Below, piece after piece: positions 1 through 64,000 of a stretch of DNA of 64,000 nt (its first letter is position 1; each line of letters opens with the position of its first letter). A program made the translations under genes and the position numbers. The stretch is from Kangiellaceae bacterium. Lineage in GTDB: Bacteria; Pseudomonadota; Gammaproteobacteria; Enterobacterales; Kangiellaceae. The stretch lies in NCBI GenBank assembly GCA_026196875.1, contig JAPHTP010000009.1:1-64000 (forward strand), given 5' to 3'. The notes under the pieces were generated by a model. The model worked only from the letters and a program-made list of their open reading frames with translations. It did not search any database and was not told where the DNA came from.

Positions 1-192
1 ACCTTTTTTAATCCCACCAGTCCACGCAGGAATAGTGCCGTCGGTATTACCCGCCATTTCCGATCCCATAGGTGTCAACGAAGTCCCCAATTTGGCCACT
101 TCTTCAGGAGATACTTTTGCATTCGCAGCGCTAGTCGCTAATCCAAAGCAAACTGCACCGGCAATTAATGTTTTTGTTAGTTTCATGCTCAT
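1..192 (-). CDS. DUF1329 family protein, N-terminal part (cut by window edge)
   Basis: Sixty-four codons are visible before the gene runs off the left edge. The product begins MSMKLTKTLIAGAVCFGLA and has a clear signal peptide ending near ANA/KVSPEEV, so it is exported. The mature start, with KVSPEEVAKLG, PMGSEMAGN and IPAWTGG, is typical of DUF1329 proteins, a family related to the LolA/LolB lipoprotein-carrier fold. It lies 16 nt downstream of the DUF1302 gene on the same strand, the usual pairing for these two families. A second in-frame ATG lies two codons in (start at 186). The function is not established; co-occurrence with an outer-membrane barrel suggests periplasmic handling of hydrophobic material (inference). 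Confidence 0.85.
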   Translation of the reverse strand, partial: MSMKLTKTLIAGAVCFGLATSAANAKVSPEEVAKLGTSLTPMGSEMAGNTDGTIPAWTGGIKKG

Positions 193-208
193 GTTTGCCT
201 GCCTTTTA

Positions 209-2050
209 TTAGAATGAATAACTGATGTTTGCTGCGAAGAAGTCTCTATCGCCCATTACGTTAGCGGTGCCCGCTCCAGTAAATATAGAGTAGCCGAAAT
301 CAGCCTTCCACCGAGCCTGGTAGTCCATACCAAGCCCCAAGGTAATCGCTTTTCTATCCTCAACAAAGTTTGAGATAGGCCCAGGAGTTGTCCCGCTGAC
401 ATCATGTTGTAACACTATTCTAGGAGACATATTCCAGCCACCGACAACATCAGTATAATCCCATTTGCTGACTAAACGATATCCCCATGAGAAATCAGTC
501 GCGAATGGGTTTGTTTCAACGCCTTCACACTCTGTTGGAACTCCACTTAAAGAACATCCTGAAGTTCCAGTTGGGTCAATAAAACCAAAACCGTTACCTG
601 CTCGGTCTGGATTACCACTCCTATGAGTTCCCGGAGCATTGAACCTTAATTCACTCTCGTCCGGCATATCCAAAATCAAGTTAGCACCAACTTCCACTAA
701 CATAACCCATTGGTCTGCGCCCCAAGTAGGCCCTAAGAACTTGGTGAAAGTTGCTTGATATTGAACTGTGTCAAATAGACGATAACCCGAAATTTCTTCG
801 CCAGCTAGCGCTCCACCTGGGATTTGCGAAGTGCCACTTGGAATAAGCCCGATAGGCTCCAAGGTAGCAAACAATAATTCAACATCGTCAATTTGTAGCG
901 GTTCATCTTTACGGTAAGTTAACTCACCAGCAATAGAGAGACCACCATCTGTAGAAGTATTAAAACTTAAACCAAACATTTGGATATCTTCTAGATACTC
1001 AAAAAATCCAGTGGTAGAAGTTCCGTTGTGGGCATTTGCCGAGATTAAAGGACGCTTATTATGGTAATTAACATAATAGAAACCAAACTCTGTCGAGTTC
1101 CAGTCTTCAGCAAACCAAGCTAATTTGATACCAAATTGCCCATCATCTCTAGCGTCACGATCTGCGGTTCGAAAGGCAACCGTTCCAGGTGTGTTTTCAC
1201 CATATTGACCAAACCCTAAGTGAATACTAGTTCCTGTTTCCCCTGCAAAATCTTGTGATGCGAAGTAGGTTCCAGGCTCATCGGTTCTAAAATGCTCCCA
1301 TTCAAATTGAACGAAGGCTTCTAAACTTAAAGTATCTGTTAAATCCAATGAGGTCCATAATGACTCAACAGGAATGAGGCCTTCTTTAATTTCCGAGCCA
1401 GGCACTCTAAGTTTCGTTGCATCTAGAGCATTTATTTCTGATAGGCCGTGTTGAATAAAGGTGCTTTCCCCCCAACTAACAACCTGCTGGCCAAGTCGCC
1501 ATTGGAGACTCGTTTCTTCGAAATCAATCGTATGGTATATATATGCATCAAGCAACCTGGTATTGTCGCCATGGTTTTTAACAGCTTTTGCGGATATAGG
1601 CTTTGGTCTATATTCCGGATTGTCTAGCAGCGCGCGGTCATGAATGCCGGTACCACGGATGAAAAAACCAAAACCACTTTCATGTTCTAACCCAAACTCG
1701 GTTGTTACCTTAAATGCCTGGGAGAAACGATCGCCTTTATCAAAGTTAAGGTTGCTATCATCGTTATTATTAGACCAAGCGCCTGGTGGAATGACGTTTG
1801 TACCTGGTAATGCTGCAACTTCTCCCGCTTCTAAGCCAAGCAGGTTAGCATGACCAATTCGGCTCTCATCACGTTCTTCCATTCTCCAACTAGTACCAAT
1901 AGAAACGGTGGTGTCCCAACTTCCACTCCATTTGTCCCCTGAGATTTCCACTGCCTGAGCGGCCTGACTTGCAGTAAGAGCGACAGCAACTGCAGCTGCA
2001 ACGGCTCCTATTTTTGGGTTACGCATTTGATATAGCCCTTTTTTTATCAT
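209..2050 (-). CDS. DUF1302 family outer-membrane beta-barrel protein
   Basis: This 613-residue exported protein has an Ala-rich signal peptide (cleavage near AQA/VEIS, about residue 33). The body is rich in alternating aromatic and polar strands and ends in YSF, an aromatic C-terminus typical of Bam-inserted barrels. The DUF1302 hallmarks GDKWSGSWDTTVSIG and GQQVVSWGES are present. I chose the ATG at 2050 because GGGGAAGG lies 7 nt upstream; the open frame continues 15 codons further but that start has no ribosome site. With the DUF1329 gene it forms the conserved DUF1302-DUF1329 pair, often found near RND/MmpL-like exporters and linked to hydrophobic compounds (family knowledge). No transporter partner is in view, so the substrate is unknown. 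Confidence 0.88.
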   Translation of the reverse strand: MIKKGLYQMRNPKIGAVAAAVAVALTASQAAQAVEISGDKWSGSWDTTVSIGTSWRMEERDESRIGHANLLGLEAGEVAALPGTNVIPPGAWSNNNDDSNLNFDKGDRFSQAFKVTTEFGLEHESGFGFFIRGTGIHDRALLDNPEYRPKPISAKAVKNHGDNTRLLDAYIYHTIDFEETSLQWRLGQQVVSWGESTFIQHGLSEINALDATKLRVPGSEIKEGLIPVESLWTSLDLTDTLSLEAFVQFEWEHFRTDEPGTYFASQDFAGETGTSIHLGFGQYGENTPGTVAFRTADRDARDDGQFGIKLAWFAEDWNSTEFGFYYVNYHNKRPLISANAHNGTSTTGFFEYLEDIQMFGLSFNTSTDGGLSIAGELTYRKDEPLQIDDVELLFATLEPIGLIPSGTSQIPGGALAGEEISGYRLFDTVQYQATFTKFLGPTWGADQWVMLVEVGANLILDMPDESELRFNAPGTHRSGNPDRAGNGFGFIDPTGTSGCSLSGVPTECEGVETNPFATDFSWGYRLVSKWDYTDVVGGWNMSPRIVLQHDVSGTTPGPISNFVEDRKAITLGLGMDYQARWKADFGYSIFTGAGTANVMGDRDFFAANISYSF

Positions 2051-2284
2051 TTTATTACCTTCCCCGTTTGCGAGCGGTTTATAAGAATTAGCCAATAGTC
2101 AATTAATTGACTGGAGTTATAAAAATCTCAATTTGGCTATTCAGAATATTTAAAGTCCTAAACTGAAATTAAACTCATCGAAACCTATTATGAAAAATCA
2201 TCCGACCAGTTTAAAGCTTTTTTTCAAGTTTTTTTTACCTATATAAATCAATAAGTTAGGCAAAGGCAAACTTTGTGCGGCGCG

Positions 2285-2527
2285 TCATAAATCACCAATT
2301 TTGTCTAAGGACACAACTTTTCCTTCACAGGTGTAACTCAAATTAAATCTTCCTCTAACCCCCAAATGGGATACATGCTTATTGAGAAGATTAGCCGGAA
2401 ATTTAACCTTCAATCCTTGCTCAGACTCGGTAATCACCCACTTAATTCTCCCCGAATAATACTCCACAAACTCTTCTGGAGAGATATTAAGCCTGAATAC
2501 CTGGTTCCTTATTTCAAGATCATTCAT
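2285..2527 (-). CDS. DUF2835 family small protein
   Basis: This 80-residue soluble protein has no signal or membrane segment. The spacing of FRLNISPEEFVEYYSG (about residues 12-27), a KVKFPANLL block (41-49) and VRGRFNLSY (57-65) matches DUF2835, a short gammaproteobacterial family of unknown function whose usual length is about 70-80. It sits alone between the DUF1302 pair and a lipoprotein gene, 33 nt after the latter on the same strand, so the two may be cotranscribed. Nothing in the context suggests a role. Confidence 0.75.
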   Translation of the reverse strand: MNDLEIRNQVFRLNISPEEFVEYYSGRIKWVITESEQGLKVKFPANLLNKHVSHLGVRGRFNLSYTCEGKVVSLDKIGDL

Positions 2528-2560
2528 CTTTTATGTTCAAGATGTAACCTGTTGTTTTCT

Positions 2561-3181
2561 TTACCGTTGAAGCTTGGTGTATCTTTCTTCTAATTCAAAT
2601 AACTCAGACTCCAAAACAGGCAGTTCATACTCAATAGCATCTCTTTCTTCACGTAAGACATTGATTTCTTCAAGCAGACGCCTTCTACTTTCGACGGTAG
2701 TGTTACCTGCAACAATGGCATCTTCTTTCTTTTGAATTTGCGAACCGATTTGATCAAGACGTGAATGATGGCGCGAAAGCGAGTTTTTGATAGCACCAAT
2801 TTCAGTTCGCAGAGAATAATGCTGTTTTCCTATGTTGTACCCTCTCGTAAATTGACCTGCTAGGTGACTTGGGCACACACCAGAATACCCTCTCCCACTA
2901 TTACCTTGGTTAAATCCATTTTGGTAAGTACAAAACTGTTGTACTCCTCGCTCATGGCCTTTCATATAAGCATTAAGATCCGGTGCAACTCCATGCTCTG
3001 CACAAGCGCTACGATGTTGACCTAAATGTGATGTAGGCCTACCAGCAGATCCATCTTCCATCCCAATGATTTCCCAATTTGCCACCTGACACTCTGATTT
3101 ACTCATGGTTGCACAACCCGAAATAAAACTTAAACAAATCGCGATTAATAATGAAATCAGAGGATACAAAGTCTTTGACAT
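2561..3181 (-). CDS. DUF2799 family lipoprotein with C-terminal coiled coil
   Basis: The 206-residue product has a lipoprotein signal peptide with lipobox ISGC (Cys23), so it is probably membrane anchored on the periplasmic side. Residues about 35-118 carry the DUF2799 pattern: NWEIIGMEDGSAG, a conserved H...C pair, YMKGHERGVQQFC, NGF.QG and Y.GVCP. Residues about 125-206 are highly charged with heptad leucines and are predicted as a coiled coil. AAGGGC lies 6 nt before the ATG. The function of DUF2799 is unknown. The frame is intact and the length is usual for the longer members. Confidence 0.8.
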   Translation of the reverse strand: MSKTLYPLISLLIAICLSFISGCATMSKSECQVANWEIIGMEDGSAGRPTSHLGQHRSACAEHGVAPDLNAYMKGHERGVQQFCTYQNGFNQGNSGRGYSGVCPSHLAGQFTRGYNIGKQHYSLRTEIGAIKNSLSRHHSRLDQIGSQIQKKEDAIVAGNTTVESRRRLLEEINVLREERDAIEYELPVLESELFELEERYTKLQR

Positions 3182-3370
3182 AAAACAGCCCTTAATGAAG
3201 CCAAGTGATTGATGTATCGAATAATAGCATTAACTATTGGGCCTTGGTCGAGTTTTTAGCTGGTATGTTAATGTGAATGCAAGCAAATTAAGAGAACGGA
3301 TACCCTTAGTATTACTTGGTGAGATAAAGTTTAGATGTGAATTTAAAATATAGAGATTTTGCAGAAGTCA

Positions 3371-3398
3371 TAAAAAAACCCAGGCGTAGCCTGGGTTT
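3371..3398 (-). terminator. Rho-independent terminator after tRNA-Arg
   Basis: Read on the minus strand, CCCAGGC-TAC-GCCTGGG is followed by seven T. The stem extends by three A-T pairs on each side. It lies just downstream of the CCA end of tRNA-Arg and closes the csrA-tRNA transcript. Confidence 0.85.
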
Positions 3399-3404
3399 CC
3401 AATA

Positions 3405-3481
3405 TGGCGCGCATGGAAGGAGTCGAACCTCCGACCGCCTGGTTCGTAGCCAGGTACTCTATCCAGCTGAGCTACATGCGC
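3405..3481 (-). tRNA. tRNA-Arg (anticodon ACG)
   Basis: The minus strand folds into a full cloverleaf. The acceptor is GCGCATG/CATGCGC with G discriminator and an encoded CCA (3405-3407). The D arm contains AGCTCAGCTGGATAGAG, the anticodon arm is CCTGG-CTACGAA-CCAGG with anticodon ACG, and the T arm contains GGTTCGACTCC. The ACG anticodon is normally edited to ICG by TadA. It follows tRNA-Ser in the same orientation, the usual csrA-tRNA-Ser-tRNA-Arg order of Gammaproteobacteria. Confidence 0.97.
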
Positions 3482-3491
3482 GTTATAAGCG

Positions 3492-3510
3492 TTTGACGCG
3501 TCGCGTCAAA
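3492..3510. repeat. 8-bp inverted repeat in the tRNA-Ser/tRNA-Arg spacer
   Basis: TTTGACGC and GCGTCAAA are separated by 3 bp, directly before the mature 5' end of tRNA-Arg. In the polycistronic precursor this would form a hairpin and might mark processing. No function is demonstrated. Confidence 0.4.
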
Positions 3511-3639
3511 GGGAGCGGTATTATGCTTACGCGAGTGTCGCTTGTCAACGAGATATTTAAAATATTTACCTCTGGTTTCAACCGACTAAATACCGTTCTA
3601 TAAATCACTAAAAAACAGACTTAAACTGCAAATGTTTAA

Positions 3640-3731
3640 TGGCGGAGAGAGGGGGATTCGAACCCCCGATGGGCGATAAAACCCATACTCCCTTAGCAGG
3701 GGAGCGCCTTCAGCCGCTCGGCCATCTCTCC
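3640..3731 (-). tRNA. tRNA-Ser (anticodon GCT)
   Basis: This class II tRNA of 92 nt includes the encoded CCA (3640-3642). The acceptor is GGAGAGA/TCTCTCC with G discriminator. The D arm is GGCCGAGCGGCTGAAGGC, the anticodon loop is CTGCTAA with anticodon GCT, the variable arm is long (TATGGGTTTTATCGCCCAT), and the T arm is GGGGGTTCGAATCCCCC. It lies between csrA and tRNA-Arg on the same strand. Confidence 0.97.
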
Positions 3732-3850
3732 GTATTAATCTTGGTTTAAGCTGCTTTTTGCGGGGGAGAATACTACCTGATTAAACGTAAAAATCAATCT
3801 CTTTTTTACATTTAACCCCATTCTTTCTAAGGTTGGTTAAATAGTGGGCA

Positions 3851-4036
3851 CTATTCGCCGGAAGCCATTTCTTTTTCGCGCTGGATTCTCATGTATATCT
3901 CTTCACGGTGCACAGATACTTCTTTCGGAGCATTCACACCTATACGAACTTGGTTGCCTTTTACACCAAGCACGGTAACGGTCACTTCATCACCGATCAT
4001 CAAAGTTTCGCCAACACGACGAGTTAAAATCAACAT
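3851..4036 (-). CDS. csrA: Carbon storage regulator CsrA
   Basis: The product is 61 residues, the normal CsrA length. CsrA is a homodimeric RNA-binding protein that binds GGA motifs in leaders of target mRNAs and blocks or stabilises them, controlling carbon flow, motility and biofilm. The sequence starts [17 protein letters not shown] (beta-1 to beta-2, with the key RNA-contact Arg in LTRRVGE) and includes [19 protein letters not shown], whose VHREE segment holds the second RNA-contact Arg. I chose the ATG at 4036, 6 nt after GGAGA; the open frame also has a TTG two codons earlier. It lies downstream of alaS with its own promoter and is followed by two tRNA genes. Confidence 0.97.
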
Positions 4037-4116
4037 TGCCAATCTCCTTAAAAAATTTGGCCTTAATTTGGTTAACGCGTCCTTATCTCTTATAGATCCC
4101 TATAAAAAGGTGCGCA

Positions 4117-4145
4117 ATTATAACAATAGACTATTTCCCCGTCAC
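4117..4145 (-). promoter_or_regulatory. Putative sigma-70 promoter of csrA
   Basis: On the minus strand, GTGACG (4145-4140) and a perfect TATAAT (4122-4117) are separated by 17 nt, between the alaS stop and csrA. The 5' leader to csrA would be about 75 nt. Confidence 0.55.
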
Positions 4146-4188
4146 TGTATTAATTTTATTTGTATACAAAATTGTACAGATTACGGCG

Positions 4189-6783
4189 CTAAACCTGCTC
4201 CGCAACCCACTGTTTAACCCATTCCAAAGCAGCAGGAAGAGCAGCCACATTGCTACCCCCACCTTGCGCCATATCTGGTCGACCACCGCCTCGGCCATCA
4301 AGTTTTGCTGCAAGTTCTTTCATTAGATTACCCGCATGGTATTTGGGTGTTAAATCTTTAGTGACTCCGGTGATAATTGACAGTTTACCGTCAACTTCAG
4401 CTGCAATTGCAATGACGCCACTACCTATTTTGTTTTTAAGTTGATCACTCAGCGTTCTAAGACCTTTCGCGTCGACGTTTTCGACTTTCACCGCTAACAC
4501 AGAAACATCGCCCACATGAACTTTTTGACTGATCAAATCGCTACCTTGCGAGGAAGATAACTTACCCTTTAACTTATCGATCTCTCTATCTTGTTGCTTC
4601 GATTTGACGATTAATTGTTCAACTTTTTCGCTCAAGGATAGTCGATCTGTTTTTAAGCTTGAAGCTAATTGATTAATTAGCCACCCCTGTTTCTGTGTGT
4701 ACTCAATTGCACTATCGCCAGTAATTGCTTCAATGCGTCTTACACCCGAAGCTATACCTTGCTCACTGATTATCTTAAATGCACCAATATCACCGGTTCT
4801 TTCAACATGAGTACCACCACAAAGTTCTACTGAAAACTCAGACATTTTCAGCACGCGAACTTCTTCCCCATATTTCTCACCGAATAGCATCATTGCACCG
4901 CTCTTCTTAGCTTCATCAATTGAAGTTACTTTAATTTCAACAGGGTGATTCATGCGTATATGATGGTTAACTAACTTTTCTATTTTGAAGATTTCTTCTT
5001 CGGTCACTGCGACGGGGTGTGAAAAATCAAATCGCAATCTTTGTGCGTCAACTAACGAGCCTTTTTGCTGAACATGGTCACCCAAAACATTTCTAAGTGC
5101 TGCGTGCATCAAGTGAGTAGCAGAATGATTTAGTGCTGTTTCATCTCTTTCCTGAACATTAATTTGAGCATCAAGAGTTTCAGAAATCTGAATTGTCCCT
5201 TGGCGAACCACACCTTTATGTAAAAACGCTTCTTGCACTTTGATGGTATCTTGGACTTCAAACTCGAACCCTTCGCCAATTAGCACACCTTTATCACCAA
5301 CTTGACCGCCAGACTCTGCATAGAAAGGCGTCTTATCTAAAATGATAGCGGCCTTGGTCCCGGCTGTGACAGCATCGACATTGCCACCTTCTACCAGTAT
5401 TGCAATAACCTGTGCATTTGATTTAGATAGCTGATACCCCAGAAATTCTGTTTGAGACTCAACTTCTAGACCATCATTATAGTCAACGTCAAATTGACCA
5501 CCTTTGCTGCTTGATTCTTGCTGCTCTTTTAAAAGTTCATCGAATTTGTCTTTATCGATCGTAAGATCTTTTTCTCGAGCGTAATCTGCAGTCAAATCAT
5601 CGGGAAATCCATAAGTGTCTTTTAATTTAAAAACAATTTCACCTTCGATAACAGTTCCCTGCATTGTTTCGATATATTGCTCGAGAATTCGCATTCCGTT
5701 CTTTAAGGTTTTTGCAAATTGCTGCTCTTCAGTAAGCAAAGTCTTAACAATGAATTCTTTCTTCGTTACCAACTCAGGGTATGTTTCGCCCATGACTTGT
5801 GCCAAGCTATCGACAATTTTATGGAAGAATACTTCTTCCGCGCCTAGCTTGTTTCCGTGCCGAATAGCGCGACGAATTATTCGACGCAACACATAACCTC
5901 GGCCTTCGTTTCCAGGCAAAACCCCATCCACGATCATAAACGAACATGAGCGGATGTGATCGGCAATAACACGTAACGACTGATTAGCGATATCTGAAAC
6001 ATTTAAGAGATTCGAAATATCTTTAATTAACTCTGCAAATAAATCAATTTCATAGTTATTGTGGACGTGTTGCTTAACCGCAGCGATACGCTCCAGCCCC
6101 ATCCCGGTATCTACTGACGGTTTAGGAAGGGGGTTCATTTCACCATCTTTACTGCGGTTGAACTGCATGAAAACTAAGTTCCAGATTTCGATATAACGAT
6201 CGCCATCCTCTTCAGGACTTCCCGGAGGCCCACCTTCTACCCCTTCTCCATGGTCGTAGAATATTTCGCTACAAGGTCCGCAGGGACCAGTGTCACCCAT
6301 CGCCCAAAAATTATCTTTATCACCTAATCGAGAAAAACGTGTTTGATCAATACCAATCTCATTAAACCAAATCTCTTCGGATTCTTTGTCATCATGGTGG
6401 ACCGTAACCCAAAGTTTTTCAGCTGGAAGGCCTAGAACTTCAGTTAAAAATTCCCATGCAAAACGAATTGCGTCCTGTTTAAAATAGTCACCAAAACTGA
6501 AATTACCCAGCATTTCGAAAAATGTATGGTGACGGGCAGTGTAACCAACGTTTTCAAGATCATTATGTTTACCGCCAGCGCGTACGCAACGTTGTGAAGT
6601 GGTAGCTCGGTTGTAGGCACGTTTTTCGGTACCTAAAAAACACTCCTTAAACTGAACCATTCCGGCATTAGTGAAAAGCAAAGTTGGATCATTACCCGGA
6701 ACTAACGGGCTGGAATCAACACGCTGATGGCCATTTTTCTCAAAATAGGCCAAAAATGCTTCTCTTATTTCACTACTGGTCAT
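4189..6783 (-). CDS. alaS: Alanyl-tRNA synthetase
   Basis: The product is 864 residues (E. coli AlaS 876). It charges tRNA-Ala with alanine in the cytoplasm. The N-terminal class II catalytic core shows LLFTNAGMVQFKE and ARHHTFFEMLGNFSFGDYFK. The editing domain carries HSATHLMHAAL and the zinc-site motif ELCGGTHVERTGDIG. The C-terminal C-Ala domain ends with a Gly-rich stretch, GGRGGGRPDMAQGGG. The ATG at 6783 matches the family N-terminus (MTSSEIREAF); a GTG two codons upstream (6789) has GGGAG 9 nt before it and is a real alternative. Either start overlaps or abuts the recX stop (TGA at 6786-6788), so the genes are translationally coupled. Confidence 0.97.
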   Translation of the reverse strand: MTSSEIREAFLAYFEKNGHQRVDSSPLVPGNDPTLLFTNAGMVQFKECFLGTEKRAYNRATTSQRCVRAGGKHNDLENVGYTARHHTFFEMLGNFSFGDYFKQDAIRFAWEFLTEVLGLPAEKLWVTVHHDDKESEEIWFNEIGIDQTRFSRLGDKDNFWAMGDTGPCGPCSEIFYDHGEGVEGGPPGSPEEDGDRYIEIWNLVFMQFNRSKDGEMNPLPKPSVDTGMGLERIAAVKQHVHNNYEIDLFAELIKDISNLLNVSDIANQSLRVIADHIRSCSFMIVDGVLPGNEGRGYVLRRIIRRAIRHGNKLGAEEVFFHKIVDSLAQVMGETYPELVTKKEFIVKTLLTEEQQFAKTLKNGMRILEQYIETMQGTVIEGEIVFKLKDTYGFPDDLTADYAREKDLTIDKDKFDELLKEQQESSSKGGQFDVDYNDGLEVESQTEFLGYQLSKSNAQVIAILVEGGNVDAVTAGTKAAIILDKTPFYAESGGQVGDKGVLIGEGFEFEVQDTIKVQEAFLHKGVVRQGTIQISETLDAQINVQERDETALNHSATHLMHAALRNVLGDHVQQKGSLVDAQRLRFDFSHPVAVTEEEIFKIEKLVNHHIRMNHPVEIKVTSIDEAKKSGAMMLFGEKYGEEVRVLKMSEFSVELCGGTHVERTGDIGAFKIISEQGIASGVRRIEAITGDSAIEYTQKQGWLINQLASSLKTDRLSLSEKVEQLIVKSKQQDREIDKLKGKLSSSQGSDLISQKVHVGDVSVLAVKVENVDAKGLRTLSDQLKNKIGSGVIAIAAEVDGKLSIITGVTKDLTPKYHAGNLMKELAAKLDGRGGGRPDMAQGGGSNVAALPAALEWVKQWVAEQV

Positions 6784-6785
6784 TT

Positions 6786-7286
6786 TCACCAGGTCATACT
6801 CCCACTTGATAAATCACAATGTTTTACCGAACGCTTAATCTGTTCATGAGAAAACCCTCTGTATCTCAAAAAACGTTCGAGTTTTTGTTTTAACTTGAAC
6901 TCGTCACTTTCACTTATACTGCGAGCTTTACGTAAAGCAACTTCATCACAAATGAGTTGCCAATTAATTTCTAACTGCTCCAAAGCCTTAAATGCTAAAT
7001 CTTCAGCGATTTTATGTGTTTTTAACTCATAAAGGATTTTATCTAATCCTTGCCCTCTCGCAGATTTAGAGCGAATAAAACTCTCGCAAAACCTCTCATC
7101 ACTCAACCACCCTTCGTTCAATAAATAGGATATAGCCTCATGGACTTCCAGCTTGGAGTATCCTTTATCTAATAATTTCCTTTTAATTGAATGAGTTGAG
7201 TATTCTCTTGCGCCTAAAAGACGAGCAGCATAAGAAATAGCTTTATTGAGTTTTTTTAAGTTAATCTCGCGCTGAGGGTCATTCAT
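6786..7286 (-). CDS. recX: RecX regulatory protein
   Basis: The 166-residue, highly charged helical protein has the tandem three-helix RecX repeats, with ISYAARLLGAREYSTHSIKRKLL in the first and GWLSDERFCESFIRSKSARGQG in the second. RecX binds RecA filaments and limits their activity. In most Gammaproteobacteria recX directly follows recA. Here it is separated from recA by two unrelated genes (DUF4136 and a TonB receptor), while its coupling to alaS is kept. The C-terminal repeat, ERFLRYRGFSHEQIKRSV, is intact, so the gene looks functional. The start ATG lacks a strong Shine-Dalgarno sequence. Confidence 0.92.
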   Translation of the reverse strand: MNDPQREINLKKLNKAISYAARLLGAREYSTHSIKRKLLDKGYSKLEVHEAISYLLNEGWLSDERFCESFIRSKSARGQGLDKILYELKTHKIAEDLAFKALEQLEINWQLICDEVALRKARSISESDEFKLKQKLERFLRYRGFSHEQIKRSVKHCDLSSGSMTW

Positions 7287-7424
7287 GGCGATATTCTAAT
7301 CGAAGCCTAAATAATCATCTAGTATTGATTGATAGGCAAAAGCAGATAGATGAATTGATTTATAAGGAGAAGCTATAACTTCTCCCTATAATTTTCTAAC
7401 TTTAATTCTTACTGCTTTTAAATC

Positions 7425-8006
7425 CTATTGCTCAGTCTGCGGCAACGGCGGGAAATTAATGAGTAAATGGCCAGCATTGGACATCGCTATGGTCGCTCTT
7501 TCTTCAGGTGACCGATTTTTATAGATCCCTAGGGGTTTTGCTACCGTCCCACGCCAAATGACTTGTTTTAACTTAGGGTCAACTATATCAAGAACCAAGG
7601 TCCCAACTTTATATTCTCTGACAATAGTGGTCGTATTATGCGACAGGCCGACAAAATGGGGGTGAACTACGACCGGATGGAAAAATGGATGATAGCCCCA
7701 GTTTCGGTAAAACCGATCCACATCTACCTTTTTATCGGTAACCGTGTGGGTCTTTAAGAGAAAATCTGCTTGTGCTTCTGAGTCAACTTTAACAAAGCCT
7801 TTACGATTGAGAACAGTTTCAATCGCATTTTTTTGGCGCTTACCATCTAAAGTGGAAACCTTCACTTCATCACCAACGATCCATGCGTAGGACTTCAACT
7901 TCGCAAAGCTATAACTAGTATCGTAATCATAGGTAGTCGGTGGCTTAATTGCACATCCCGAGAGAACCACACTAAACAAGAAAATGACTTTAATTCGACT
8001 AAACAC
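7425..8006 (-). CDS. DUF4136 domain lipoprotein
   Basis: The 193-residue product starts with GTG, supported by GGAGTTAAAA immediately before it. The signal peptide ends in lipobox VLSGC (Cys18). The body shows the DUF4136 pattern: YDYDTSYSFAKLKSYAWI near the mature N-terminus, a central run of H, F and P residues (WGYHPFFHPVVVHPHF), and a C-terminal VLDIVDPKLKQVIWRGTV. These are small envelope lipoproteins of unknown function. It lies between the TonB receptor and recX on the same strand and is one of the two genes that split recA from recX. The receptor has its own terminator upstream, so this gene is probably transcribed separately. Confidence 0.82.
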   Translation of the reverse strand: MFSRIKVIFLFSVVLSGCAIKPPTTYDYDTSYSFAKLKSYAWIVGDEVKVSTLDGKRQKNAIETVLNRKGFVKVDSEAQADFLLKTHTVTDKKVDVDRFYRNWGYHPFFHPVVVHPHFVGLSHNTTTIVREYKVGTLVLDIVDPKLKQVIWRGTVAKPLGIYKNRSPEERATIAMSNAGHLLINFPPLPQTEQ

Positions 8007-8114
8007 TTTTAACTCCTACCCGACATATATGTTCATTTAATCACTAATCACTGATTTGACCAATAACTATGTAATCTTATGACCTTGAAATTGACTAAAA
8101 GTTAAATTTTGCTC

Positions 8115-8144
8115 AAAAAAAAGCCGCCCGTATAAAGGGGCGGC
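8115..8144 (-). terminator. Rho-independent terminator of the TonB-dependent receptor
   Basis: Minus-strand GCCGCCC and GGGCGGC pair with a short loop and are followed by eight T. The hairpin lies 36 bp after the receptor stop codon. Confidence 0.88.
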
Positions 8145-8180
8145 AAAGTCATGGTCCAGGCAACCAATGAAGAGGGAGAA

Positions 8181-10892
8181 TTAGAATTCGAATTTAGCGG
8201 TTACGTAAACACTTCTGCCTTGTGGGCTGTATAAGCTCGAATTCCATGTAGTCGTTTGAACGCCGAGTACGTTGGCAAATTCTGGATCTTCGTCCGTTAA
8301 ATTACGTACTCCAAGAGTAAATTCTGCATCCCATGAAGTTTTGTAGCTATAACTGGCGTTATGCTCGACATGAGAACCAACCTTTCGGATTATATCGCCA
8401 TCGTCGTTTGTATCTTCCTGACTTCCGATCCAGTAGGAATATAGGTTGGCAGAATGATTACCGTTTGACCATCTAACACCAAGGTTGGCTCTTTCCGCCG
8501 GAGTACCGGTGCGTCCAATCCAATCGAAGCTGCCATCTTCATCGATGGTCTTATACTCAAACATGTGAGAAACGCCGAAGGAAGAAACAAATTTGCCGAT
8601 AGATGTTTCGATGCTGTAATTGAATGCCAGATCAACGCCGGACTGCTCTGATGAACCGAAGTTTACCGTCGGAGTGTCAATGTAATCGATTCTTCCCGGA
8701 ATATTTGGGTCATTGGATGGCAAACGGTGAATAGCAGCTCCTGGAAGTAAAGTTGAGACATCTACGCCTGGATTAGCAGCTTGAATATCTAATACGGTAC
8801 TACCACTTAATTCCGTAATCTTGTTATCGATTTTTAATGCAAAATAGTCAATTCTAAACCCAAACTCATCGGTAACATCCCATACGAAACCTACGTTGAA
8901 TGATTCAGACTCTTCTGCATCAAGTAATGGGTTACCGCCGATATGGTGCTCAGTTTCTCGTGCACCACAAGAGTTAGCATTACAGTATTCCGTTAAAGTT
9001 TGACCCGCAGCTTGAGCTTGCGCTTGATAATATGGTGTATCTACAACGTTATAAAATGACTGCGCACCAGTTGTATATAAATCAGTGAGTGTAGGTGCAA
9101 AGAAACCTTTACCTGTAGAAGCTCTTAAAAGAATATCTTGTGTTGGACGATAAGACATTCGCAACATTGGAATTGTCTTGCTGCCGAAATCGCTATAAGA
9201 GTCATGTCTTACAGCCAGCGATACTTCAAGGTCATCGATAATAGGAATTAATAATTCGCCAAATACAGCGTGAGAACTTCTTTCTAGCCCTTCACCAGAA
9301 GAACCGCCATTACCACCTGCAACTCTTCCAGCTTCAGCTTGTGCATCAACTAGCGAAGTTAACTCCTCTTCTTTTGACGATGCGCCGATATATGCGGTAA
9401 CCGCTCCCGCATCTAACTCAGCCACATCAAACGAAGCACCAACGGTAATTTCTTCATAAATATATTCATCTTTCTTATCGAAATTGGCACTGATAGCGGC
9501 TGGAATCGGCGAATTCGGATCACGAGGGTCCCACCCGACGAAACTATTGGTGTCGGTATCCCAGCTACCGATAAAGTCAGGAATTGCACCTGTCATTGCG
9601 TAGCCTGAGCCCCAAACATTGCGACGATTTTTAGCGTACTGATATGAAGTTTGCCACTCAAAGGAATCTGTGCTTCCTTCTAATGTAAGTAACACATCAT
9701 TAAGAATATCGGTGTGTTCAGCGACTCGATTACCAAGCGTATTCAAACGGTAAGATGCACTATCACCCGCAAATATAGGTGTTAACTCAACGCCTTCATC
9801 GGTGGTGTAGCCTGGCAGATCATCAGGGAAGTACCAAAATGCTGTTGAAGGTGCTGATACGTCAGTAGTTTCAGTGGAAGTCCAGGTTGTGCGGAAGCCG
9901 AACTCTAAATCGTTATTGATTTCATAGCGCGAAGTCATGGTAAAGCTGTCCCGAACCACACCAGACCACATTCCTGATTCATTGGTGTAGTTATAACCAC
10001 ACACTCGGTCGCCAGCATAATCAGCGTCATCATAGGCACCGTGGAATCCAGTCTCACCATTGATGTTATATTGAGTACAGTCCTCATTTGCAACCATTGG
10101 CACGCCGGCCCAGGAGCCATCAGAAGATCGCCAAATGTTTCTAGAGTTAAAGCTGAGTGTGCTGTAACTTTGGATAAAACGAGGATCAGTATCAGGGAAT
10201 TGAACTAACCCAGAGTAGTCTCTATCACGGTCAAAAATTCCTGCGCGATCATCATGTTCGAAAAAGAAAGTTGCGCTTCCTTTTTGACCAGCGACTCCGC
10301 CGCTAAAGCTAATCTTGCTGTACTCTCCGCCTTCGCGCTCGGTTTGATCAGAACTTAATTCTATTCCGAGTCCTTCATAATCTTTCTTAAGAATAATATT
10401 GATTACACCTGCCATAGCATCGGTTCCATATATTGCCGATGCACCGTCAGTTAAAATGTCAATTCGCTCAACCGCAGCAGTCGGGATGGTGTTTAAGTTG
10501 GCAGCTCCCCCGCCTAACACTGCAGATTTGGCCATTCGATGGCCATCGATAAGGACTAGCGTGTAACGTATGCCGGCTCCCTTTAAACTTACGGTAGACT
10601 GTGATGACCAGCCGTTATTAGCACCGCCTCCCCAAGAACCGAAAGAGTTAAGATTATTGTTTCTCAAAACGTCCGAAACTGTTTGAAAGCCCATAGCTTC
10701 GATGTCTTCAGCTGTGATTACAGTAACAGGTGTTGCGCCTTCCATATCAACCCGTTTAATACGCGATCCCGTGATGGTGATCTTCTGCTCTTCTTCAGCT
10801 AAAGGTTCGGCTGCAGAAATATCAGTAGGCCCTAAAAGTGCAGTCGAAGATAAAGCCATCCCAACCCAGGTGGCTATAGAGTGTTTTTTCAT
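8181..10892 (-). CDS. TonB-dependent outer-membrane receptor
   Basis: The 903-residue protein has a signal peptide (to about residue 28). A TonB-box-like stretch, EEEQKITITGSRIKR, is followed by a plug domain (about 48-170) with PVTVITAEDIEAMGF, VSDVLRN, VLIDGHRMA and VERIDILTDGASAIYGTDAMAGVINI. The rest is a 22-strand-type barrel ending in KFEF with terminal Phe. Proteins with the VTGSRI...DMEGATPV...N.LNSFGS N-terminus belong to the large Proteus/Alteromonas/Xanthomonas-like group of receptors for complex substrates, not classic siderophore receptors; the substrate cannot be told from sequence. GAGGCG stands 7 nt before the ATG and a terminator follows the gene. Its place between recA and recX is unusual. 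Confidence 0.92.
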   Translation of the reverse strand: MKKHSIATWVGMALSSTALLGPTDISAAEPLAEEEQKITITGSRIKRVDMEGATPVTVITAEDIEAMGFQTVSDVLRNNNLNSFGSWGGGANNGWSSQSTVSLKGAGIRYTLVLIDGHRMAKSAVLGGGAANLNTIPTAAVERIDILTDGASAIYGTDAMAGVINIILKKDYEGLGIELSSDQTEREGGEYSKISFSGGVAGQKGSATFFFEHDDRAGIFDRDRDYSGLVQFPDTDPRFIQSYSTLSFNSRNIWRSSDGSWAGVPMVANEDCTQYNINGETGFHGAYDDADYAGDRVCGYNYTNESGMWSGVVRDSFTMTSRYEINNDLEFGFRTTWTSTETTDVSAPSTAFWYFPDDLPGYTTDEGVELTPIFAGDSASYRLNTLGNRVAEHTDILNDVLLTLEGSTDSFEWQTSYQYAKNRRNVWGSGYAMTGAIPDFIGSWDTDTNSFVGWDPRDPNSPIPAAISANFDKKDEYIYEEITVGASFDVAELDAGAVTAYIGASSKEEELTSLVDAQAEAGRVAGGNGGSSGEGLERSSHAVFGELLIPIIDDLEVSLAVRHDSYSDFGSKTIPMLRMSYRPTQDILLRASTGKGFFAPTLTDLYTTGAQSFYNVVDTPYYQAQAQAAGQTLTEYCNANSCGARETEHHIGGNPLLDAEESESFNVGFVWDVTDEFGFRIDYFALKIDNKITELSGSTVLDIQAANPGVDVSTLLPGAAIHRLPSNDPNIPGRIDYIDTPTVNFGSSEQSGVDLAFNYSIETSIGKFVSSFGVSHMFEYKTIDEDGSFDWIGRTGTPAERANLGVRWSNGNHSANLYSYWIGSQEDTNDDGDIIRKVGSHVEHNASYSYKTSWDAEFTLGVRNLTDEDPEFANVLGVQTTTWNSSLYSPQGRSVYVTAKFEF

Positions 10893-11227
10893 TATGTAAC
10901 GCCTCGTTAGTTTTTATAAGTGTTCTGCCAGCACTTGATCTTAATGAACAAGCTAAAACAATATTTTTACATTGTGCGATATATCAATTCGAGAACACTC
11001 TAACGCATTATTTTATTACACGCAATATATTTTATATTGACCACAATAAACATTTATATTGAATTTTGCTTGAATGCTTAAATTCGAATTAAATGGAACG
11101 TTGCAGAGGAAGTAACTATTTGAAAATATTATGAAAACAGGTGCGAAAACTTTCTAAATAAGTCTTGCTTAGGTAAACAATGCGGACATACAAGTATAGA
11201 ACTAATAGCTATTTTACCTTCAATACC
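10893..11227. other. AT-rich intergenic region between recA and the TonB receptor
   Basis: About 335 bp separate the receptor start from the recA terminator. The stretch is AT-rich with several ATATT runs and should contain the receptor promoter. I found no confident -35/-10 pair, no Fur-like box and no open frame of interest. Confidence 0.5.
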
Positions 11228-11255
11228 AAAAAAAACCCGACAAAGCCGGGTTTTC
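11228..11255 (-). terminator. Rho-independent terminator of recA
   Basis: On the minus strand, AAAACCCGGC-TTT-GTCGGGTTTT forms a hairpin with one G-U pair, followed by a T run. It lies 27 bp past the recA stop. Confidence 0.85.
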
Positions 11256-11281
11256 CAATAGAACAACAGGGATATTAAAAA

Positions 11282-12304
11282 CTACTCTCCTTCTTTGCCC
11301 GCTTCAGCGGCTGGACTTTGCGGAAGTAACTCTTCTCTTATTCTTCCTTCAATATCTTCGGCTATCTGAGGGTTTTCTCTTAAAAAGTCGACAACTTTTG
11401 CTTTTCCTTGCCCAATTCGATCACCATTGTAGCTATACCAAGCACCAGCTTTATCGACTATGCCTTGTTTAACACCAATATCGATAACTTCGCCCATGCG
11501 AGAAGTTCCTTGCCCATATAAAATTTGAAACTCGGTTTGCCTGAAGGGAGGAGCTACTTTATTTTTAACAACCTTAACTCGTGTTTCATTACCTACAACT
11601 TCATCGCCTTGTTTGACGGCACCAATTCGGCGTATGTCTAATCTGACAGATGCGTAAAACTTCAGTGCATTACCACCTGTGGTAGTTTCAGGATTACCAA
11701 ACATCACACCAATTTTCATGCGAATTTGGTTAATAAATATAACCGTACAATTGGTTCTCTTAATATTGGCGGTTAGCTTTCGTAAGGCTTGTGACATCAA
11801 TCGAGCTTGAAGACCCATATGGGAATCTCCCATATCTCCCTCGATTTCTGCTTTCGGAGTTAGCGCAGCCACCGAATCAATTACTACTAAATCTACAGCA
11901 CCCGAACGAACCAACATGTCGCAGATTTCAAGCGCTTGCTCACCAGTGTCAGGCTGGGAAACAAGTAAGCTCTCTAGATCAACTCCTAAAGCTTCTGCAT
12001 AAATGGGATCTAAAGCATGCTCAGCGTCTACAAATGCGGCTGTCCCACCTTGTTTTTGACACTCCGCAATGGCCTGTAACGTTAAAGTTGTTTTACCAGA
12101 TGACTCAGGACCATAGATCTCTATAACTCGACCTTTCGGTAAACCACCTACGCCAAGAGCAATATCAAGACCAAGTGAACCAGTAGAAATAGTATCTACT
12201 CTTTGCAATTGAGCTTCACCAAGCCGCATAACCGAGCCTTTACCAAATTGTCTTTCAATCTGGCTTAGTGCGGCATTAAGTGCCTGTTTACGATTATCAT
12301 CCAT
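11282..12304 (-). CDS. recA: Recombinase RecA
   Basis: The product is 340 residues (usual 340-355). RecA polymerises on single-stranded DNA, drives strand exchange and stimulates LexA self-cleavage. Walker A is GPESSGKTT (residues 65-73). Other landmarks are the DAEHALDP block, Walker [10 protein letters not shown], loop L1 near [21 protein letters not shown], and loop L2 after [21 protein letters not shown]. The C-terminus is acidic as expected. I chose the ATG at 12304 because GGAGA stands 5 nt upstream; the longer open frame starts at a GTG inside that site. The gene is monocistronic with its own terminator, and recX is not next to it. Confidence 0.98.
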
Positions 12305-12700
12305 TTTATTCTCCACAAATGTTTGTTTAATTCTTTTTAGCTAGACAATTTAAAGTGGGCAACCAACAAAAATTTTATTACTTCATTCTGCTAACCCTAA
12401 ATTTCGTCTTACTTCTATCCTTAAAAGCAAGCCAAATTTAATCATAATCACTAAATTTTAGTTGTAAGATATTGTCCATCATTAAGCAGAGCAAAATCTC
12501 AAACTTCAATTTAAATTAATTAGAATTCCGGTTGATTAAAATTTAGGCTGATTAGCTATTCGCTAATGCAGTTGCCCCTACTTAATTTCTAACACTATAA
12601 ATTGCTACTTATACTATACCTACTTATGCTAGTAGGCAAGCTAAATTTCCGGCCACTTTATTTAGTCATTTGCAACAGCTCATGCCTTGCGTTTCGAACT
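12305..12700. other. Upstream region of recA (divergent to the WYL gene)
   Basis: About 400 bp of AT-rich DNA must contain the recA promoter. I looked for a CTG-N10-CAG LexA box on both strands and did not see one, nor a clear consensus promoter. No tRNA, small RNA or open frame with a ribosome site was recognised. Confidence 0.4.
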
Positions 12701-12701
12701 A

Positions 12702-12707
12702 TATAAT
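12702..12707 (+). promoter_or_regulatory. Possible -10 element of the WYL gene
   Basis: A TATAAT hexamer lies in ACTATATAATGTATG, about 30 bp before the palindromes at 12737-12769. No good -35 is found at 16-18 bp, which would fit an activated or weak promoter. The call rests on the hexamer only. Confidence 0.3.
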
Positions 12708-12736
12708 GTATGATTCTTATTATATGTAGCCTTAGG

Positions 12737-12775
12737 CGACATGTCGACACTATCTACATAGATGTGTCGCTTTTT
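12737..12775 (+). promoter_or_regulatory. Overlapping palindromes before the WYL gene: operator and/or terminator hairpin
   Basis: A perfect 10-bp palindrome, CGACATGTCG (12737-12746), overlaps a longer inverted repeat, CGACAC-T-ATCT-ACAT-AGAT-GTGTCG (12745-12769), giving four copies of the half-site CGACA/TGTCG. A C and five T follow, so in RNA the second repeat would also look like an intrinsic terminator or attenuator. It sits 60 bp before the start of a CapW/BrxR-like regulator. Proteins of that group bind inverted repeats in their own promoters (family knowledge), so autoregulation is a reasonable inference. Confidence 0.5.
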
Positions 12776-12828
12776 CGAGCAGACCAAGTTTTTGCCCTAG
12801 CCTTTCAACCTGCAAGAGAGTTTAAACA

Positions 12829-13689
12829 GTGAAACAGCCTCAATCCTATCGATGGGATTTACTTTTAAGATATCGATTAATAGAAATCATTGCACTTTGG
12901 GAAGGTCGCTTAACGACCAAGTCACTCATTCAAGCTTTTGGAATTGGCAGACAACAAGCGAGCAAAGACATAAACAACTATATTAAGACCGTTGCACCGA
13001 ATAACTTGCAATATGATAAGCAACTCAAAGGTTATAAACCCTCTACAGTGTTTAATCCTAAGCTTACCAAAGGTAGTATTGATGAATACCTGCATCTTCT
13101 AGCTAGTCGTCGAGATCAAGTTGACCCTGTTGAACAAGTCGATTTTTCCCAGGCCAACACCGCAATATTAGCGCCACCACCACGCAATATTTCGCCCAGT
13201 GTTATTAGACCGATTATCCAAGCATGTAGAGAAAGCAAGCGCTTGGACATTCGATATCTTTCAATGAGTTCAGAAATTGCCAAAGAACGGATCATTTCTC
13301 CGCATACTATTGTATATAGCGGTATGCGCTGGCATGTTCGCGCTTTTTGCGAAGACAGACAGGATTTTCGCGACTTTGTTCTGTCACGCGTGTGTGAAGT
13401 ATTTGACCTGGAAGGTTTTTCAGAAAAGGACGCGGACCAGGATACGGCTTGGCAGACTTTTGTAAATATAAAAATAAAACCTGATCCGCGTTTATCGGAC
13501 CACCAAAAATCGATTATTGCTACGGACTACGGCATGCAAAACCAGCAACTAAGACTTAATGTTAGAGCGGCTTTGGTAACTTACTTTTTGCAGCTTTTGA
13601 ATTTAGATCATGAGTTAATATCAGACAACCCTCTTGTCCAGCAGATAGTACTTACCAACTCTGAAGAGTTAGGAAAATGGCGTTTCTAA
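12829..13689 (+). CDS. WYL-domain transcriptional regulator (CapW/BrxR-like)
   Basis: The 286-residue protein has three parts. The N-terminal winged helix-turn-helix (about 10-75) includes GRLTTKSLIQAFGIGRQQASKDINNY. The WYL domain (about 125-205) contains LDIRYLSMSSE, ERIISPHTIVYSGMRWHVRAFCE and FRDFVLSRV, and the C-terminal extension (about 215-286) is of the dimerisation type. This order and the SPH..V..G.RWHVRA.CE...FRDFVLSR signature are those of CapW and BrxR, ligand-sensing regulators best known from defence loci. No CBASS, BREX or other defence gene lies nearby; the neighbours are recA (divergent) and an oxidoreductase (convergent). The gene could be an orphan or control a distant target. 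The ligand is unknown. Confidence 0.85.
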   Translation: MKQPQSYRWDLLLRYRLIEIIALWEGRLTTKSLIQAFGIGRQQASKDINNYIKTVAPNNLQYDKQLKGYKPSTVFNPKLTKGSIDEYLHLLASRRDQVDPVEQVDFSQANTAILAPPPRNISPSVIRPIIQACRESKRLDIRYLSMSSEIAKERIISPHTIVYSGMRWHVRAFCEDRQDFRDFVLSRVCEVFDLEGFSEKDADQDTAWQTFVNIKIKPDPRLSDHQKSIIATDYGMQNQQLRLNVRAALVTYFLQLLNLDHELISDNPLVQQIVLTNSEELGKWRF

Positions 13690-13747
13690 TCCGAATTGAG
13701 TTCGCTGAGTTATTCGACTGATAAAATCTTAAGTTCTTTTTTAACTT

Positions 13748-15046
13748 CTATTTTTCCAGTCGATCTTTTAACCAATCTTTTAATTGATACCACCAGTAAC
13801 TGGTTTGTGCCGCCATAGGTCCAAAAACACTGCCGTTCCATGGCAAACCCCAAGGGCTAAATTGTTGATAGCTTTCATTCCCACCAGCGATTGCTTCAGC
13901 GAGCACTTCGCCGGCGGTTGTGGTTGGTGCAACTCCATGACCACCAAATCCAATGGCATACCACACCCCGGGTGTAGTTTGTCCAATTTGCGCCATTTGA
14001 TGGGAAGCATATGACATCCACCCATCCCAAACATAATCTATTTTAACGTCTCCAAGGCTTGGAAATACCTTGCTCAAATCCTTTTTCAGTAGTTGTGCTA
14101 AATTTGCCGGCGTTGCGCGACGAGCACTAACACGTCCCCCCCAAAGAATACGTGTATCTTGCAATGGTCTGTAATAGTCAAATGCAAATCGCGTATCATA
14201 AACTGCGGCTTTGGTTTTGATCAGCCCCGCCAATCGCTCACCAAGAGGCTCAGTTGCCATAACATAGGTTGCAATGGGTAACACCGAATTAGAAATTTTT
14301 GGAATAAGATTATTGATATACCCGCCACCGGCAACGACAAGATTTTTACACCGAATTCTGCCCTTCTGAGTGAAAACCGATTTTACCGGCTGTTCTGCCT
14401 CGACTGAGACAACCTTACTAGACTCAAAAATTCTTGCTTGAGTATTATTTATTTGTGCCGCGATACCTCGAGCATAATTGAGAGGGTGAAAATGCATTGC
14501 ATTGGGCTCATAAAGCCCTCCACAATATCGATCACTATTAATCAAACTGCTTAGTTGACGAGGCGAGAGATACCGCCAATTAACTTTCATCTTGTCCAGC
14601 ATAAATTGAGCTTGATTTTGAAGTAGGCTTTGATCTTTAAACCAGTTAGCTAAAATGACACCTTCATCAACTAAATCACAATCAATGGCATATTGTTGGG
14701 CTCGAGTGCGAATGAGCTCAACCGCTGAAACAGTTAAATGATATAAGGCTCGTGCCTTCTCTTCACCTACTCGTGAAACCAGTTTCTGCGGCGATAAAGA
14801 ATAACCACCAAATACGAATCCTCCATTGCGACCCGATGCTCCCCACCCAATGCGATTTTGTTCGACAATTGCGATATCAGTGTAGCCTCTTTCGACTAAT
14901 CCCATAGCAGTCATTAAACCTGCATAACCGCCTCCGATGATGCAGGTTTCAGCTTCTATTTCTCCCTCAAGTTGCGGATAGCAGCAATCATCGTTCATGG
15001 TTGCTGCATAATAACTTTGTGGATAGTCCTGGACGATTTGATTCAT
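13748..15046 (-). CDS. FAD-dependent oxidoreductase, gamma-glutamylputrescine oxidase (PuuB)-like
   Basis: The 432-residue DAO-family flavoprotein has the N-terminal motif SYYAATMN, typical of PuuB/OrdL proteins. The dinucleotide fold CIIGGGYAGLMTA (about 35-47) is followed by RIGWGASGRNGGFVFGGYSL, which is close to the PuuB signature. The C-terminal FAD contact block is GIGFGGHGVAP-like (AIGFGGHGVAPTTTAGEVLAE). PuuB-type enzymes oxidise gamma-glutamylated putrescine, but related proteins act on other amines or amino acids. No puuA/C/D genes are visible, so the substrate is uncertain. It is monocistronic and convergent with the WYL gene. Confidence 0.82.
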   Translation of the reverse strand: MNQIVQDYPQSYYAATMNDDCCYPQLEGEIEAETCIIGGGYAGLMTAMGLVERGYTDIAIVEQNRIGWGASGRNGGFVFGGYSLSPQKLVSRVGEEKARALYHLTVSAVELIRTRAQQYAIDCDLVDEGVILANWFKDQSLLQNQAQFMLDKMKVNWRYLSPRQLSSLINSDRYCGGLYEPNAMHFHPLNYARGIAAQINNTQARIFESSKVVSVEAEQPVKSVFTQKGRIRCKNLVVAGGGYINNLIPKISNSVLPIATYVMATEPLGERLAGLIKTKAAVYDTRFAFDYYRPLQDTRILWGGRVSARRATPANLAQLLKKDLSKVFPSLGDVKIDYVWDGWMSYASHQMAQIGQTTPGVWYAIGFGGHGVAPTTTAGEVLAEAIAGGNESYQQFSPWGLPWNGSVFGPMAAQTSYWWYQLKDWLKDRLEK

Positions 15047-15272
15047 AAATAACTTATTTAAATGTTAATCTAGAAACTTCAATAAGAATAATTCCGAAAG
15101 CTACTCTATAGGCAAGTACTATGCAAGTTCAAACTCTTGCCTATTCCAATTCCCAGTAATTCAAGTAAAATGTGGCGGAAATCACAGTATTGCTAACGAC
15201 TCAGATTTTTTTAGGGTGTTGATTAGCTCTCAAACAAAGTTTCAGCCGATAACAAGTTATGCGGAAGTATTC

Positions 15273-16040
15273 ATGTCAATAATCATTAAAAATGCAGAAC
15301 AAATCGAAAAAATGCGTGTCGCAGGAAGACTTGCCGCGGAAGTACTGGAGATGATTACCCCTCACGTGAAAAAAGGTGTAACCACTAACAAACTCAATCA
15401 GATCTGCCACGATTACATTGTTAGTGAGCAACAAGCTATTCCAGCCCCACTGAACTATCACGGCTTTCCTAAATCGATTTGTACATCGGTTAACCACGTA
15501 ATCTGTCACGGAATTCCGGCAGATAAAAAACTAAAAGATGGCGATATTATTAATATAGATATCACTGTAATAAAGGACGGTTTTCATGGCGATACTTCGA
15601 AAATGTTTGTCATTGGAAGACCATCTGTTTTAGCCGAAAATTTGTGCAAAGTTGCACAAGAGTGTCTTTACATCGGAATTGACATGGTTAAACCGGGTAC
15701 CAGACTTGGTGACATTGGCCACGCGATCCAACAACACGCGCATAAGAATCGATTCTCTGTCGTTAGAGAATATTGCGGGCATGGGATTGGTGAAGGTTTT
15801 CACGAAGAACCTCAGGTATTGCATTATGGCAAAACTGGTACCGGAGAAATACTTCGTGAAGGAATGACATTTACGATTGAACCAATGATAAATGCCGGTA
15901 AACGTCATTCTAAATTACTTAAAGACGAATGGACCGTTGTTACCAAGGACAAAAGCTTGTCGGCTCAATGGGAGCATACTTTACTCGTAACTTCTGATGG
16001 CGTTGAAGTTCTCACTCAACGGCCAGACGAAACATTCTAA
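15273..16040 (+). CDS. map: Methionine aminopeptidase, type I
   Basis: The 255-residue enzyme removes the initiator methionine from nascent proteins. The five metal ligands are present: two Asp in DITVIKDGFHGDTSKM, His in GHGIGEGFHEEP, Glu in TIEPMI and Glu in WEHTLL. The start at 15273 is supported by GGAAG and by family length; the open frame extends 19 codons upstream with no homologous sequence. It leads the conserved map-glnD-dapD order. The rpsB-tsf genes that often lie divergently upstream are not here. Confidence 0.96.
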   Translation: MSIIIKNAEQIEKMRVAGRLAAEVLEMITPHVKKGVTTNKLNQICHDYIVSEQQAIPAPLNYHGFPKSICTSVNHVICHGIPADKKLKDGDIINIDITVIKDGFHGDTSKMFVIGRPSVLAENLCKVAQECLYIGIDMVKPGTRLGDIGHAIQQHAHKNRFSVVREYCGHGIGEGFHEEPQVLHYGKTGTGEILREGMTFTIEPMINAGKRHSKLLKDEWTVVTKDKSLSAQWEHTLLVTSDGVEVLTQRPDETF

Positions 16041-16073
16041 TCACCCCCATCTTATTTAGCTGAGTATTATTAG

Positions 16074-18743
16074 ATGAATTCAAGTCCATCAACAATATCA
16101 ATTAGTACTCAGCTCATCGCTTCGCTCAAGCTTGACCTTCATGAGCCAGCTCAATCAACGTCACTCCCCGACTTGTTAAGAGCGTTTTTAGAAAGATTAG
16201 AATTTCAGCAAAGGCAGGCATTTAACCAAGGAACTAACGTTAGGAACTTGGTAAAAGAACGAGCTCGACAAATAGATAAAATGCTCCACTCATTATGGGA
16301 GAGCCTGGCAATAAGCAATCAACTCTCATTGATTGCAGTAGGTGGTTATGGTCGGGGAGAACTTCACCCGTTCTCAGATATCGACCTACTTATTTTATTT
16401 GAAAATGAAGCCTCAGATAGTGACACTTCAGCTATCGAAAAATTTATTTCACTGCTTTGGGATTGCCGTTTGAAAGTCGGTCATGCGGTTAGAAGTGTTG
16501 AACAGTGTTACCAGCTAGCGGCCGAAGACGTCACTATCGCAACTAACTTAATGGAATCTAGATTAATTTGTGGCAATGCAGGTCATTTTGAAACAATCAA
16601 AAAGCTCACATCTCCAGATAAAATCTGGGACGCCGGTTCTTTCTTTGATGCCAAAACGCTAGAGCAGAAATTACGTTATAAAAAATTTGACGGCAGCTCT
16701 TTTGACTTGGAGCCAAATGTTAAATCGAGCCCGGGAGGTTTACGAGACATTCATTTACTCGGTTGGATTGCCCAACGAACTTATTATCCGAAAACACTTA
16801 ACCAATTAATACGCCAAAACGTAATAACTAAGAAGGAATATTATACCTTAGTAAAGTGCCAACTCTACATTTGGAAAGTTCGTTTCGCTTTACATCTTGT
16901 TAGTGGAAAAGCTGAAGACCGCCTGTTATTCGACTACCAGAAATCAGCAGCTGAGATGATGGGATTTAAGGATTCCAAAAATTCTTTAGCCGTTGAGAAA
17001 ATGATGAAGCGCTATTACCGCTCTGCACTAGTTATCAGAAACATTTCAGATATCTTACTGCAAGTACTAGAAGAACATGTACGCCCCCCGAGCAGCACTC
17101 AAAAAGTATCCGAGGTCGATGAGCATTTTCAGATAGTCAACCAGCGAGTAAATGCTAAAGATCCGAAATTGTTTACTAACGATCCTAGTCAACTATTGAA
17201 AGTATTTCAGTATATAGCCAAAGATAATGAACTAAAGGGGATCACAGCTTCGACCTTGCGTTCGATCCGAGCCGCACGTTACAAGATAACTCCTTCGTTT
17301 CGTAATAATACGAATAACAAACAGTTATTTGTCGAGTTCTGGCATATTCTGCATACTTCGTCGCGCGCCATGTTTCTGATGAAACGAAGCGGTGTGCTAG
17401 CGGATTATTTAGAGGCTTTCCGCCAGATAACCGGCCAAATGCAATACGATATGTTCCACAACTACACGGTGGATGAGCATACTTTGTTTTTGCTTAAAAA
17501 TTTGAGTGATTTCGCTGACCCAGCGCAGTCAGATGAATTTCCACTGTGTAGCGAAATCATGCAACGGCTCAAACATCCTGAGTTAATTTTTCTGGCCGGT
17601 TTGTTTCATGATATCGCCAAAGGCCGGGGCGGTGACCACAGCGAATTAGGTGCAATTGATGCGAAGAATTTTTGTCAACAACACCAAATGGATCCTGAGC
17701 ATTCATCCATTATCGAGTGGTTGGTTGCCAATCATTTGTTAATGTCATTGGTTGCTCAAAAAAGAGACACTTCGGATCCCAAGGTTATACAGAATTTCGC
17801 GCAATTAGTTGGCAATATCCAACGACTTGAATTGTTGTATATCTTAACGGTAGCGGATATAAGGGCAACCAGCAACAGCTTATGGAACTCTTGGAAAGAC
17901 TCATTGTTGCGCGATTTGTATTTAAATACGCGCAATTATCTGTCTCAAGAATCGAAAGATATCAGCGGAGTTTGGCAACAAAACCAGCAAGCTGCACTTG
18001 ACCTTCTAAACGCACAAGGAGTACAGGCTCAGCAAGTAGAAAAGTACTGGCAACATCTGGACTCTTCTTATTTTGCGAAAAGAACGCCTCGCGCTATTGC
18101 TTGGCATGCTACAAAAATATTGCAAGGCATTGAAGCAGAAAGTGCAAGTGAGAAAGTTGTAGTGGGAATTAAATCGACCGCACACCGAAGTGGCAGTGAA
18201 GTATTTGTTTATGCAAAAGACCAGGAAAACTTATTTGCGGTGTTAACCGCAACTTTAGCCCAGCAAAACCTGAGCATTCAGGCAGCAAACATTTATACCG
18301 ATAAAAGCGGGCACTGTTACGACAGCTTTTTTGTATTAGACGAGAACGGTAAAGCCTTAAAAGGTAGTCCGATAAAAATGCACTTGAAGTCGACAATAAT
18401 GCACAATATCGAGCATATTGAAAAGGTAAAATTGGACGTACAGCGAAGGGTTCCTCGACAGTTTAAGTACTTTACTATCGAGACCAAAGTTGAGTTTTTT
18501 AACGATGAATATACCAATTTTACCAGACTTGAGTTAACTGCCCGAGACCATCCCGGCTTACTTGCTGCGGTCGGAGAAGCATTTAAAATCACTCAGGTCA
18601 GATTGCATGATGCTCGCATTACGACCCTCGGGGAGAAAGTTGAAGATACGTTTATTGTGAGCCACAAAGACAACTCGCCAATAAATGATGAAAACGATAG
18701 AGAAAGAATACGCCGAGAAATAATTCGGCTGTTAGATAAATAA
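16074..18743 (+). CDS. glnD: Bifunctional PII uridylyltransferase / uridylyl-removing enzyme
   Basis: The 889-residue cytosolic nitrogen sensor uridylylates PII when glutamine is low and reverses this when glutamine is high. The nucleotidyltransferase site is GGYGRGELHPFSDIDLLIL (about 90-108) with catalytic Asp102 and Asp104. The central GlnD domain is followed by an HD domain with FHDIAKGRGGDHSELG (about 515-530). Two C-terminal ACT domains follow, starting near VFVYAKDQENLFAVLTA and LELTARDHPGLLAAV, and bind glutamine. It starts 33 nt after map and ends 15 nt before dapD. Confidence 0.97.
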   Translation: MNSSPSTISISTQLIASLKLDLHEPAQSTSLPDLLRAFLERLEFQQRQAFNQGTNVRNLVKERARQIDKMLHSLWESLAISNQLSLIAVGGYGRGELHPFSDIDLLILFENEASDSDTSAIEKFISLLWDCRLKVGHAVRSVEQCYQLAAEDVTIATNLMESRLICGNAGHFETIKKLTSPDKIWDAGSFFDAKTLEQKLRYKKFDGSSFDLEPNVKSSPGGLRDIHLLGWIAQRTYYPKTLNQLIRQNVITKKEYYTLVKCQLYIWKVRFALHLVSGKAEDRLLFDYQKSAAEMMGFKDSKNSLAVEKMMKRYYRSALVIRNISDILLQVLEEHVRPPSSTQKVSEVDEHFQIVNQRVNAKDPKLFTNDPSQLLKVFQYIAKDNELKGITASTLRSIRAARYKITPSFRNNTNNKQLFVEFWHILHTSSRAMFLMKRSGVLADYLEAFRQITGQMQYDMFHNYTVDEHTLFLLKNLSDFADPAQSDEFPLCSEIMQRLKHPELIFLAGLFHDIAKGRGGDHSELGAIDAKNFCQQHQMDPEHSSIIEWLVANHLLMSLVAQKRDTSDPKVIQNFAQLVGNIQRLELLYILTVADIRATSNSLWNSWKDSLLRDLYLNTRNYLSQESKDISGVWQQNQQAALDLLNAQGVQAQQVEKYWQHLDSSYFAKRTPRAIAWHATKILQGIEAESASEKVVVGIKSTAHRSGSEVFVYAKDQENLFAVLTATLAQQNLSIQAANIYTDKSGHCYDSFFVLDENGKALKGSPIKMHLKSTIMHNIEHIEKVKLDVQRRVPRQFKYFTIETKVEFFNDEYTNFTRLELTARDHPGLLAAVGEAFKITQVRLHDARITTLGEKVEDTFIVSHKDNSPINDENDRERIRREIIRLLDK

Positions 18744-18758
18744 AGGTATTAACTTAAT

Positions 18759-19583
18759 ATGAATCAAGTAATTTCAATAATTGAACAGGCTTTTGAAGAG
18801 CGAGCCGATATTACGCCAAGCAACGTATCCACAGAGGTTGCGGACGCTGTTAATCAAACTATTTCGTTATTAGATTCAGGTAGGCTCCGTGTAGCCGAAC
18901 CTACTAATGATGGATGGAAAGTGAATGAGTGGGCTAAGAAAGCAGTATTACTTTCGTTTCGAATTCGCGATAATCAAGTTGTCGACGCGGGCCACACAAA
19001 GTTTTACGACAAAGTACCGCTTAAGTTTGCAGAAACCAGCGAGCAAGATTTCGCGAATTCCGGCATTCGAGTAGTTCCACAAGCGGTTGTGCGTAACGGT
19101 TGCTATGTTGCCCCGAATGTTGTTTTGATGCCAAGTTACACCAATATCGGCGCGTATATCGACGAAGGGACCATGGTTGACACCTGGGCTACAGTCGGCT
19201 CGTGCGCGCAGATAGGGAAAAATGTTCATTTGTCCGGTGGCGTGGGTATTGGAGGCGTATTAGAGCCGCTACAAGCAAGCCCAACCATCATCGAAGATGA
19301 CTGTTTTATCGGTGCGCGTAGTGAAATTGTAGAAGGCGTGATAGTGGAAAAAGGAAGCGTTATTTCTATGGGTGTATTTATTGGTCAAAGCACTCGCATT
19401 TACAACCGAGAAACAGGCGAAATCACTTATGGCCGAGTGCCCTCAGGCTCAGTTGTAGTCCCGGGAAGTTTACCTTCTGAGGACGGAAGTTATAGCTTGG
19501 CTTGTGCCGTTATTGTTAAACAGGTTGACGAAAAAACGCGCTCTAAAACTTCTGTAAATGAGCTTCTACGAGCTATTGACTAG
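18759..19583 (+). CDS. dapD: Tetrahydrodipicolinate N-succinyltransferase
   Basis: The 274-residue trimeric left-handed beta-helix enzyme matches E. coli DapD in length. It transfers succinyl from succinyl-CoA to tetrahydrodipicolinate in the diaminopimelate/lysine pathway. Visible landmarks are the N-terminal helical domain, [41 protein letters not shown] and the hexapeptide repeats up to [23 protein letters not shown]. It follows glnD by 15 nt and works in the same pathway as dapE 445 bp downstream. Confidence 0.97.
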
Positions 19584-19647
19584 GTTTTAAATCATCTAGT
19601 TTTTCAATCATATTGTTGAGTAAAAAATATCGATAGGAATTGCGCCA

Positions 19648-19998
19648 ATGAAATCTCTTTCTGTTTACGGTATTAAGAATTGTGATACCGTGAAAAAGGC
19701 CTTAAAGTGGCTTAACGAAAATGAAGTTGAAACAGAGTTTCACGACTTTAAAAAAGAAACGCCCTCGTCAGATTTAGTTGCCACTTGGCTTGATGAAATT
19801 GGTGCAGACACCCTAATCAATCGCCGCGGTACCACTTGGCGAAAATTAAGCGATGAACAAAAAGCGCTTACTGAAGCAAAGGATCTTATCGCCTTAATTA
19901 TTGAAAATACTAGTCTCGTAAAACGCCCGGTAGTCAATCATCAGGGAGTATGGAGCGTTGGTTTCAATATTAATGATTGGCAGGAAAGATTCCTGTAG
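19648..19998 (+). CDS. ArsC/Spx-family protein (YffB-like)
   Basis: This 116-residue thioredoxin-fold protein begins MKSLSVYGIKNCDTVKKALKW, with the single N-terminal Cys12 of the ArsC/Spx family (pattern NCDTV, no CXXC). It also has the INRRGTTWRKL block and the C-terminal KRPVV segment of YffB-type members. YffB neighbours dapE in many Gammaproteobacteria, as it does here. The role is unclear; the fold suggests a glutathione- or thiol-dependent activity, not proven arsenate reduction, and no ars genes are nearby. Confidence 0.88.
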   Translation: MKSLSVYGIKNCDTVKKALKWLNENEVETEFHDFKKETPSSDLVATWLDEIGADTLINRRGTTWRKLSDEQKALTEAKDLIALIIENTSLVKRPVVNHQGVWSVGFNINDWQERFL

Positions 19999-20027
19999 CT
20001 AATGATCCAAAAACAAAAGAGTAAATA

Positions 20028-21173
20028 ATGTCGCATCCATCATTAAAAGCATCTACTTTAGATTTAGCCAAAGATCTGATCGCAAGACAATCTGTCACTC
20101 CGATAGACGCTGGCTGCCAGGCAATGATGGCCGAGTATCTTTCCCATCTTGGCTTTGAAACCGAGCATATGGACTTCGAAGATACTCAAAATATCTGGTC
20201 AACTCGCGGCGAAGAAAGACCGGTATTCGTGTTTGCAGGGCATACAGATGTAGTCCCGCCCGGCCCACTTGATAAATGGAATTATCCACCTTTTGAACCC
20301 ACAGTTGATGGTGGTGTGTTATATGGCCGCGGTGCTGCCGATATGAAGGGGTCGCTAGCGGCAATGCTGACCGCAACTAAACGATTTGTCGATGAACATC
20401 CTGAGCATAAAGGCACAATTGCATTTTTAATCACAAGTGATGAAGAAGGCCCCTTTATCAATGGAACGGTGAGAGTAGTAGAAGAGTTAAGCAAGAGAAA
20501 TCAACCAATTGATTATGCTATTGTCGGCGAACCCTCCTCTACTAACCAGGTAGGCGATGTTATAAAAATAGGCCGGCGTGGCTCTTTAACTGGCTGGCTC
20601 AAGGTATTTGGTAAACAAGGCCATGTAGCCTACCCTCATCTGGCAGACAATGCTATCCATCGCAGTGGTCACTTTATAAATGAACTGGTGAGCGTCGAGT
20701 GGGATCAAGGTAACGAATATTTTCCGCCGACTAGCTTGCAGGTTACTCAAGTCACTGCAGGTGAAGCAGTAAATATCGTTCCAGGCGAAGTAAACCTTGA
20801 ATTTAATCTGCGTTACTCAACTGAACAAGATCATGTTCAGATAAAATCGAGAGTAAATGAAATTGCGCGAAATCACTGTGATGACTTTGAGCTAAACTGG
20901 AAACTTAATGGTGAACCGTTTCTTACTCGATCACATGACCTAATCGATGCGGTTGCTCAGTCAATTGAGGAAGTCTGTCAAATTAAAACTAGCGAAGAAA
21001 CCAGTGGCGGAACTTCTGACGGCCGATTCATCGCGAAAACTGGTGCACAGATAGTCGAGTTAGGCCCTGTAAATAAGACTATTCATCAAATTAACGAGTG
21101 TGTTAATGTGGATGAACTAGATAGGCTTAGTGATATTTACTACTTGACCTTAAAAAGGGTTTTACTCGATTAA
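20028..21173 (+). CDS. dapE: Succinyl-diaminopimelate desuccinylase
   Basis: The 381-residue M20 metallopeptidase-fold enzyme is close to the usual 375. It hydrolyses N-succinyl-LL-diaminopimelate to LL-DAP and succinate. Zinc-site residues are visible: His72 and Asp74 in [11 protein letters not shown], Asp105 in GRGAADMKG, the catalytic Glu pair in TSDEEGP, Glu in VGEPSS and His in [10 protein letters not shown]. The [10 protein letters not shown] motif is intact. The stop overlaps the next ATG (TAATG), so the downstream peptidase gene is translationally coupled. Confidence 0.97.
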
Positions 21174-21868
21174 TGGCACATATTTGGCAAGAAATCCTCG
21201 GCACTGCCGAAACCCATCTAACCTCGATAGAAGATTCTTGTCAAAAAACTTTTCTAGTACATAAACAAGTAGCATCACCGCTAAAAGCTTTGCTTAATCA
21301 AGCTGAATCCGATGGTATTTCGATAGCAATTGTAAGTTGCTTTCGAAGTTTTGATCAGCAATTGAACATCTGGAATCAAAAGTGGCTAGGCCATCGCCCG
21401 GTATTTTCACGCCACGGTAGACCGCTCAATGTAAACGCCATGTCCGATGTGGAAAAATATAAAGCCATTTGTCTTTGGTCGGCGTTACCCAGTATGAGTA
21501 GACATCACTGGGGGACGGATTTGGATATATTTGATGCAAGGGCGATTGAAAATGGTCATCAAGTAGAATTAACCCCGCAAGAATTCTCTGGCTCAGGGCC
21601 TTGCGGAGAACTTGAGGAATGGCTGCAGCTAAACTTGGCCAAATTTAAGTTTTTTAGACCATATTCGGAATTTAGGGGTGGGGTTTCCTGTGAGCCGTGG
21701 CATATTTCCTATCGGCCAGCTGCTGCCCAAATACTGCAAGACTTCCAATTGTCAGACAGTCATCAGTTACTCGAAAAAAGTGATATTCAAGCTAAGCACT
21801 TTATATTAAATCAGTTGTCTCATTACTATGATACCTATTTCAGTAATATCTGTGAGGAAGTTGAGTGA
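21173..21868 (+). CDS. M15 family D-alanyl-D-alanine carboxypeptidase-like protein
   Basis: The 231-residue product has the M15B (VanY-like) zinc-peptidase motifs: SCFRSFDQQLNIW (Arg of the S-x-x-R block), SRHHWGTDLDIF (His and Asp zinc ligands) and CEPWHISY (catalytic Glu and His ligand). The usual role is hydrolysis of D-Ala-D-Ala or related bonds in peptidoglycan peptides. No signal peptide is obvious, unlike many periplasmic VanY proteins, so a cytosolic role on recycled muropeptides is possible (inference). It is coupled to dapE by a 1-nt overlap. Confidence 0.85.
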   Translation: MAHIWQEILGTAETHLTSIEDSCQKTFLVHKQVASPLKALLNQAESDGISIAIVSCFRSFDQQLNIWNQKWLGHRPVFSRHGRPLNVNAMSDVEKYKAICLWSALPSMSRHHWGTDLDIFDARAIENGHQVELTPQEFSGSGPCGELEEWLQLNLAKFKFFRPYSEFRGGVSCEPWHISYRPAAAQILQDFQLSDSHQLLEKSDIQAKHFILNQLSHYYDTYFSNICEEVE

Positions 21869-22071
21869 CCAAAGCAATCATAATCATCATTTTGGTCCTC
21901 TTGTTTATAGTCGGAGGCATGGTGACTCTACTTAATTCAGCAAATCAAAAGATTCCTGATAACTACGATAAATCTAAAGTGGGATTCGATGATGAGGAAG
22001 ATGATTGGCCTAGCGCAAAAGACAATGGTCCAAATGTTTCTCAAGACGATCAACAAGATAAGGATAGATAA
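21865..22071 (+). CDS. Small single-pass membrane protein, DUF2897-like
   Basis: The 68-residue product starts with GTG overlapping the previous stop (GTGA). Residues 3-25 are a hydrophobic helix (IIIIILVLLFIVGGMVTLL), followed by an acidic, Asp-rich tail. Size, the N-terminal helix and the LLNSA segment resemble DUF2897, a gammaproteobacterial family of unknown function. The match is by pattern only. Its tight coupling to the M15 peptidase gene supports it being expressed. Confidence 0.6.
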   Translation: MTKAIIIIILVLLFIVGGMVTLLNSANQKIPDNYDKSKVGFDDEEDDWPSAKDNGPNVSQDDQQDKDR

Positions 22072-22078
22072 TAAAAGA

Positions 22079-22447
22079 CTAACTGGCCTCAGCCAATTTA
22101 AGAGCACTCATAAACGCAGACTTATTCACAGGTTTGTGTAAAACCATTTTCATTCCGGCAGCTCGGTATTCTCTTTCAGCTTCTTCAGAAGTATTGGCTG
22201 TTAGTGCGACGATTGCCGGTTTAGTTTCCTTGTTTTCAAGAATCTGTCGAGTAGCTTCGATTCCATCAACCTCCGGCATCTGAATATCCATAAATATCAA
22301 ATCGAAATCTCTTTCGTTGCAAAGCTCAGTAGCTTCACGGCCATTTGACGCGGTATGAATTGATTCTGGCGGAATGCCTAAAGCCTTGAGATAAGCACAA
22401 GCCACTCTAAGGTTTATTTCGTTGTCATCGGCTACCAGAAGATGCAT
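22079..22447 (-). CDS. Stand-alone response regulator receiver domain
   Basis: The 122-residue CheY-like receiver has no output domain. The acidic pocket is Asp7/Asp8, the phosphoacceptor is Asp54 in FMDIQMP, with Thr83 and Lys105 in HKPV. The sequence style (ADDNEINLRV, MDIQMPEVDGIEATR, ALTANTSEEAEREYRAAGMK) is that of the receiver in hybrid kinases such as BarA, not of CheY or of DNA-binding regulators. It lies convergent to the DUF2897 gene with no kinase next to it. A partner kinase or HPt protein elsewhere is expected. Confidence 0.9.
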   Translation of the reverse strand: MHLLVADDNEINLRVACAYLKALGIPPESIHTASNGREATELCNERDFDLIFMDIQMPEVDGIEATRQILENKETKPAIVALTANTSEEAEREYRAAGMKMVLHKPVNKSAFMSALKLAEAS

Positions 22448-22692
22448 GGGATAATGTCTTATTTGTTCAAACCTAAACGTGTACTACGGAAACATTCGAA
22501 ACTCCAAGTTATGCTCCCATCTCACAGAGGCCTTCCATGCCACTGGATAATTGTTGTCAATTGATTGTCAAAAAATCAAACTGACTCTACAGCTTAATCT
22601 TAGCTAACAAATCTCGGTTTTGCTTAGATTATTTCGATATTAGCTATGAGTTTTCAGTATAATTCAGCTAAATACCTTGAATTTATATTGAA

Positions 22693-23886
22693 ATGACATT
22701 TTCATTCCAAAAACCAATTAATTTAACGCTTTCTAGATACCCTAAATCCGGAGACAGATCGCTACGAGCCTGGAATGCGGCCGACGAATATCTAATTGAA
22801 CAATTAAGCCAATCAAAACAAATTAATTCGCCTTTGCTGATAGTTAATGACCAATTCGGTGCGCTAACGTGTTCATTAAATAGCTTATCTCCCGTTATTT
22901 GGACAGACTCTCAACTTTCTAAAATAGCGATTAAGCAAAATCTTAAAGACAATCATGGCTCTTCTACCAAACCCAAGTTTTTAGAGGGCGATCTTGCGAA
23001 CCCACAAAACCTCAATCTTGAGATGATAAAAAAAATGGCTCGCTTTAACACCGTGTTAGTTCGCATACCAAAACACCTAAGTTTATTGCAATTTCAACTC
23101 CATGTGATTAAGCAATTAGTTGATGAAAGATCTACAATTATTGCAGGCGGAATGACAAAAGAAATTCATAACAGTACTATCGCCTTGTTCGAGTCCATAA
23201 TAGGTCCAACCAAAACCTCACTCGCCAGAAAAAAATCTCGTTTAATATTTACACAGTTCAAAACAGAGCGAGATTACCAAGCTTCTGACGGTTCACTGCA
23301 AGAAATTGATATCAAGCAGTATCAGCTCACCAACCCTATAACAGAAAATCAGTTACTAAATGTTTACGGGCTACCGGGAGTTTTTGCCAGAGAAAAGCTA
23401 GACTTAGGCTCGCAAGTTCTATTGCCTTTTTTGCCTCAATTATCTGCTGGTGATATCGCAATCGACATAGGTTGCGGCAACGGGATCCTTGGCGCAGTTC
23501 TGGCTCAGGCTCAACCTGGAGCAAAAGTCTACCTAACCGATGAGTCTGAAGTGGCAATTAGCTCAGCTCAAGTTACCTTCCGTGAAAACACCTTAAGCAA
23601 CGGGATTTTTTTTCAATCTGATTGCCTTGATGAACTTCCCCAAATTAAGGCAAACCTAATCGTTTGTAATCCACCATTTCATCAGCAAAATACTCAAACG
23701 CTCGATATAGCTAAGAAAATGTTCAAACAATCTGCGAAATTTCTAGATCGAGACGGCACATTAATGGTTGTTGCCAATCGGCATCTAAAATACCTACCCT
23801 ATTTAAAAAATAGCTTTGCTGAAGTGAAGATAATTTCAAAAGATCCCAAATTCAATGTTTGGCAAGCCAGACTTCCACGAAGTTAG
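22693..23886 (+). CDS. rlmG: 23S rRNA (guanine-1835-N2)-methyltransferase RlmG
   Basis: The 397-residue protein (E. coli RlmG 378) has the RsmC/RlmG double-domain layout. The degenerate N-terminal half includes RAWNAADEYLI, VNDQFGALTC and RIPKHLSLLQFQL. The catalytic C-terminal half has the SAM motif DIGCGNG (258-264) and NPPF (326-329), which flips the target base. It ends with VANRHLKYLPYLKNSF, as in the family. It uses SAM to methylate G1835 of 23S rRNA. It is monocistronic. The ATG at 22693 has no strong Shine-Dalgarno sequence. Confidence 0.93.
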   Translation: MTFSFQKPINLTLSRYPKSGDRSLRAWNAADEYLIEQLSQSKQINSPLLIVNDQFGALTCSLNSLSPVIWTDSQLSKIAIKQNLKDNHGSSTKPKFLEGDLANPQNLNLEMIKKMARFNTVLVRIPKHLSLLQFQLHVIKQLVDERSTIIAGGMTKEIHNSTIALFESIIGPTKTSLARKKSRLIFTQFKTERDYQASDGSLQEIDIKQYQLTNPITENQLLNVYGLPGVFAREKLDLGSQVLLPFLPQLSAGDIAIDIGCGNGILGAVLAQAQPGAKVYLTDESEVAISSAQVTFRENTLSNGIFFQSDCLDELPQIKANLIVCNPPFHQQNTQTLDIAKKMFKQSAKFLDRDGTLMVVANRHLKYLPYLKNSFAEVKIISKDPKFNVWQARLPRS

Positions 23887-24065
23887 TTTTCAACGAGAAT
23901 TGTACCGCTATCGATACAAAACACTTTGGTTACAAATCTTTTAAGCTATTGCTATAAGAATTGACTTAAGCATAAAATACGCTTTGAAGTAAAATTAGAA
24001 GTTAAGCAGCCATCAATCTTTTGGCAAGAGGCCAATTTGATTGAATAAGTTCTTTGGGAGTTACA

Positions 24066-24686
24066 ATGAATTTAACAAAAAAATTCTATCGCGGTATTTC
24101 ACTCATTACCATATTGATGATTAGTACGGCGTGTACGCCTAGCAAGTTGGTATATAAAATTGATCCTGAAATAAGACTTGGTTCAGATTACAAGCAGAAC
24201 GCCTCATTAGTTTCGATAAAAGTTTCGGATACCAGAACTAAAAATTCTGTAGCTGTCGACAACAAAGTTTCTGTCAATGGACCGAAGAATTTGGCCCATG
24301 AATTAAAACAAAAACTGATAACCAGATTTCAGAAAGATGGATTTAAGATCATAACCGACCCTTTACTTGCAGATTTGTCTATTCAGCTAGAAATTGAAAA
24401 ACTTGATGTTGCTGTAGAATCGGAATTAGTCAAAGCAAAGATCTCAGCAAATAGTCATCTGCGATTAAAGGCTTCGAAAAAAAGCAAACCGCTAGAAAAA
24501 CTATTCAAAATGTCGCGCACTCAGGAAGTCGCTATACCGGTAAACGATACCGAAGTCACCGGACTAGTTAATCAATTGCTGAGCAATCAATTATCAAATG
24601 TTTTTGCTGATGCTGACTTAGTTAAACTAGCAAAGTCAAAAGTCGAAGACGATACCCAAATATTTGTAATTGACCAGGTAAATTAA
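24066..24686 (+). CDS. YajG-like lipoprotein
   Basis: The product is a 206-residue lipoprotein with signal peptide and lipobox ISTAC (Cys23). The body resembles the YajG family: an ASLVSIKVSDTRTKNSV strand region, then ELKQKLITRFQKDGF and a LSIQLEIEKLDV segment. The start at 24066 is preceded by GGGAG at 5 nt; a TTG four codons earlier is not needed. YajG proteins are envelope lipoproteins of unknown function, in E. coli next to ampG. Here an AmpG-like gene lies about 3 kb downstream. Confidence 0.7.
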   Translation: MNLTKKFYRGISLITILMISTACTPSKLVYKIDPEIRLGSDYKQNASLVSIKVSDTRTKNSVAVDNKVSVNGPKNLAHELKQKLITRFQKDGFKIITDPLLADLSIQLEIEKLDVAVESELVKAKISANSHLRLKASKKSKPLEKLFKMSRTQEVAIPVNDTEVTGLVNQLLSNQLSNVFADADLVKLAKSKVEDDTQIFVIDQVN

Positions 24687-24764
24687 AATCTGTGACCTTT
24701 TCCTCCCTTTTTTACTGATCATGGTCCATAATAAGCTCGTGTCTACAACCGAAGAGAGAGAACT

Positions 24765-25532
24765 ATGAAAAAACTACTAGGCGCGGTTGCGATAGCATCT
24801 ATTGTGTCTATTCCAACTGCGAGTGCAGATGTGGCAGGCTTCGAAGTCGGCGGCTACCAATGGACGCCAGATTATAAAGGCACCTTTGCTTCTGACTCTG
24901 CGACTGTCGTAGGAACTGATATCGATATCCAGAATGATTTGGGGTTTACCGATGAATCTCATAATATTATCTGGGCATCGCTTGAACACCCAGTTCCATT
25001 TATGCCAAATATCAAGATAGTGTCTTCCGATTTAGCTAACGCAGCATCATCAACTCTTACTAGAGAATTATCATTTGGTGGTGAAACATATGCGGTAAAT
25101 GAAGATGTATCAACTACCTTTGATATGAGCAATACCGAATTCACCTTCTACTATGAAGTTTTGGACAACTGGTTAAACCTTGACCTTGGATTGACCTTGC
25201 GAAAATATGATGGCGAAGTACGCTTGATAACGGATCCATCAGGTAGCAACCTGAATGAGTTCGAAGAATTGGACTTCACTATTCCTCTATTTTACCTGAA
25301 AGGTCGTGTCGACTTACCTTTGACCGGTTTTTTTGTAGACGGTCAAATAAACATTATCAGTTATGACGACGACGAAGTCTCCGATACCGAGTTCTCTTTG
25401 GGTTATGAGTCAGACTTCGGACTCGGCGCAAAGGCTGGATATCGCACCTTCACTCTAGAAGTTCTGGAAGATACCTTTAGTGGAGATTTGGAGTTTGATG
25501 GCGCGTATATCAGCGTATTCTATCATTTCTAA
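24765..25532 (+). CDS. TIGR04219 family outer-membrane beta-barrel protein
   Basis: The 255-residue product has a signal peptide cleaved near ASA/DVAGFE (residue 21). The mature protein starts with AGFEVGGYQWTPDYKGTF, has alternating strands throughout (TEFTFYYEVLDNWLNLDLGLTLRKYDGEV) and ends in ISVFYHF with terminal Phe. This matches the TIGR04219 barrel family, found mainly in marine Gammaproteobacteria, of unknown function. AGAGAG precedes the ATG. It stands between the YajG-like gene and an ABC exporter with only 65 bp to the latter, but a functional link is not evident. Confidence 0.85.
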   Translation: MKKLLGAVAIASIVSIPTASADVAGFEVGGYQWTPDYKGTFASDSATVVGTDIDIQNDLGFTDESHNIIWASLEHPVPFMPNIKIVSSDLANAASSTLTRELSFGGETYAVNEDVSTTFDMSNTEFTFYYEVLDNWLNLDLGLTLRKYDGEVRLITDPSGSNLNEFEELDFTIPLFYLKGRVDLPLTGFFVDGQINIISYDDDEVSDTEFSLGYESDFGLGAKAGYRTFTLEVLEDTFSGDLEFDGAYISVFYHF

Positions 25533-25597
25533 TCCTTAAAAAGGGATCCCAGGAAATTATTCTTTTCTTTTATATAGTCAGCCATTAGAATCCTCTG

Positions 25598-26479
25598 ATG
25601 GCTGCACTACTCCAAATAAAAAACCTTTCAAAACGTTATGCCGAAACCCTAGCGGTCGACAATATCAGCTTTTGTGTCGAAGAGGGATGTTGCTTTGGCC
25701 TCCTTGGACCTAATGGAGCCGGCAAAACGACTACTATCGAGATGATGGAAGGTATTCTCAAACCAACCAGCGGTGAAATTTTATTTGAGGGAAAAACGCT
25801 AGACAAGAATTACTATCAAGGCGTTGGAATTCAATTTCAACATACGGCTATTCAAGATTTTTTGACAGTTAAAGAAACTCTCACACTGTTCGCAAATTTT
25901 TATACCCGTACCTTACCAACAGAACAATTAATTGAAATTTGTGCGCTGGAAGAAATAGTCAATCGGGATACTCGTAAGCTTTCAGGCGGACAAAGACAAA
26001 GGCTGCTGCTGGCATTGGCAATGCTCAATGATCCTAAGATTATTTTTTTAGACGAGCCGACAACAGGTTTAGATCCCCAGTCTCGAAGGAATTTTTGGCA
26101 ATTAATAAATAATATTAAAAAGCAGAATAAAACCATTTTGTTGACCACCCATTATATGGATGAGGCGGAGTCACTTTGCGATGAAATCGCAATTGTAGAT
26201 CAGGGAAAACTTATTCATCAAGGCACTCCTAGACAAATGCTCTCTGAACATTTTGATGGCTCAATTATATCCCTACCGTCGGAGCTGGCCAGCCAAATTG
26301 ATCAACAAAAGTTCACCTATCAGATTCACAACCAATCGATCGAATTTCTAACAAAAAGCATTGAACAAACCATAAAAAAGCTTCTAGATATTAATATTCC
26401 ACTCGATGGCCTAAAAGTTCGTTCTCCGAACCTAGAAGATCTATTTATCAAGTTAACTGGCCACCAATTAAGAAGCTAA
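25598..26479 (+). CDS. ABC-2 type transporter ATP-binding protein
   Basis: The 293-residue cytosolic ATPase has Walker A GPNGAGKTT (37-45), Q-loop near GIQFQ, signature LSGGQRQRL (128-136), Walker B IIFLDEPTTGLDP and switch His in LTTHYMDEAE. About 80 C-terminal residues form the accessory domain typical of DrrA/NatA-like exporters. The permease gene follows after 2 nt, so the pair is an operon exporting an unknown substrate. Confidence 0.92.
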   Translation: MAALLQIKNLSKRYAETLAVDNISFCVEEGCCFGLLGPNGAGKTTTIEMMEGILKPTSGEILFEGKTLDKNYYQGVGIQFQHTAIQDFLTVKETLTLFANFYTRTLPTEQLIEICALEEIVNRDTRKLSGGQRQRLLLALAMLNDPKIIFLDEPTTGLDPQSRRNFWQLINNIKKQNKTILLTTHYMDEAESLCDEIAIVDQGKLIHQGTPRQMLSEHFDGSIISLPSELASQIDQQKFTYQIHNQSIEFLTKSIEQTIKKLLDINIPLDGLKVRSPNLEDLFIKLTGHQLRS

Positions 26480-26481
26480 CG

Positions 26482-27498
26482 ATGAATAAATTTTTAGCCA
26501 TTTTAAGTGCAAGGAATAAAGAATTCTTTCGAGACAGAGCTGCCCTGTCATGGAATTTTGCTTTTCCCATTCTTTTACTTTTTGGCTTTGCATTTCTTTT
26601 TTCAGATGAGGGAAACAAACTCTATAAAGTAGGTATTTTAAGTGATGTTCAACAATCTGAAGTTGAACAAAGCAGCGGTTTTCAGTCTTTAAAACATATC
26701 GCTTTTGTTCATTATGAAAATCTAGACAGAGCGGTACTAAAAATTGATCAGCATAAAATAGATCTACTTGTTGATTTTGGAAGCTCCCGTTACTGGGTTA
26801 ATCAAACTTCGTCTAAAGGTTATATCGTTGAACAACTACTTTTGGGCGCCCATCCCAATATGCAACGCTCAGAGACAACCGGCAAAGCGATTCGTTATGT
26901 TGACTGGGTGATGCCAGGAATTCTCGGAATGAATATGATGTTCAGCTGCTTATTTGGCGTTGGATATGTAATCGTTCGATACCGTAAAAATGGGGTACTA
27001 AAAAGATTTCAAGCCACGCCACTAACAGCTTTCGAATTCTTATCTGCACAAGTAATCTCTCGCTTACTAATCGTCTTAGTTGTTACTACAATGTTATATG
27101 TTGGGTGTAATTTGATGCTCGACTTTTATGTACTTGGCTCGGTATTCGATTTATTCATTGTTGCGACACTTGGAGCGACGAGTATGATTGCAATGAGTTT
27201 ATTGATCGCGTCAAAATCAAGCAGCGAAGAATTTACCGGCGGCATGCTTAACTTTGCGTCTTGGCCGATGATGTTTTTATCTGGAGTGTGGTTTTCATTA
27301 GAGGGAACTCACCCGATTGTGCAGAAATTTGCGCAGATATTTCCGTTAACACATATTCTTGACGCTGCTCGAGCAATAATGACCGACGGTGCAACCCTAG
27401 CAGATGTAAAGATAAATCTACTTGTATTGGGTGGAATGACCTTTGTATTTTTGCTTTTAGGAAGTTGGTTGTTTAATTGGGGCGGAGAAAGAACTTAG
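26482..27498 (+). CDS. ABC-2 type transporter permease
   Basis: The 338-residue membrane protein has the ABC-2 (YhgE/DrrB-like) topology. TM1 (about 24-42, AFPILLLFGFAFLF) is followed by a periplasmic domain to about 140, then five helices, including the VDWVMPGILGMNMMFSCLFGVG and FPLTHILDAARAIM blocks characteristic of this family. The ATG follows the ATPase stop by 2 nt. The stop overlaps the convergent AmpG-like gene by 4 nt. Confidence 0.9.
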   Translation: MNKFLAILSARNKEFFRDRAALSWNFAFPILLLFGFAFLFSDEGNKLYKVGILSDVQQSEVEQSSGFQSLKHIAFVHYENLDRAVLKIDQHKIDLLVDFGSSRYWVNQTSSKGYIVEQLLLGAHPNMQRSETTGKAIRYVDWVMPGILGMNMMFSCLFGVGYVIVRYRKNGVLKRFQATPLTAFEFLSAQVISRLLIVLVVTTMLYVGCNLMLDFYVLGSVFDLFIVATLGATSMIAMSLLIASKSSSEEFTGGMLNFASWPMMFLSGVWFSLEGTHPIVQKFAQIFPLTHILDAARAIMTDGATLADVKINLLVLGGMTFVFLLLGSWLFNWGGERT

Positions 27499-29081
27499 TC
27501 TTTTAATTGTTTTTCTTCTAATTGCTTTTCTTCAAAGGTCAGATATTTTTTCAGAAGAAAAATTAAATACAAAACTGGAACTCCCATCAAACTCGCAATT
27601 AAAAAGAAATTGCTGTATCCAACATTCGTTACAATACTTCCTGAATAGCCACCGATAAGTTTAGGAATTAAGGTCATTAACGAGCTGAAAATCGCATATT
27701 GTACCGCGGTAAATGATACATTTGTGATACTGGCTAAGAAAGCCAGAAAAGCAGCTGTAGCAACTCCTGCGGCTAAGTTATCTGCGGATATGACAAAATA
27801 AAGCAAGGTAACATCGTAACCCACTCTTGCTAATAACATAAAGAGTAAATTCGTCAATACGATCAACACTCCTCCAAACATGAGTATGCGAATAACCCCA
27901 AAACGAAGTGAAAATAAACCACCAATGAATGTGCCAATTATCATCATAATGACACCAAAAGTTTTGGAAGCAGCCGCAATTTCACTTTTGGAAAAACCTA
28001 TATCCTGATAGAACACGTTTGCAATAACGCCTAATACTATGTCGGAGATTCTGTAGAACCCAACAAATAATAAGAGCAGAATTGAAAGTTTTACACCATA
28101 TCTGCTAAAAAAATCTTTAACGGGCAAGTAGTAGTTTTCTTTAACAAGTTTTCGCTCCACCAATCCCAGTTTGTCCAAGAAAAATCCACATAGGACAGCC
28201 GTCGCACAGGCAAGTAAAAATTGCCCTGATGTGCCTACAAAATTTCCTAATGTCTTATTCCCTAAAAATTCACCTACAGGTTGTTTAACAGTAGCAAAAA
28301 ACTCAGACGTGGTTATTGCGGTAGAAACTAAAACGGCAACACACACCAAAAATAATCCAATGAATCTCATGTACTGGGTGCTTGAATATTCCGACGATAT
28401 TTTGACCGTCCTTTCGGGCTCTCTGATTAACAAAGTCGTGACTACTCCAATTAGCATTGCACTCGCCATAATGTGGTAAGTTTGTTGCCAAGCGTCGTAT
28501 AAATAACTTTGTTTAGTGGAACCGAGATACTCTGCTAGAAACAATGAGCCGGCGCCGGAAATAATCATCGCTCCTCGATAACCGGTGAAATAAGTTGTAG
28601 ATAGTATCCCTTGTAAGCGAGTCTCAGCAGCCTCGACCTTGTATGCATCAATAACAATATCTTGAGTCGCGGATGAGAAGCCCAAGGCTACTGCACCCAA
28701 TGCCATCCATGTAAGAGCATTTTCACTCGTTACTGGATTAATTGACCCCATTAGAAGAATTGAAACAATCACCATAATCTGGGCTATAAGAATCCAGGCT
28801 CTTCTTCTACCCAGGGTTTTAGTCAGAACAGGAAGAGGAATACGGTCAATTAATGGCGCCCATAAAAACTTAAATGAATACGCGAGTCCTGCCCAACTAA
28901 AATAGGTTACTGTCGCTTTACTAATGCCGGCCTCATTCAACCAAAGTGACAAAGAAGAAAATATCAAAGAAAAGGGAATTCCCGCAGAAAAGCCAAGAAA
29001 CAGCATGGTCAAAACCTGGGGTTTTAAAAGCAAACTGAAGGTCGATTTCCAACTATACTGTGATGCCGTATCTTTAAGCAT
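27495..29081 (-). CDS. AmpG-like MFS permease (muropeptide transporter family)
   Basis: The 528-residue inner-membrane protein has about 12-14 helices. The AmpG/PAT signatures are present: LFLGFSAGIPFSLIFSSLSLWL near the N-terminus, FLWAPLIDRIPLP, LGRRRAWILI, and GFSSATQDIVIDAYKVE, which is highly characteristic. AmpG imports GlcNAc-anhydroMurNAc peptides for recycling with Mpl, whose gene lies 7.4 kb away. A long inserted loop in the middle makes it somewhat larger than E. coli AmpG (491). Substrate assignment is by family. Confidence 0.88.
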   Translation of the reverse strand: MLKDTASQYSWKSTFSLLLKPQVLTMLFLGFSAGIPFSLIFSSLSLWLNEAGISKATVTYFSWAGLAYSFKFLWAPLIDRIPLPVLTKTLGRRRAWILIAQIMVIVSILLMGSINPVTSENALTWMALGAVALGFSSATQDIVIDAYKVEAAETRLQGILSTTYFTGYRGAMIISGAGSLFLAEYLGSTKQSYLYDAWQQTYHIMASAMLIGVVTTLLIREPERTVKISSEYSSTQYMRFIGLFLVCVAVLVSTAITTSEFFATVKQPVGEFLGNKTLGNFVGTSGQFLLACATAVLCGFFLDKLGLVERKLVKENYYLPVKDFFSRYGVKLSILLLLFVGFYRISDIVLGVIANVFYQDIGFSKSEIAAASKTFGVIMMIIGTFIGGLFSLRFGVIRILMFGGVLIVLTNLLFMLLARVGYDVTLLYFVISADNLAAGVATAAFLAFLASITNVSFTAVQYAIFSSLMTLIPKLIGGYSGSIVTNVGYSNFFLIASLMGVPVLYLIFLLKKYLTFEEKQLEEKQLKD

Positions 29082-29174
29082 TCAAATGTTACCCTAAAAG
29101 TCTGACGAGTTTTTTTCGTCTAAATTTATAGTTTCTCTTAATCAGGCTATACTAACCTTTTTTTGCGGTAATGT

Positions 29175-30095
29175 GTGAAACCAATTAAAGTGAAATCAAA
29201 CTACCCTATAGATATTATCGGCGCTGGCGCAATTGGTCATTTATGGGCAGGCTTTTTGATGAACCAAAACCATAAGATTAATTTGTTAACTAGCAAACAG
29301 CGTAAGCCTCAGCTGATCACAATTAAATCACCGCTTCTCAGTAAACAGGTAAAGATCCAGTATGTTGATATGGACAACTGGCGACCGTCAACAGTTATCA
29401 TAATCTGTGTTAAAGCCTTTCAACTGGAAACAGTGTGCCAACAACTGGTGAAAAAAGGACTAAAAGATGCCACCATAATTCTCATGATGAACGGTATGGG
29501 GCTAGTTGAGTGTGTGCAGCGAAACCTACCTGAATGCAAAGTTCTACATGCTTACCTCACACATGGAGCCTACTTAAGTGAGGATACTCTCTATCACACC
29601 GGAACCGGTATCACTCAACTGGGAAACTTACATTCTGACTTCCAGTTTGAGGAATTTGAACCTCTAATTGAAACTCTTAACCAAGCATTACCAAAAGTGA
29701 GTTGGAATGCGGATCACCAATCGGCAATGCATTTGAAATTGATTATCAACTCAATCATTAATCCACTGACGGCTATGCATAAACTTAAAAATGGCCAATT
29801 ACTAAATAAAAGTGGAGAGTTAGTAAAAATTGCGGAGTTATTGCTCAATGAACTTGAGCCATTGATACCTTCTCTTGTTCCATCTTTGTCAAAAGAAGCC
29901 ATCAAAAATGAAATAGAAAATGTGGCAATGGGAACCGCTGAAAACCGTTCTTCGATGTTGCAAGATGTATTGAAGAATAAGCCAACTGAGATAGATCAGA
30001 TAAATGGCTACTTGGTCTGTTTGGCTAAAAAACAATCAGTTGATTTAGCACAACATATCAAATTAATTAATCAAATCAAAACCTTACAGAATTAA
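29175..30095 (+). CDS. panE: 2-dehydropantoate 2-reductase-like protein
   Basis: The 306-residue Rossmann-fold protein starts with GTG. The NADPH-binding motif is GAGAIG (16-21). Other family blocks are VIIICVKAFQ, ILMMNGMG, the catalytic Lys region HLKLIINSIINPLTAM and the substrate-side ENRSSMLQDVLKNKPTEIDQINGYLV, all in PanE order. The reaction is reduction of ketopantoate to pantoate in the pantothenate pathway. The family has paralogs of unknown substrate, so the symbol is probable and not certain. Confidence 0.82.
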   Translation: MKPIKVKSNYPIDIIGAGAIGHLWAGFLMNQNHKINLLTSKQRKPQLITIKSPLLSKQVKIQYVDMDNWRPSTVIIICVKAFQLETVCQQLVKKGLKDATIILMMNGMGLVECVQRNLPECKVLHAYLTHGAYLSEDTLYHTGTGITQLGNLHSDFQFEEFEPLIETLNQALPKVSWNADHQSAMHLKLIINSIINPLTAMHKLKNGQLLNKSGELVKIAELLLNELEPLIPSLVPSLSKEAIKNEIENVAMGTAENRSSMLQDVLKNKPTEIDQINGYLVCLAKKQSVDLAQHIKLINQIKTLQN

Positions 30096-30173
30096 TTCGC
30101 ATAAGCCACCTGAACACCATCACATTTCAAGCGAGATTCTCAGTAGAATAGCTATTCTTCTGATATTCTTAGT

Positions 30174-30462
30174 ATACCCGTGATACCTCAAAATGCCTGT
30201 ATCAGCGTGGTAGGAAGTAATCATATTTAAGACATGGAAACGCCGGACTGGTCACTCTAATTCAAGTTTCCATAACGAAAAAGATGATCGCTTATTACCT
30301 CCCCGTGCGGGTGCTCCACCGAGAAGCTTGCACCGCGTTGCAACGCTTGGCGAGGGCAGCCCCGAGAGTGAAACGAAAATTTTGGGTATTCCCTGCGAAT
30401 TGCGCCCGATTTAAGCTTCTCGGCGCTATTTAGCAAAATGCATTTTGAGGTACCACGGATAT
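30174..30462. mobile_element. MITE-like element bounded by 24-bp imperfect inverted repeats
   Basis: The left end (30173-30196) and the reverse complement of the right end (30440-30463) match over about 24 bp with two differences; the 19-bp cores CCGTGATACCTCAAAATGC (30178-30196) and its inverted partner (30440-30458) differ at one base. Between them lie nested inverted repeats: ATGGAAAC/GTTTCCAT (30234/30266), CCGAGAAGCTT/AAGCTTCTCGG (30319/30413) and palindrome GCGTTGCAACGC (30335). The middle is clearly more GC-rich than its surroundings. No transposase is encoded. This suggests a non-autonomous miniature transposon or a dispersed structured repeat; other copies in the genome would decide. 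Confidence 0.6.
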
Positions 30463-30508
30463 AAATCAACAATAATCATAAATATCTTAATTAGCGAGTT
30501 AAGTTGAA

Positions 30509-32257
30509 ATGAATCCATTAAAAACTTCTTTATTGACAGTGGTAGTCATAGGCACAATTTTTACCGCGCTCTTAGTGTCAAATTATAGTAGTCGTCCGGC
30601 CACTCCGGAAAACGACCAGTCCGAAGCCCAAGTCAGCGCACAATTATTAGCAGAACAAATTGACGCAAAAGTAGCGGCATTGCAAAATTCACTTAATTCA
30701 CTGTCCTACAACACTTTCTGGCAATCGTCTCCAGTAGCCGAATGGTCTTACTGGCTTGAATCTCAATCCAATTTGTTTCAGGCAGCGGGATTATCTCTTG
30801 TTGGTGTACACTCTAAATCAAATGATGTTTTATACTTTGAGAAACCTTCCAGGGCAGGCCAACTTGGAGAGCTCAAACAACCACTCGAGAGGCTATACAA
30901 TCAGCAAAAACCTGTCAGCTTGTTAAAACTGTTTAGAGATAAACCAGCCATAATTTTACTCACACCGATTAAGAACATCGACCAGCAATCAATCGGAACT
31001 TTGGTAGGAATAAAATATTTAGATATTGTCGAACTAAAACGCTATCACTATCTTACCAAAGTACCGGTAGCCCTTACTAAAAATGGATTAATTCAAGCGG
31101 TAAGTATTGAGTCTTCTCCGAGTTTAACCGATTATGATTTAGTCGAAATTAATTGGCCTAAATCAATCAATTCTGCTTTATGGAAACTCGTTTTACTGGT
31201 GAATCCGCCACCCGCTATTTCAGGAATGTACTTGTTTCTAGCAATTGGCGTTGCGCTTACCTTACTGTTAGCGTTCGTTGTTTATAAGCAGCTCAGTTCT
31301 AGTCAAAAGAATATTCTGCTGCTAGACGATACACTTGATGTGCAGCTACCTATTCCCGAACAAATTAATCGCCTCAACACATTGCAAAATTTAACTCAAG
31401 ACGTATCTTTCGCGGAGCTCATACAATCGATACGTTCTCGAATTGAGCAACTTGTCCAGCAGAAAAAATCTCTGTCAATTGAATTAAGAAAGTCTCAAGA
31501 GTCCGAAAAGACTTTACAAGCAACGGCTTCTTCATTAACCAATGAAAGAGACTCAGCCGTCGCTGCGCCGCGTGTAAAATCTGAATTCTTATCTCGCATG
31601 GGCGATGAAATTACAACTCCGATGAAATCCGTTGTCAGTATGCTGAAATTGCTTTCTGAATATGAATTTGAAAGCGAACCAAAACAATTGCTGAATATTG
31701 CTAAACGTTCAACCCGGACCCTAGTTGACAACTTGAATAATATTCTTGATTTCTCAAAACTCGACGCCCAAATGTTAAAACTGAAACCATCGACCTTTAG
31801 TGTTAGAGAATTAGTCGATGGCCTATCCGCAGAATTATCACACTATGCAAATGAAAAAGGATTATCACTACAAGCCAGTTGTGACCCGAACATTCCACCT
31901 CAAGTTAAAGCCGATCTTTCCAGAATCAGACAAATTCTAAGAAACTTGCTGGGAAATGCTGTTCGATTTACTAAACAAGGGGAAGTGAGTTTATTTGCCA
32001 ATGTGTTCATTGAAGGTGAACAAAGTTATCTCAAATTTGCAGTAAAAGATTCCGGTGTTGGCATCCCTGCCGAGGCTCAGAAGGGACTATTTGATTCCCT
32101 AGAACAACAGACCAAACTGACCAATAGCAGCTTTGCCGGTAGATTAAGATTAATTGTGTCGAAACATCTAGCTGAATTGATGGGCGGTGAAATAGGTGTA
32201 ATTAGCGAGCCTGGTAAAGGTTCACAGTTCTGGTTTACCATAAAGCTCGAAGATTAG
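30509..32257 (+). CDS. Degenerate sensor histidine kinase (pseudokinase)
   Basis: The 582-residue inner-membrane protein has TM1 (about 8-25), a periplasmic sensor region, TM2 (about 240-260), a coiled coil (about 300-350), a HisKA-like dimerisation region (354-425) and a HATPase domain (455-580). The H box, usually SHEIRTPM, reads GDEITTPM: the phospho-accepting His is Asp366 (codon 31604-31606). The G2 box, normally GTGLGLAI, reads AGRLRLIV (543-550). The N box (NLLGNAVRFT) and G1 (DSGVGIP) are kept. It therefore probably cannot autophosphorylate but may still bind nucleotide or regulate another kinase. The reading frame is intact over its whole length, so this is not simple decay. A lone receiver gene is convergent downstream. 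Confidence 0.85.
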   Translation: MNPLKTSLLTVVVIGTIFTALLVSNYSSRPATPENDQSEAQVSAQLLAEQIDAKVAALQNSLNSLSYNTFWQSSPVAEWSYWLESQSNLFQAAGLSLVGVHSKSNDVLYFEKPSRAGQLGELKQPLERLYNQQKPVSLLKLFRDKPAIILLTPIKNIDQQSIGTLVGIKYLDIVELKRYHYLTKVPVALTKNGLIQAVSIESSPSLTDYDLVEINWPKSINSALWKLVLLVNPPPAISGMYLFLAIGVALTLLLAFVVYKQLSSSQKNILLLDDTLDVQLPIPEQINRLNTLQNLTQDVSFAELIQSIRSRIEQLVQQKKSLSIELRKSQESEKTLQATASSLTNERDSAVAAPRVKSEFLSRMGDEITTPMKSVVSMLKLLSEYEFESEPKQLLNIAKRSTRTLVDNLNNILDFSKLDAQMLKLKPSTFSVRELVDGLSAELSHYANEKGLSLQASCDPNIPPQVKADLSRIRQILRNLLGNAVRFTKQGEVSLFANVFIEGEQSYLKFAVKDSGVGIPAEAQKGLFDSLEQQTKLTNSSFAGRLRLIVSKHLAELMGGEIGVISEPGKGSQFWFTIKLED

Positions 32258-32283
32258 TAAGTAAGCAATTGATTAGTATAACT

Positions 32284-32311
32284 AGCCTAGGCACGAAATA
32301 TTGCTTAGGCT
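32284..32311. terminator. Hairpin between convergent kinase-like and receiver genes
   Basis: AGCCTAGGCA and TGCTTAGGCT form a 10-bp stem with one G-U pair and an 8-nt loop. No T run follows on either strand, so it may be a weak bidirectional or Rho-assisted terminator. Confidence 0.35.
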
Positions 32312-32328
32312 CGAATTAAAAATGGAAA

Positions 32329-32706
32329 CTAATTCACTGATTCGGCTAGTAACGCCTGAATTTCTTCGCGCAGTTCGCCCAAAGGCATCGGCTTGCTGAA
32401 AACTTTATCTGCTCCCATGCCGCTAGCAAACTCCAAATAACTTTCCGGATCAGATGAACCGCCGCCAGAATAGGCGATAATTTTTATGTTAGGAAATTTC
32501 TCTTTGACTTCAGAAATTAACTCCAACCCTTCTTTGTTGGGCATTAATATATCTGTGATTATGAGGTCAGGTACTTGATGTTCAAAATATTCCATGGCCA
32601 AAGCACCATCCTGTGCAAGGAGCACATCGTGCTTATCTAGCTCGACAACATCAGTCAGCAAACGTAACATTTGCGGATCGTCGTCGACAATTAATACTAG
32701 TGCCAT
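32329..32706 (-). CDS. Stand-alone response regulator receiver domain
   Basis: This 125-residue receiver has no output domain. It has an acidic triad at Asp8-Asp10, phosphoacceptor Asp52 (IITDILMP), Ser80 at the switch position (AYSGGG) and Lys105 (SKPMP). It is of the PilH/CheY-like type with ILMPNKEGLELI. It is convergent to the degenerate kinase gene, and a functional link is possible but not shown. The start ATG is preceded by a GGGAG-like site (CTAGGGAG). Confidence 0.9.
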   Translation of the reverse strand: MALVLIVDDDPQMLRLLTDVVELDKHDVLLAQDGALAMEYFEHQVPDLIITDILMPNKEGLELISEVKEKFPNIKIIAYSGGGSSDPESYLEFASGMGADKVFSKPMPLGELREEIQALLAESVN

Positions 32707-33256
32707 ATTCTACAACTCCCTAGGGACTTCCTGTCTGCTCAATTCTTGAGCGACTCCTGAAAACAACATCCTTAATTTCATTATTGTGTATATTTCTCAG
32801 AATTCAAGAAAAGGTCTCTCGACGATTATAGCCGATTATGGAAATGGGTTTAAAGTACTTAAATTGGAATTAATAGCAAAATACTTTTTATCTCAATAAT
32901 TTATCAGCGTAACGCTAATAGATATTAGCGGGTTTATAGTACATTTGGTTATTTCTACTGGTAAAAAGTCTGAAGACTAGTAATAAAAACATCAACTATT
33001 ACGCCAAAAGACCGCCATTTATTCAGATATAAAACCTAAATCAACGCTGAGCGGCTCTCCTAATACTGCTCAATTTAAAGCATATATCACGTAATTGGCT
33101 CAGAATTTAGTTCAGACTCGGAAATTGAGGCAAAAGAATAGTAAGATCGAGCTTCTAACTTATTTGAACAGTTGCAAGGCGACTAAATCAAAGAAAAGAG
33201 CAAGATCTAAGTAAAACTTATGCTCTATCTCAACGATAGAAGTCAGAGATTAATTA
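32707..33256. other. 550-bp AT-rich intergenic region
   Basis: No open frame with a ribosome site, tRNA or terminator was found. The only regular structure is at 32906-32930: AGCGTAACGCT followed by CGCTAATA-GA-TATTAGCG, two adjacent short palindromes that could be an operator or hairpin. The receiver gene and the pseudouridine synthase gene are divergent here, so both promoters should lie in this stretch. Confidence 0.4.
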
Positions 33257-33943
33257 ATGAATTTAGACATTTTATATCAGAACGACTGGTTCGTCGTTAT
33301 TAACAAGCCTGCAAATGCATCATTTCACGATGAGCCGGATAACTCTGATAATAAACATAGCCAAGGATTCTTCAACTTTGCTCAACAAAAACTCAACTGT
33401 AAACTTTGGCCTGTACACAGATTAGATAAACTCACCTCGGGATTATTGATACTCGCTAAATCCAAGCCAATAGCGGCAGAGTTCGGTACTTTGTTTGAAT
33501 CGAAATCTGTTTCAAAGTACTACCTCGCTTTAGGCAATAACAAACCTAGAAAGAAACAGGGTAAAATTGTCGGCGATATAGTTAAAAGTCGCGGTGGTAG
33601 TTATAAATTATTAAAAATTAAGACAAATCCATCAGTTACAAGATTTAAAAGCTATGGCATGACTGGCGGCAAGCGTTTGTTTGTTTTGGCTCCGATTACG
33701 GGTAAAACCCACCAGCTTAGAGTGGTAATGAAATCTATAGGCTCACCTATCTTGGGAGATTCCAGATATAGGGGAAATGAATCAGACCGAGCCTACTTAC
33801 ATGCCTATCAGATCGAATTTACACTAAGAGATGAAGCCTTTAAGTTTAACGTTCTACCTTCTCAGGGCGAAGATTTTCAAAATCTGGAATTAGAAAGATC
33901 AAAAATAGAAAGCATTATTTCGGAACTCGAGTCAGTTAGATAA
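33257..33943 (+). CDS. RluA-family RNA pseudouridine synthase
   Basis: The 228-residue enzyme has the RluA catalytic motif HRLDKLTSGLLIL with Asp57, the FESKSVSKYYLAL block and the C-terminal PITGKTHQLRVVMKSIGSPILGDSRY. There is no S4 RNA-binding domain. The compact single-domain layout fits the TIGR01621-type subgroup. It isomerises uridine in an RNA whose identity cannot be read from sequence. Confidence 0.88.
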   Translation: MNLDILYQNDWFVVINKPANASFHDEPDNSDNKHSQGFFNFAQQKLNCKLWPVHRLDKLTSGLLILAKSKPIAAEFGTLFESKSVSKYYLALGNNKPRKKQGKIVGDIVKSRGGSYKLLKIKTNPSVTRFKSYGMTGGKRLFVLAPITGKTHQLRVVMKSIGSPILGDSRYRGNESDRAYLHAYQIEFTLRDEAFKFNVLPSQGEDFQNLELERSKIESIISELESVR

Positions 33944-34020
33944 CTCGAGCCAAGATGTTGCAGCTATAGGTGTGGCACAATTCCGCAAGCCTGAACTTCC
34001 CTAAAGTTTAATCCCTTAAC

Positions 34021-34794
34021 TTAAGATCGAATTCCTATTCCTTTGTTCAACAAATAATAGGCTAACGAAAATAGCGACACGATAAATGCTGAAATTAAAA
34101 TTAGTGCCGTGGTTATATTGATATCAGAAAATCCTAAAAAGCCGAAACGAAATGCATTGACCATATATAAAATTGGATTAGCCATAGAAACATTCTGCCA
34201 AAATTCTGGCAACAGCTGTATCGAATAGAAAACTCCGCCGAGATAAGTTAAAGGAGTTAAAATAAAGGTTGGAACTATCGAAATGTCATCGAATTTCTTG
34301 GCAAAAATAGCGTTGACTAGCCCACCTGTGGCAAACATCATTGAAGTTAAGAAAACTACAAAAAACAAGATTCCCCAACTATAAACCTGAATGTCAACAA
34401 ACTGGGAAGCAACAATAGTTACAATAATCCCGGTTAACAATCCTCTACTAACTCCACCTAAAACATACCCCAACAAAATATATAACGTCGGCACAGGAGC
34501 AACTAGCATTTCCTCAATACTACGCTGAAATTTGGCGCTAAAAAATGACGAGACGACATTGGAATACGAATTTGTTATCACCGACATCATGATTATTCCA
34601 GGCGTGATATATTCCATATAACTAACACCATCCATTTGACCTACGCGGCTTCCAATTAGCTGTCCAAAGATCACAAAGTAGAGGCTCATTGTTATCGCTG
34701 GCGGCAGTAAAGTTTGCACCCAAATACGAAAGTAACGAGTGACTTCTTTAATAAAAATGCTTTGTAGGGCTGTCAAAGATTGACGGTCAAACAT
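34021..34794 (-). CDS. ABC-2 type transporter permease (YadH-like)
   Basis: The 257-residue inner-membrane protein has six predicted helices. The N-terminus LQSIFIKEVTRYFRIWVQTLLPPAITMSLYFVIFG and the ABC-2 motif TPLTYLGGVFYSIQLLP are those of YadH. It follows its ATPase gene by 41 nt on the same strand. E. coli YadG/YadH is an uncharacterised exporter, and the substrate here is unknown as well. Confidence 0.92.
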   Translation of the reverse strand: MFDRQSLTALQSIFIKEVTRYFRIWVQTLLPPAITMSLYFVIFGQLIGSRVGQMDGVSYMEYITPGIIMMSVITNSYSNVVSSFFSAKFQRSIEEMLVAPVPTLYILLGYVLGGVSRGLLTGIIVTIVASQFVDIQVYSWGILFFVVFLTSMMFATGGLVNAIFAKKFDDISIVPTFILTPLTYLGGVFYSIQLLPEFWQNVSMANPILYMVNAFRFGFLGFSDINITTALILISAFIVSLFSLAYYLLNKGIGIRS

Positions 34795-34835
34795 ATTAAA
34801 CTCTTTGATTATTTGATAACTAAGTTAAAAACTAT

Positions 34836-35759
34836 TTAAGACTGGCCATTTTCGGTAAGTTGTACAAAAAGCTCTTCCAATCGATTCGACTTATTTCTCA
34901 TACTTAAAACTTCGATACCTTGTTCGGTTAGCCAGGCAAATACCTGGTTAAGTCCAGCTTCTTTTGGTACATCAATTTCAATTGAAGATTCATCTCTTTT
35001 TCTAAAACATACTTTATCAATACACGGAAATTCTGTTGGTACAGAAGATACATCTAACACAAATGTTTCTATGTCTAAACGAGAAATAAGATCTTTCATT
35101 GATGTGTTTTCGATAATTTTTCCTTGGTCAATAATGGCAATGTTTCGGCAAAGCTGCTCTGCCTCTTCAAGGTAATGAGTAGTAAGAACAATAGTAGTGC
35201 CCGACTCATTCAATTCAGTTAAAAACTCCCACATTGAACGCCGAATTTCGATATCAACCCCAGCAGTAGGTTCATCGAGAATTAATATTTGAGGAGAGTG
35301 CATTAAAGCTCTTGCTATCATCAATCGACGCTTCATCCCGCCGGATAGTTCTCTAGAAGGCGTATCTCTTTTCTCCCATAAAGAGAGCTTTTTAAGCATC
35401 TCTTCTGCTCTTTGGTTCGCAATATGCCTTGGTACACCATAGTAACCAGCTTGAGTGACTACTATTTGTTTGCAGGTTTCGAACTGGGAAAAATTAAATT
35501 CTTGAGGAACGAGTCCAATACATCTTTTGGCTGCATCTAGTTCTTTATCAATTGAATGCCCCATTATTTTAACTTCGCCGGAGGATTTATTGACTAGTGA
35601 GCAGATGATGCCAATAGTGGTGGATTTTCCAGCGCCATTTGGACCAAGTAAAGCGACAAAGTCTCCTTCCTCAACACTAAGGGAAATACCTTTTAGTGCT
35701 TCAACTGAACTCCCATAAGTTTTCTTCAAATTTGAGATTTGAATTGCTTTCTGTTGCAT
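34836..35759 (-). CDS. ABC-2 type transporter ATP-binding protein (YadG-like)
   Basis: The 307-residue ATPase has Walker A GPNGAGKST (39-47), Q-loop VPQEFNF, signature LSGGMKRRLMIARALMH, Walker B ILILDEPTAGVDIE and switch His in LTTHYLEEAEQLC. The sequence closely follows E. coli YadG over its length. It is first in the two-gene exporter operon with the downstream permease. Confidence 0.93.
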   Translation of the reverse strand: MQQKAIQISNLKKTYGSSVEALKGISLSVEEGDFVALLGPNGAGKSTTIGIICSLVNKSSGEVKIMGHSIDKELDAAKRCIGLVPQEFNFSQFETCKQIVVTQAGYYGVPRHIANQRAEEMLKKLSLWEKRDTPSRELSGGMKRRLMIARALMHSPQILILDEPTAGVDIEIRRSMWEFLTELNESGTTIVLTTHYLEEAEQLCRNIAIIDQGKIIENTSMKDLISRLDIETFVLDVSSVPTEFPCIDKVCFRKRDESSIEIDVPKEAGLNQVFAWLTEQGIEVLSMRNKSNRLEELFVQLTENGQS

Positions 35760-35817
35760 GTAATGACTCTTAATTTTTATCTATTTATCTTACTTCTAAT
35801 TTTGGCTTTTTCTAAAT

Positions 35818-36432
35818 TTAATTCTTATAGCCCCACGCCTGGCATATAGAGTTCTCAATGCCTAAATGATTGAGGATGCGGGCGCTTACAAAATCTGCCA
35901 ATTGGTCAATAGATTCTGGGTTGTTATAAAAGCCGGGGGCTGCAGGCATGATGGTTACCCCTGCCTCACTTAATGTCAGCATATTTTTTAAGTGAATGGT
36001 AGAGAAAGGCATTTCCCGAGGCAATAAAATAAGCTGGCCTTTTTCTTTGATGACAACATCAGCTGCTCGTTCAAGTAGGTTGTTACTCGCACCAGTCGCT
36101 ATTGCAGAAAGGCATCCCATACTAGCGGGACATATAACCATTTGTTTAGGCGCAGCGGAGCCACTTGCTACAGGCGCATACCAGTTTTCTTTCGCATAAA
36201 CCTTAATAATTTCGTCATCGCAGTTTAAGTGCTGGCATAAAATTTTAGCAATCTTTGCAGGAGACTCGGGCAAACTCAGATTTTGCTCTGTGGCGAAAAC
36301 AATACGAGCAGCATCAGTTATCATTAAGTGAATTTCGGAATAGTAACTTGATAAATGCTTAAGTAAGTTGAGCGCATAGATTGCTCCGGAAGCACCAGTT
36401 ACACCGACAGAAATTCTTCTATCTTGGGTCAT
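35818..36432 (-). CDS. ubiX: Flavin prenyltransferase UbiX
   Basis: The 204-residue flavoprotein attaches a dimethylallyl group to FMN, making the prenylated cofactor used by the decarboxylase UbiD in ubiquinone synthesis. Signatures are VGVTGASGAIYALNLL at the N-terminus, the VICPASMGCLSAIATGASNNLLERAADVVIKE block and LPREMPFSTIHLKNML. The start overlaps the mpl stop by 4 nt, so the two genes are coupled, as is common in this class. Confidence 0.95.
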   Translation of the reverse strand: MTQDRRISVGVTGASGAIYALNLLKHLSSYYSEIHLMITDAARIVFATEQNLSLPESPAKIAKILCQHLNCDDEIIKVYAKENWYAPVASGSAAPKQMVICPASMGCLSAIATGASNNLLERAADVVIKEKGQLILLPREMPFSTIHLKNMLTLSEAGVTIMPAAPGFYNNPESIDQLADFVSARILNHLGIENSICQAWGYKN

Positions 36433-37814
36433 ATTTCGCCTCCACCTTGGGGAAGCTGAGTGTTCTCAAACTTCTGCAAAAGCTTTTCATGAATGCCGCC
36501 AAATCCTCCATTACTCATCACTAGAACAGTATCGCCTGGGTTAACCATCTCACCGGCAACTTCGACTATTTTATCAGGGCAATCATATATCGAAACATTT
36601 GAATTACTTCTTCCCTTGAGTTCCCATTCTAAAAAATCCGGCATATGGAAAATCACCTTATCCGCTTGAGCTGTGGCGGCGACCAATGAATCTTTGTGAA
36701 TTCCTTGCTTCATAGTGTTCGATCTAAGATCGACCACTGCGATAATCCGACCTTCGCCAACCTTATTTCTTAAGCCATTCAAGGTAGTTCTAATTGCGGT
36801 AGGGTGATGGGCGAAATCATCAAATACCATTATGTCATTGACTCGCCCTCTCAGTTGCATTCGGCGCTTCACATTTTTAAAACTGGCTAAAGATTTTATT
36901 GCATTTTCGACTTCCACTCCCACATGGTGGGCAGCGGCAATGGCCGCCAGTGCATTGTTAACATTGTGGTCTCCAATTAACTCCCAACTTAATACTCCCT
37001 TACACTCGCCGCGCAGAAACACCTCAAACTCGCTACCATCAGGATTCAGCTTTCGAGCCGACCACTCATTATCTTTACTAGCTATGTCACTAAACTTTTG
37101 GACAGGGCTCCAAACACCTCGTTGCAATACTCTGTCCAACGCCCGCGATTGATGAGGCCTGATAATCACACCATGGTTTGGAATCGTCCGCACTAAGTGA
37201 TGGAATTGGTTTTCAATAGCCTTTAGATCATCAAAGATATCGGCATGGTCAAATTCTAGATTATTTAACACACAGGTTTTGGCCCTATAGTGAACAAATT
37301 TTGAGCGCTTATCAAAAAAAGCAGTATCATATTCGTCCGCTTCAACTATAAAAAACGGAGAATCAGTATAACGCGCAGAAACGCCAAAGTTTTCTAAAAC
37401 ACCACCAACCAAAAAACCAGGATTGTAACCGCACGCTTCCAATATCCAAGTTATCATGCTGGCGGTTGAAGTTTTACCATGGGTGCCTGCAGCAGCTATA
37501 ACCCATTTATCGGCAAGAATATTTTCACTTAACCACTGGGGCCCAGATCGATAGACTTGGTTCGAATTCAAAAGAGCTTCAATAACAGGTTTGCCACGTG
37601 ATAGCGAATTTCCTACAACTACACAATCTGGTTCGGCTTTCAGCTGTTCGGCATCGTATCCTTCGTGTAGAGTGATCCCCAATTTTTCTAACTGGTCGCT
37701 CATCGGTGGGTAACAATTGAGATCTGAGCCGGTTACAGTAAACCCCTTTTCCACTGCAAGCCGGGCGATACCACCCATAAATGTGCCACATATACCTAGA
37801 ATGTGTAAATGCAT
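36429..37814 (-). CDS. mpl: UDP-N-acetylmuramate:L-alanyl-gamma-D-glutamyl-meso-DAP ligase
   Basis: The 461-residue Mur-ligase-family enzyme joins recycled tripeptide to UDP-MurNAc, returning muropeptides to peptidoglycan synthesis. It starts MHLHILGICGTFMGGIA, close to E. coli Mpl. The ATP site is AAGTHGKTST, followed by the EADEYDTAFFDKRSKFVHY and VFDDFAHHPTAIRTTL blocks. The ATG at 37814 has GAAGG 8 nt upstream; a TTG five codons earlier was rejected. It pairs functionally with the AmpG-like permease and dap genes in this window. Confidence 0.96.
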   Translation of the reverse strand: MHLHILGICGTFMGGIARLAVEKGFTVTGSDLNCYPPMSDQLEKLGITLHEGYDAEQLKAEPDCVVVGNSLSRGKPVIEALLNSNQVYRSGPQWLSENILADKWVIAAAGTHGKTSTASMITWILEACGYNPGFLVGGVLENFGVSARYTDSPFFIVEADEYDTAFFDKRSKFVHYRAKTCVLNNLEFDHADIFDDLKAIENQFHHLVRTIPNHGVIIRPHQSRALDRVLQRGVWSPVQKFSDIASKDNEWSARKLNPDGSEFEVFLRGECKGVLSWELIGDHNVNNALAAIAAAHHVGVEVENAIKSLASFKNVKRRMQLRGRVNDIMVFDDFAHHPTAIRTTLNGLRNKVGEGRIIAVVDLRSNTMKQGIHKDSLVAATAQADKVIFHMPDFLEWELKGRSNSNVSIYDCPDKIVEVAGEMVNPGDTVLVMSNGGFGGIHEKLLQKFENTQLPQGGGEI

Positions 37815-38014
37815 TAAAAGAGCCTTCAATTAATCGAGTAGGCGCATTGTAACATGGAAGTGAGTAACAAAATGAAGCCCAGATATATCCAATGATAGTA
37901 GAATTCTATCCAATTTAGCTTATCCCGCCGTTGTAATTAAGTACTCTTTGTGGCCGACTGTTGCGACCAGTGCATACTTCCAAATTAGATTCATCATTTT
38001 TAAACAAATTGCAT

Positions 38015-38020
38015 TATAAT
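38015..38020 (+). promoter_or_regulatory. Probable -10 element of pfp
   Basis: A perfect TATAAT stands 38 bp before the pfp start, followed by GCGCC. No good -35 at 17 bp was seen. A similar arrangement (TATAAT then CGCGCC) precedes ppa. Confidence 0.4.
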
Positions 38021-38057
38021 AGCGCCGATCGATTATTCAATTTTCAGGAGCTTTTAA

Positions 38058-39326
38058 ATGGCAGCTAAAAAACAGAATGCCTTTTACGCACAGTCCGGAG
38101 GTGTTACTTCAGTAATTAATGCTTCCGCATGTGGAGTCATAGAGACAGCACGTCAACATAAATCAAAGATAGGCAAAGTTTATGCGGGCCGAAATGGTAT
38201 CATCGGCGCACTTACCGAAGATTTGATTGATACCAGCAAAGAATCCAAGAAAGATATTGCCGCACTCAAACACACGCCATCTGGTGCATTTGGCTCTTGT
38301 CGCTATAAATTAAAATCGATTGAGGAAAACCGCGCCGAGTATGAAAGACTGATCGAAGTATTTAAAGCTCACGATATTGGCTATTTCTTTTACAATGGCG
38401 GTGGTGACTCCATGGATACCGCTCACAAAGTTTCTCAATTGAGTGAAACCATGGGCTACCCGATCACCTGCATCGGTATTCCCAAAACGGTTGATAATGA
38501 CCTTCCTATAACCGACAACTGTCCAGGATTCGGCAGCGTAGCTAAATACGTTGCTGTTTCTATCCGTGAAGCAGGGTTTGATGTTGCTTCCATGGCCAAA
38601 ACATCTACCAAGGTTTTTGTGATGGAAGTTATGGGACGCCACGCAGGTTGGATTGCAGCGGCAGGCGGATTAGCAGCCGAAAATGATGGAGATGCACCAC
38701 ATATTATTCTCTTCCCGGAAATCGCGTTTAACAAAGAGAAGTTCTTGAAAAAAGTTGACCGCTGTGTGAAAAAATTTGGCTACTGCGCGATTGTAGTTTC
38801 TGAAGGTGCTGCCTATAAAGATGGAACTTTCTTGGCTGACGCAGGAAGTGTTGACGCATTTGGCCACAAACAACTCGGCGGTGTTGCTCCGGTCGTTGCC
38901 CAAATGGTAAAAGACGCGCTTGGCTATAAGTACCACTGGGCAGTTGCCGATTACCTGCAACGCGCTGCACGGCATATTGCTTCAGAAACAGATGTTGAAC
39001 AAGCGTATGCGATGGGTAAAGCCGCAGTGGAATATGCCGTTGCGGGAAAAAATTCCGTAATGCCGACAATCGTGCGTAAGAACACTAAAACCTATAAGTG
39101 GACAATTGGTGAAGCACCTTTATCAAAAGTAGCCAATGTCGAAAAAATGATGCCGCGTAATTATATTACTCGCGATGGAATGCATATTACTGATGCATGT
39201 CGTGACTATATGCTTCCGCTCATTAAAGGAGAGTCATATCCTCCTTATAAAAACGGTTTACCTCAGTACGTTACGCTTAAAAATGAGCCAGTAAAAAAGA
39301 AACTTAAAAAGAAATTTGAAGTTTAG
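38058..39326 (+). CDS. pfp: Pyrophosphate-dependent 6-phosphofructokinase
   Basis: The 422-residue enzyme reversibly phosphorylates fructose 6-phosphate with PPi. The residues that distinguish PPi from ATP use are visible: GGGDS (114-118) places Asp where ATP enzymes have Gly, and PKTVDNDL (142-149) has Lys143 where ATP enzymes have Gly. Catalytic Asp146/148 and the MGRHAGWIAAA segment are intact. CAGGAG lies 8 nt before the ATG. A membrane pyrophosphatase and a soluble pyrophosphatase gene lie within 6 kb. The Lys-rich C-terminus is unremarkable. Confidence 0.94.
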   Translation: MAAKKQNAFYAQSGGVTSVINASACGVIETARQHKSKIGKVYAGRNGIIGALTEDLIDTSKESKKDIAALKHTPSGAFGSCRYKLKSIEENRAEYERLIEVFKAHDIGYFFYNGGGDSMDTAHKVSQLSETMGYPITCIGIPKTVDNDLPITDNCPGFGSVAKYVAVSIREAGFDVASMAKTSTKVFVMEVMGRHAGWIAAAGGLAAENDGDAPHIILFPEIAFNKEKFLKKVDRCVKKFGYCAIVVSEGAAYKDGTFLADAGSVDAFGHKQLGGVAPVVAQMVKDALGYKYHWAVADYLQRAARHIASETDVEQAYAMGKAAVEYAVAGKNSVMPTIVRKNTKTYKWTIGEAPLSKVANVEKMMPRNYITRDGMHITDACRDYMLPLIKGESYPPYKNGLPQYVTLKNEPVKKKLKKKFEV

Positions 39327-39340
39327 AAAGATTTCTTTCT

Positions 39341-39390
39341 AAAAATAAAAAAAGTTACCTTTTGTGCAATCGCTAATCACAAAAGGTAAC
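39341..39390 (-). terminator. Rho-independent terminator of the tonB-like gene
   Basis: A 13-bp perfect stem, GTTACCTTTTGTG/CACAAAAGGTAAC (39354-39366, 39378-39390), is followed on the minus strand by TTTTTTTATTTTT. It lies 50 bp after the tonB-like stop. No T run follows on the plus strand, so it favours the minus-strand gene, though it may also stop pfp transcripts. Confidence 0.85.
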
Positions 39391-39440
39391 CGACCTGCAG
39401 ACTAAAGGTCAAAACCTTGCTTAAACGTTCAGAATAATCT

Positions 39441-40076
39441 CTAAGACTCTCCTTCCAACTGAAACTCCAAGGTTACTCGCTGGTTATAAATCTCTATCGC
39501 TTTTCCGCCTTCAACTTTGGGGTTGTACTTCCATTTTCGCAACGCTTTGCGCGCACTCTTATCAAATACACCACGTGGCTTTGCATCCACAACTTTAACG
39601 TTATAAGGAGAACCGGTAGCGTCTACATCAAACGTTAAAGTCACATATCCTTCAAGGCCATCGCGTTTTGCCTTGGTAGGGTACAATGGCGCAACTTGTA
39701 CTCTAGGCCCGCCTACAGACTCGCCATTGTTGCCAGGAGCGATACCCGTGCCAGGATCGCCCACTAGTGATAGTTGAAATTGAATACCACTCATGGATGT
39801 GGTGGCCATCGCTAACTTTATTGGTTTAACTGGTGTTGGAGATTTCTGCGTCGGTATTCGAGAAGGTTCAGCCTTTGCCACTTTCATTTTTGGCGGCTTG
39901 ATAATTCTTCTAGTTAAGATTTCAACTTCTGTATCTTTTGGATCAAAAGTAATATCAATAGGCTTAAAGCGTTCTGCAGGAACAGCTTTCGCTTCGCTGT
40001 TAATTAAACCACTCATTAAAACGAATAAGAAAAACGATAAAGCTACCGCAAATACTACTGATAAAATTTGTTTCAT
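39441..40076 (-). CDS. TonB-family energy transducer
   Basis: The 211-residue protein has an N-terminal membrane anchor (about 5-26), a Pro/Lys-rich periplasmic spacer (about 55-90) and a TonB C-terminal domain (about 120-211) with APLYPTKAKRDGLEGYVTLTFDVDATGSPYNVKVVDAKP and FDKSARKALRKWKYNP. It could power TonB-dependent receptors such as that at 8181-10892 (inference). No exbB/exbD are adjacent, and the lone location between pfp and an HPt gene gives no hint of specificity. AGAGG precedes the ATG. Confidence 0.9.
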   Translation of the reverse strand: MKQILSVVFAVALSFFLFVLMSGLINSEAKAVPAERFKPIDITFDPKDTEVEILTRRIIKPPKMKVAKAEPSRIPTQKSPTPVKPIKLAMATTSMSGIQFQLSLVGDPGTGIAPGNNGESVGGPRVQVAPLYPTKAKRDGLEGYVTLTFDVDATGSPYNVKVVDAKPRGVFDKSARKALRKWKYNPKVEGGKAIEIYNQRVTLEFQLEGES

Positions 40077-40156
40077 TCGACCTCTCCATTTGTAGTGTTT
40101 TCACCTTTACAAACGGAAAGAAAATAAAGAGGGGTTTAAATTTTTATATGGATTCG

Positions 40157-41314
40157 CTACCACATTTGTGAGGTCAAGTATTCTGTTTTGATCAAAGTAT
40201 TAAATCTTTCAATTAATCGGGACTTATATCGCGTATCTTTCTGCGCATTAATTGCTTTTACAGCAGTGAATAAAGATTGCTTATATCCTAAAGATAAATT
40301 CTTACAAACCATATAAGCGAATTCGGAGCTTAATCCCAAGACTTGTGCTCCAGGGTGGATGGCATCGTTGTTCAAACCGTGAGGCAGACCTGTACCGTCA
40401 TGGTTTTCCAAAGCTTGCAAAATTAGGTCTGAAGCTACGCTCCATCCAGACATGCGGTTTAAAATTCCACTCGCAAAAAATACTTGATCAATTGTCAGAG
40501 TTGAGGATGAATCAGCATTACGCACAGAATTAGAAAGGGTGAAAAAAATTACGCAAGCTTTGAGCTGGTCTTCATCAACCTTACGGCCCAATTTAGCATT
40601 CAATTTTAGCGCAAGCTGTTCAAAAACTTTGAAGAAGATTTCGCATTCTGGATCCGCTAAACATTGTTTGTCACAGATAAATTGAAAAAACTCAAAGTCA
40701 GTCGCGTCTACAAAACTAAAACTATGACCGTGATCTTGATCGACCGAAACGAGTTCCAAATTATAATGGCCATCTGAAACCGCGATTATCGCTCGCTCGG
40801 TAATATCAAGTCTTTGCTCAGGAGGGTTGTTCTCAATTTGGTCGATGATTTTTTCTAGTTTCGCGAGAACAGAAGCATCGGCACTTTTTGTTTGAATAAG
40901 TGATTCAAGTTGAGCTTGAACTTCATTAACAACGACAACAGCAAACTTACCGTAACTATCGTTATATTCGATCTCGCCAGAACGTATATCGGAAAATAGA
41001 TCTTCAAGCTTATGAGTTGCCTCTACAAAGTCCTCCAAAAACACCATATTGCAATTGCCCTTAACAGTGTGCAAAGAACGAAACATACGGTCAATTACTT
41101 GCGCGTCAGCTCCAGATTCTAAGGTCGTAGCACATTCGTTGATATCACTTATGGCAGCCACAACATCTTCATAAAACTCTTGTTTTATTTCATCTTCCAG
41201 CTCATCAAAGGCTTCGCTGTTAATTTCTTTTACTGCACTCGCGGACATATAGGGACTGTGGGTATTTGAACAAATTTGGTGTATCAGTTCAAAGTATGGC
41301 AAAAAAATAGCCAT
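40157..41314 (-). CDS. HPt domain fused to a degenerate HD-GYP-like domain
   Basis: The 385-residue cytosolic protein has an HPt domain (about 35-150) with phospho-accepting His82 in RSLHTVKGN. The C-terminal part (about 225-375) resembles an HD-GYP fold: residues 302-314 read LENHDGTGLPHGL where active enzymes have HHE..DG.GYP.GL, followed by IHPGAQVLGLSSEFAYMV. The first metal His pair and the HD doublet are not recognisable and GYP is GLP, so phosphodiesterase activity is unlikely. It may be a phosphorelay-controlled binding protein (inference). An internal Met23 is an alternative start, and neither start has a good ribosome site. Confidence 0.75.
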   Translation of the reverse strand: MAIFLPYFELIHQICSNTHSPYMSASAVKEINSEAFDELEDEIKQEFYEDVVAAISDINECATTLESGADAQVIDRMFRSLHTVKGNCNMVFLEDFVEATHKLEDLFSDIRSGEIEYNDSYGKFAVVVVNEVQAQLESLIQTKSADASVLAKLEKIIDQIENNPPEQRLDITERAIIAVSDGHYNLELVSVDQDHGHSFSFVDATDFEFFQFICDKQCLADPECEIFFKVFEQLALKLNAKLGRKVDEDQLKACVIFFTLSNSVRNADSSSTLTIDQVFFASGILNRMSGWSVASDLILQALENHDGTGLPHGLNNDAIHPGAQVLGLSSEFAYMVCKNLSLGYKQSLFTAVKAINAQKDTRYKSRLIERFNTLIKTEYLTSQMW

Positions 41315-41373
41315 AATTTCAGAAAAATTCTGATTTATTAATAACCTAGATGACTTTTCTCGAGACTAGGTCT

Positions 41374-41399
41374 AATAAAAAAGGGCCCTGATGGGCCCT
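41374..41399 (-). terminator. Rho-independent terminator of hppA
   Basis: AGGGCCC-TGAT-GGGCCCT pairs over 7 bp and is followed on the minus strand by six T. It lies 37 bp downstream of the hppA stop. Confidence 0.9.
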
Positions 41400-41435
41400 A
41401 TTTGGTTTTAATTCTGACTTTTAAACGAATTATTA

Positions 41436-43463
41436 CTAGGACAGTAACGGAGCAATAACTAAACTTACGATTGCCATTACATTAATTAATATATTCATTG
41501 ACGGACCAGAAGTATCTTTGAATGGATCACCAACCGTGTCACCAACAACTGCAGCTTTGTGAACATCTGATCCCTTACCGCCAAAGTTACCTTTTTCGAC
41601 ATACTTTTTAGCATTGTCCCAGGCACCGCCGGCATTGGCCATTGTTAACGCCAATAACACGCATGTGATCAGCGCACCAGCCAACATACCGCCTAGTGCA
41701 GTAGCCCCCAAACCAAAACCAATAACCGCAGGGGCTGCTACCGCCAGAGCACCAGGGATGAGCATTTTCTTGAGTGCTGCTTGAGTAGCAATATCAACGC
41801 ATTTAGCATTATCTGGCTCAGCATTACCTTCCAGCAAGCCAGGAATTTCCTTGAACTGGCGCCGAATTTCTTTGATCATGTCAAATGCAGCGCTGCCTAC
41901 CGCTCGCATAGTAATTGCGGAAACCAAAAACGGGAAAATACCACCAATAAACATTCCCACCAATACCAATGGATCACTGATCTCTAATTTAAATCCTTCA
42001 ATATTTCGGGAAACTGTTTCAATAAAAGCTGCGATTATAGCTAAAGCAGCCAAACCCGCAGCACCAATCGCAAAACCTTTTCCGATTGCCGCCGTGGTGT
42101 TACCAACTTCATCAAGACCATCTGTGATTTCACGAACATCCTCACCGAGTTCAGCCATTTCTGCGATACCACCGGCGTTATCAGCAACCGGGCCATATGC
42201 ATCAATAGCCATAGTGATACCCACTGTAGCCAACATCCCTACCGCACCGATACCAACGCCATAAACCCCGGCACCATCCAATAACTGAGAACTAGTGAAA
42301 ATAATACCCGCTATAACTAATACCGGGATCACCACTGACTCCATGCCAACGGCTAAACCGGCAATCATCACAGTTGCCGGACCTGTTTCACCTTCTCGAG
42401 CCAAATCTCGAACCGGTTTACCACCCGTGTAATATTCGGTGACTAGTCCAATAATTGATCCTCCGACAGCCCCAGAAATTACGCAATACCAAATATTAAT
42501 TGATAGTCCCATCCAATCAATTAGTAAATAGGCTGCTGCAATCAGTAGCAAAGTAGCCCCTAAAGTACCTGTTCTGAGCGCTTTCGCAGGCTCGGCATCT
42601 GATGCCATTTTAACAATTACGATTCCAACGATTGAGCAAATTAGGCCAACTGAAGCTAACGCTAGAGGTAAAAACATTAGCGCCTCCCGATTGTCTCCAA
42701 CGGTCAGAGCCGCGACAGCAGTACCAGCCATAGTCGATGCAATCGCAATAGAAGCAATCATAGAGCCACAGTACGATTCAAATATATCCGACCCCATGCC
42801 CGCGACGTCGCCTACATTATCGCCTACATTGTCAGCTATAACCCCTGGATTTCTTGGGTCGTCTTCAGGAATTCCTGCTTCAATCTTGCCTACCAGATCG
42901 GCGCCAACATCGGCGCTTTTTGTAAATATGCCGCCTCCAACACGCGAAAACAGCGCGACGACAGATGCCCCCATACCGAAACCATGAATTGCCTCCGCGT
43001 GTTCTGGATTTCCTCCAAAAACGTAGTACATACCTCCTAACCCGAGCAATCCCATTGATGCCACAGCCAATCCCATTACTGAACCGCCGTAGAAAGCGAC
43101 AGTTAAGGCAGGCCCCGCGCCATCTTGAGCTGCAGCGACTGTCGTTCTAACATTCGCTTTGGTTGCCGTGTACATTCCAATATAACCGGCGATTGCGGAG
43201 CTTAAAGCACCAACAATAAATGCGGTTGGTGTATGCCAGGATCCAAATCCAACAAACAGGAGAATAGTTAACACCACCAGAAAAGCGGCCAAAATACTGT
43301 ATTCTCTGCGCATAAACACCATCGCGCCATTGTGAATCTCAGCAGCAATTTTTGCTGTTTTGCCTTCACCGCCAGAATACTTCTGAATCATTAGGTAAAT
43401 CACAAAGGCTGCAACGAGCCCTACAACGCCTAGAATCGGCGGTAACGTAACAAGATCGGTCAT
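41436..43463 (-). CDS. hppA: Membrane-bound ion-translocating pyrophosphatase
   Basis: The 675-residue protein has about 16 helices and couples PPi hydrolysis to pumping of H+ or Na+ out of the cytoplasm. The substrate site [22 protein letters not shown] and [21 protein letters not shown] is complete. [10 protein letters not shown] has Ala where K+-independent enzymes have Lys, which marks the K+-dependent group. The ion (H+ or Na+) cannot be decided by eye. I chose ATG 43463, preceded by GGGGGAAG, which matches family length; the frame is open 29 codons further. The gene lies between the HPt gene and divergent ppa. Confidence 0.95.
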
Positions 43464-43893
43464 ACTTCCCCCACAGTTAAGTCGTCTCTCAAGCAAGTCG
43501 ACAACAACTGTCGGCCAACTTGTCACATTTCCATACCCTCTGAAATTCAAACCTTCAGTGATCTACTTGTCTAAGACGACAATTAAATAAAATTATGTGA
43601 TCGGGCGAACCAACTGCATGGCAAGGATCGTTAAAGTAGCAAAATATTGACTACTTTTGCGGGAGCCCCAATGCCATAGGTATGCTTCTCCGAAGTTAGA
43701 CGATTTGCTAATTTCAAAGAAACTTGGGTTCTTGTATAACAATAAACTCTGACTAGGTAAACAAAGGAAATATAGTTATTTTAACTATTTGATTTTTAAG
43801 GTATTTATTTATTTTTTAGCGGGAGTTTATTTTGCGCTGCACTATCGTTATAATACGCGCCCAATTTTTGACCATTTATACAAGAACGGAAAA
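43464..43893. other. Divergent hppA/ppa intergenic region with nested inverted repeats
   Basis: About 430 bp separate the divergent genes. ATGGCA/TGCCAT (43618-43623, 43672-43677) encloses AAAGTAG/CTACTTT (43633-43639, 43651-43657), and GCAAAA/TTTTGC (43639-43644, 43655-43660) could pair as an alternative to the inner stem. The block lies about 155-215 bp upstream of hppA and over 200 bp from ppa. No known riboswitch pattern was recognised. Confidence 0.4.
43849..43854 (+). promoter_or_regulatory. Probable -10 element of ppa
   Basis: A perfect TATAAT followed by ACGCGCC lies 40 bp upstream of the ppa start, giving a leader of about 33 nt. The -35 region is weak. Confidence 0.45.
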
Positions 43894-44442
43894 ATGAGCT
43901 TAAACACTGTACCTGCCGGCAATGATTTGCCAAAAGAAATTAACGTTATTATCGAAATCCCAGCTCACGCTGACCCAGTAAAATACGAAGTTGACAAGGA
44001 CTCAGGCGCACTTTTCGTTGATCGTTTTATGGCGACTTGTATGCACTACCCAACTAACTACGGCTATGTTCCTCACACTTTGTCTGAAGATGGTGATCCT
44101 GTGGACGTATTAGTACCTACACCCTTCCCTCTATTGGCAGGTTCTGTAATCAAATGCCGTCCGGTTGGCGTTTTAAAGATGACCGATGAGTCAGGCACTG
44201 ACGCAAAAATCTTAGCAGTCCCTCTACGTAAATTAACTCCTGTTTACCAAGGAGTTAAAGAAACTACTGATTTGCCGGAATTATTGTTAAACCAAATCCA
44301 GCACTTTTTCGAGCACTACAAAGATTTAGAAGCTGGCAAATGGGTAAAAGTTGACGGTTGGGGTGATTCAGCTGAAGCTGAAAAGGAAATCACCGAAAGC
44401 GTACAGCGATATGAAGAAGCGCCGGAAAAACCCGCGTTTTAG
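43894..44442 (+). CDS. ppa: Inorganic pyrophosphatase, family I
   Basis: The 182-residue cytosolic enzyme (E. coli Ppa 176) splits PPi to two phosphates. The signature DGDPVDVLV with its metal-binding Asp residues, the substrate contacts in [15 protein letters not shown], and YPTNYGYVP are intact. The start at 43894 is supported by CGGA and the family N-terminus [13 protein letters not shown]; the longer frame adds a hydrophobic stretch not found in the family and crossing the likely promoter. It completes the local PPi set with pfp and hppA. Confidence 0.96.
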
Positions 44443-44460
44443 TTAAGTCAGTTGCTCGTA

Positions 44461-44491
44461 CCAAAAAGCCGACGCTAAGTCGGCTTTTTGG
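44461..44491. terminator. Bidirectional terminator between ppa and the TPR gene
   Basis: A 13-bp perfect stem, CCAAAAAGCCGAC/GTCGGCTTTTTGG with loop GCTAA, has T-rich ends on both strands. It lies between convergent stop codons and can serve both genes. Confidence 0.92.
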
Positions 44492-44512
44492 TTTTATCTG
44501 TTACAAATAACT

Positions 44513-46735
44513 TTAAATGCCAACCGCCAGCTTTCCGTACTGTGATTCAATATGATTTTGCATTAACCGCATACGAATACTGAATTCATCTTTTACAATG
44601 GCAAACATGGGCTCTTTACGAGTATCTTCGAAAGCAGGATCAGTGTCAGCCCACCAAAAATCAACAAACCCTTCTTGAATCGACTGCCTCAACAGCGCAA
44701 TTGCTTTTTGCTGATCACCTCTGAGCGCGGTAAGAGCCGCTTCTTGGTATCTGATCATTTGCCCGCTGATCCCCTGGGCTCTTACGGTTTCAATTTCTCG
44801 TTGAACGGCGCCAAGATATCCTTCAAACTTAATTTGATCGCCTAACTTTTTATAAGCAGTGGCCAGAAATAATTGTATGCGGATGGTGTCATCAGTTACG
44901 AGGTTCTTATTATTCTCTCTTAATAATTCTAAAGCACGACTTAGATCTTCAACCGCATATTTCCATTCTTCATCGATGACTAAACTCAGACCACGCCAGT
45001 TTCTTTCCCAAGGCGATTTAGTTTGCTCATCAAACTCACTTGTCCACTGTTTAAATGATTCATAATCCCTGCTTGCCAACCAAATAAAAGCTTGCAACCA
45101 ATCAAACTTATCGCGGTATTTTCCTAAGTGCATATTATTCAGTTCATCTACATTGGATTGCGCCCGTTCAAATTGGCCCATTGGAATAAATATACGGCTG
45201 GAGTTTACCAGCCAAGAAGTTTGATCATCGCTTAATTCTGATAACCGATTATACATTCCGTAAGCCTGATCCAATTGACCGACGGCCATACTTACATCAC
45301 CGGCAATTTCATAAGCATTTGGGTAATTTGGATTATTTCTGATAACTACGTTAAACACGTCCATTGCTTCTTTGTAGTCACCAAATCTAACTAAATCCTT
45401 AGCTCGGTTATACCCTACTACCGCTGCTCGAGGATCTAGCTCGAAAGCCTTTTTACGTAGTTCGGCACCATCAAAAAACTCACCCTGGTTTTGTAGAATG
45501 CTGCCATACCACATGTAGGCTTCAGCGATAGATGGATTCAAGTTGATGGCTTTGGCTAAATGGCTTTTAGCGGTTTCCAATTCCTTTTCTGAATTTTCCT
45601 TGTCAGCCCCAGCCAGTTGCCAATGGAAAAGTCCTTTCACTGCATGCGCAGCACCTAATTCAGGATTGAGCTTTAAAGCATTCTGGATCAGGGGTTCGGC
45701 AAGAGATTTGGCGTCTTCAAATTTAATTATGCCGTAACTCACCTGCAATAAATAGGTTTCCGCAAGCATCGCCATAGCTTCAGAATAATTTGGATCGATT
45801 TCTAATGCTTTGGAGAAATCAACTATCGCATTTTCAAAATCTGTTTTACCTCGATTTCTCAAATATGCGAGTCCTTTGGAATACTCAGCGAATGCTGCTA
45901 TATTTTTGGTGCCTATTTCGGATCCAGTTGAATCAGTTTCTCCCAGCAAGCTTATTTTTAATTCATTGGATACAGACTGTGCTATCTCGTCTTGAACCTG
46001 GAAAACATTACTCGTATCTCGATCCCAAGACTTGGAAAAAACATGCACGTCTTCATCAGCTTTAATAAGCTGCGCGGTAACCCGAATCAGATCGCCTGAA
46101 CGCCTAACACTACCTTCTAGAATATATTGAACACCGAGTTCATGTGCGATTGTTTTAACGTTAATGTTAGTCTTTTTATACTGAAATGAGGAGGTGCGCG
46201 CAGCTACTCTTAACTTCTTATTTCGTGCTAAAACGTTGAGCAGCTCTTCTGAAAGTCCATCGGCAAAAAACTCGTCTTCTTGGGAGTCGCTAAAACTTGC
46301 AAATGGTAGCACCGCAATTGTTTTCTGTCCTTCGTTGGTATTGATAACAGATTGAATATTCGAAGTTTCGGCTATACTCGCACTAACAGGCTCACTCGCA
46401 CTGTTGTAATAAAGAAATGCTGCAGTCATGCCAAACGCGCCAATTACTACAAGTTCAAAAACTCGCGTCGCAATTGTTGTTTTAGCAATTTGGCCTTCAG
46501 ATTCGGTAATAGCTTTCTGGCGGTCTATTTTGATGTCATACATCCAACCGGAGATTAGGGCTACAGGAAAACCGGCAAATGCGACCAGCACCATAGAAGA
46601 CATCACCCAGTCCGCTATGCCTAAAACAGGCAGCAAGATATCCGCGATTTGGATAATACCCCACGCTATGGCAGCATAATAGGTAGCTGCTTTAAATATC
46701 TTTCGAGTTTTTACCTCTTCCCAAACACCTGACAT
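44513..46735 (-). CDS. Membrane TPR protein with FlgO/CadC-type PF-like domain
   Basis: The 740-residue protein begins with three hydrophobic segments (about 15-35, 43-63, 92-110). A periplasmic domain (about 138-265) follows, with TIAVLPFASFSDSQEDEFFADGLSEELLNVLA and GVQYILEGSVRRSGDLIRVTAQLI, then TPR repeats to the end (SEAMAMLAETYL, AEAYMWYGSILQNQGEF and others). The AVLPF...DGL.EEL...L segment is widespread in proteins combining adenylate-cyclase or HTH domains with TPRs. Here neither a cyclase nor a DNA-binding domain is present, so it is likely a scaffold or sensor. The exact role is unknown. Confidence 0.8.
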   Translation of the reverse strand: MSGVWEEVKTRKIFKAATYYAAIAWGIIQIADILLPVLGIADWVMSSMVLVAFAGFPVALISGWMYDIKIDRQKAITESEGQIAKTTIATRVFELVVIGAFGMTAAFLYYNSASEPVSASIAETSNIQSVINTNEGQKTIAVLPFASFSDSQEDEFFADGLSEELLNVLARNKKLRVAARTSSFQYKKTNINVKTIAHELGVQYILEGSVRRSGDLIRVTAQLIKADEDVHVFSKSWDRDTSNVFQVQDEIAQSVSNELKISLLGETDSTGSEIGTKNIAAFAEYSKGLAYLRNRGKTDFENAIVDFSKALEIDPNYSEAMAMLAETYLLQVSYGIIKFEDAKSLAEPLIQNALKLNPELGAAHAVKGLFHWQLAGADKENSEKELETAKSHLAKAINLNPSIAEAYMWYGSILQNQGEFFDGAELRKKAFELDPRAAVVGYNRAKDLVRFGDYKEAMDVFNVVIRNNPNYPNAYEIAGDVSMAVGQLDQAYGMYNRLSELSDDQTSWLVNSSRIFIPMGQFERAQSNVDELNNMHLGKYRDKFDWLQAFIWLASRDYESFKQWTSEFDEQTKSPWERNWRGLSLVIDEEWKYAVEDLSRALELLRENNKNLVTDDTIRIQLFLATAYKKLGDQIKFEGYLGAVQREIETVRAQGISGQMIRYQEAALTALRGDQQKAIALLRQSIQEGFVDFWWADTDPAFEDTRKEPMFAIVKDEFSIRMRLMQNHIESQYGKLAVGI

Positions 46736-46883
46736 GCGTATTCCTGCTTGCTAAAACTTCTGGTTCAAAGCGCAAAAGTCGGTTTCTATATGATAACTTA
46801 TAAGTCGACAAGTTCAACGAAATTGGCGGGGTTTTAGCGCCACCAATCTCATTTTTATTTCCGAATAACGAAACTGCTTAATT

Positions 46884-47771
46884 TTAGTCTTTAGATTTAG
46901 ATTTTAGACCAATATTACCGCTCACAGTTGACATTCTTACTACACCTTTTCCAGAACCAGCGGTGAATCTCAAGCTATGCGAGTTTATAAAACTACTTTT
47001 AGGTCGATCCTTGGAATATTCGTTTGTAATATCGCCTCCAGGTGCAGTTTCCATTGAAACTCGAGCATTAAGATCGCCCTTAATATAATAGAAAGCTTCT
47101 CCTGATACGCTACTCATTTTTAATTCCGCATCATCACTCATTGAGCCTGATATCCGAGTGTCTCCAGATACGGTCGATAAATTTGCAGTTTCAATCTGCT
47201 CCGATTGAATTTCCAAGTCGGCGGAAACGCCACTAATACTTAACTTTTTGCATTGAACTTTGGCTTTTAAATCTCCACTGACAGTTGAGACTTCCAAGCT
47301 ACCAACTAAATCCTTAAGTCTTAACTCGCCACTAACGCTATTGATATAGGTCCTACCTTTGGTTCCTTTTACGACTATATCGCCGCTCACCGAGTTGATA
47401 TCAACGCCTCCGTCAATTTGACTTATGTCCAGGTCAGTCGCGACACCGGAAAAAGTTAAACGCGAAGAGCGTGGCAACATAATTTTAAGATCTGAACCAT
47501 CACGGCTTCGATATTTGGAATTTCTTGGCAACTTAACTTTGACTAGAGTCCGGTCGCCTTTAGTTTTAAAGATAAATTCTTCTGCCAATTCATCTAGTGT
47601 GCCGGTGACCTTTACCTGATTTTTATCCCAGCCTTTAAAAGTAATCTCACCGCGAATATTATGCACTTCGACTACTCCATCAGCTGCCACATCAAGAGTT
47701 TGGTCTACTTTTTCACCTGCACTTGCAGATAAACAGTAGCTCACTAAGAGCAAAGAGATTAACTTCTTCAT
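46884..47771 (-). CDS. DUF4097 family exported beta-repeat protein
   Basis: The 295-residue product has a signal peptide ending SASA/GEKVDQ. The mature part starts with GVVEVHNIRGEITFKGWDKNQVKVTGTL, the DUF4097 opening. A repeated short strand motif follows, with many near-identical SVSGD/STVSGD elements (INSVSGD, INSVSGE, VSTVSGD, LSTVSGD, MSSVSGE, MSTVSGN), forming a right-handed beta-helix or adhesin-like sheet. Such genes often follow ECF sigma/anti-sigma pairs, as here; the start overlaps the preceding stop by 4 nt. Molecular function is unknown. Confidence 0.87.
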   Translation of the reverse strand: MKKLISLLLVSYCLSASAGEKVDQTLDVAADGVVEVHNIRGEITFKGWDKNQVKVTGTLDELAEEFIFKTKGDRTLVKVKLPRNSKYRSRDGSDLKIMLPRSSRLTFSGVATDLDISQIDGGVDINSVSGDIVVKGTKGRTYINSVSGELRLKDLVGSLEVSTVSGDLKAKVQCKKLSISGVSADLEIQSEQIETANLSTVSGDTRISGSMSDDAELKMSSVSGEAFYYIKGDLNARVSMETAPGGDITNEYSKDRPKSSFINSHSLRFTAGSGKGVVRMSTVSGNIGLKSKSKD

Positions 47772-48343
47772 ATTCTTTCCTCACTAAAAATATCCTGGTT
47801 TAATCTTACCAGCTGAGATAACACAGCTAATTCTTGTTGATAGGTTGCCTTGAGAAGTTTTGGCAATTTAGGATCATTGGGCTGTAGCTCTATGGCTTTT
47901 TTTAAATTAACTGTCGCCTTATCAATTACCCTTAATTGGGACCTAACATTTGTAATCATTTCAGCTTGCCCTTCACCGATTTCAAAATCTATCTGTGATA
48001 ACAACGCGGTTCTTGCCAAGCGGTATTCCTGCTCCATCAACTTTAATGCTGATTTGGCTTGTTCAATAGAGTCAATCTGATGCGCAGCATGATTGCGTAC
48101 CAACAACTCCGCTTGTTGATAAGTTCTCCAGCTCCAGCTAACAGAACCAATACTGAGCACTAGAGTAGCGGCGATTGCCCAAGGGATCCAGCGTGGAGTG
48201 TAAATCTTTGTGAATTTCCCTTTAATGTTGGCCTCAATTTCCGGCCATAACTCTCTACTCGGTTCCATGTCTTGAGGTAGTGAATTTAACGCTTGTTGCA
48301 ATTGTTTTTGCTTGTCGAGATCAACAATAGAATCTTTATCCAT
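47768..48343 (-). CDS. Single-pass anti-sigma-factor-like membrane protein
   Basis: The 191-residue protein has an N-terminal cytosolic segment containing LNSLPQDMEPSRELWPEIEANI, a pattern common in anti-sigma factors paired with ECF sigma genes. One membrane helix (about 52-70) is followed by a helical periplasmic part. No zinc-binding HxxxCxxC motif is visible. Position between an ECF sigma gene (19-nt gap) and a DUF4097 gene (4-nt overlap) supports the role. The assignment is from context and a short motif, not from a full family match. Confidence 0.6.
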   Translation of the reverse strand: MDKDSIVDLDKQKQLQQALNSLPQDMEPSRELWPEIEANIKGKFTKIYTPRWIPWAIAATLVLSIGSVSWSWRTYQQAELLVRNHAAHQIDSIEQAKSALKLMEQEYRLARTALLSQIDFEIGEGQAEMITNVRSQLRVIDKATVNLKKAIELQPNDPKLPKLLKATYQQELAVLSQLVRLNQDIFSEERI

Positions 48344-48362
48344 TATTTCACCTCCGTTGATG

Positions 48363-48950
48363 TTACTGCTTGCTTCCGGCGAGGTACAACTCTCGTAAGA
48401 GCATTCTCGCTCGCGCTAACTGCGCTTTGGATGTACCAGTAGCAATGTTTAATAAATTTCCAATTTCTTGATGAGAGTATCCTTCAATATCGTGCAAAAC
48501 TAATACGCTTCTGGCCCCGTGAGGCAATTTCAAAATCAACTTATCCAGGTCTATTTTGGCTCCAGATTCAGGATGATGAGCGGCAATTTCTGAATCAAAT
48601 TCAACGCTGTTCTCCCAAATTTGATGGCTTTTTAGTCGAATTCTGTCAATTACCACTCTCGAGGCAATCGTTCGCAGCCATGTATAAAATTGACTTTGTT
48701 GTTTAAACCCGGGCAGTCCTTGCCAAGCCTTAACAAATGCTTCCTGCACGACCTCTTCAGCCAAGGATTGCTCTCCACACAAACGAGTGCAAAACATTAG
48801 CAGTCTTCGATGATAAGCACGATAAAGGTGCTCAAATGAATTGATGTCACCACTTATCGCCGCTTCTATCCAACGATCAACTTGTCCACTTGTAATTTGA
48901 ATGGATTGCGACAAGTGAAACTCTTCCCTCCAGCTCTGATTGAATTTCAT
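48363..48950 (-). CDS. ECF-type RNA polymerase sigma factor
   Basis: The 195-residue sigma-70-family factor has region 2 at about 38-105 (FEHLYRAYHRRLLMFCTRL, AEEVVQEAFVKAWQGL, FYTWLRTIASRVVIDRIR). Region 4 is at about 138-190 (LPHGARSVLVLHDIEGYSHQEIGNLLNIATGTSKAQLARARMLLREL). No sigma-1 or sigma-3 regions are present, as usual for the group. It heads a three-gene operon with the anti-sigma-like and DUF4097 genes. An autoregulated promoter is expected but I could not identify it. Confidence 0.93.
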   Translation of the reverse strand: MKFNQSWREEFHLSQSIQITSGQVDRWIEAAISGDINSFEHLYRAYHRRLLMFCTRLCGEQSLAEEVVQEAFVKAWQGLPGFKQQSQFYTWLRTIASRVVIDRIRLKSHQIWENSVEFDSEIAAHHPESGAKIDLDKLILKLPHGARSVLVLHDIEGYSHQEIGNLLNIATGTSKAQLARARMLLRELYLAGSKQ

Positions 48951-49003
48951 CCAGCACTATTTTAATAGACGTAAGATTTATCGGTTTAGTTTAACTCAAA
49001 ATC

Positions 49004-49032
49004 AAAAAAACCGAAGAAATTCAGTTTTTTTT
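49004..49032 (-). terminator. Probable terminator of the DUF2333 operon
   Basis: On the minus strand, AAAAAACTGAA-TTTC-TTCGGTTTTTTT forms a stem with one G-U pair ending in a T run, 19 bp past the DUF2333 stop. Confidence 0.7.
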
Positions 49033-49050
49033 GATTAGGTTTACCTAAAC

Positions 49051-50088
49051 TTATCCTTTATTCAATAAATCCCGCAGATCGATGATAGCCGCGTTTGCTC
49101 TGCTGATATAAGAAGCCATTACTAAAGAGTGGTTCGCGACCAGACCAAAACCGCTTCCATTTAAAATAATAGGACTCCAAATAGCTTCCTGGGTCGCTTC
49201 CAGCTCCCTGATAATCTGCGCGAGACTAGCTCTTGCATTTTTCTTTTCTAGAACAGTTTCAAAATCTATTTGCACCGCCTTCAACAGGTGAATTAAAGCC
49301 CAGCAAGCGCCACGAGCTTCATAGAAAGTATTGTCAATTTCAAACCAAGGTGTTTTTACTGTTAAGCTGTTAGCACCCTGTGTTGATTGAGTAGCCGCCG
49401 AATCACCTGAAAGATCGGTATTCACCCTTTCTTGGCCCACAGAAGCAGCTAATCGCTGAGACAAGCCACCAAGACGCTTTTCAACTAAAGATAACCATTC
49501 AGCTAAATTATCCGCTCTTGCATAAAATTGATTGTCAGGACTGTTAACCTGCCCCAAATTCTCTTTATACAATCGTAATTTTTCTACTCCAGAACCGTAC
49601 TTATCTTCAGCAAAGGGAAAAGCCCAGGCTAAATGATCGTTGTTGAACAATGGCTCAGCGTCTTTAAGATACTTGTTTTCCAACGATTGTGATTGAGAAC
49701 GACTAATGTGGTTTCTGAGTACCGAGGCCATATCTCTGACTTGAACCAAGACACCAAACTCCCAAGAAGGAATATTATCGAGAAATACTGAAGGTGGAAG
49801 TACATCGTTACTTAGATAGCCACCAGGTTTATCCAAAAGTGTGGAAGCAACTTTTTCAGTCGCTGCAACCGTAGTGTATCCAACAATAAATTTTTTGTCC
49901 TGACCTGTAGTCACGTAAGCATTTTCTGTTTCAACATCAAATAGGCCTGGCTCAGAACTCCAATAAATCCCGAGTAGGTAGAGCAAGAAAACAAATACTA
50001 AAAGGCTAATAATGATTAACTTTATAAAACTTGCTGATTCTGAAACACCTGAGGTTAATTCAGTTTCTTTTTTCCAGAATTTCCACAT
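49051..50088 (-). CDS. DUF2333 family membrane protein
   Basis: The 345-residue protein has one N-terminal membrane helix (about 24-43, LIIISLLVFVFLLYLLGIYW) and a large periplasmic domain. The family pattern is clear: VGYTTVAATEKVASTLLDKPGGYLSNDVLPPS, LDNIPSWEFGVLVQVRD and, near the C-terminus, WFEIDNTFYEARGACWALIHLLKA. Length and topology match DUF2333, of unknown function. It lies 18 nt downstream of the copper chaperone gene and is probably cotranscribed with it. AAGGA precedes the ATG. Confidence 0.88.
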   Translation of the reverse strand: MWKFWKKETELTSGVSESASFIKLIIISLLVFVFLLYLLGIYWSSEPGLFDVETENAYVTTGQDKKFIVGYTTVAATEKVASTLLDKPGGYLSNDVLPPSVFLDNIPSWEFGVLVQVRDMASVLRNHISRSQSQSLENKYLKDAEPLFNNDHLAWAFPFAEDKYGSGVEKLRLYKENLGQVNSPDNQFYARADNLAEWLSLVEKRLGGLSQRLAASVGQERVNTDLSGDSAATQSTQGANSLTVKTPWFEIDNTFYEARGACWALIHLLKAVQIDFETVLEKKNARASLAQIIRELEATQEAIWSPIILNGSGFGLVANHSLVMASYISRANAAIIDLRDLLNKG

Positions 50089-50106
50089 AGTCTATTCCTT
50101 TTGAAT

Positions 50107-50544
50107 TTACTTGCCTAAAACCTTAAATTCTAAGCTGCCGGATTTTTCGAATATTAATTTAACCGTAAAAGCTTTAGATGTGAGCTCTTTATCCACGCCC
50201 ATTAACATAATATGGTAATCACCACGCTTAAAATCAAGTTGCTCTCCCGGCTTTAATGTAATATTGCTCACATGGTTCATTTTCACGATTCCATCGACGA
50301 TCTGTGATTGGTGAATCATTGCGTGGTGCGCTACAGTAGTTTCTACATCAACTAAATTGACTTCTTGGTCGGATTGATTTTTTAGTGAAAGGTAAATTGC
50401 GGCAGTTTTACTGACGGCAGGTGTTTGCGGCATCGACACATTTGAAACTTTTAACCTATCAAGTACAGATGAATTTGACGCATAACTGACGGTAGTACCC
50501 GATAAAAAGCTAAAAAGCAAAAAAGCCCTTACAACATGTTTCAT
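50107..50544 (-). CDS. PCu(A)C family periplasmic copper chaperone
   Basis: The 145-residue exported protein has a signal peptide ending near SYA/SNSS (residue 22). The Cu(I) site is fully conserved as H-X10-M-X21-H-X-M with His78, Met89, His111 and Met113. Such proteins deliver copper to the CuA site of cytochrome oxidase, usually with SCO proteins; no sco gene is in view. It is upstream of the DUF2333 gene on the same strand. Confidence 0.9.
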   Translation of the reverse strand: MKHVVRAFLLFSFLSGTTVSYASNSSVLDRLKVSNVSMPQTPAVSKTAAIYLSLKNQSDQEVNLVDVETTVAHHAMIHQSQIVDGIVKMNHVSNITLKPGEQLDFKRGDYHIMLMGVDKELTSKAFTVKLIFEKSGSLEFKVLGK

Positions 50545-50623
50545 TTAATACTCAGTTCTTAGAATTAATAGGGTAATCTCGATTGTACCAAGTAACGCAT
50601 TTAAATATTAGTGCCAAGTCAAT

Positions 50624-50649
50624 AAAAAGACCTTGCGTGGAATGCAAGG
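50624..50649 (-). terminator. Rho-independent terminator of pspA-pspC
   Basis: CCTTGC/GCAAGG with a 7-nt loop is followed on the minus strand by TCTTTTTATT, 34 bp after the pspC stop. Confidence 0.75.
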
Positions 50650-50682
50650 CCCTTTGCAGATTTTACCCAATACAGAGTGAGA

Positions 50683-50904
50683 TTAATAAAACAGTACTCC
50701 GGCAATAAGGTAAGCGAACAAAGTTGGTGCAGTGAAAGTCAACAAACATAAAACAGCAACAACTCTTACTAAAGTCACGTCCCAATTGAATTGGTCTGCT
50801 AACCCCGCGCATACGCCCATAATTTTACTACGCGCCTTAGGGCGACGGTGATAGTAATCTCGCGAACCGTAATCCGAAGACCTGTAATGACTGTATCTGC
50901 TCAT
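50683..50904 (-). CDS. pspC: PspC domain protein
   Basis: This 73-residue protein has a basic, Tyr/Arg-rich N-terminus followed by the PspC domain (about 27-73): KIMGVCAGLADQFNWDVTLVRVVAVLCLL and a hydrophobic C-terminal helix. It is shorter than E. coli PspC (119) and keeps only the core. PspC is an inner-membrane sensor/partner of PspA. It follows pspA by 63 nt in the same operon. No pspB is present. Confidence 0.88.
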   Translation of the reverse strand: MSRYSHYRSSDYGSRDYYHRRPKARSKIMGVCAGLADQFNWDVTLVRVVAVLCLLTFTAPTLFAYLIAGVLFY

Positions 50905-50967
50905 TTTATTCTCTCCAACTATGAATTCTGCTTGTCTTGAATCTAATCTTCAGCTTTAAACCCAAAC

Positions 50968-51636
50968 TTAAGAGGCTTTCTTATTCATTTTTGCTTTCAG
51001 CTGCTCTAACTCTTCATCAAGTTTTTCATTATCACCAAGGGAATCGATTTGTTGACTTAAGGAAACGTTGCGTCCCAAATCCATTGCTTCGACTTCCGCT
51101 TCTAATTCATCCATGCGCTTTTCAAATCGTTCAAATCGGTGTAAAGCATCATTTATCGCAGTATCATCAATGCGTTTTCTCATTTGAATTGTCGACTTCA
51201 CAGTCTCGTGACGGGCAACAAGCGCATCTCGCCGTGCTACAGCTTCATTCAATTTAGACTGTAACTTGCTCACATCTTGTTCAAGCCTTAGCAATGCCGC
51301 ATCCAATTCTTCCAGCTCTTTGGTTTGAGCTTCAATTGCTTGCTCAACTCGATGTTTTTCTTGAATAGCCTGCTTGGCTAAGTCTTCTCTTTCCTTACTA
51401 AGCGCTTTCTCGGCACGCGCTTGCCATGCAGCGACTTCTTCTTGCATATTTTTAAGTTGGCGCTGCATATCCTTTTTGTCAGCAATAGTTTTAGCAGATT
51501 GAGTTCTCACGTCGAAAAGTGTCGATTCCATTTCAGCGATTATCATTCGAACCAGCTTTTCGGGATCCTCTGCTTTATCTAACATGGCAGAAACGTTGCT
51601 GTTTACTATGTCTGAAAATCGTTTAAATACGCTCAT
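50968..51636 (-). CDS. pspA: Phage shock protein A
   Basis: The 222-residue ESCRT-III-like coiled-coil protein supports the inner membrane under stress. It starts MSVFKRFSDIVNSNVSAMLDKAEDPEKLVRMIIAEME (amphipathic helix then PspA hairpin) and continues with charged heptads, ending FERMEKRMDELEAEVEAMDLG-like sequence typical of the family. A sigma-54-like promoter lies about 70 bp upstream. The enhancer-binding protein gene pspF, divergent in E. coli, is not here. Confidence 0.94.
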   Translation of the reverse strand: MSVFKRFSDIVNSNVSAMLDKAEDPEKLVRMIIAEMESTLFDVRTQSAKTIADKKDMQRQLKNMQEEVAAWQARAEKALSKEREDLAKQAIQEKHRVEQAIEAQTKELEELDAALLRLEQDVSKLQSKLNEAVARRDALVARHETVKSTIQMRKRIDDTAINDALHRFERFEKRMDELEAEVEAMDLGRNVSLSQQIDSLGDNEKLDEELEQLKAKMNKKAS

Positions 51637-51670
51637 TGGCTTCCTCTCTATTATTGCAAACTGTTTAGTT

Positions 51671-51695
51671 ACCAGGCTTTACATTATTGCCTGGT
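51671..51695. repeat. Inverted repeat in the pspA leader
   Basis: ACCAGGC/GCCTGGT with an 11-bp spacer lies just downstream of the sigma-54-like element and would form a hairpin in the pspA 5' leader. No T run follows. Confidence 0.4.
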
Positions 51696-51708
51696 TTAGT
51701 ATTGCTAA

Positions 51709-51725
51709 TTCATGGATCGTGCCAA
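51709..51725 (-). promoter_or_regulatory. Sigma-54-like promoter of pspA
   Basis: On the minus strand, TTGGCACG-ATCC-ATGAA fits the consensus TTGGCACG-N4-TTGCW with a perfect -24 element and correct spacing. The -12 dinucleotide is GA, not GC. The leader to pspA would be about 60 nt. pspA is sigma-54 dependent in E. coli. Confidence 0.5.
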
Positions 51726-51866
51726 TCAGAGAAAAAAGACTATAACTAATTGAATATTATAAGAATATTCAACTTTAAGAATAATAAGAAATGAATTGAA
51801 TTGGTGACCTGATATTATCCAGCTAAGCAAACAGACCAAAAAGTGGTGAAATTAACAACTCTAACT

Positions 51867-52853
51867 TTAATCACCAAGCACTTGCCGGGTTGCAGCCTCA
51901 ATAACCTCGATTCCAGCTTCAGTTTTATAGGCATTTTCTGATAAATAACGACGCCATAACTTCCCTCGGGGCTGAGCGTGGAACAATCCAAGAATGTGGC
52001 GAGAAATGTGCTGAAGTCTTGTACCACTATTTAACTCTGATTCGATATAGGGAATTAGAGCTTCTACAATCTGTTTTCTAGATAAAGTTTCCCGTTCATC
52101 TGCATAAAAACGACTATCTACGTCCGATAACATAAACGGATTGTGATAAGCCTCACGCCCAATCATTACTCCATCAACATGTTTCTTATGGCTCTCTGCC
52201 TGCTCCAGACTGGTAACACCGCCGTTTAAAATGACTTCTAAATGGGGATAATCCTGCTTTAAGCGATAAACAACATCGTAATGTAGCGGCGGTATCTCGC
52301 GATTTTGTTTTGGACTTAAGCCGGATAGGATTGCTTTTCGTGCATGCACAATGAAAGTATCACAACCACCTTGATGGACAGTTTCTACAAACTTGGTTAG
52401 GAAATCATAACTATCAAAATCATCGATACCGATACGATGTTTAACCGTAACGGGTATACTAACAACATTATTCATCGCGCTAACACACTCGGCTACCAGT
52501 CCAGGCTCCGCCATCAAACATGCACCGATTTTCCCCATTTGCACACGATCAGACGGGCAGCCGACATTGAGGTTAATTTCGTCATAACCAAATTCTTCGC
52601 AAATCTTAGCGCACTCCGCAAGCTCAACCGGGTTACTCCCACCTAATTGCACGGCCACAGGGTGCTCCGAAGGATCAAACCTTAGATATTTTGGATGGTC
52701 ACCATGCAGAATAGCCCCTGTAGTGACCATTTCCGTATATAAAACAGCATGTTTTGATATCAAGCGCAGAAAATAGCGATCATGACGATCCGTCCACTCC
52801 ATCATAGGCGCAATGGAAATTGTTCTGTTGAGCTTCAAATTACTACTCTTCAT
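51867..52853 (-). CDS. dusA: tRNA-dihydrouridine(20/20a) synthase DusA
   Basis: The 328-residue FMN enzyme reduces uridine 20/20a in tRNA D loops. The N-terminus ISIAPMMEWTDRHDRYFLRLIS carries the DusA form of the family motif. NLNVGCPSDRVQMGKIGACLM contains the catalytic Cys. The VKHRIGIDDFDSYDFL and NGGVTSLEQAESH segments fit FMN binding, and the C-terminal helical domain has GLFHAQPRGKLWRRYLSE. It is monocistronic. The ATG has only a weak ribosome site, and no better start is visible. Confidence 0.95.
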   Translation of the reverse strand: MKSSNLKLNRTISIAPMMEWTDRHDRYFLRLISKHAVLYTEMVTTGAILHGDHPKYLRFDPSEHPVAVQLGGSNPVELAECAKICEEFGYDEINLNVGCPSDRVQMGKIGACLMAEPGLVAECVSAMNNVVSIPVTVKHRIGIDDFDSYDFLTKFVETVHQGGCDTFIVHARKAILSGLSPKQNREIPPLHYDVVYRLKQDYPHLEVILNGGVTSLEQAESHKKHVDGVMIGREAYHNPFMLSDVDSRFYADERETLSRKQIVEALIPYIESELNSGTRLQHISRHILGLFHAQPRGKLWRRYLSENAYKTEAGIEVIEAATRQVLGD

Positions 52854-53203
52854 CGGGTAAATACAGCGAAAAACGGCGGCTATTTTACCAAAACTTTCTC
52901 AAATAACCGAAAAATTTAGTGTAAAAACTGCTTTTATCGTAATTAAAAATCAATGACTTACAAAAAAATCTAACATTTTTGTAAAAAAATCGTTAAGGAT
53001 TTTGAGATATGGCCGATAAATTTTGTATCAAGTCAATAGTGACCCACTTGCTCACAGAGTTTTAACTCTTCACAAAGCCTGGGTTCGCAGTTTGAGCGCC
53101 AAGGCAGGCTGTATCTCGATTTAACAACAAAGATATCGAAGGTATTTGATCATGGAAGTTTTTTATTGGTCATTTGACCTTTAATTATGAGAGGAGCCAA
53201 ACC
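52854..53203. other. Divergent dusA/DUF3718 intergenic region
   Basis: About 350 bp of AT-rich DNA. TTACAAAAA/TTTTTGTAA with a 9-bp gap (52958-52966, 52976-52984) could be an operator for an AT-rich-site regulator. No open frame or convincing -35/-10 pair was found; the leader of the first DUF3718 gene is probably long. Confidence 0.35.
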
Positions 53204-53632
53204 ATGAAATTAACCAACACTTTTTCTAGCAAAGTTTTAAAAACCGCTTTTGTATCTGCTGTCGCATTAAGCTCAATCTCTTTTTCAGCTGTTACCCAAG
53301 CTAACGATGTAGAGCGCTTAGTAATGAGCCTCTGTGAAGCAGCTAAATCAGATGATCGAAGTGGCATGCGTAAGAAGTTAAAATCTGCCAAATTACGTTT
53401 ACGAAATATTTATACTGGCATTAACTGTGGCCCTGATGGAAGTTTACTGCGCGTAGCAACCACTAATGGTGCTATGGAAGCAGCCACATTTATTGCAACT
53501 AAAATCGGCAAAAAAAATCTAGCGAAAGCCGAGTCTGATGGTAAGACCATCGTCCAATTTACTCAAGAGCTTGTGGCTGGCGGTGACGCAAGTAAACAAG
53601 CATTTGTTGACCTTTATAATTCAAAACTTTAA
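53204..53632 (+). CDS. DUF3718 family exported protein, copy 1
   Basis: The 142-residue product has a signal peptide (cleavage near TQA/NDVE, about residue 33) and a mature part of about 109 residues with two Cys (LCEAAK and INCGPDG), probably disulfide-bonded in the periplasm. The pattern RLV.SLCEAAKSDDR.GMRKKLKSAKLRLRNIY fits DUF3718. GAGGAG at 7 nt supports the ATG at 53204 over an in-frame start ten codons upstream. It is about three quarters identical in the mature part to the next gene (82 of 108 positions by hand count), so the two are tandem duplicates. Function is unknown. Confidence 0.85.
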   Translation: MKLTNTFSSKVLKTAFVSAVALSSISFSAVTQANDVERLVMSLCEAAKSDDRSGMRKKLKSAKLRLRNIYTGINCGPDGSLLRVATTNGAMEAATFIATKIGKKNLAKAESDGKTIVQFTQELVAGGDASKQAFVDLYNSKL

Positions 53633-53684
53633 TACTCAATTTAGAAGGTTGTTGTCGAAGAGTTAGCTCCTCTCGAGACAAAAG

Positions 53685-53710
53685 GAGTGGCTCCGGCCAC
53701 TCGATTTTTT
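53685..53710 (+). terminator. Terminator 1 after DUF3718 copy 1
   Basis: GAGTGGC-TCCG-GCCACTC followed by GATTTTTT, 52 bp after the stop codon. This is a standard intrinsic terminator. Confidence 0.9.
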
Positions 53711-53799
53711 GGATTAAACGAGCTGTTTTAATTTTTAGGGAAATTTTTACTAAAGTTTTTTTGAATTCTGCCGAAAAACTCTCTGAACCTAATTTTTAA

Positions 53800-53832
53800 T
53801 CTCTGAGCGATAAGCTCGGAGACAGTTTTTTT
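53800..53832 (+). terminator. Terminator-like hairpin 2 in the DUF3718 spacer
   Basis: TCTCTGAGC-GATAA-GCTCGGAGA forms a 9-bp stem with one U-G pair and is followed by CAG and seven T. It lies between the first terminator and copy 2, where no gene ends, so it may end a short RNA or act as an attenuator in the copy 2 leader. Confidence 0.75.
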
Positions 53833-53844
53833 GTATATGAATAA

Positions 53845-53872
53845 ACCCGAAAAAAATAGTCGGGTATTTTTT
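53845..53872 (+). terminator. Terminator-like hairpin 3, just before DUF3718 copy 2
   Basis: ACCCGA/TCGGGT with a 9-nt A-rich loop is followed by ATTTTTT. The T run ends 2 bp before the TGGAG ribosome site of copy 2, an attenuator-like position. Confidence 0.65.
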
Positions 53873-53889
53873 ACTGGAGTTAGTACTTA

Positions 53890-54297
53890 ATGAAATCATC
53901 TATTAAATTACTTGTTGCTGGTCTTGTATTTGGAACTTCTGCATTTATCTCTGAGCCAGCTGAAGCTAATAATTTAGACCGTTTAGTAGTTAGCTTATGT
54001 GAATCAGCAAAGTCTGATGACCGCACCGGCATGCGTAAGAAATTAAAGTCCGCTAAAATTCGTTTGAAAAATATCTACAATGGTGTTCAATGCGGTTCTG
54101 AAGGAAGTTTATTACGCGTCGCAACCGCTAGTGGTTCAATGGAAGCTGCAACATTTATTGCTACAAAAATTGGAAAGAAAAATCTTGCGGCAGCCGAATC
54201 TGATGGCGTAAGCATCGTTCAATTCGCCGAAAGCTTAGTCGCTTCCGGTGATGTTTCTAAGCAAGCATTTGTTGATTTATACCAATCAAAAATGTAG
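53890..54297 (+). CDS. DUF3718 family exported protein, copy 2
   Basis: The 135-residue protein has a signal peptide ending near AEA/NNLD (residue 26). The mature part keeps both Cys (LCESAK, VQCGSEG) and the MRKKLKSAKIRLKNIY and MEAATFIATKIGKKNL blocks shared with copy 1. Signal peptides and flanks differ, so the duplication is not recent. TGGAG lies about 10 nt before the ATG. The gene is preceded by three hairpins and followed by a strong bidirectional terminator, and is therefore an isolated unit. Confidence 0.85.
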   Translation: MKSSIKLLVAGLVFGTSAFISEPAEANNLDRLVVSLCESAKSDDRTGMRKKLKSAKIRLKNIYNGVQCGSEGSLLRVATASGSMEAATFIATKIGKKNLAAAESDGVSIVQFAESLVASGDVSKQAFVDLYQSKM

Positions 54298-54318
54298 TTA
54301 ACTAAACATTAGTTTCTC

Positions 54319-54356
54319 AGTAATAAAAAAGGGGCTTTCGCCCCTTTTTTATTACT
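54319..54356. terminator. Bidirectional terminator with 17-bp stem
   Basis: A perfect stem runs from AGTAATAAAAAAGGGGC to its complement around loop TTTC, with T runs on both strands. It lies between the convergent DUF3718 copy 2 and adenylation-enzyme genes. Confidence 0.95.
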
Positions 54357-54435
54357 CTATCTAACCAAGCCCTCGTAATTGTACCTTTAAGCCAAAACTT
54401 GCTTTAGCTAGGAGCTGCCGTCAATCTCCCCTGAA

Positions 54436-55971
54436 CTAATCGGAAAACACTATTTGCTTTATCTTTTTGCGGTCATATTTTCCATTTGGTGTTCGAGGAT
54501 ATTCTCCATCTAGAATTTTTACCTTAGTTGGTACCATATATCCAGGTAAACGATTATTGAGCTCCTGATTTAATTCGCTTAACGAAAGTTCACTAGCAAA
54601 AGATACTAATGCCCCGATTTCCCGCAAAGATTCATCGTCACAATCATTAAACACAACGACCCCTTCAGACACTCCTGCTACCGCATTTAAAGATGACTCA
54701 ATTTCCCCGAGCTCAATCCGATAACCAAGATACTTAATTTGATCATCCGCTCTTCCAAGAAACAGAAAATCTCCATTTTCATCCAGTTTGACTAGATCGC
54801 CAGTACAGTATAATGGATCGTGGAAAATGTTATGACTAGGGTTTTGGATGAAAGCCTTTTGGGTTTTCTCTTCATCACCTAAATACCCATAGGCAACCGA
54901 TGTCCCCCTTACCAGTAGCTCTCCTATAGCACCAACTTCCTGTGTCAGACTTCCGTCTTCCGTTCGAATAAACAACTCCATATTGTTACGCGACTTGCCA
55001 ATCGGGATGCTCAAGCAATCTTCTGACGGTCTTGCTTGCATAATATGGTAGCTACAATCGACAGTAATTTCTGTAGGCCCGTACATATTGGTAAACTGAA
55101 TATGCGGGTACATTTCCATCCACGCATCCAAAACATCTCGCGGTAATACTTCACCTGCGCATATCAAATGTTTCACTTTATCCATGCTATCCGGTTTAAG
55201 CCTGCGTGATTTAAGTAACATCGTCAGGACCGAAGGTACACAGAAAAAGACACTTATTTCTCGCTCTTTAATCCATGAAACTAATCGCGGAATTACAGCG
55301 TTTAATTCATCATGCACTAGATGAAGGGTCGCGCCACTTTTGAAGGCGGTGTAGATATCAAATGTCGAATTATCAAAATATAGAGGCGCATGATTGGCCA
55401 CTACGTCATCACTGGTAATATGGTAAGTTTCTACACACCAGTCAATATAATCAATAATCGCCTTATGTGGAATCATGACGCCTTTGGGTACCCCAGTTGA
55501 GCCCGAGGTAAACAGCACATAAGCAATATCAATAGAAAGGTTTCGGTATTCGAGCGGTGCGGTGTCTTGTGGCGTAAACGCCTCAATGTTAATTGTCTTG
55601 GGTCTAACTTGCTCAGGAATTAGCTCTTTAAGTAAAACTTCACTGTGATTGTTTACTATGACTACTTCAGCTTGAGTCGTTTCAAGAATCGATTCAAATC
55701 GCTGTCTTGGTGAATTAATATCGATGGGAACATAAGCGGAATCGGCTTTTAAAATAGACAGTATAGATAAACCAGAAGATACGCTTTTCTTCATGAAAAA
55801 AGGGACAAAGCTTCCTCTTTTTACGCCCGCTTTTTGTAGCTCCCTGGCAAATGCATTTGAGAATGCCTCTGCTTCCAGGTAAGTTACAGATTGATCTTCA
55901 CAGCATATGGCGGGTTTGTCTGGTGTATTCTGAGCCGACTCAGAAAAATATTGCTGAACTAATGTAATCAT
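54436..55971 (-). CDS. Stand-alone amino-acid adenylation enzyme (NRPS A-domain type)
   Basis: The 511-residue member of the ANL superfamily carries NRPS-style motifs: A3 FTSGSTGVPKG (154-164), A4 FDNSTFD (199-205, with Asp200 at the amino-group-binding position), A5 YGPTEIT (297-303), TGDLVKL in A7, LGRADDQIKYLGYRIELGEIE in A8 and catalytic Lys498 in NGKYDR. It activates a carboxylic acid, probably an amino acid, with ATP. There is no carrier, condensation or thioesterase domain and no such gene next to it. DltA-like use with a distant carrier protein is one possibility. It is transcribed alone. The substrate cannot be predicted confidently. Confidence 0.87.
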   Translation of the reverse strand: MITLVQQYFSESAQNTPDKPAICCEDQSVTYLEAEAFSNAFARELQKAGVKRGSFVPFFMKKSVSSGLSILSILKADSAYVPIDINSPRQRFESILETTQAEVVIVNNHSEVLLKELIPEQVRPKTINIEAFTPQDTAPLEYRNLSIDIAYVLFTSGSTGVPKGVMIPHKAIIDYIDWCVETYHITSDDVVANHAPLYFDNSTFDIYTAFKSGATLHLVHDELNAVIPRLVSWIKEREISVFFCVPSVLTMLLKSRRLKPDSMDKVKHLICAGEVLPRDVLDAWMEMYPHIQFTNMYGPTEITVDCSYHIMQARPSEDCLSIPIGKSRNNMELFIRTEDGSLTQEVGAIGELLVRGTSVAYGYLGDEEKTQKAFIQNPSHNIFHDPLYCTGDLVKLDENGDFLFLGRADDQIKYLGYRIELGEIESSLNAVAGVSEGVVVFNDCDDESLREIGALVSFASELSLSELNQELNNRLPGYMVPTKVKILDGEYPRTPNGKYDRKKIKQIVFSD

Positions 55972-56147
55972 TCCCTTTCCTTAAAATCACCTCATTGCGC
56001 CAACAGCAGATAAGGATTATCGTTATTTTATAATTAGAACAATGTCCGCAATAATAGTGAAAAACACCAAGATATCAAGTGCTACCTTTTACCGTGAAAA
56101 AACGATAGTTTTGATTTGGCTCTAATTTGGTAGAGAATGATCGAATT

Positions 56148-58151
56148 TTATACTTTGAACTGCCCCACCAACTTCTGCATATGCTCTGCCAATCTTGCCA
56201 GTTCCTGACTAGCAGATAGGTTCTCTGAAGCCCCTTGAGAGGTTTTGTCCGCCATTTCCGAGATTGAAGAAACATTTTGGTGCATTTCTTGGGATACGGA
56301 ACTTTGTTCTTCCGCCGCACTTGCAATATGGGTGCTCATATCATTGATGACGGTCACCGCTTGAGTAATTTTCTCTAGAGACTCTCCTGCGCGCGCAGTT
56401 TGTTCCACACTATTTTGCGCTTCATTTCTACTCGACTCCATCACCGTAACTGCTTCGCGTGTTCCAGTTTGAAGTCTTTCAATCATCTCTTGGATTTCTG
56501 ATGTAGACTCTTGCGTCTTACTTGCAAGCGTCCTCACTTCATCAGCCACAACGGCAAATCCGCGGCCTTGTTCACCTGCTCGGGCAGCCTCAATTGCCGC
56601 ATTTAATGCGAGCAAATTGGTTTGATCTGCAATACCTCTAATTACGTCCAATACAGCGCCGATGTTTGTACTATATTGGTCCAGCTTATCAATCACAACC
56701 GCCGCACTTTCAATTTCGCTGGCCAGCTTATTGATTGTTTTGATACTGTCTTGTACGACAGCTTGACCGTCTTTTGTTTCGTTATTGGCTTTTTGCACTT
56801 CCATTAAGGTATTGTTCGCACTGTTGGCCACTTCATCAACCGTTGCGGTCATTTCTGTCATAGCGGTAGCGATCATATCGGTTTGTTCTTTTTGGTGATT
56901 AATATTCTCGTTACTTTGGCTGGAAATAGCCGAGGTTTGTTCAGCTGACGCAGACAGTTGTTGTGAGCTAGAGCCAATTTCCTTTAGCATCGACCTCAGC
57001 GCGTCAATTAAATCGTTAAAGCCATTTGACAGCTTCCCTAACTCATCTTCACTGAAAATTTCGGCTTTCTCTGTCAAATCTCCCTTGGAAACTCTACCAA
57101 TCACTCGTAGCACTTCGCCGAGTGGACTAGTAACGCTCTGCAATACCCAATAATTAACACCCGCAGCAACTAAAATAGCCACAACAGCAAATGCCAATAA
57201 TAAAGTTCTGCTCGCACCAACCTTGTCTGAAGCATCCTCTTTAATTGATTGAGTAAGGCCTTTGACTTTGGTAAACACGCTGTTCATGTGCGACAGCGCT
57301 TGGGTAGCAGCCACATCCGAATCACTTAGATCTTTTGCTGCCTCCGCTCTTATTGCCAATTGTTGCGAGTAAGTAGACAAAATATTACCGCTATTAACGG
57401 TTAAGTTTCGAAACTTTTCAATCGCAGCCAACGCATCAGAATAATAGTCGTTGCCAGTGGCATTGGAGTCGGACTGAACCGCCGCAAATTTTGAATCGAA
57501 ATCTTTGACTAAAGCTTCTATGTCTCTAGCAGCCGCACCGACAGCAGCGGCTTGATTGTTTACCAGTACATCTGTAACCGTGACCGTAGCTTCTCGTACC
57601 ATGTTCGACATACTTTGCAAATTGGAAGATGAAGTACCACTTCCTAAGTCGTCTGAGAAGTCGTAAAGAATCGAATCAAGTTCATCTGCAACATCTTCAA
57701 AATCATTACGCATCTGTTCAACAGACACGCCGAGACTGAGATCTCTGCGATGCTTTTCGAATACTTGCGGTACCAATTCAGAAAACTGAGCAATAGCTTT
57801 GTTACTTGCATTAAGAGAACTTAAAACTTCAGGATAATCCTGCGCAGCAGCCGCTAAAGACTTCGAGGAAGAATCGTTTTTTTTCATCAAGTCATTGTAA
57901 TTATTTTCAAAACCGGACAACTCACCTGAGTTTCTAGATTGATGAAACCGGTTGACCTCTACCGTGGCTTGCAACAACGAAGAAATCTTTTCACTCCCTG
58001 AAATCAACATTGGGGTCGATTTGTCCGTTACCGCCGTAAGGCCTTCATCTATACTACTTACACCGCTTAACCCGGTAAATGACAGCGCAATAAGCAACAG
58101 TATCACTAACCCTGAACCACCAGCGATTCTTGCCGTAACTGTTAATTTCAT
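56148..58151 (-). CDS. Methyl-accepting chemotaxis protein
   Basis: The 667-residue inner-membrane chemoreceptor has TM1 (about 10-30), a helical periplasmic ligand-binding domain (about 31-315), TM2 (about 318-338), HAMP (about 339-392, [27 protein letters not shown]) and a signalling domain. The conserved tip is [35 protein letters not shown]. There is no C-terminal CheR-binding pentapeptide. Other chemotaxis genes are not in view, but a sigma-28-like promoter precedes it. The sensed ligand is unknown. Confidence 0.95.
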
Positions 58152-58354
58152 TATTTTCCTCAGATATCTTTACTATCGTCGATTTTTGCTATTCATCGAA
58201 AACTCGTAAACCTGCTAAGGCAGCAAGTGTTATATTCTCAATAAGCATAGACAACAATTTGTTATTTTGCCCAATATCTTTCAGCTAATCGCTTGAAAAA
58301 TCAGGTATTTGTTAAACGGGGAAGCGATGAGCAAACTCCCCTCCTCATCTAAGG

Positions 58355-58381
58355 TTATCGTATTTTGAAATGCCAACTTTA
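58355..58381 (-). promoter_or_regulatory. Sigma-28 (FliA)-like promoter of the chemoreceptor gene
   Basis: On the minus strand, TAAAGTTG-N11-TACGATAA compares with FliA consensus TAAAGTTT-N11-GCCGATAA: 7/8 and 6/8 matches with exact spacing. The leader to the start codon would be about 195 nt. It fits flagellum-coordinated expression. Confidence 0.65.
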
Positions 58382-58440
58382 GAATAATTGGCATAAAAAG
58401 TTCTGTTAAAGTGTATTTTTAGTAATTATGCAGACAGAAA

Positions 58441-58845
58441 TTAACCGAAATGGATAATGATTTCTCGGTGGTGAGACGCATGGCGATGTTCCCATAAATA
58501 GAGACCTTGCCAAGTGCCTAGCAGCAGTTGACCAGATTCAAAAGGAACACTGAGTTGGGTGGCAGTTAATACGGACTTAATGTGTGCGGGCATATCATCT
58601 CGCCCCTCATAAATATGGGTATAAAGGCTGTCTCCTTCCGGCACTAAACGATTAAGCCAGTTTTCTAAATCATGTTTTGCACTAGGGTCTGCATTTTCTT
58701 GGATAATTAAGCTACAAGAGGTGTGACGAACGAATAAAGTACAAAGCCCAGATTCAAAATTAGAAGAAGACAATGCGCTTTGAACTTTACTGGTAAACTC
58801 ATAAAGTCCCTGGCCATTAGTTGAGATTTTTAGCCGCTTAATCAT
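58441..58845 (-). CDS. YjbQ/UPF0047 family protein
   Basis: The 134-residue protein has the family motifs CTLFVRHTSCSLIIQENADPS (about 36-56) and the C-terminal LGTWQGLYLWEHRHASHHREIIIHFG with its His cluster. Some family members show weak thiamine-phosphate synthase activity in complementation tests; the physiological role is unresolved. Its start overlaps the alr stop by 8 nt, so it is cotranscribed with and coupled to alr. Confidence 0.92.
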   Translation of the reverse strand: MIKRLKISTNGQGLYEFTSKVQSALSSSNFESGLCTLFVRHTSCSLIIQENADPSAKHDLENWLNRLVPEGDSLYTHIYEGRDDMPAHIKSVLTATQLSVPFESGQLLLGTWQGLYLWEHRHASHHREIIIHFG

Positions 58846-59923
58846 ACCACTCGAATTTCACTCGTGAAGTTACACCGCAGAACAAAGTATAAGGAATAGT
58901 ATCGGCAAAATGCGCGATTTTTTCTACCGGCAGGCCTTGCCCCCAAAGAGTCGCTACGTCTCCCAGCTCAAAGTCATCGTCTATTCCTAAATCGACAGTA
59001 ATCATGTCCATAGAGACCTTGCCCACCAAAGGGTATTCTTTACCGTTGATTAATACGGGGGTCCCTTCTTTGGCATGTCGCGGGTAACCATCACCATAAC
59101 CAATAGCAATAACACCGATGCGTGTATTCGATTTAGCTTGCCAACTTGCCCCATAACCAACCGTATCTCCGGGTGCTAAGTTCTTAATCGCGAACAATTG
59201 TGATTGTAGAGTCATAGCCGGTTTCAGTTGATGGGCTTCACCGGAAACGCCTAGCAGAGGGGAGCAACCAAACAATATAATGCCAGGACGCACCCATTCA
59301 AAATGCGTCTCAGGCCATGCGATAACTCCAGCTGAATTGGCCAAAGATCTATCTCCTTTTAATCCAGCTATCAATTGAGTAAAACTCTTTAATTGAATAC
59401 TGGTCATAGGATCATGAATATCATCGGCACAGGCAAGGTGCGACATAAACCGGATTTCTTTTACCGCCTGGAGTTTTTGTATTCGATTAAATGCTTCGGT
59501 GTAACTCTGTTCATCGAATCCAAGTCGATTCATGCCAGAATCATACTTTAGCCAAACAACAATTTTGGGGTTTGTGCTGGAATCTTCAGAGAGCTTTTCG
59601 AGCTGATTTACTTGAGAGTCTTGATGCACTACAGTTTGTAGCTCCAATTCTACAACTTGCTTCAATTCTTCTTCGCTAAAAAATCCCTCTAACAAAATAA
59701 TTTCATTCTTAACGCCCGAGCTTCTTAGAATTTCAGCTTCGTCCATACAAGCGACTGCGATAGCTTCTTGTTGAGGAATCGCTCGAGCAACATTGGCTAA
59801 CCCATGTCCATAGGCATTTGCCTTTAAGACTGCCATCACATTACTTTTAGGTGCTAGCGTTTTCACAACTGATAAATTGTGTTCAACCGCTTTTAAATCG
59901 ATGACTGCTTTAGTTGCGCGCAT
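58838..59923 (-). CDS. alr: Alanine racemase
   Basis: The 361-residue PLP enzyme makes D-alanine for peptidoglycan. The PLP Lys34 is in MAVLKANAYGHGL, the second catalytic base Tyr is in TVGYGASW, and the C-terminal domain has IAIGYGDGYPR and GKVSMDMITVDL. It starts 13 nt after dnaB, continuing the ribosomal-protein/dnaB transcription unit. Length is standard. Confidence 0.96.
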   Translation of the reverse strand: MRATKAVIDLKAVEHNLSVVKTLAPKSNVMAVLKANAYGHGLANVARAIPQQEAIAVACMDEAEILRSSGVKNEIILLEGFFSEEELKQVVELELQTVVHQDSQVNQLEKLSEDSSTNPKIVVWLKYDSGMNRLGFDEQSYTEAFNRIQKLQAVKEIRFMSHLACADDIHDPMTSIQLKSFTQLIAGLKGDRSLANSAGVIAWPETHFEWVRPGIILFGCSPLLGVSGEAHQLKPAMTLQSQLFAIKNLAPGDTVGYGASWQAKSNTRIGVIAIGYGDGYPRHAKEGTPVLINGKEYPLVGKVSMDMITVDLGIDDDFELGDVATLWGQGLPVEKIAHFADTIPYTLFCGVTSRVKFEWYD

Positions 59924-59936
59924 AACTGATTTAAAA

Positions 59937-61304
59937 CTAATATTGTTCGTATTCAGTTGCTAGATTGGCAAATCTATTGAAATGGCCTTGGAAAGCTAAT
60001 CGACAAGTACCGATGGGACCATTACGTTGTTTGCCTATAATTACTTCACCAATCCCTTTGTCTTCGGTTTCACTGTTATAAACTTCATCGCGGTAAACAA
60101 ACATAATAATATCCGCATCTTGCTCAATTGCTCCCGATTCACGCAAATCAGACATAACAGGTCTTCTGTCTGCTCGTTGTTCTAACGAGCGATTCAACTG
60201 TGAAAGTGCAATAACCGGAATATTCATTTCTTTAGCTAACGCTTTAAGCGATCGAGATATTTCGGAAATCTCTAATGTTCGATTGTCTCCCAAACCTGGA
60301 ACACTCATCAATTGAAGATAGTCGATAATAACCAAACCAACGTCCCCATGTTCGCGTTGAACTCTTCGGGCACGAGAACGAACTTCAGACGGCGATAGTC
60401 CTGCTGAATCATCGATATACATTTTGCAATTATTCTTCAGAATGTTGGTCGCGACGGAAAGATTATCCCAATCTTGATCGTCTAGCGCTCCAGTTCTTAG
60501 CCTGGTTGCATCAATTCCGCCGATTGATGCAAATGAACGCATTAATAACTGATTCGCAGGCATCTCCATACTAAACACTAAAACTGATTTTCCGCTGTGA
60601 ATGGAAATATGTTCTCCAACATTCATGGCAAATGTGGTTTTACCCATTGCTGGTCGGCCAGCAACGATTATTAAATCTGAATTTTGTAGTCCATTAGTTT
60701 TTGCATTGAGATCCTTAAAACCAGTGTCTAATCCAGTGATCCCGCCTTTTGAATCTACCGCAAATTGAACTTTATCCAGAGTCTCTTCGAGGAAAGTAGA
60801 CGCAATCTTTAATCCAGCATCGTTAGTTTCTCGTTGCTCAGCAATTTTGAAAACTTTGCTCTCGGCCATGTCCAACAAATCATTCGAACTTCGACCTTTA
60901 GGAAAATAAGCAGCATCCGCAATTTCATTGGATATTGAAATCATTTCGCGCAACACTGCTCGCTCTCTTACTATGCTCGCATACGCAGAAATATTTGACG
61001 CACTTGGTGTATTTTTAGCTAAGTCAGCGATATAAGCCAGGCCACCAATTTCTTCCGCTTCACCTTCTTGCTCTAAGAACTCATATAGGGTTACAACGTC
61101 CATCGGACGATTATTTTCCGCCAAATATTTTTGTGCTCGAAAAATGAGTCTATGTTCTTTTCGGTAAAAATCTTCCGGAACCAATTTATCACTAACTTTT
61201 TCCCAGGATTCATTATCAAGCAACAATCCACCAAGCACTGATTGCTCTGCTTCTAAAGAATGGGGCGGCATTTTGATACTGTTAACTTGTTGATCTTCTA
61301 GCAT
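59937..61304 (-). CDS. dnaB: Replicative DNA helicase DnaB
   Basis: The 455-residue hexameric helicase unwinds DNA at the replication fork. The N-terminal domain (about 12-115, PPHSLEAEQSVLGGLLLD) is followed by a linker and a RecA-fold domain with Walker A GRPAMGKTT (216-224), Walker B VGLVIIDYLQLM, and the SRSLKALAKEMNIPVIALSQLNRSLEQR and DLRESGAIEQDADIIMFVYRDEVY blocks. No intein is present. It lies between rplI and alr; a terminator after rplI suggests part of its transcription starts in between. Confidence 0.97.
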   Translation of the reverse strand: MLEDQQVNSIKMPPHSLEAEQSVLGGLLLDNESWEKVSDKLVPEDFYRKEHRLIFRAQKYLAENNRPMDVVTLYEFLEQEGEAEEIGGLAYIADLAKNTPSASNISAYASIVRERAVLREMISISNEIADAAYFPKGRSSNDLLDMAESKVFKIAEQRETNDAGLKIASTFLEETLDKVQFAVDSKGGITGLDTGFKDLNAKTNGLQNSDLIIVAGRPAMGKTTFAMNVGEHISIHSGKSVLVFSMEMPANQLLMRSFASIGGIDATRLRTGALDDQDWDNLSVATNILKNNCKMYIDDSAGLSPSEVRSRARRVQREHGDVGLVIIDYLQLMSVPGLGDNRTLEISEISRSLKALAKEMNIPVIALSQLNRSLEQRADRRPVMSDLRESGAIEQDADIIMFVYRDEVYNSETEDKGIGEVIIGKQRNGPIGTCRLAFQGHFNRFANLATEYEQY

Positions 61305-61395
61305 ATGAGGAACTACCGAAATCTAAATATAAGGCTTTCTTAAGATTCTGACGATCTTTAGCTTAATGGTGCGCAAGCGATAAATCGCTATACCC

Positions 61396-61434
61396 AAAAA
61401 AAACACCCCGAACCATATCAGTGCGGGGTGTTTT
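61396..61434 (-). terminator. Rho-independent terminator after rplI
   Basis: AAAACACCCCG/CGGGGTGTTTT (61400-61410, 61424-61434) with a 13-nt loop is followed on the minus strand by a T run. It separates the ribosomal-protein genes from dnaB. Confidence 0.88.
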
Positions 61435-61491
61435 ATTCTGTCATTTGCGCCACTTGAAAGCAACGCAAATACAAGCTAGTTTAGTAACTAA

Positions 61492-61944
61492 TTACTCAGC
61501 TTGTGCAGTGATAACTACATTCAAAGTAGCATCTACATCAGTGTGCAAGTGAACACTAACTTCGAACTCACCAGTATTACGGATAGCACCGTTAGGTAAG
61601 CGAACTTCGTGCTTTTCGAGTGCAACACCAGCAGCTGAAGCTGCGTCAGCAATATCTTTAGTTCCAACAGAACCAAATAATTTGCCTTCATCACCAGCGT
61701 AAGCTTCGATAGTAACAGTCAATTCAGCAAATTGTGCAGCGCGAGCATCCGCTGCAGATAATAAATCAGCAGCTTTCTTCTCTAATTCTGCACGACGTGC
61801 TTCAAACTTTTCCAAGTTTTCTTTAGTTGCAGGTACCGCTTTACCTTGTGGCAAAAGGAAGTTACGACCATAGCCATTTGCTACAGATACGCTATCACCC
61901 AGCTCACCAAGATTACGGATTTTTTCAAGTAGAATGACGTGCAT
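61492..61944 (-). CDS. rplI: 50S ribosomal protein L9
   Basis: The 150-residue protein has the L9 N-terminal domain [37 protein letters not shown], a long connecting helix (about 45-75) and the C-terminal rRNA-binding domain ending in [13 protein letters not shown]. It follows rpsR by 29 nt. Length is standard (149 in E. coli). Confidence 0.97.
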
Positions 61945-61973
61945 TAGTCTTTCCCCTATTCGTTAATCGTTGA

Positions 61974-62201
61974 TTACTTATGCGCGTCTGAATATGGCAA
62001 TAAAGCCAAGAAACGAGCACGTTTAACAGCTGTAGAAAGCTGGCGTTGATACTTAGAACGAGTTCCTGTAATACGGCTAGGAACGATCTTGCCAGTTTCT
62101 GTGATGTAGCTTTTTAAAGTCGCTAAATCTTTGTAGTCGATTTCTGAAATGCCTTCGGCAGTGAAACGACAGTACTTGCGACGTCTGAAATGTCTAGACA
62201 T
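61974..62201 (-). CDS. rpsR: 30S ribosomal protein S18
   Basis: This 75-residue basic protein is the length of E. coli S18. Signatures are [39 protein letters not shown] and [20 protein letters not shown]. The start lies only 14 nt after rpsF; the priB gene found between them in enteric bacteria is absent here. Confidence 0.97.
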
Positions 62202-62215
62202 AATAATCTCCTCCG

Positions 62216-62623
62216 TTACTCAGCAGCAGCTTCTTCAGCTGGTGCTTCTTTCTTTTCTGCAGGTTTTTCCGCAGCAGGCTTTTCAAAACGCTTAGCAGCT
62301 TCTTCTTTCGCTTTAACCAGCGGAGAAGCTTCTGTAACTGCTTTTTTCATTTTGATAACAAGCTTACGTAAAACTGCATCGTTGAAACGGAAAAGATTTT
62401 CCAATTCTTCAATTGCTGAGTACTCACACTCAACATTCAATAACACATAGTGTGCTTTGTGAACGTTGTTGATAGCGTAAGCCATTTGACGGCGTCCCCA
62501 GTCTTCTAAACGATGAATTTTGCCTTCAGCGTCAGTGATTACAGCGCTATATCTTTCGATCATAGCTGGAACCTGGTCACTTTGATCAGGGTGCACCAGA
62601 AATACGATTTCGTAGTGTCGCAT
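62216..62623 (-). CDS. rpsF: 30S ribosomal protein S6
   Basis: The 135-residue protein has the conserved core [25 protein letters not shown] and [28 protein letters not shown]. The C-terminal tail is Lys/Glu/Ala-rich, analogous to the RimK-modified Glu tail in E. coli but mixed. GAGGAG supports the ATG. It is first in the rpsF-rpsR-rplI operon with a good promoter and a leader of about 160 nt. Confidence 0.97.
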
Positions 62624-62707
62624 TAAGATCTCCTCACGGTTTCCAGTTACTACAAGTTTTTAGTTCGCTTGATTTAATTACCAAACCACTAAAATAGCTT
62701 TAGTAAC
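62624..62707 (-). promoter_or_regulatory. rpsF leader with possible S6:S18 autoregulatory fold
   Basis: On the minus strand, GTTACTA (62707-62701) can pair with TAGTAAC (62652-62646); past a bulged G, three more pairs follow. An ACCG lies shortly after the 3' arm, just before the ribosome site. In many bacteria the S6:S18 complex binds an rpsF leader stem with a nearby CCG. The match here is by general layout only. Confidence 0.35.
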
Positions 62708-62790
62708 AAGGAGTTAGGTCAGATTGTAAATAATTGAGGCCAATCTAATATCAAACAGATAAAACATTGGACTCGGTTTAAGAGCGCGGG

Positions 62791-62819
62791 ATTATACGGG
62801 CCTTAAGCCGCTAATGCAA
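62791..62819 (-). promoter_or_regulatory. Promoter of the rpsF operon
   Basis: On the minus strand, TTGCAT and a perfect TATAAT are separated by 17 bp and followed by a GC-rich discriminator (CCCGCGC), as in stringently controlled ribosomal promoters. Confidence 0.75.
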
Positions 62820-62860
62820 TGTTTTCGCAGCCTGGAGCGCGATAAATTACTCAGAATAGA

Positions 62861-64000
62861 TTAAATAGCCTCTTCAGCAATGGTTCGAATTGCACCGGTT
62901 ATCTTGGACAGCTGTTCAGAGGAAACAATATAAGGCGGCATTGTATACACCAGTTTTCCAAAAGGCCTTAGCCAAACTCCCAGCTCAACCAAGCGAGGAA
63001 CTACCCTATGCATGTCGACCGGCTCGCCCAGCTCCACCGCACCTACTGCACCAATCACTCTGACATCAGCTACGGAATGAAGGGATTTTAATGGTTCTAA
63101 CTCGTTTTTTAGTTGCCTTTCTATGGTAGCTATTGTCGACTTCCAGTCAGATTGAGTAAGAAGCTCTAAATTCTTACAAGCCACCGCGCACGCTAAGGGA
63201 TTCCCCATGAACGTAGGCCCATGCATAAGGTTACCTGAGCCATAATTGCTGATAACCTCCGCTACTCTGCGAGACGCAATAGTCGCAGCCAATGACATAT
63301 AACCGCCGGTAATTGCTTTGCCAACGCACAGGATGTCGGGCGCGACTTCCGCGTGTTCGTAAGCAAACATAGCCCCTGTTCGACCGAAACCAGTAGCTAT
63401 CTCATCGAAAATGAGTAAAACATTATGCTCATCACATAGACTTCGAACCTGCCTTAAATACTCGGGGTGATAGGCACGCATCCCTCCAGTTCCCTGGAGA
63501 ATAGGTTCGAGAATTACGCCGGCAATCTCTTGGTGATTTTCGTCAAGGCTTCTTTTAAATTCATCTATATCCGACTCAACCCATTGGTCATGAAAACCAC
63601 ATTTAGGTGCGTCAACAAAGAAATGCTTCGGTAGCACTCCGTCAAACATTGAGTGCATTCCGGTGTCTGGATCACATACCGACATTGCACCGAAAGTATC
63701 TCCATGATAACCATTTTTTAAGGTTAAAAACTTGGTCTTTTTAGAGTTATTTTGAGAAAACCAGTATTGGACAGCCATTTTTAAGGCGACTTCTACCGAT
63801 ACGGAACCCGAATCTGCTAAAAACACGCATTCTAGCGAATCGTGGGTCATTTCAACTAGTTTCCTAGCAAGTGAAATGGCTGGCTGGTGTGTTAAGCCAC
63901 CGAACATCACATGGCTTACCTTATCGATTTGGTCTTTAGCTGCTTTATTCAATTCAGGGTGATTATAGCCGTGGATTGTTGACCACCAAGATGACATACC
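62861..64000 (-). CDS. bioA: Adenosylmethionine-8-amino-7-oxononanoate aminotransferase (5' end outside window)
   Basis: About 380 residues are visible; roughly 45-50 N-terminal residues lie beyond the right edge. This PLP enzyme uses SAM as amino donor to make 7,8-diaminononanoate in biotin synthesis. The visible part starts GMSSWWSTIHGYNHPELN as in E. coli BioA. It includes VFLADSGSVSVEVALKMA, NGYHGDTFGAMSVCDP, the PLP-contact DEIATGFGRTG, the Lys in CVGKAITGG, and MHGPTFMGNPLACAVA. Other bio genes are not in view. Confidence 0.95.
   Translation of the reverse strand, partial: GMSSWWSTIHGYNHPELNKAAKDQIDKVSHVMFGGLTHQPAISLARKLVEMTHDSLECVFLADSGSVSVEVALKMAVQYWFSQNNSKKTKFLTLKNGYHGDTFGAMSVCDPDTGMHSMFDGVLPKHFFVDAPKCGFHDQWVESDIDEFKRSLDENHQEIAGVILEPILQGTGGMRAYHPEYLRQVRSLCDEHNVLLIFDEIATGFGRTGAMFAYEHAEVAPDILCVGKAITGGYMSLAATIASRRVAEVISNYGSGNLMHGPTFMGNPLACAVACKNLELLTQSDWKSTIATIERQLKNELEPLKSLHSVADVRVIGAVGAVELGEPVDMHRVVPRLVELGVWLRPFGKLVYTMPPYIVSSEQLSKITGAIRTIAEEAI

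Follow-up and report, generated by a model that had tools for sequence, protein, structure and literature searches.

Among the small repeats described in bacteria, those closest to the element considered here are the ERIC/IRU/RU-1 repeats (MITEEc1) and MITEPlu5 of Photorhabdus: like it, they have ends of the form TATACCC...GGGTATA, duplicate a TA, occupy intergenic places and fold strongly. For ERIC, we confirmed these ends in 5373 of 5426 E. coli genomes. ERIC is 123-127 bp long and forms one long hairpin, whereas the element described here measures about 266 bp and carries two side hairpins, and the two interiors show no detectable likeness. The insides of such non-autonomous transposable elements (MITEs) are usually regarded as unimportant. 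A further point of comparison is REPIN, an inverted pair of REP hairpins, which likewise has two homologous hairpins in inverted orientation; unlike REPIN, the present element has a TA duplication and a long terminal stem. According to the Photorhabdus study (PMC6267812), the partner of ERIC and MITEPlu5 is the CCC type of IS630 element, a partnership that we also propose here. These insertion sequences (ISPlu3, ISPlu8 and ISPlu19 in PMC6267812) have TATACCC ends, a TA at both ends and a transposase of the family discussed below. They encode that transposase between two differing ends, whereas the MITE studied here has no transposase and two ends alike; as the IS is nearly all coding, we read the core of the MITE as no remnant of it. 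The RUP element of pneumococcus, with its IS630-Spn1, and the Correia/NEMIS elements are also small and TA-duplicating, with IS630-like ends in the case of RUP; compared by description alone, from PMC2229807, they differ in size and are described with no twin-hairpin core.

Within the window (the whole analysed stretch of 64,000 nucleotides, from contig JAPHTP010000009.1 of the Kangiellaceae assembly GCA_026196875.1) we find a decayed copy of such an element at 30173-30463, with its sense strand being the minus strand. Including both TA copies it spans 291 bp, delimited by a match to our covariance model R1, by its inverted repeats and by its absence from five orthologous gaps. It lies between genes for a PanE/ApbA reductase and a histidine kinase, both on the plus strand, and is hence antisense to both neighbors. 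The preliminary description had reported terminal inverted repeats, and these are present, extending one base further at each end than was given there: the 24-bp arms at 30173-30196 and 30440-30463, with 243 nt between them, are complementary at 22 of 24 positions. When 30091-30510 was shuffled 200 times in two-base blocks, the top-scoring pair of 24-nt arms reached 14-18 such positions in 199 cases and 20 in one, and never 22. Several internal features claimed in that description were likewise recovered, namely an 11-bp perfect pair at 30319-30329 and 30413-30423 with a spacing of 83 nt, a 12-bp palindrome (GCGTTGCAACGC) at 30335-30346, and a GC-richer middle (0.57 at 30291-30390, as against 0.33 in the 200 bp preceding the element and 0.41 window-wide). 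Its verdict that no credible protein is encoded also holds: the 71-aa open reading frame at 30257-30472 on the minus strand belongs to no Pfam family, and there is no transposase gene inside the element. When folded as RNA, both strands of the window copy are more stable than 100 of 100 shuffles (z -5.5 and -5.6), and the minus strand folded as DNA gives a z of -4.4, with none of 200 shuffles being as good. R1 recognizes the copy on the minus strand with 198.8 bits (E 2.6e-50 in the whole genome), a score that is not independent because the window copy is one of the 22 training sequences of the model. Immediately before the element, at 30134-30169, there are two 18-nt arms that are 83% complementary with no gap between them. 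This stretch includes CTTCTGATATTCTTA, a sequence that also occurs in the panE-kinase gap of the related genome G002 and recurs slightly changed in those of G004 and G001; the stretch could be a promoter or terminator displaced from the kinase gene by the insertion.

Comparison with the six other genomes of the genus reveals that the element jumped into the panE-kinase gap. The gap is free of the element in all five relatives that were read, three of which align through the insertion site, and in G002 a single TA stands where the window has TA-element-TA, with the two copies of the target-site duplication at 30173-30174 and 30462-30463. The G003 and G005 loci are too diverged for alignment at the site itself, and that of G006 was scanned with R1 only; the R1 scan of the six orthologous loci detected no element. 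We also searched 11 genomes of another genus (g7, probably Moritella) with the joined flanks of six insertions from genome G151, and read the junctions of four of these insertions in 19 loci. At three of the sites, including one TA improves the alignment over omitting it in all 13 unoccupied loci. The fourth (site 1) is represented by six loci with indels; in two, part of an element end is present, and the best of them aligns slightly better without a TA. The window element is an inserted, decaying copy, which supports the MITE that the preliminary description had offered as one of two readings; neither outcome named there as refuting was seen, given related copies with conserved ends and an empty site in the five relatives read. 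The insertion duplicated a TA, the element is gene-free, and transposase-encoding elements with similar ends are found in related genomes (see below).

Related copies are detected in the same genome and genus by BLASTN, independently of the covariance model, and they have conserved ends. The window's own genome has a 180-bp copy and weaker places; the R1 scan there lists, besides the window copy, three weaker places, one of only 28.4 bits. Related genomes hold many copies. A single clean copy used as a query matches 8 of 40 genomes of the family (positives include G001, G007, G008, G011 and G012); G012 alone has eight near-identical copies. In 295 genomes of the order, sampled from a larger group, R1 finds matches in 105 genomes and 32 of 99 genera, with the copy numbers being lower bounds, since at most six candidates per genome were scored under strict filters. 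The element had previously been proposed to be a repeat of this lineage; its dispersed nature stands, but the family extends across the whole order and its core reaches beyond it. The named genomes with the P3 motif of its core (43 stretches) are Aliikangiella coralliicola M105 (G001), Kangiellaceae bacterium OB12 (G004), three Moritella and one Methylophaga MAG. Most full copies measure 262-269 bp. Among 75 aligned copies, taken from the best-scoring places so as to cover families, L207 is the sole exception to TATAC-type ends that vary little. Of 47 copies, not one is located within an open reading frame of 120 aa or more. Shortened derivatives also exist, in which one hairpin or the greater part of the core is missing. 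Viral contigs and phages yielded no match to the element; plasmids yielded none when the window copy or L073 served as the single blast query, and one partial match with L085. Some individual loci are of separate interest. One 3.6-Mb genome (G094) has 75 TATACCC-type ends falling into several letter groups, which suggests several waves of elements. In G151, two 55-bp elements (C1:2074215-2074269 and 2883695-2883749) consist of two facing ends and nothing else. In Aliikangiella coralliicola, a molybdenum-cofactor riboswitch (RF01055, 73.9 bits; L005 790-990) is situated near a copy.

The most distinctive feature of the family is its interior. The consensus fold comprises a terminal stem, P1, and two side hairpins, P2 and P3, which form a twin-hairpin core of about 200 bases. 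In the window copy the terminal inverted repeats make up the outer 24 bp of P1, which reaches inward to about 30203 on the left and about 30433 on the right. Counting alignment columns of the consensus structure places P2 (from alignment A2) at 30311-30431 and P3 at 30204-30304, both on the minus strand. The inner palindromes noticed earlier are parts of these two conserved hairpins, with P2 holding both the 11-bp pair and the 12-bp palindrome. The conserved apical motif of P3 is at 30251-30266 (minus strand), and the tip of P2 has 25 extra bases (30358-30382) that are absent from the other 21 copies of A2. In A2, a structure-blind alignment of 22 copies from Kangiellaceae, changes on both sides are seen in 59 of 93 pairs and 95.2% of cells are paired, with a covariation score of 0.453 as against 0.177 in shuffled alignments (none of 500 reaching it) and no more than 0.098 with the structure slid; one four-pair helix is without any both-side change. 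In A5, which is likewise structure-blind but spans 42 copies across families, 74 of the 83 pairs show both-side changes and 92.9% of cells are paired, with a score of 0.665 as against 0.191 +/- 0.007 shuffled (0 of 500) and at most 0.126 slid; in both cases the structure was derived from the very alignment tested. Another alignment, A4 (75 copies), was aligned to the model and is thus biased toward its structure. Four intact copies folded as RNA have z-scores between -12.0 and -16.9. Furthermore, in 46 copies (one per genome) the unpaired columns of the core are more conserved than the paired ones (0.624 versus 0.525, p 0.003). The arms of P1 vary between lineages and are nearly perfect inside each copy.

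Sequence models show the two hairpins to be homologues that are inverted relative to each other. After splitting, which lost 4 of 75 copies, a model of reversed P3 matches 57 of 71 P2 hairpins and a P2 model matches 27 of 71 reversed P3 hairpins, with one of 71 shuffles matching in each case; the controls with P3 in forward orientation gave 4 of 71 and 6 of 71 matches, one of them at 22.2 bits. Searches of Rfam 15 with the window copy and with copies from other genomes and plasmids returned no match at any family's own threshold; below threshold, two microRNA families gave matches that overlap plasmid copies. In the literature searched we found no description of the long form or of the core, although Zo 2011, which by its title concerns the reductive divergence of ERIC among Gammaproteobacteria (cited in PMC10969869), may describe a longer form. 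The alternative offered in the preliminary description, that of a dispersed structured RNA or repeat, stands as regards a dispersed and structurally conserved repeat, with the conserved two-hairpin fold and its paired changes emerging from the covariance folding that it had proposed; a function as RNA is only putative.

The core appears to be modular, being found by sequence comparison on two other, unrelated kinds of ends besides TATACCC. One copy, L207 (from genome G052), has a related core with wholly different ends (AGTGTACTGCG...), in which 30 of 31 outer positions are paired; this third kind of ends is known from this one copy, which has no TA beside it. Searches with its core recovered plasmid copies in Azotobacter, P. 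aeruginosa and Halomonas, the ends of which read TA-GGGTCTGTTGACG or TA-GGGCCTGTTGACG. In an alignment fitted to the model, identity between copies with different kinds of ends is 0.28-0.41 in P1 and 0.39-0.54 in the core, and core identity inside the TATACCC kind itself falls as low as 0.41. Used on sequence alone, a P2 model built from TATACCC copies scores 48.0, 38.8, 29.7 and 21.5 bits on the copies with other ends, while 2 of 80 shuffles match, the best at 3.2 bits. The corresponding P3 model is weak (13.4, 7.7, 3.4 and -0.1 bits, with no shuffle matching), such that membership beyond the TATACCC copies is carried at this level by P2; splitting P2 from P3 for this comparison lost 4 of 74 copies. 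Ends similar to those of the plasmid copies flank an 856-bp IS5-family element on both sides in an Aeromonas plasmid (L308), and an IS5 gene of Paracoccus terminates at such an end: this link to IS5 comes from two of three records examined, out of 11 found. In an Azotobacter plasmid, a copy with the second kind of ends is located beside a gene annotated as an IS630 family transposase (L305 292-551 and 594-851).

With regard to the TATACCC ends, genome G007 of the family encodes an IS630-family transposase (NF033545, 250 bits against a cut-off of 100; PF13358) adjoining an end, TATACCCGTCCCACATCAAGGTG, which over 23 bases shows 3 differences to the MITE ends in the same genome; a second end of this IS was looked for and not found. 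Relatives of the transposase, many of them broken, are present in 24 of the 295 genomes at E 1e-20 or better. Of 30 transposase loci, 7 (from six genomes) have TATAC(C/T)C ends that face each other at a distance of 1087-1120 bp, with the two ends of one IS agreeing at just 14-19 of 26 bases. The IS of G071 is 1101 bp long and present in four copies with 0-1 differences and differing flanks, and in G042 an IS end is identical, apart from one N, to the ends of 157-bp MITEs. In plasmids, the transposase is found in 249 records, by name mostly from Salmonella, Vibrio and Klebsiella, at identities below 60% in 243; an exact-motif search of three such relatives located the left end in two and the right end in none. 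The distributions of IS and MITE do not coincide throughout: G302 and G064 have the IS and no listed R1 match, and G071 has it along with one weak R1 match. Conversely, no PF13358 match was obtained in the window's genome, nor in G012 despite its recent burst, and no transposase of the G007 type in G000; the mobilizer in the window's genome and in G012 must have been lost or be a different one. Two other candidates were discarded. A presumptive autonomous 3.75-kb element in G151 and G199, with two facing ends of equal letters, has ordinary genes between the ends, which are two old copies. The PF13358 genes of G151 and G143 are not between listed facing ends; one G143 gene is near an element end, with its sister copies being away from ends. 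In G007 the IS630 gene (L232 1039-2109) is followed by a piece of an IS110-type transposase (2267-2923).

Taken together, we interpret the window feature, with a probability of roughly 0.85, as a degenerate copy of a MITE with a folded core and IS630-type mobilization. An IS630-family transposase acting in trans would have bound the two ends and inserted the element at a TA; elsewhere, IS5-type transposases may have moved the core. The window copy would since have become stranded and decayed, as no such transposase is found in this genome. The link to IS630 ends is not new in kind, it having already been published that ERIC-like elements of Photorhabdus have ends in common with CCC-type IS630 elements (PMC6267812). 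That some other transposase moves the element, the likeness of the ends being old or accidental, seems to us quite improbable: the end likeness extends past the seven terminal bases, the same pairing of ends is on record in that study, and the TA duplication fits IS630. The burst in G012 without a PF13358 match would nevertheless be in its favor, as would a Y1 (IS200-like) transposase gene beside a fragment of the same IS in G008 (L233 1291-2262). A TA duplication, however, misfits Y1 enzymes. It is also unlikely that we are dealing with an ordinary ERIC element that is merely longer. The ends do resemble that of E. coli ERIC, sharing a median of 18 and a maximum of 21 out of 24 bases; without the terminal seven, 14 of 17 agree, a value reached by 1 of 2000 shuffles. 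TA duplication and intergenic places are likewise as given for ERIC in PMC2759123. Nonetheless, the sizes differ (127 bp versus about 266), an E. coli blast search with one 268-bp copy (L076) returned nothing, and the P2 and P3 sequence models have no match in the ERIC interior; we accordingly dropped the idea that the interior derives from ERIC.

The other alternatives concern the core, which we infer, less firmly than the IS630 step, to be itself under selection, as pairing persists while the sequence diverges, paired columns vary more than unpaired ones, and a related core is joined to two further, unrelated types of end. Conceivably, the paired changes could have arisen without selection, by template switching that copies one arm of a palindrome onto the other so that the arms drift while staying paired. 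We regard this as a minority possibility: it would account for arms that differ by lineage and are nearly perfect within a copy, and for the lack of a strand preference in P1, the outermost and longest stem; conserved unpaired columns, a near-constant length and the strand bias of P2 are unexpected from copying alone, as is the occurrence of a related core with three different types of end. Copying may still have played a part. The strand bias bears in turn on whether the element is primarily a structured RNA, which would act on neighboring mRNAs or as a small RNA, with P2 and P3, transcribed from one strand, as its functional hairpins and mobility being secondary, an account that we consider rather doubtful. 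A G-T pair is an A-C mismatch on the opposite strand, and hence their ratio can tell the strand. Counted as distinct family-by-position events on the sense strand, G-T to A-C is 51:19 in P2 (p 1.7e-4), 19:28 in the outer stem of P3 (p 0.24) and 27:26 in P1; cell counts (102:31, 34:66 and 78:107 in P2, P3 and P1) exaggerate the bias. In 73 of 75 copies, two columns of P3 hold G-T, and for the tip of P3 the count is 38 G-T to 1 A-C. When read as inverted homologues, both hairpins lean toward the same sense, a reading that the G-T columns and sense-leaning tip of P3 do not fit. A case for one-strand RNA selection from the first forward fold was dropped once restricted to pairs found on both strands, for which 22 copies show no consistent bias; the larger set afterwards gave the P2 excess, with the outer stem of P3 leaning the other way. 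Along with the P2 excess and the P3 columns and tip, the strong covariation and the RNA folding of intact copies speak for the RNA account, as does the effect of Yersinia ERIC on mRNA stability according to its orientation (PMC2229807 and PMC10969869). Conversely, the outer stem of P3 leans to the other strand, P1 is even, and 47 copies placed by crude ORF calls show no orientation bias toward neighboring genes (19 sense versus 18 antisense). The single promoter-like site near the element is no more than shuffles yield, no Rfam family is matched at threshold, and the window copy is antisense to both neighbors.

The unexpected part of this MITE is thus its unusually well-conserved folded interior, and the interest lies there and in its apparent reuse rather than in the decayed window copy. 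The family supplies candidate pairs of transposase and element, with an intact IS in four near-identical copies and recently moved elements. Moreover, the conserved interior makes the strong folding of small repeats such as ERIC a testable question. Tentatively, and with less than even confidence, we suggest that the twin-hairpin core might be an independent selfish module, which acquired IS630-type TATACCC ends, IS5-type GGGTCTGTTGACG ends (in Azotobacter, Pseudomonas and Halomonas) and a third kind, and was kept for its fold, with each hairpin possibly being recognized in single-stranded form via conserved loops (CAAGGC, the tip and YAACGC) by a host or transposition factor. If so, unrelated transposition systems would have in common a part for mobility or persistence that can be used again and again.
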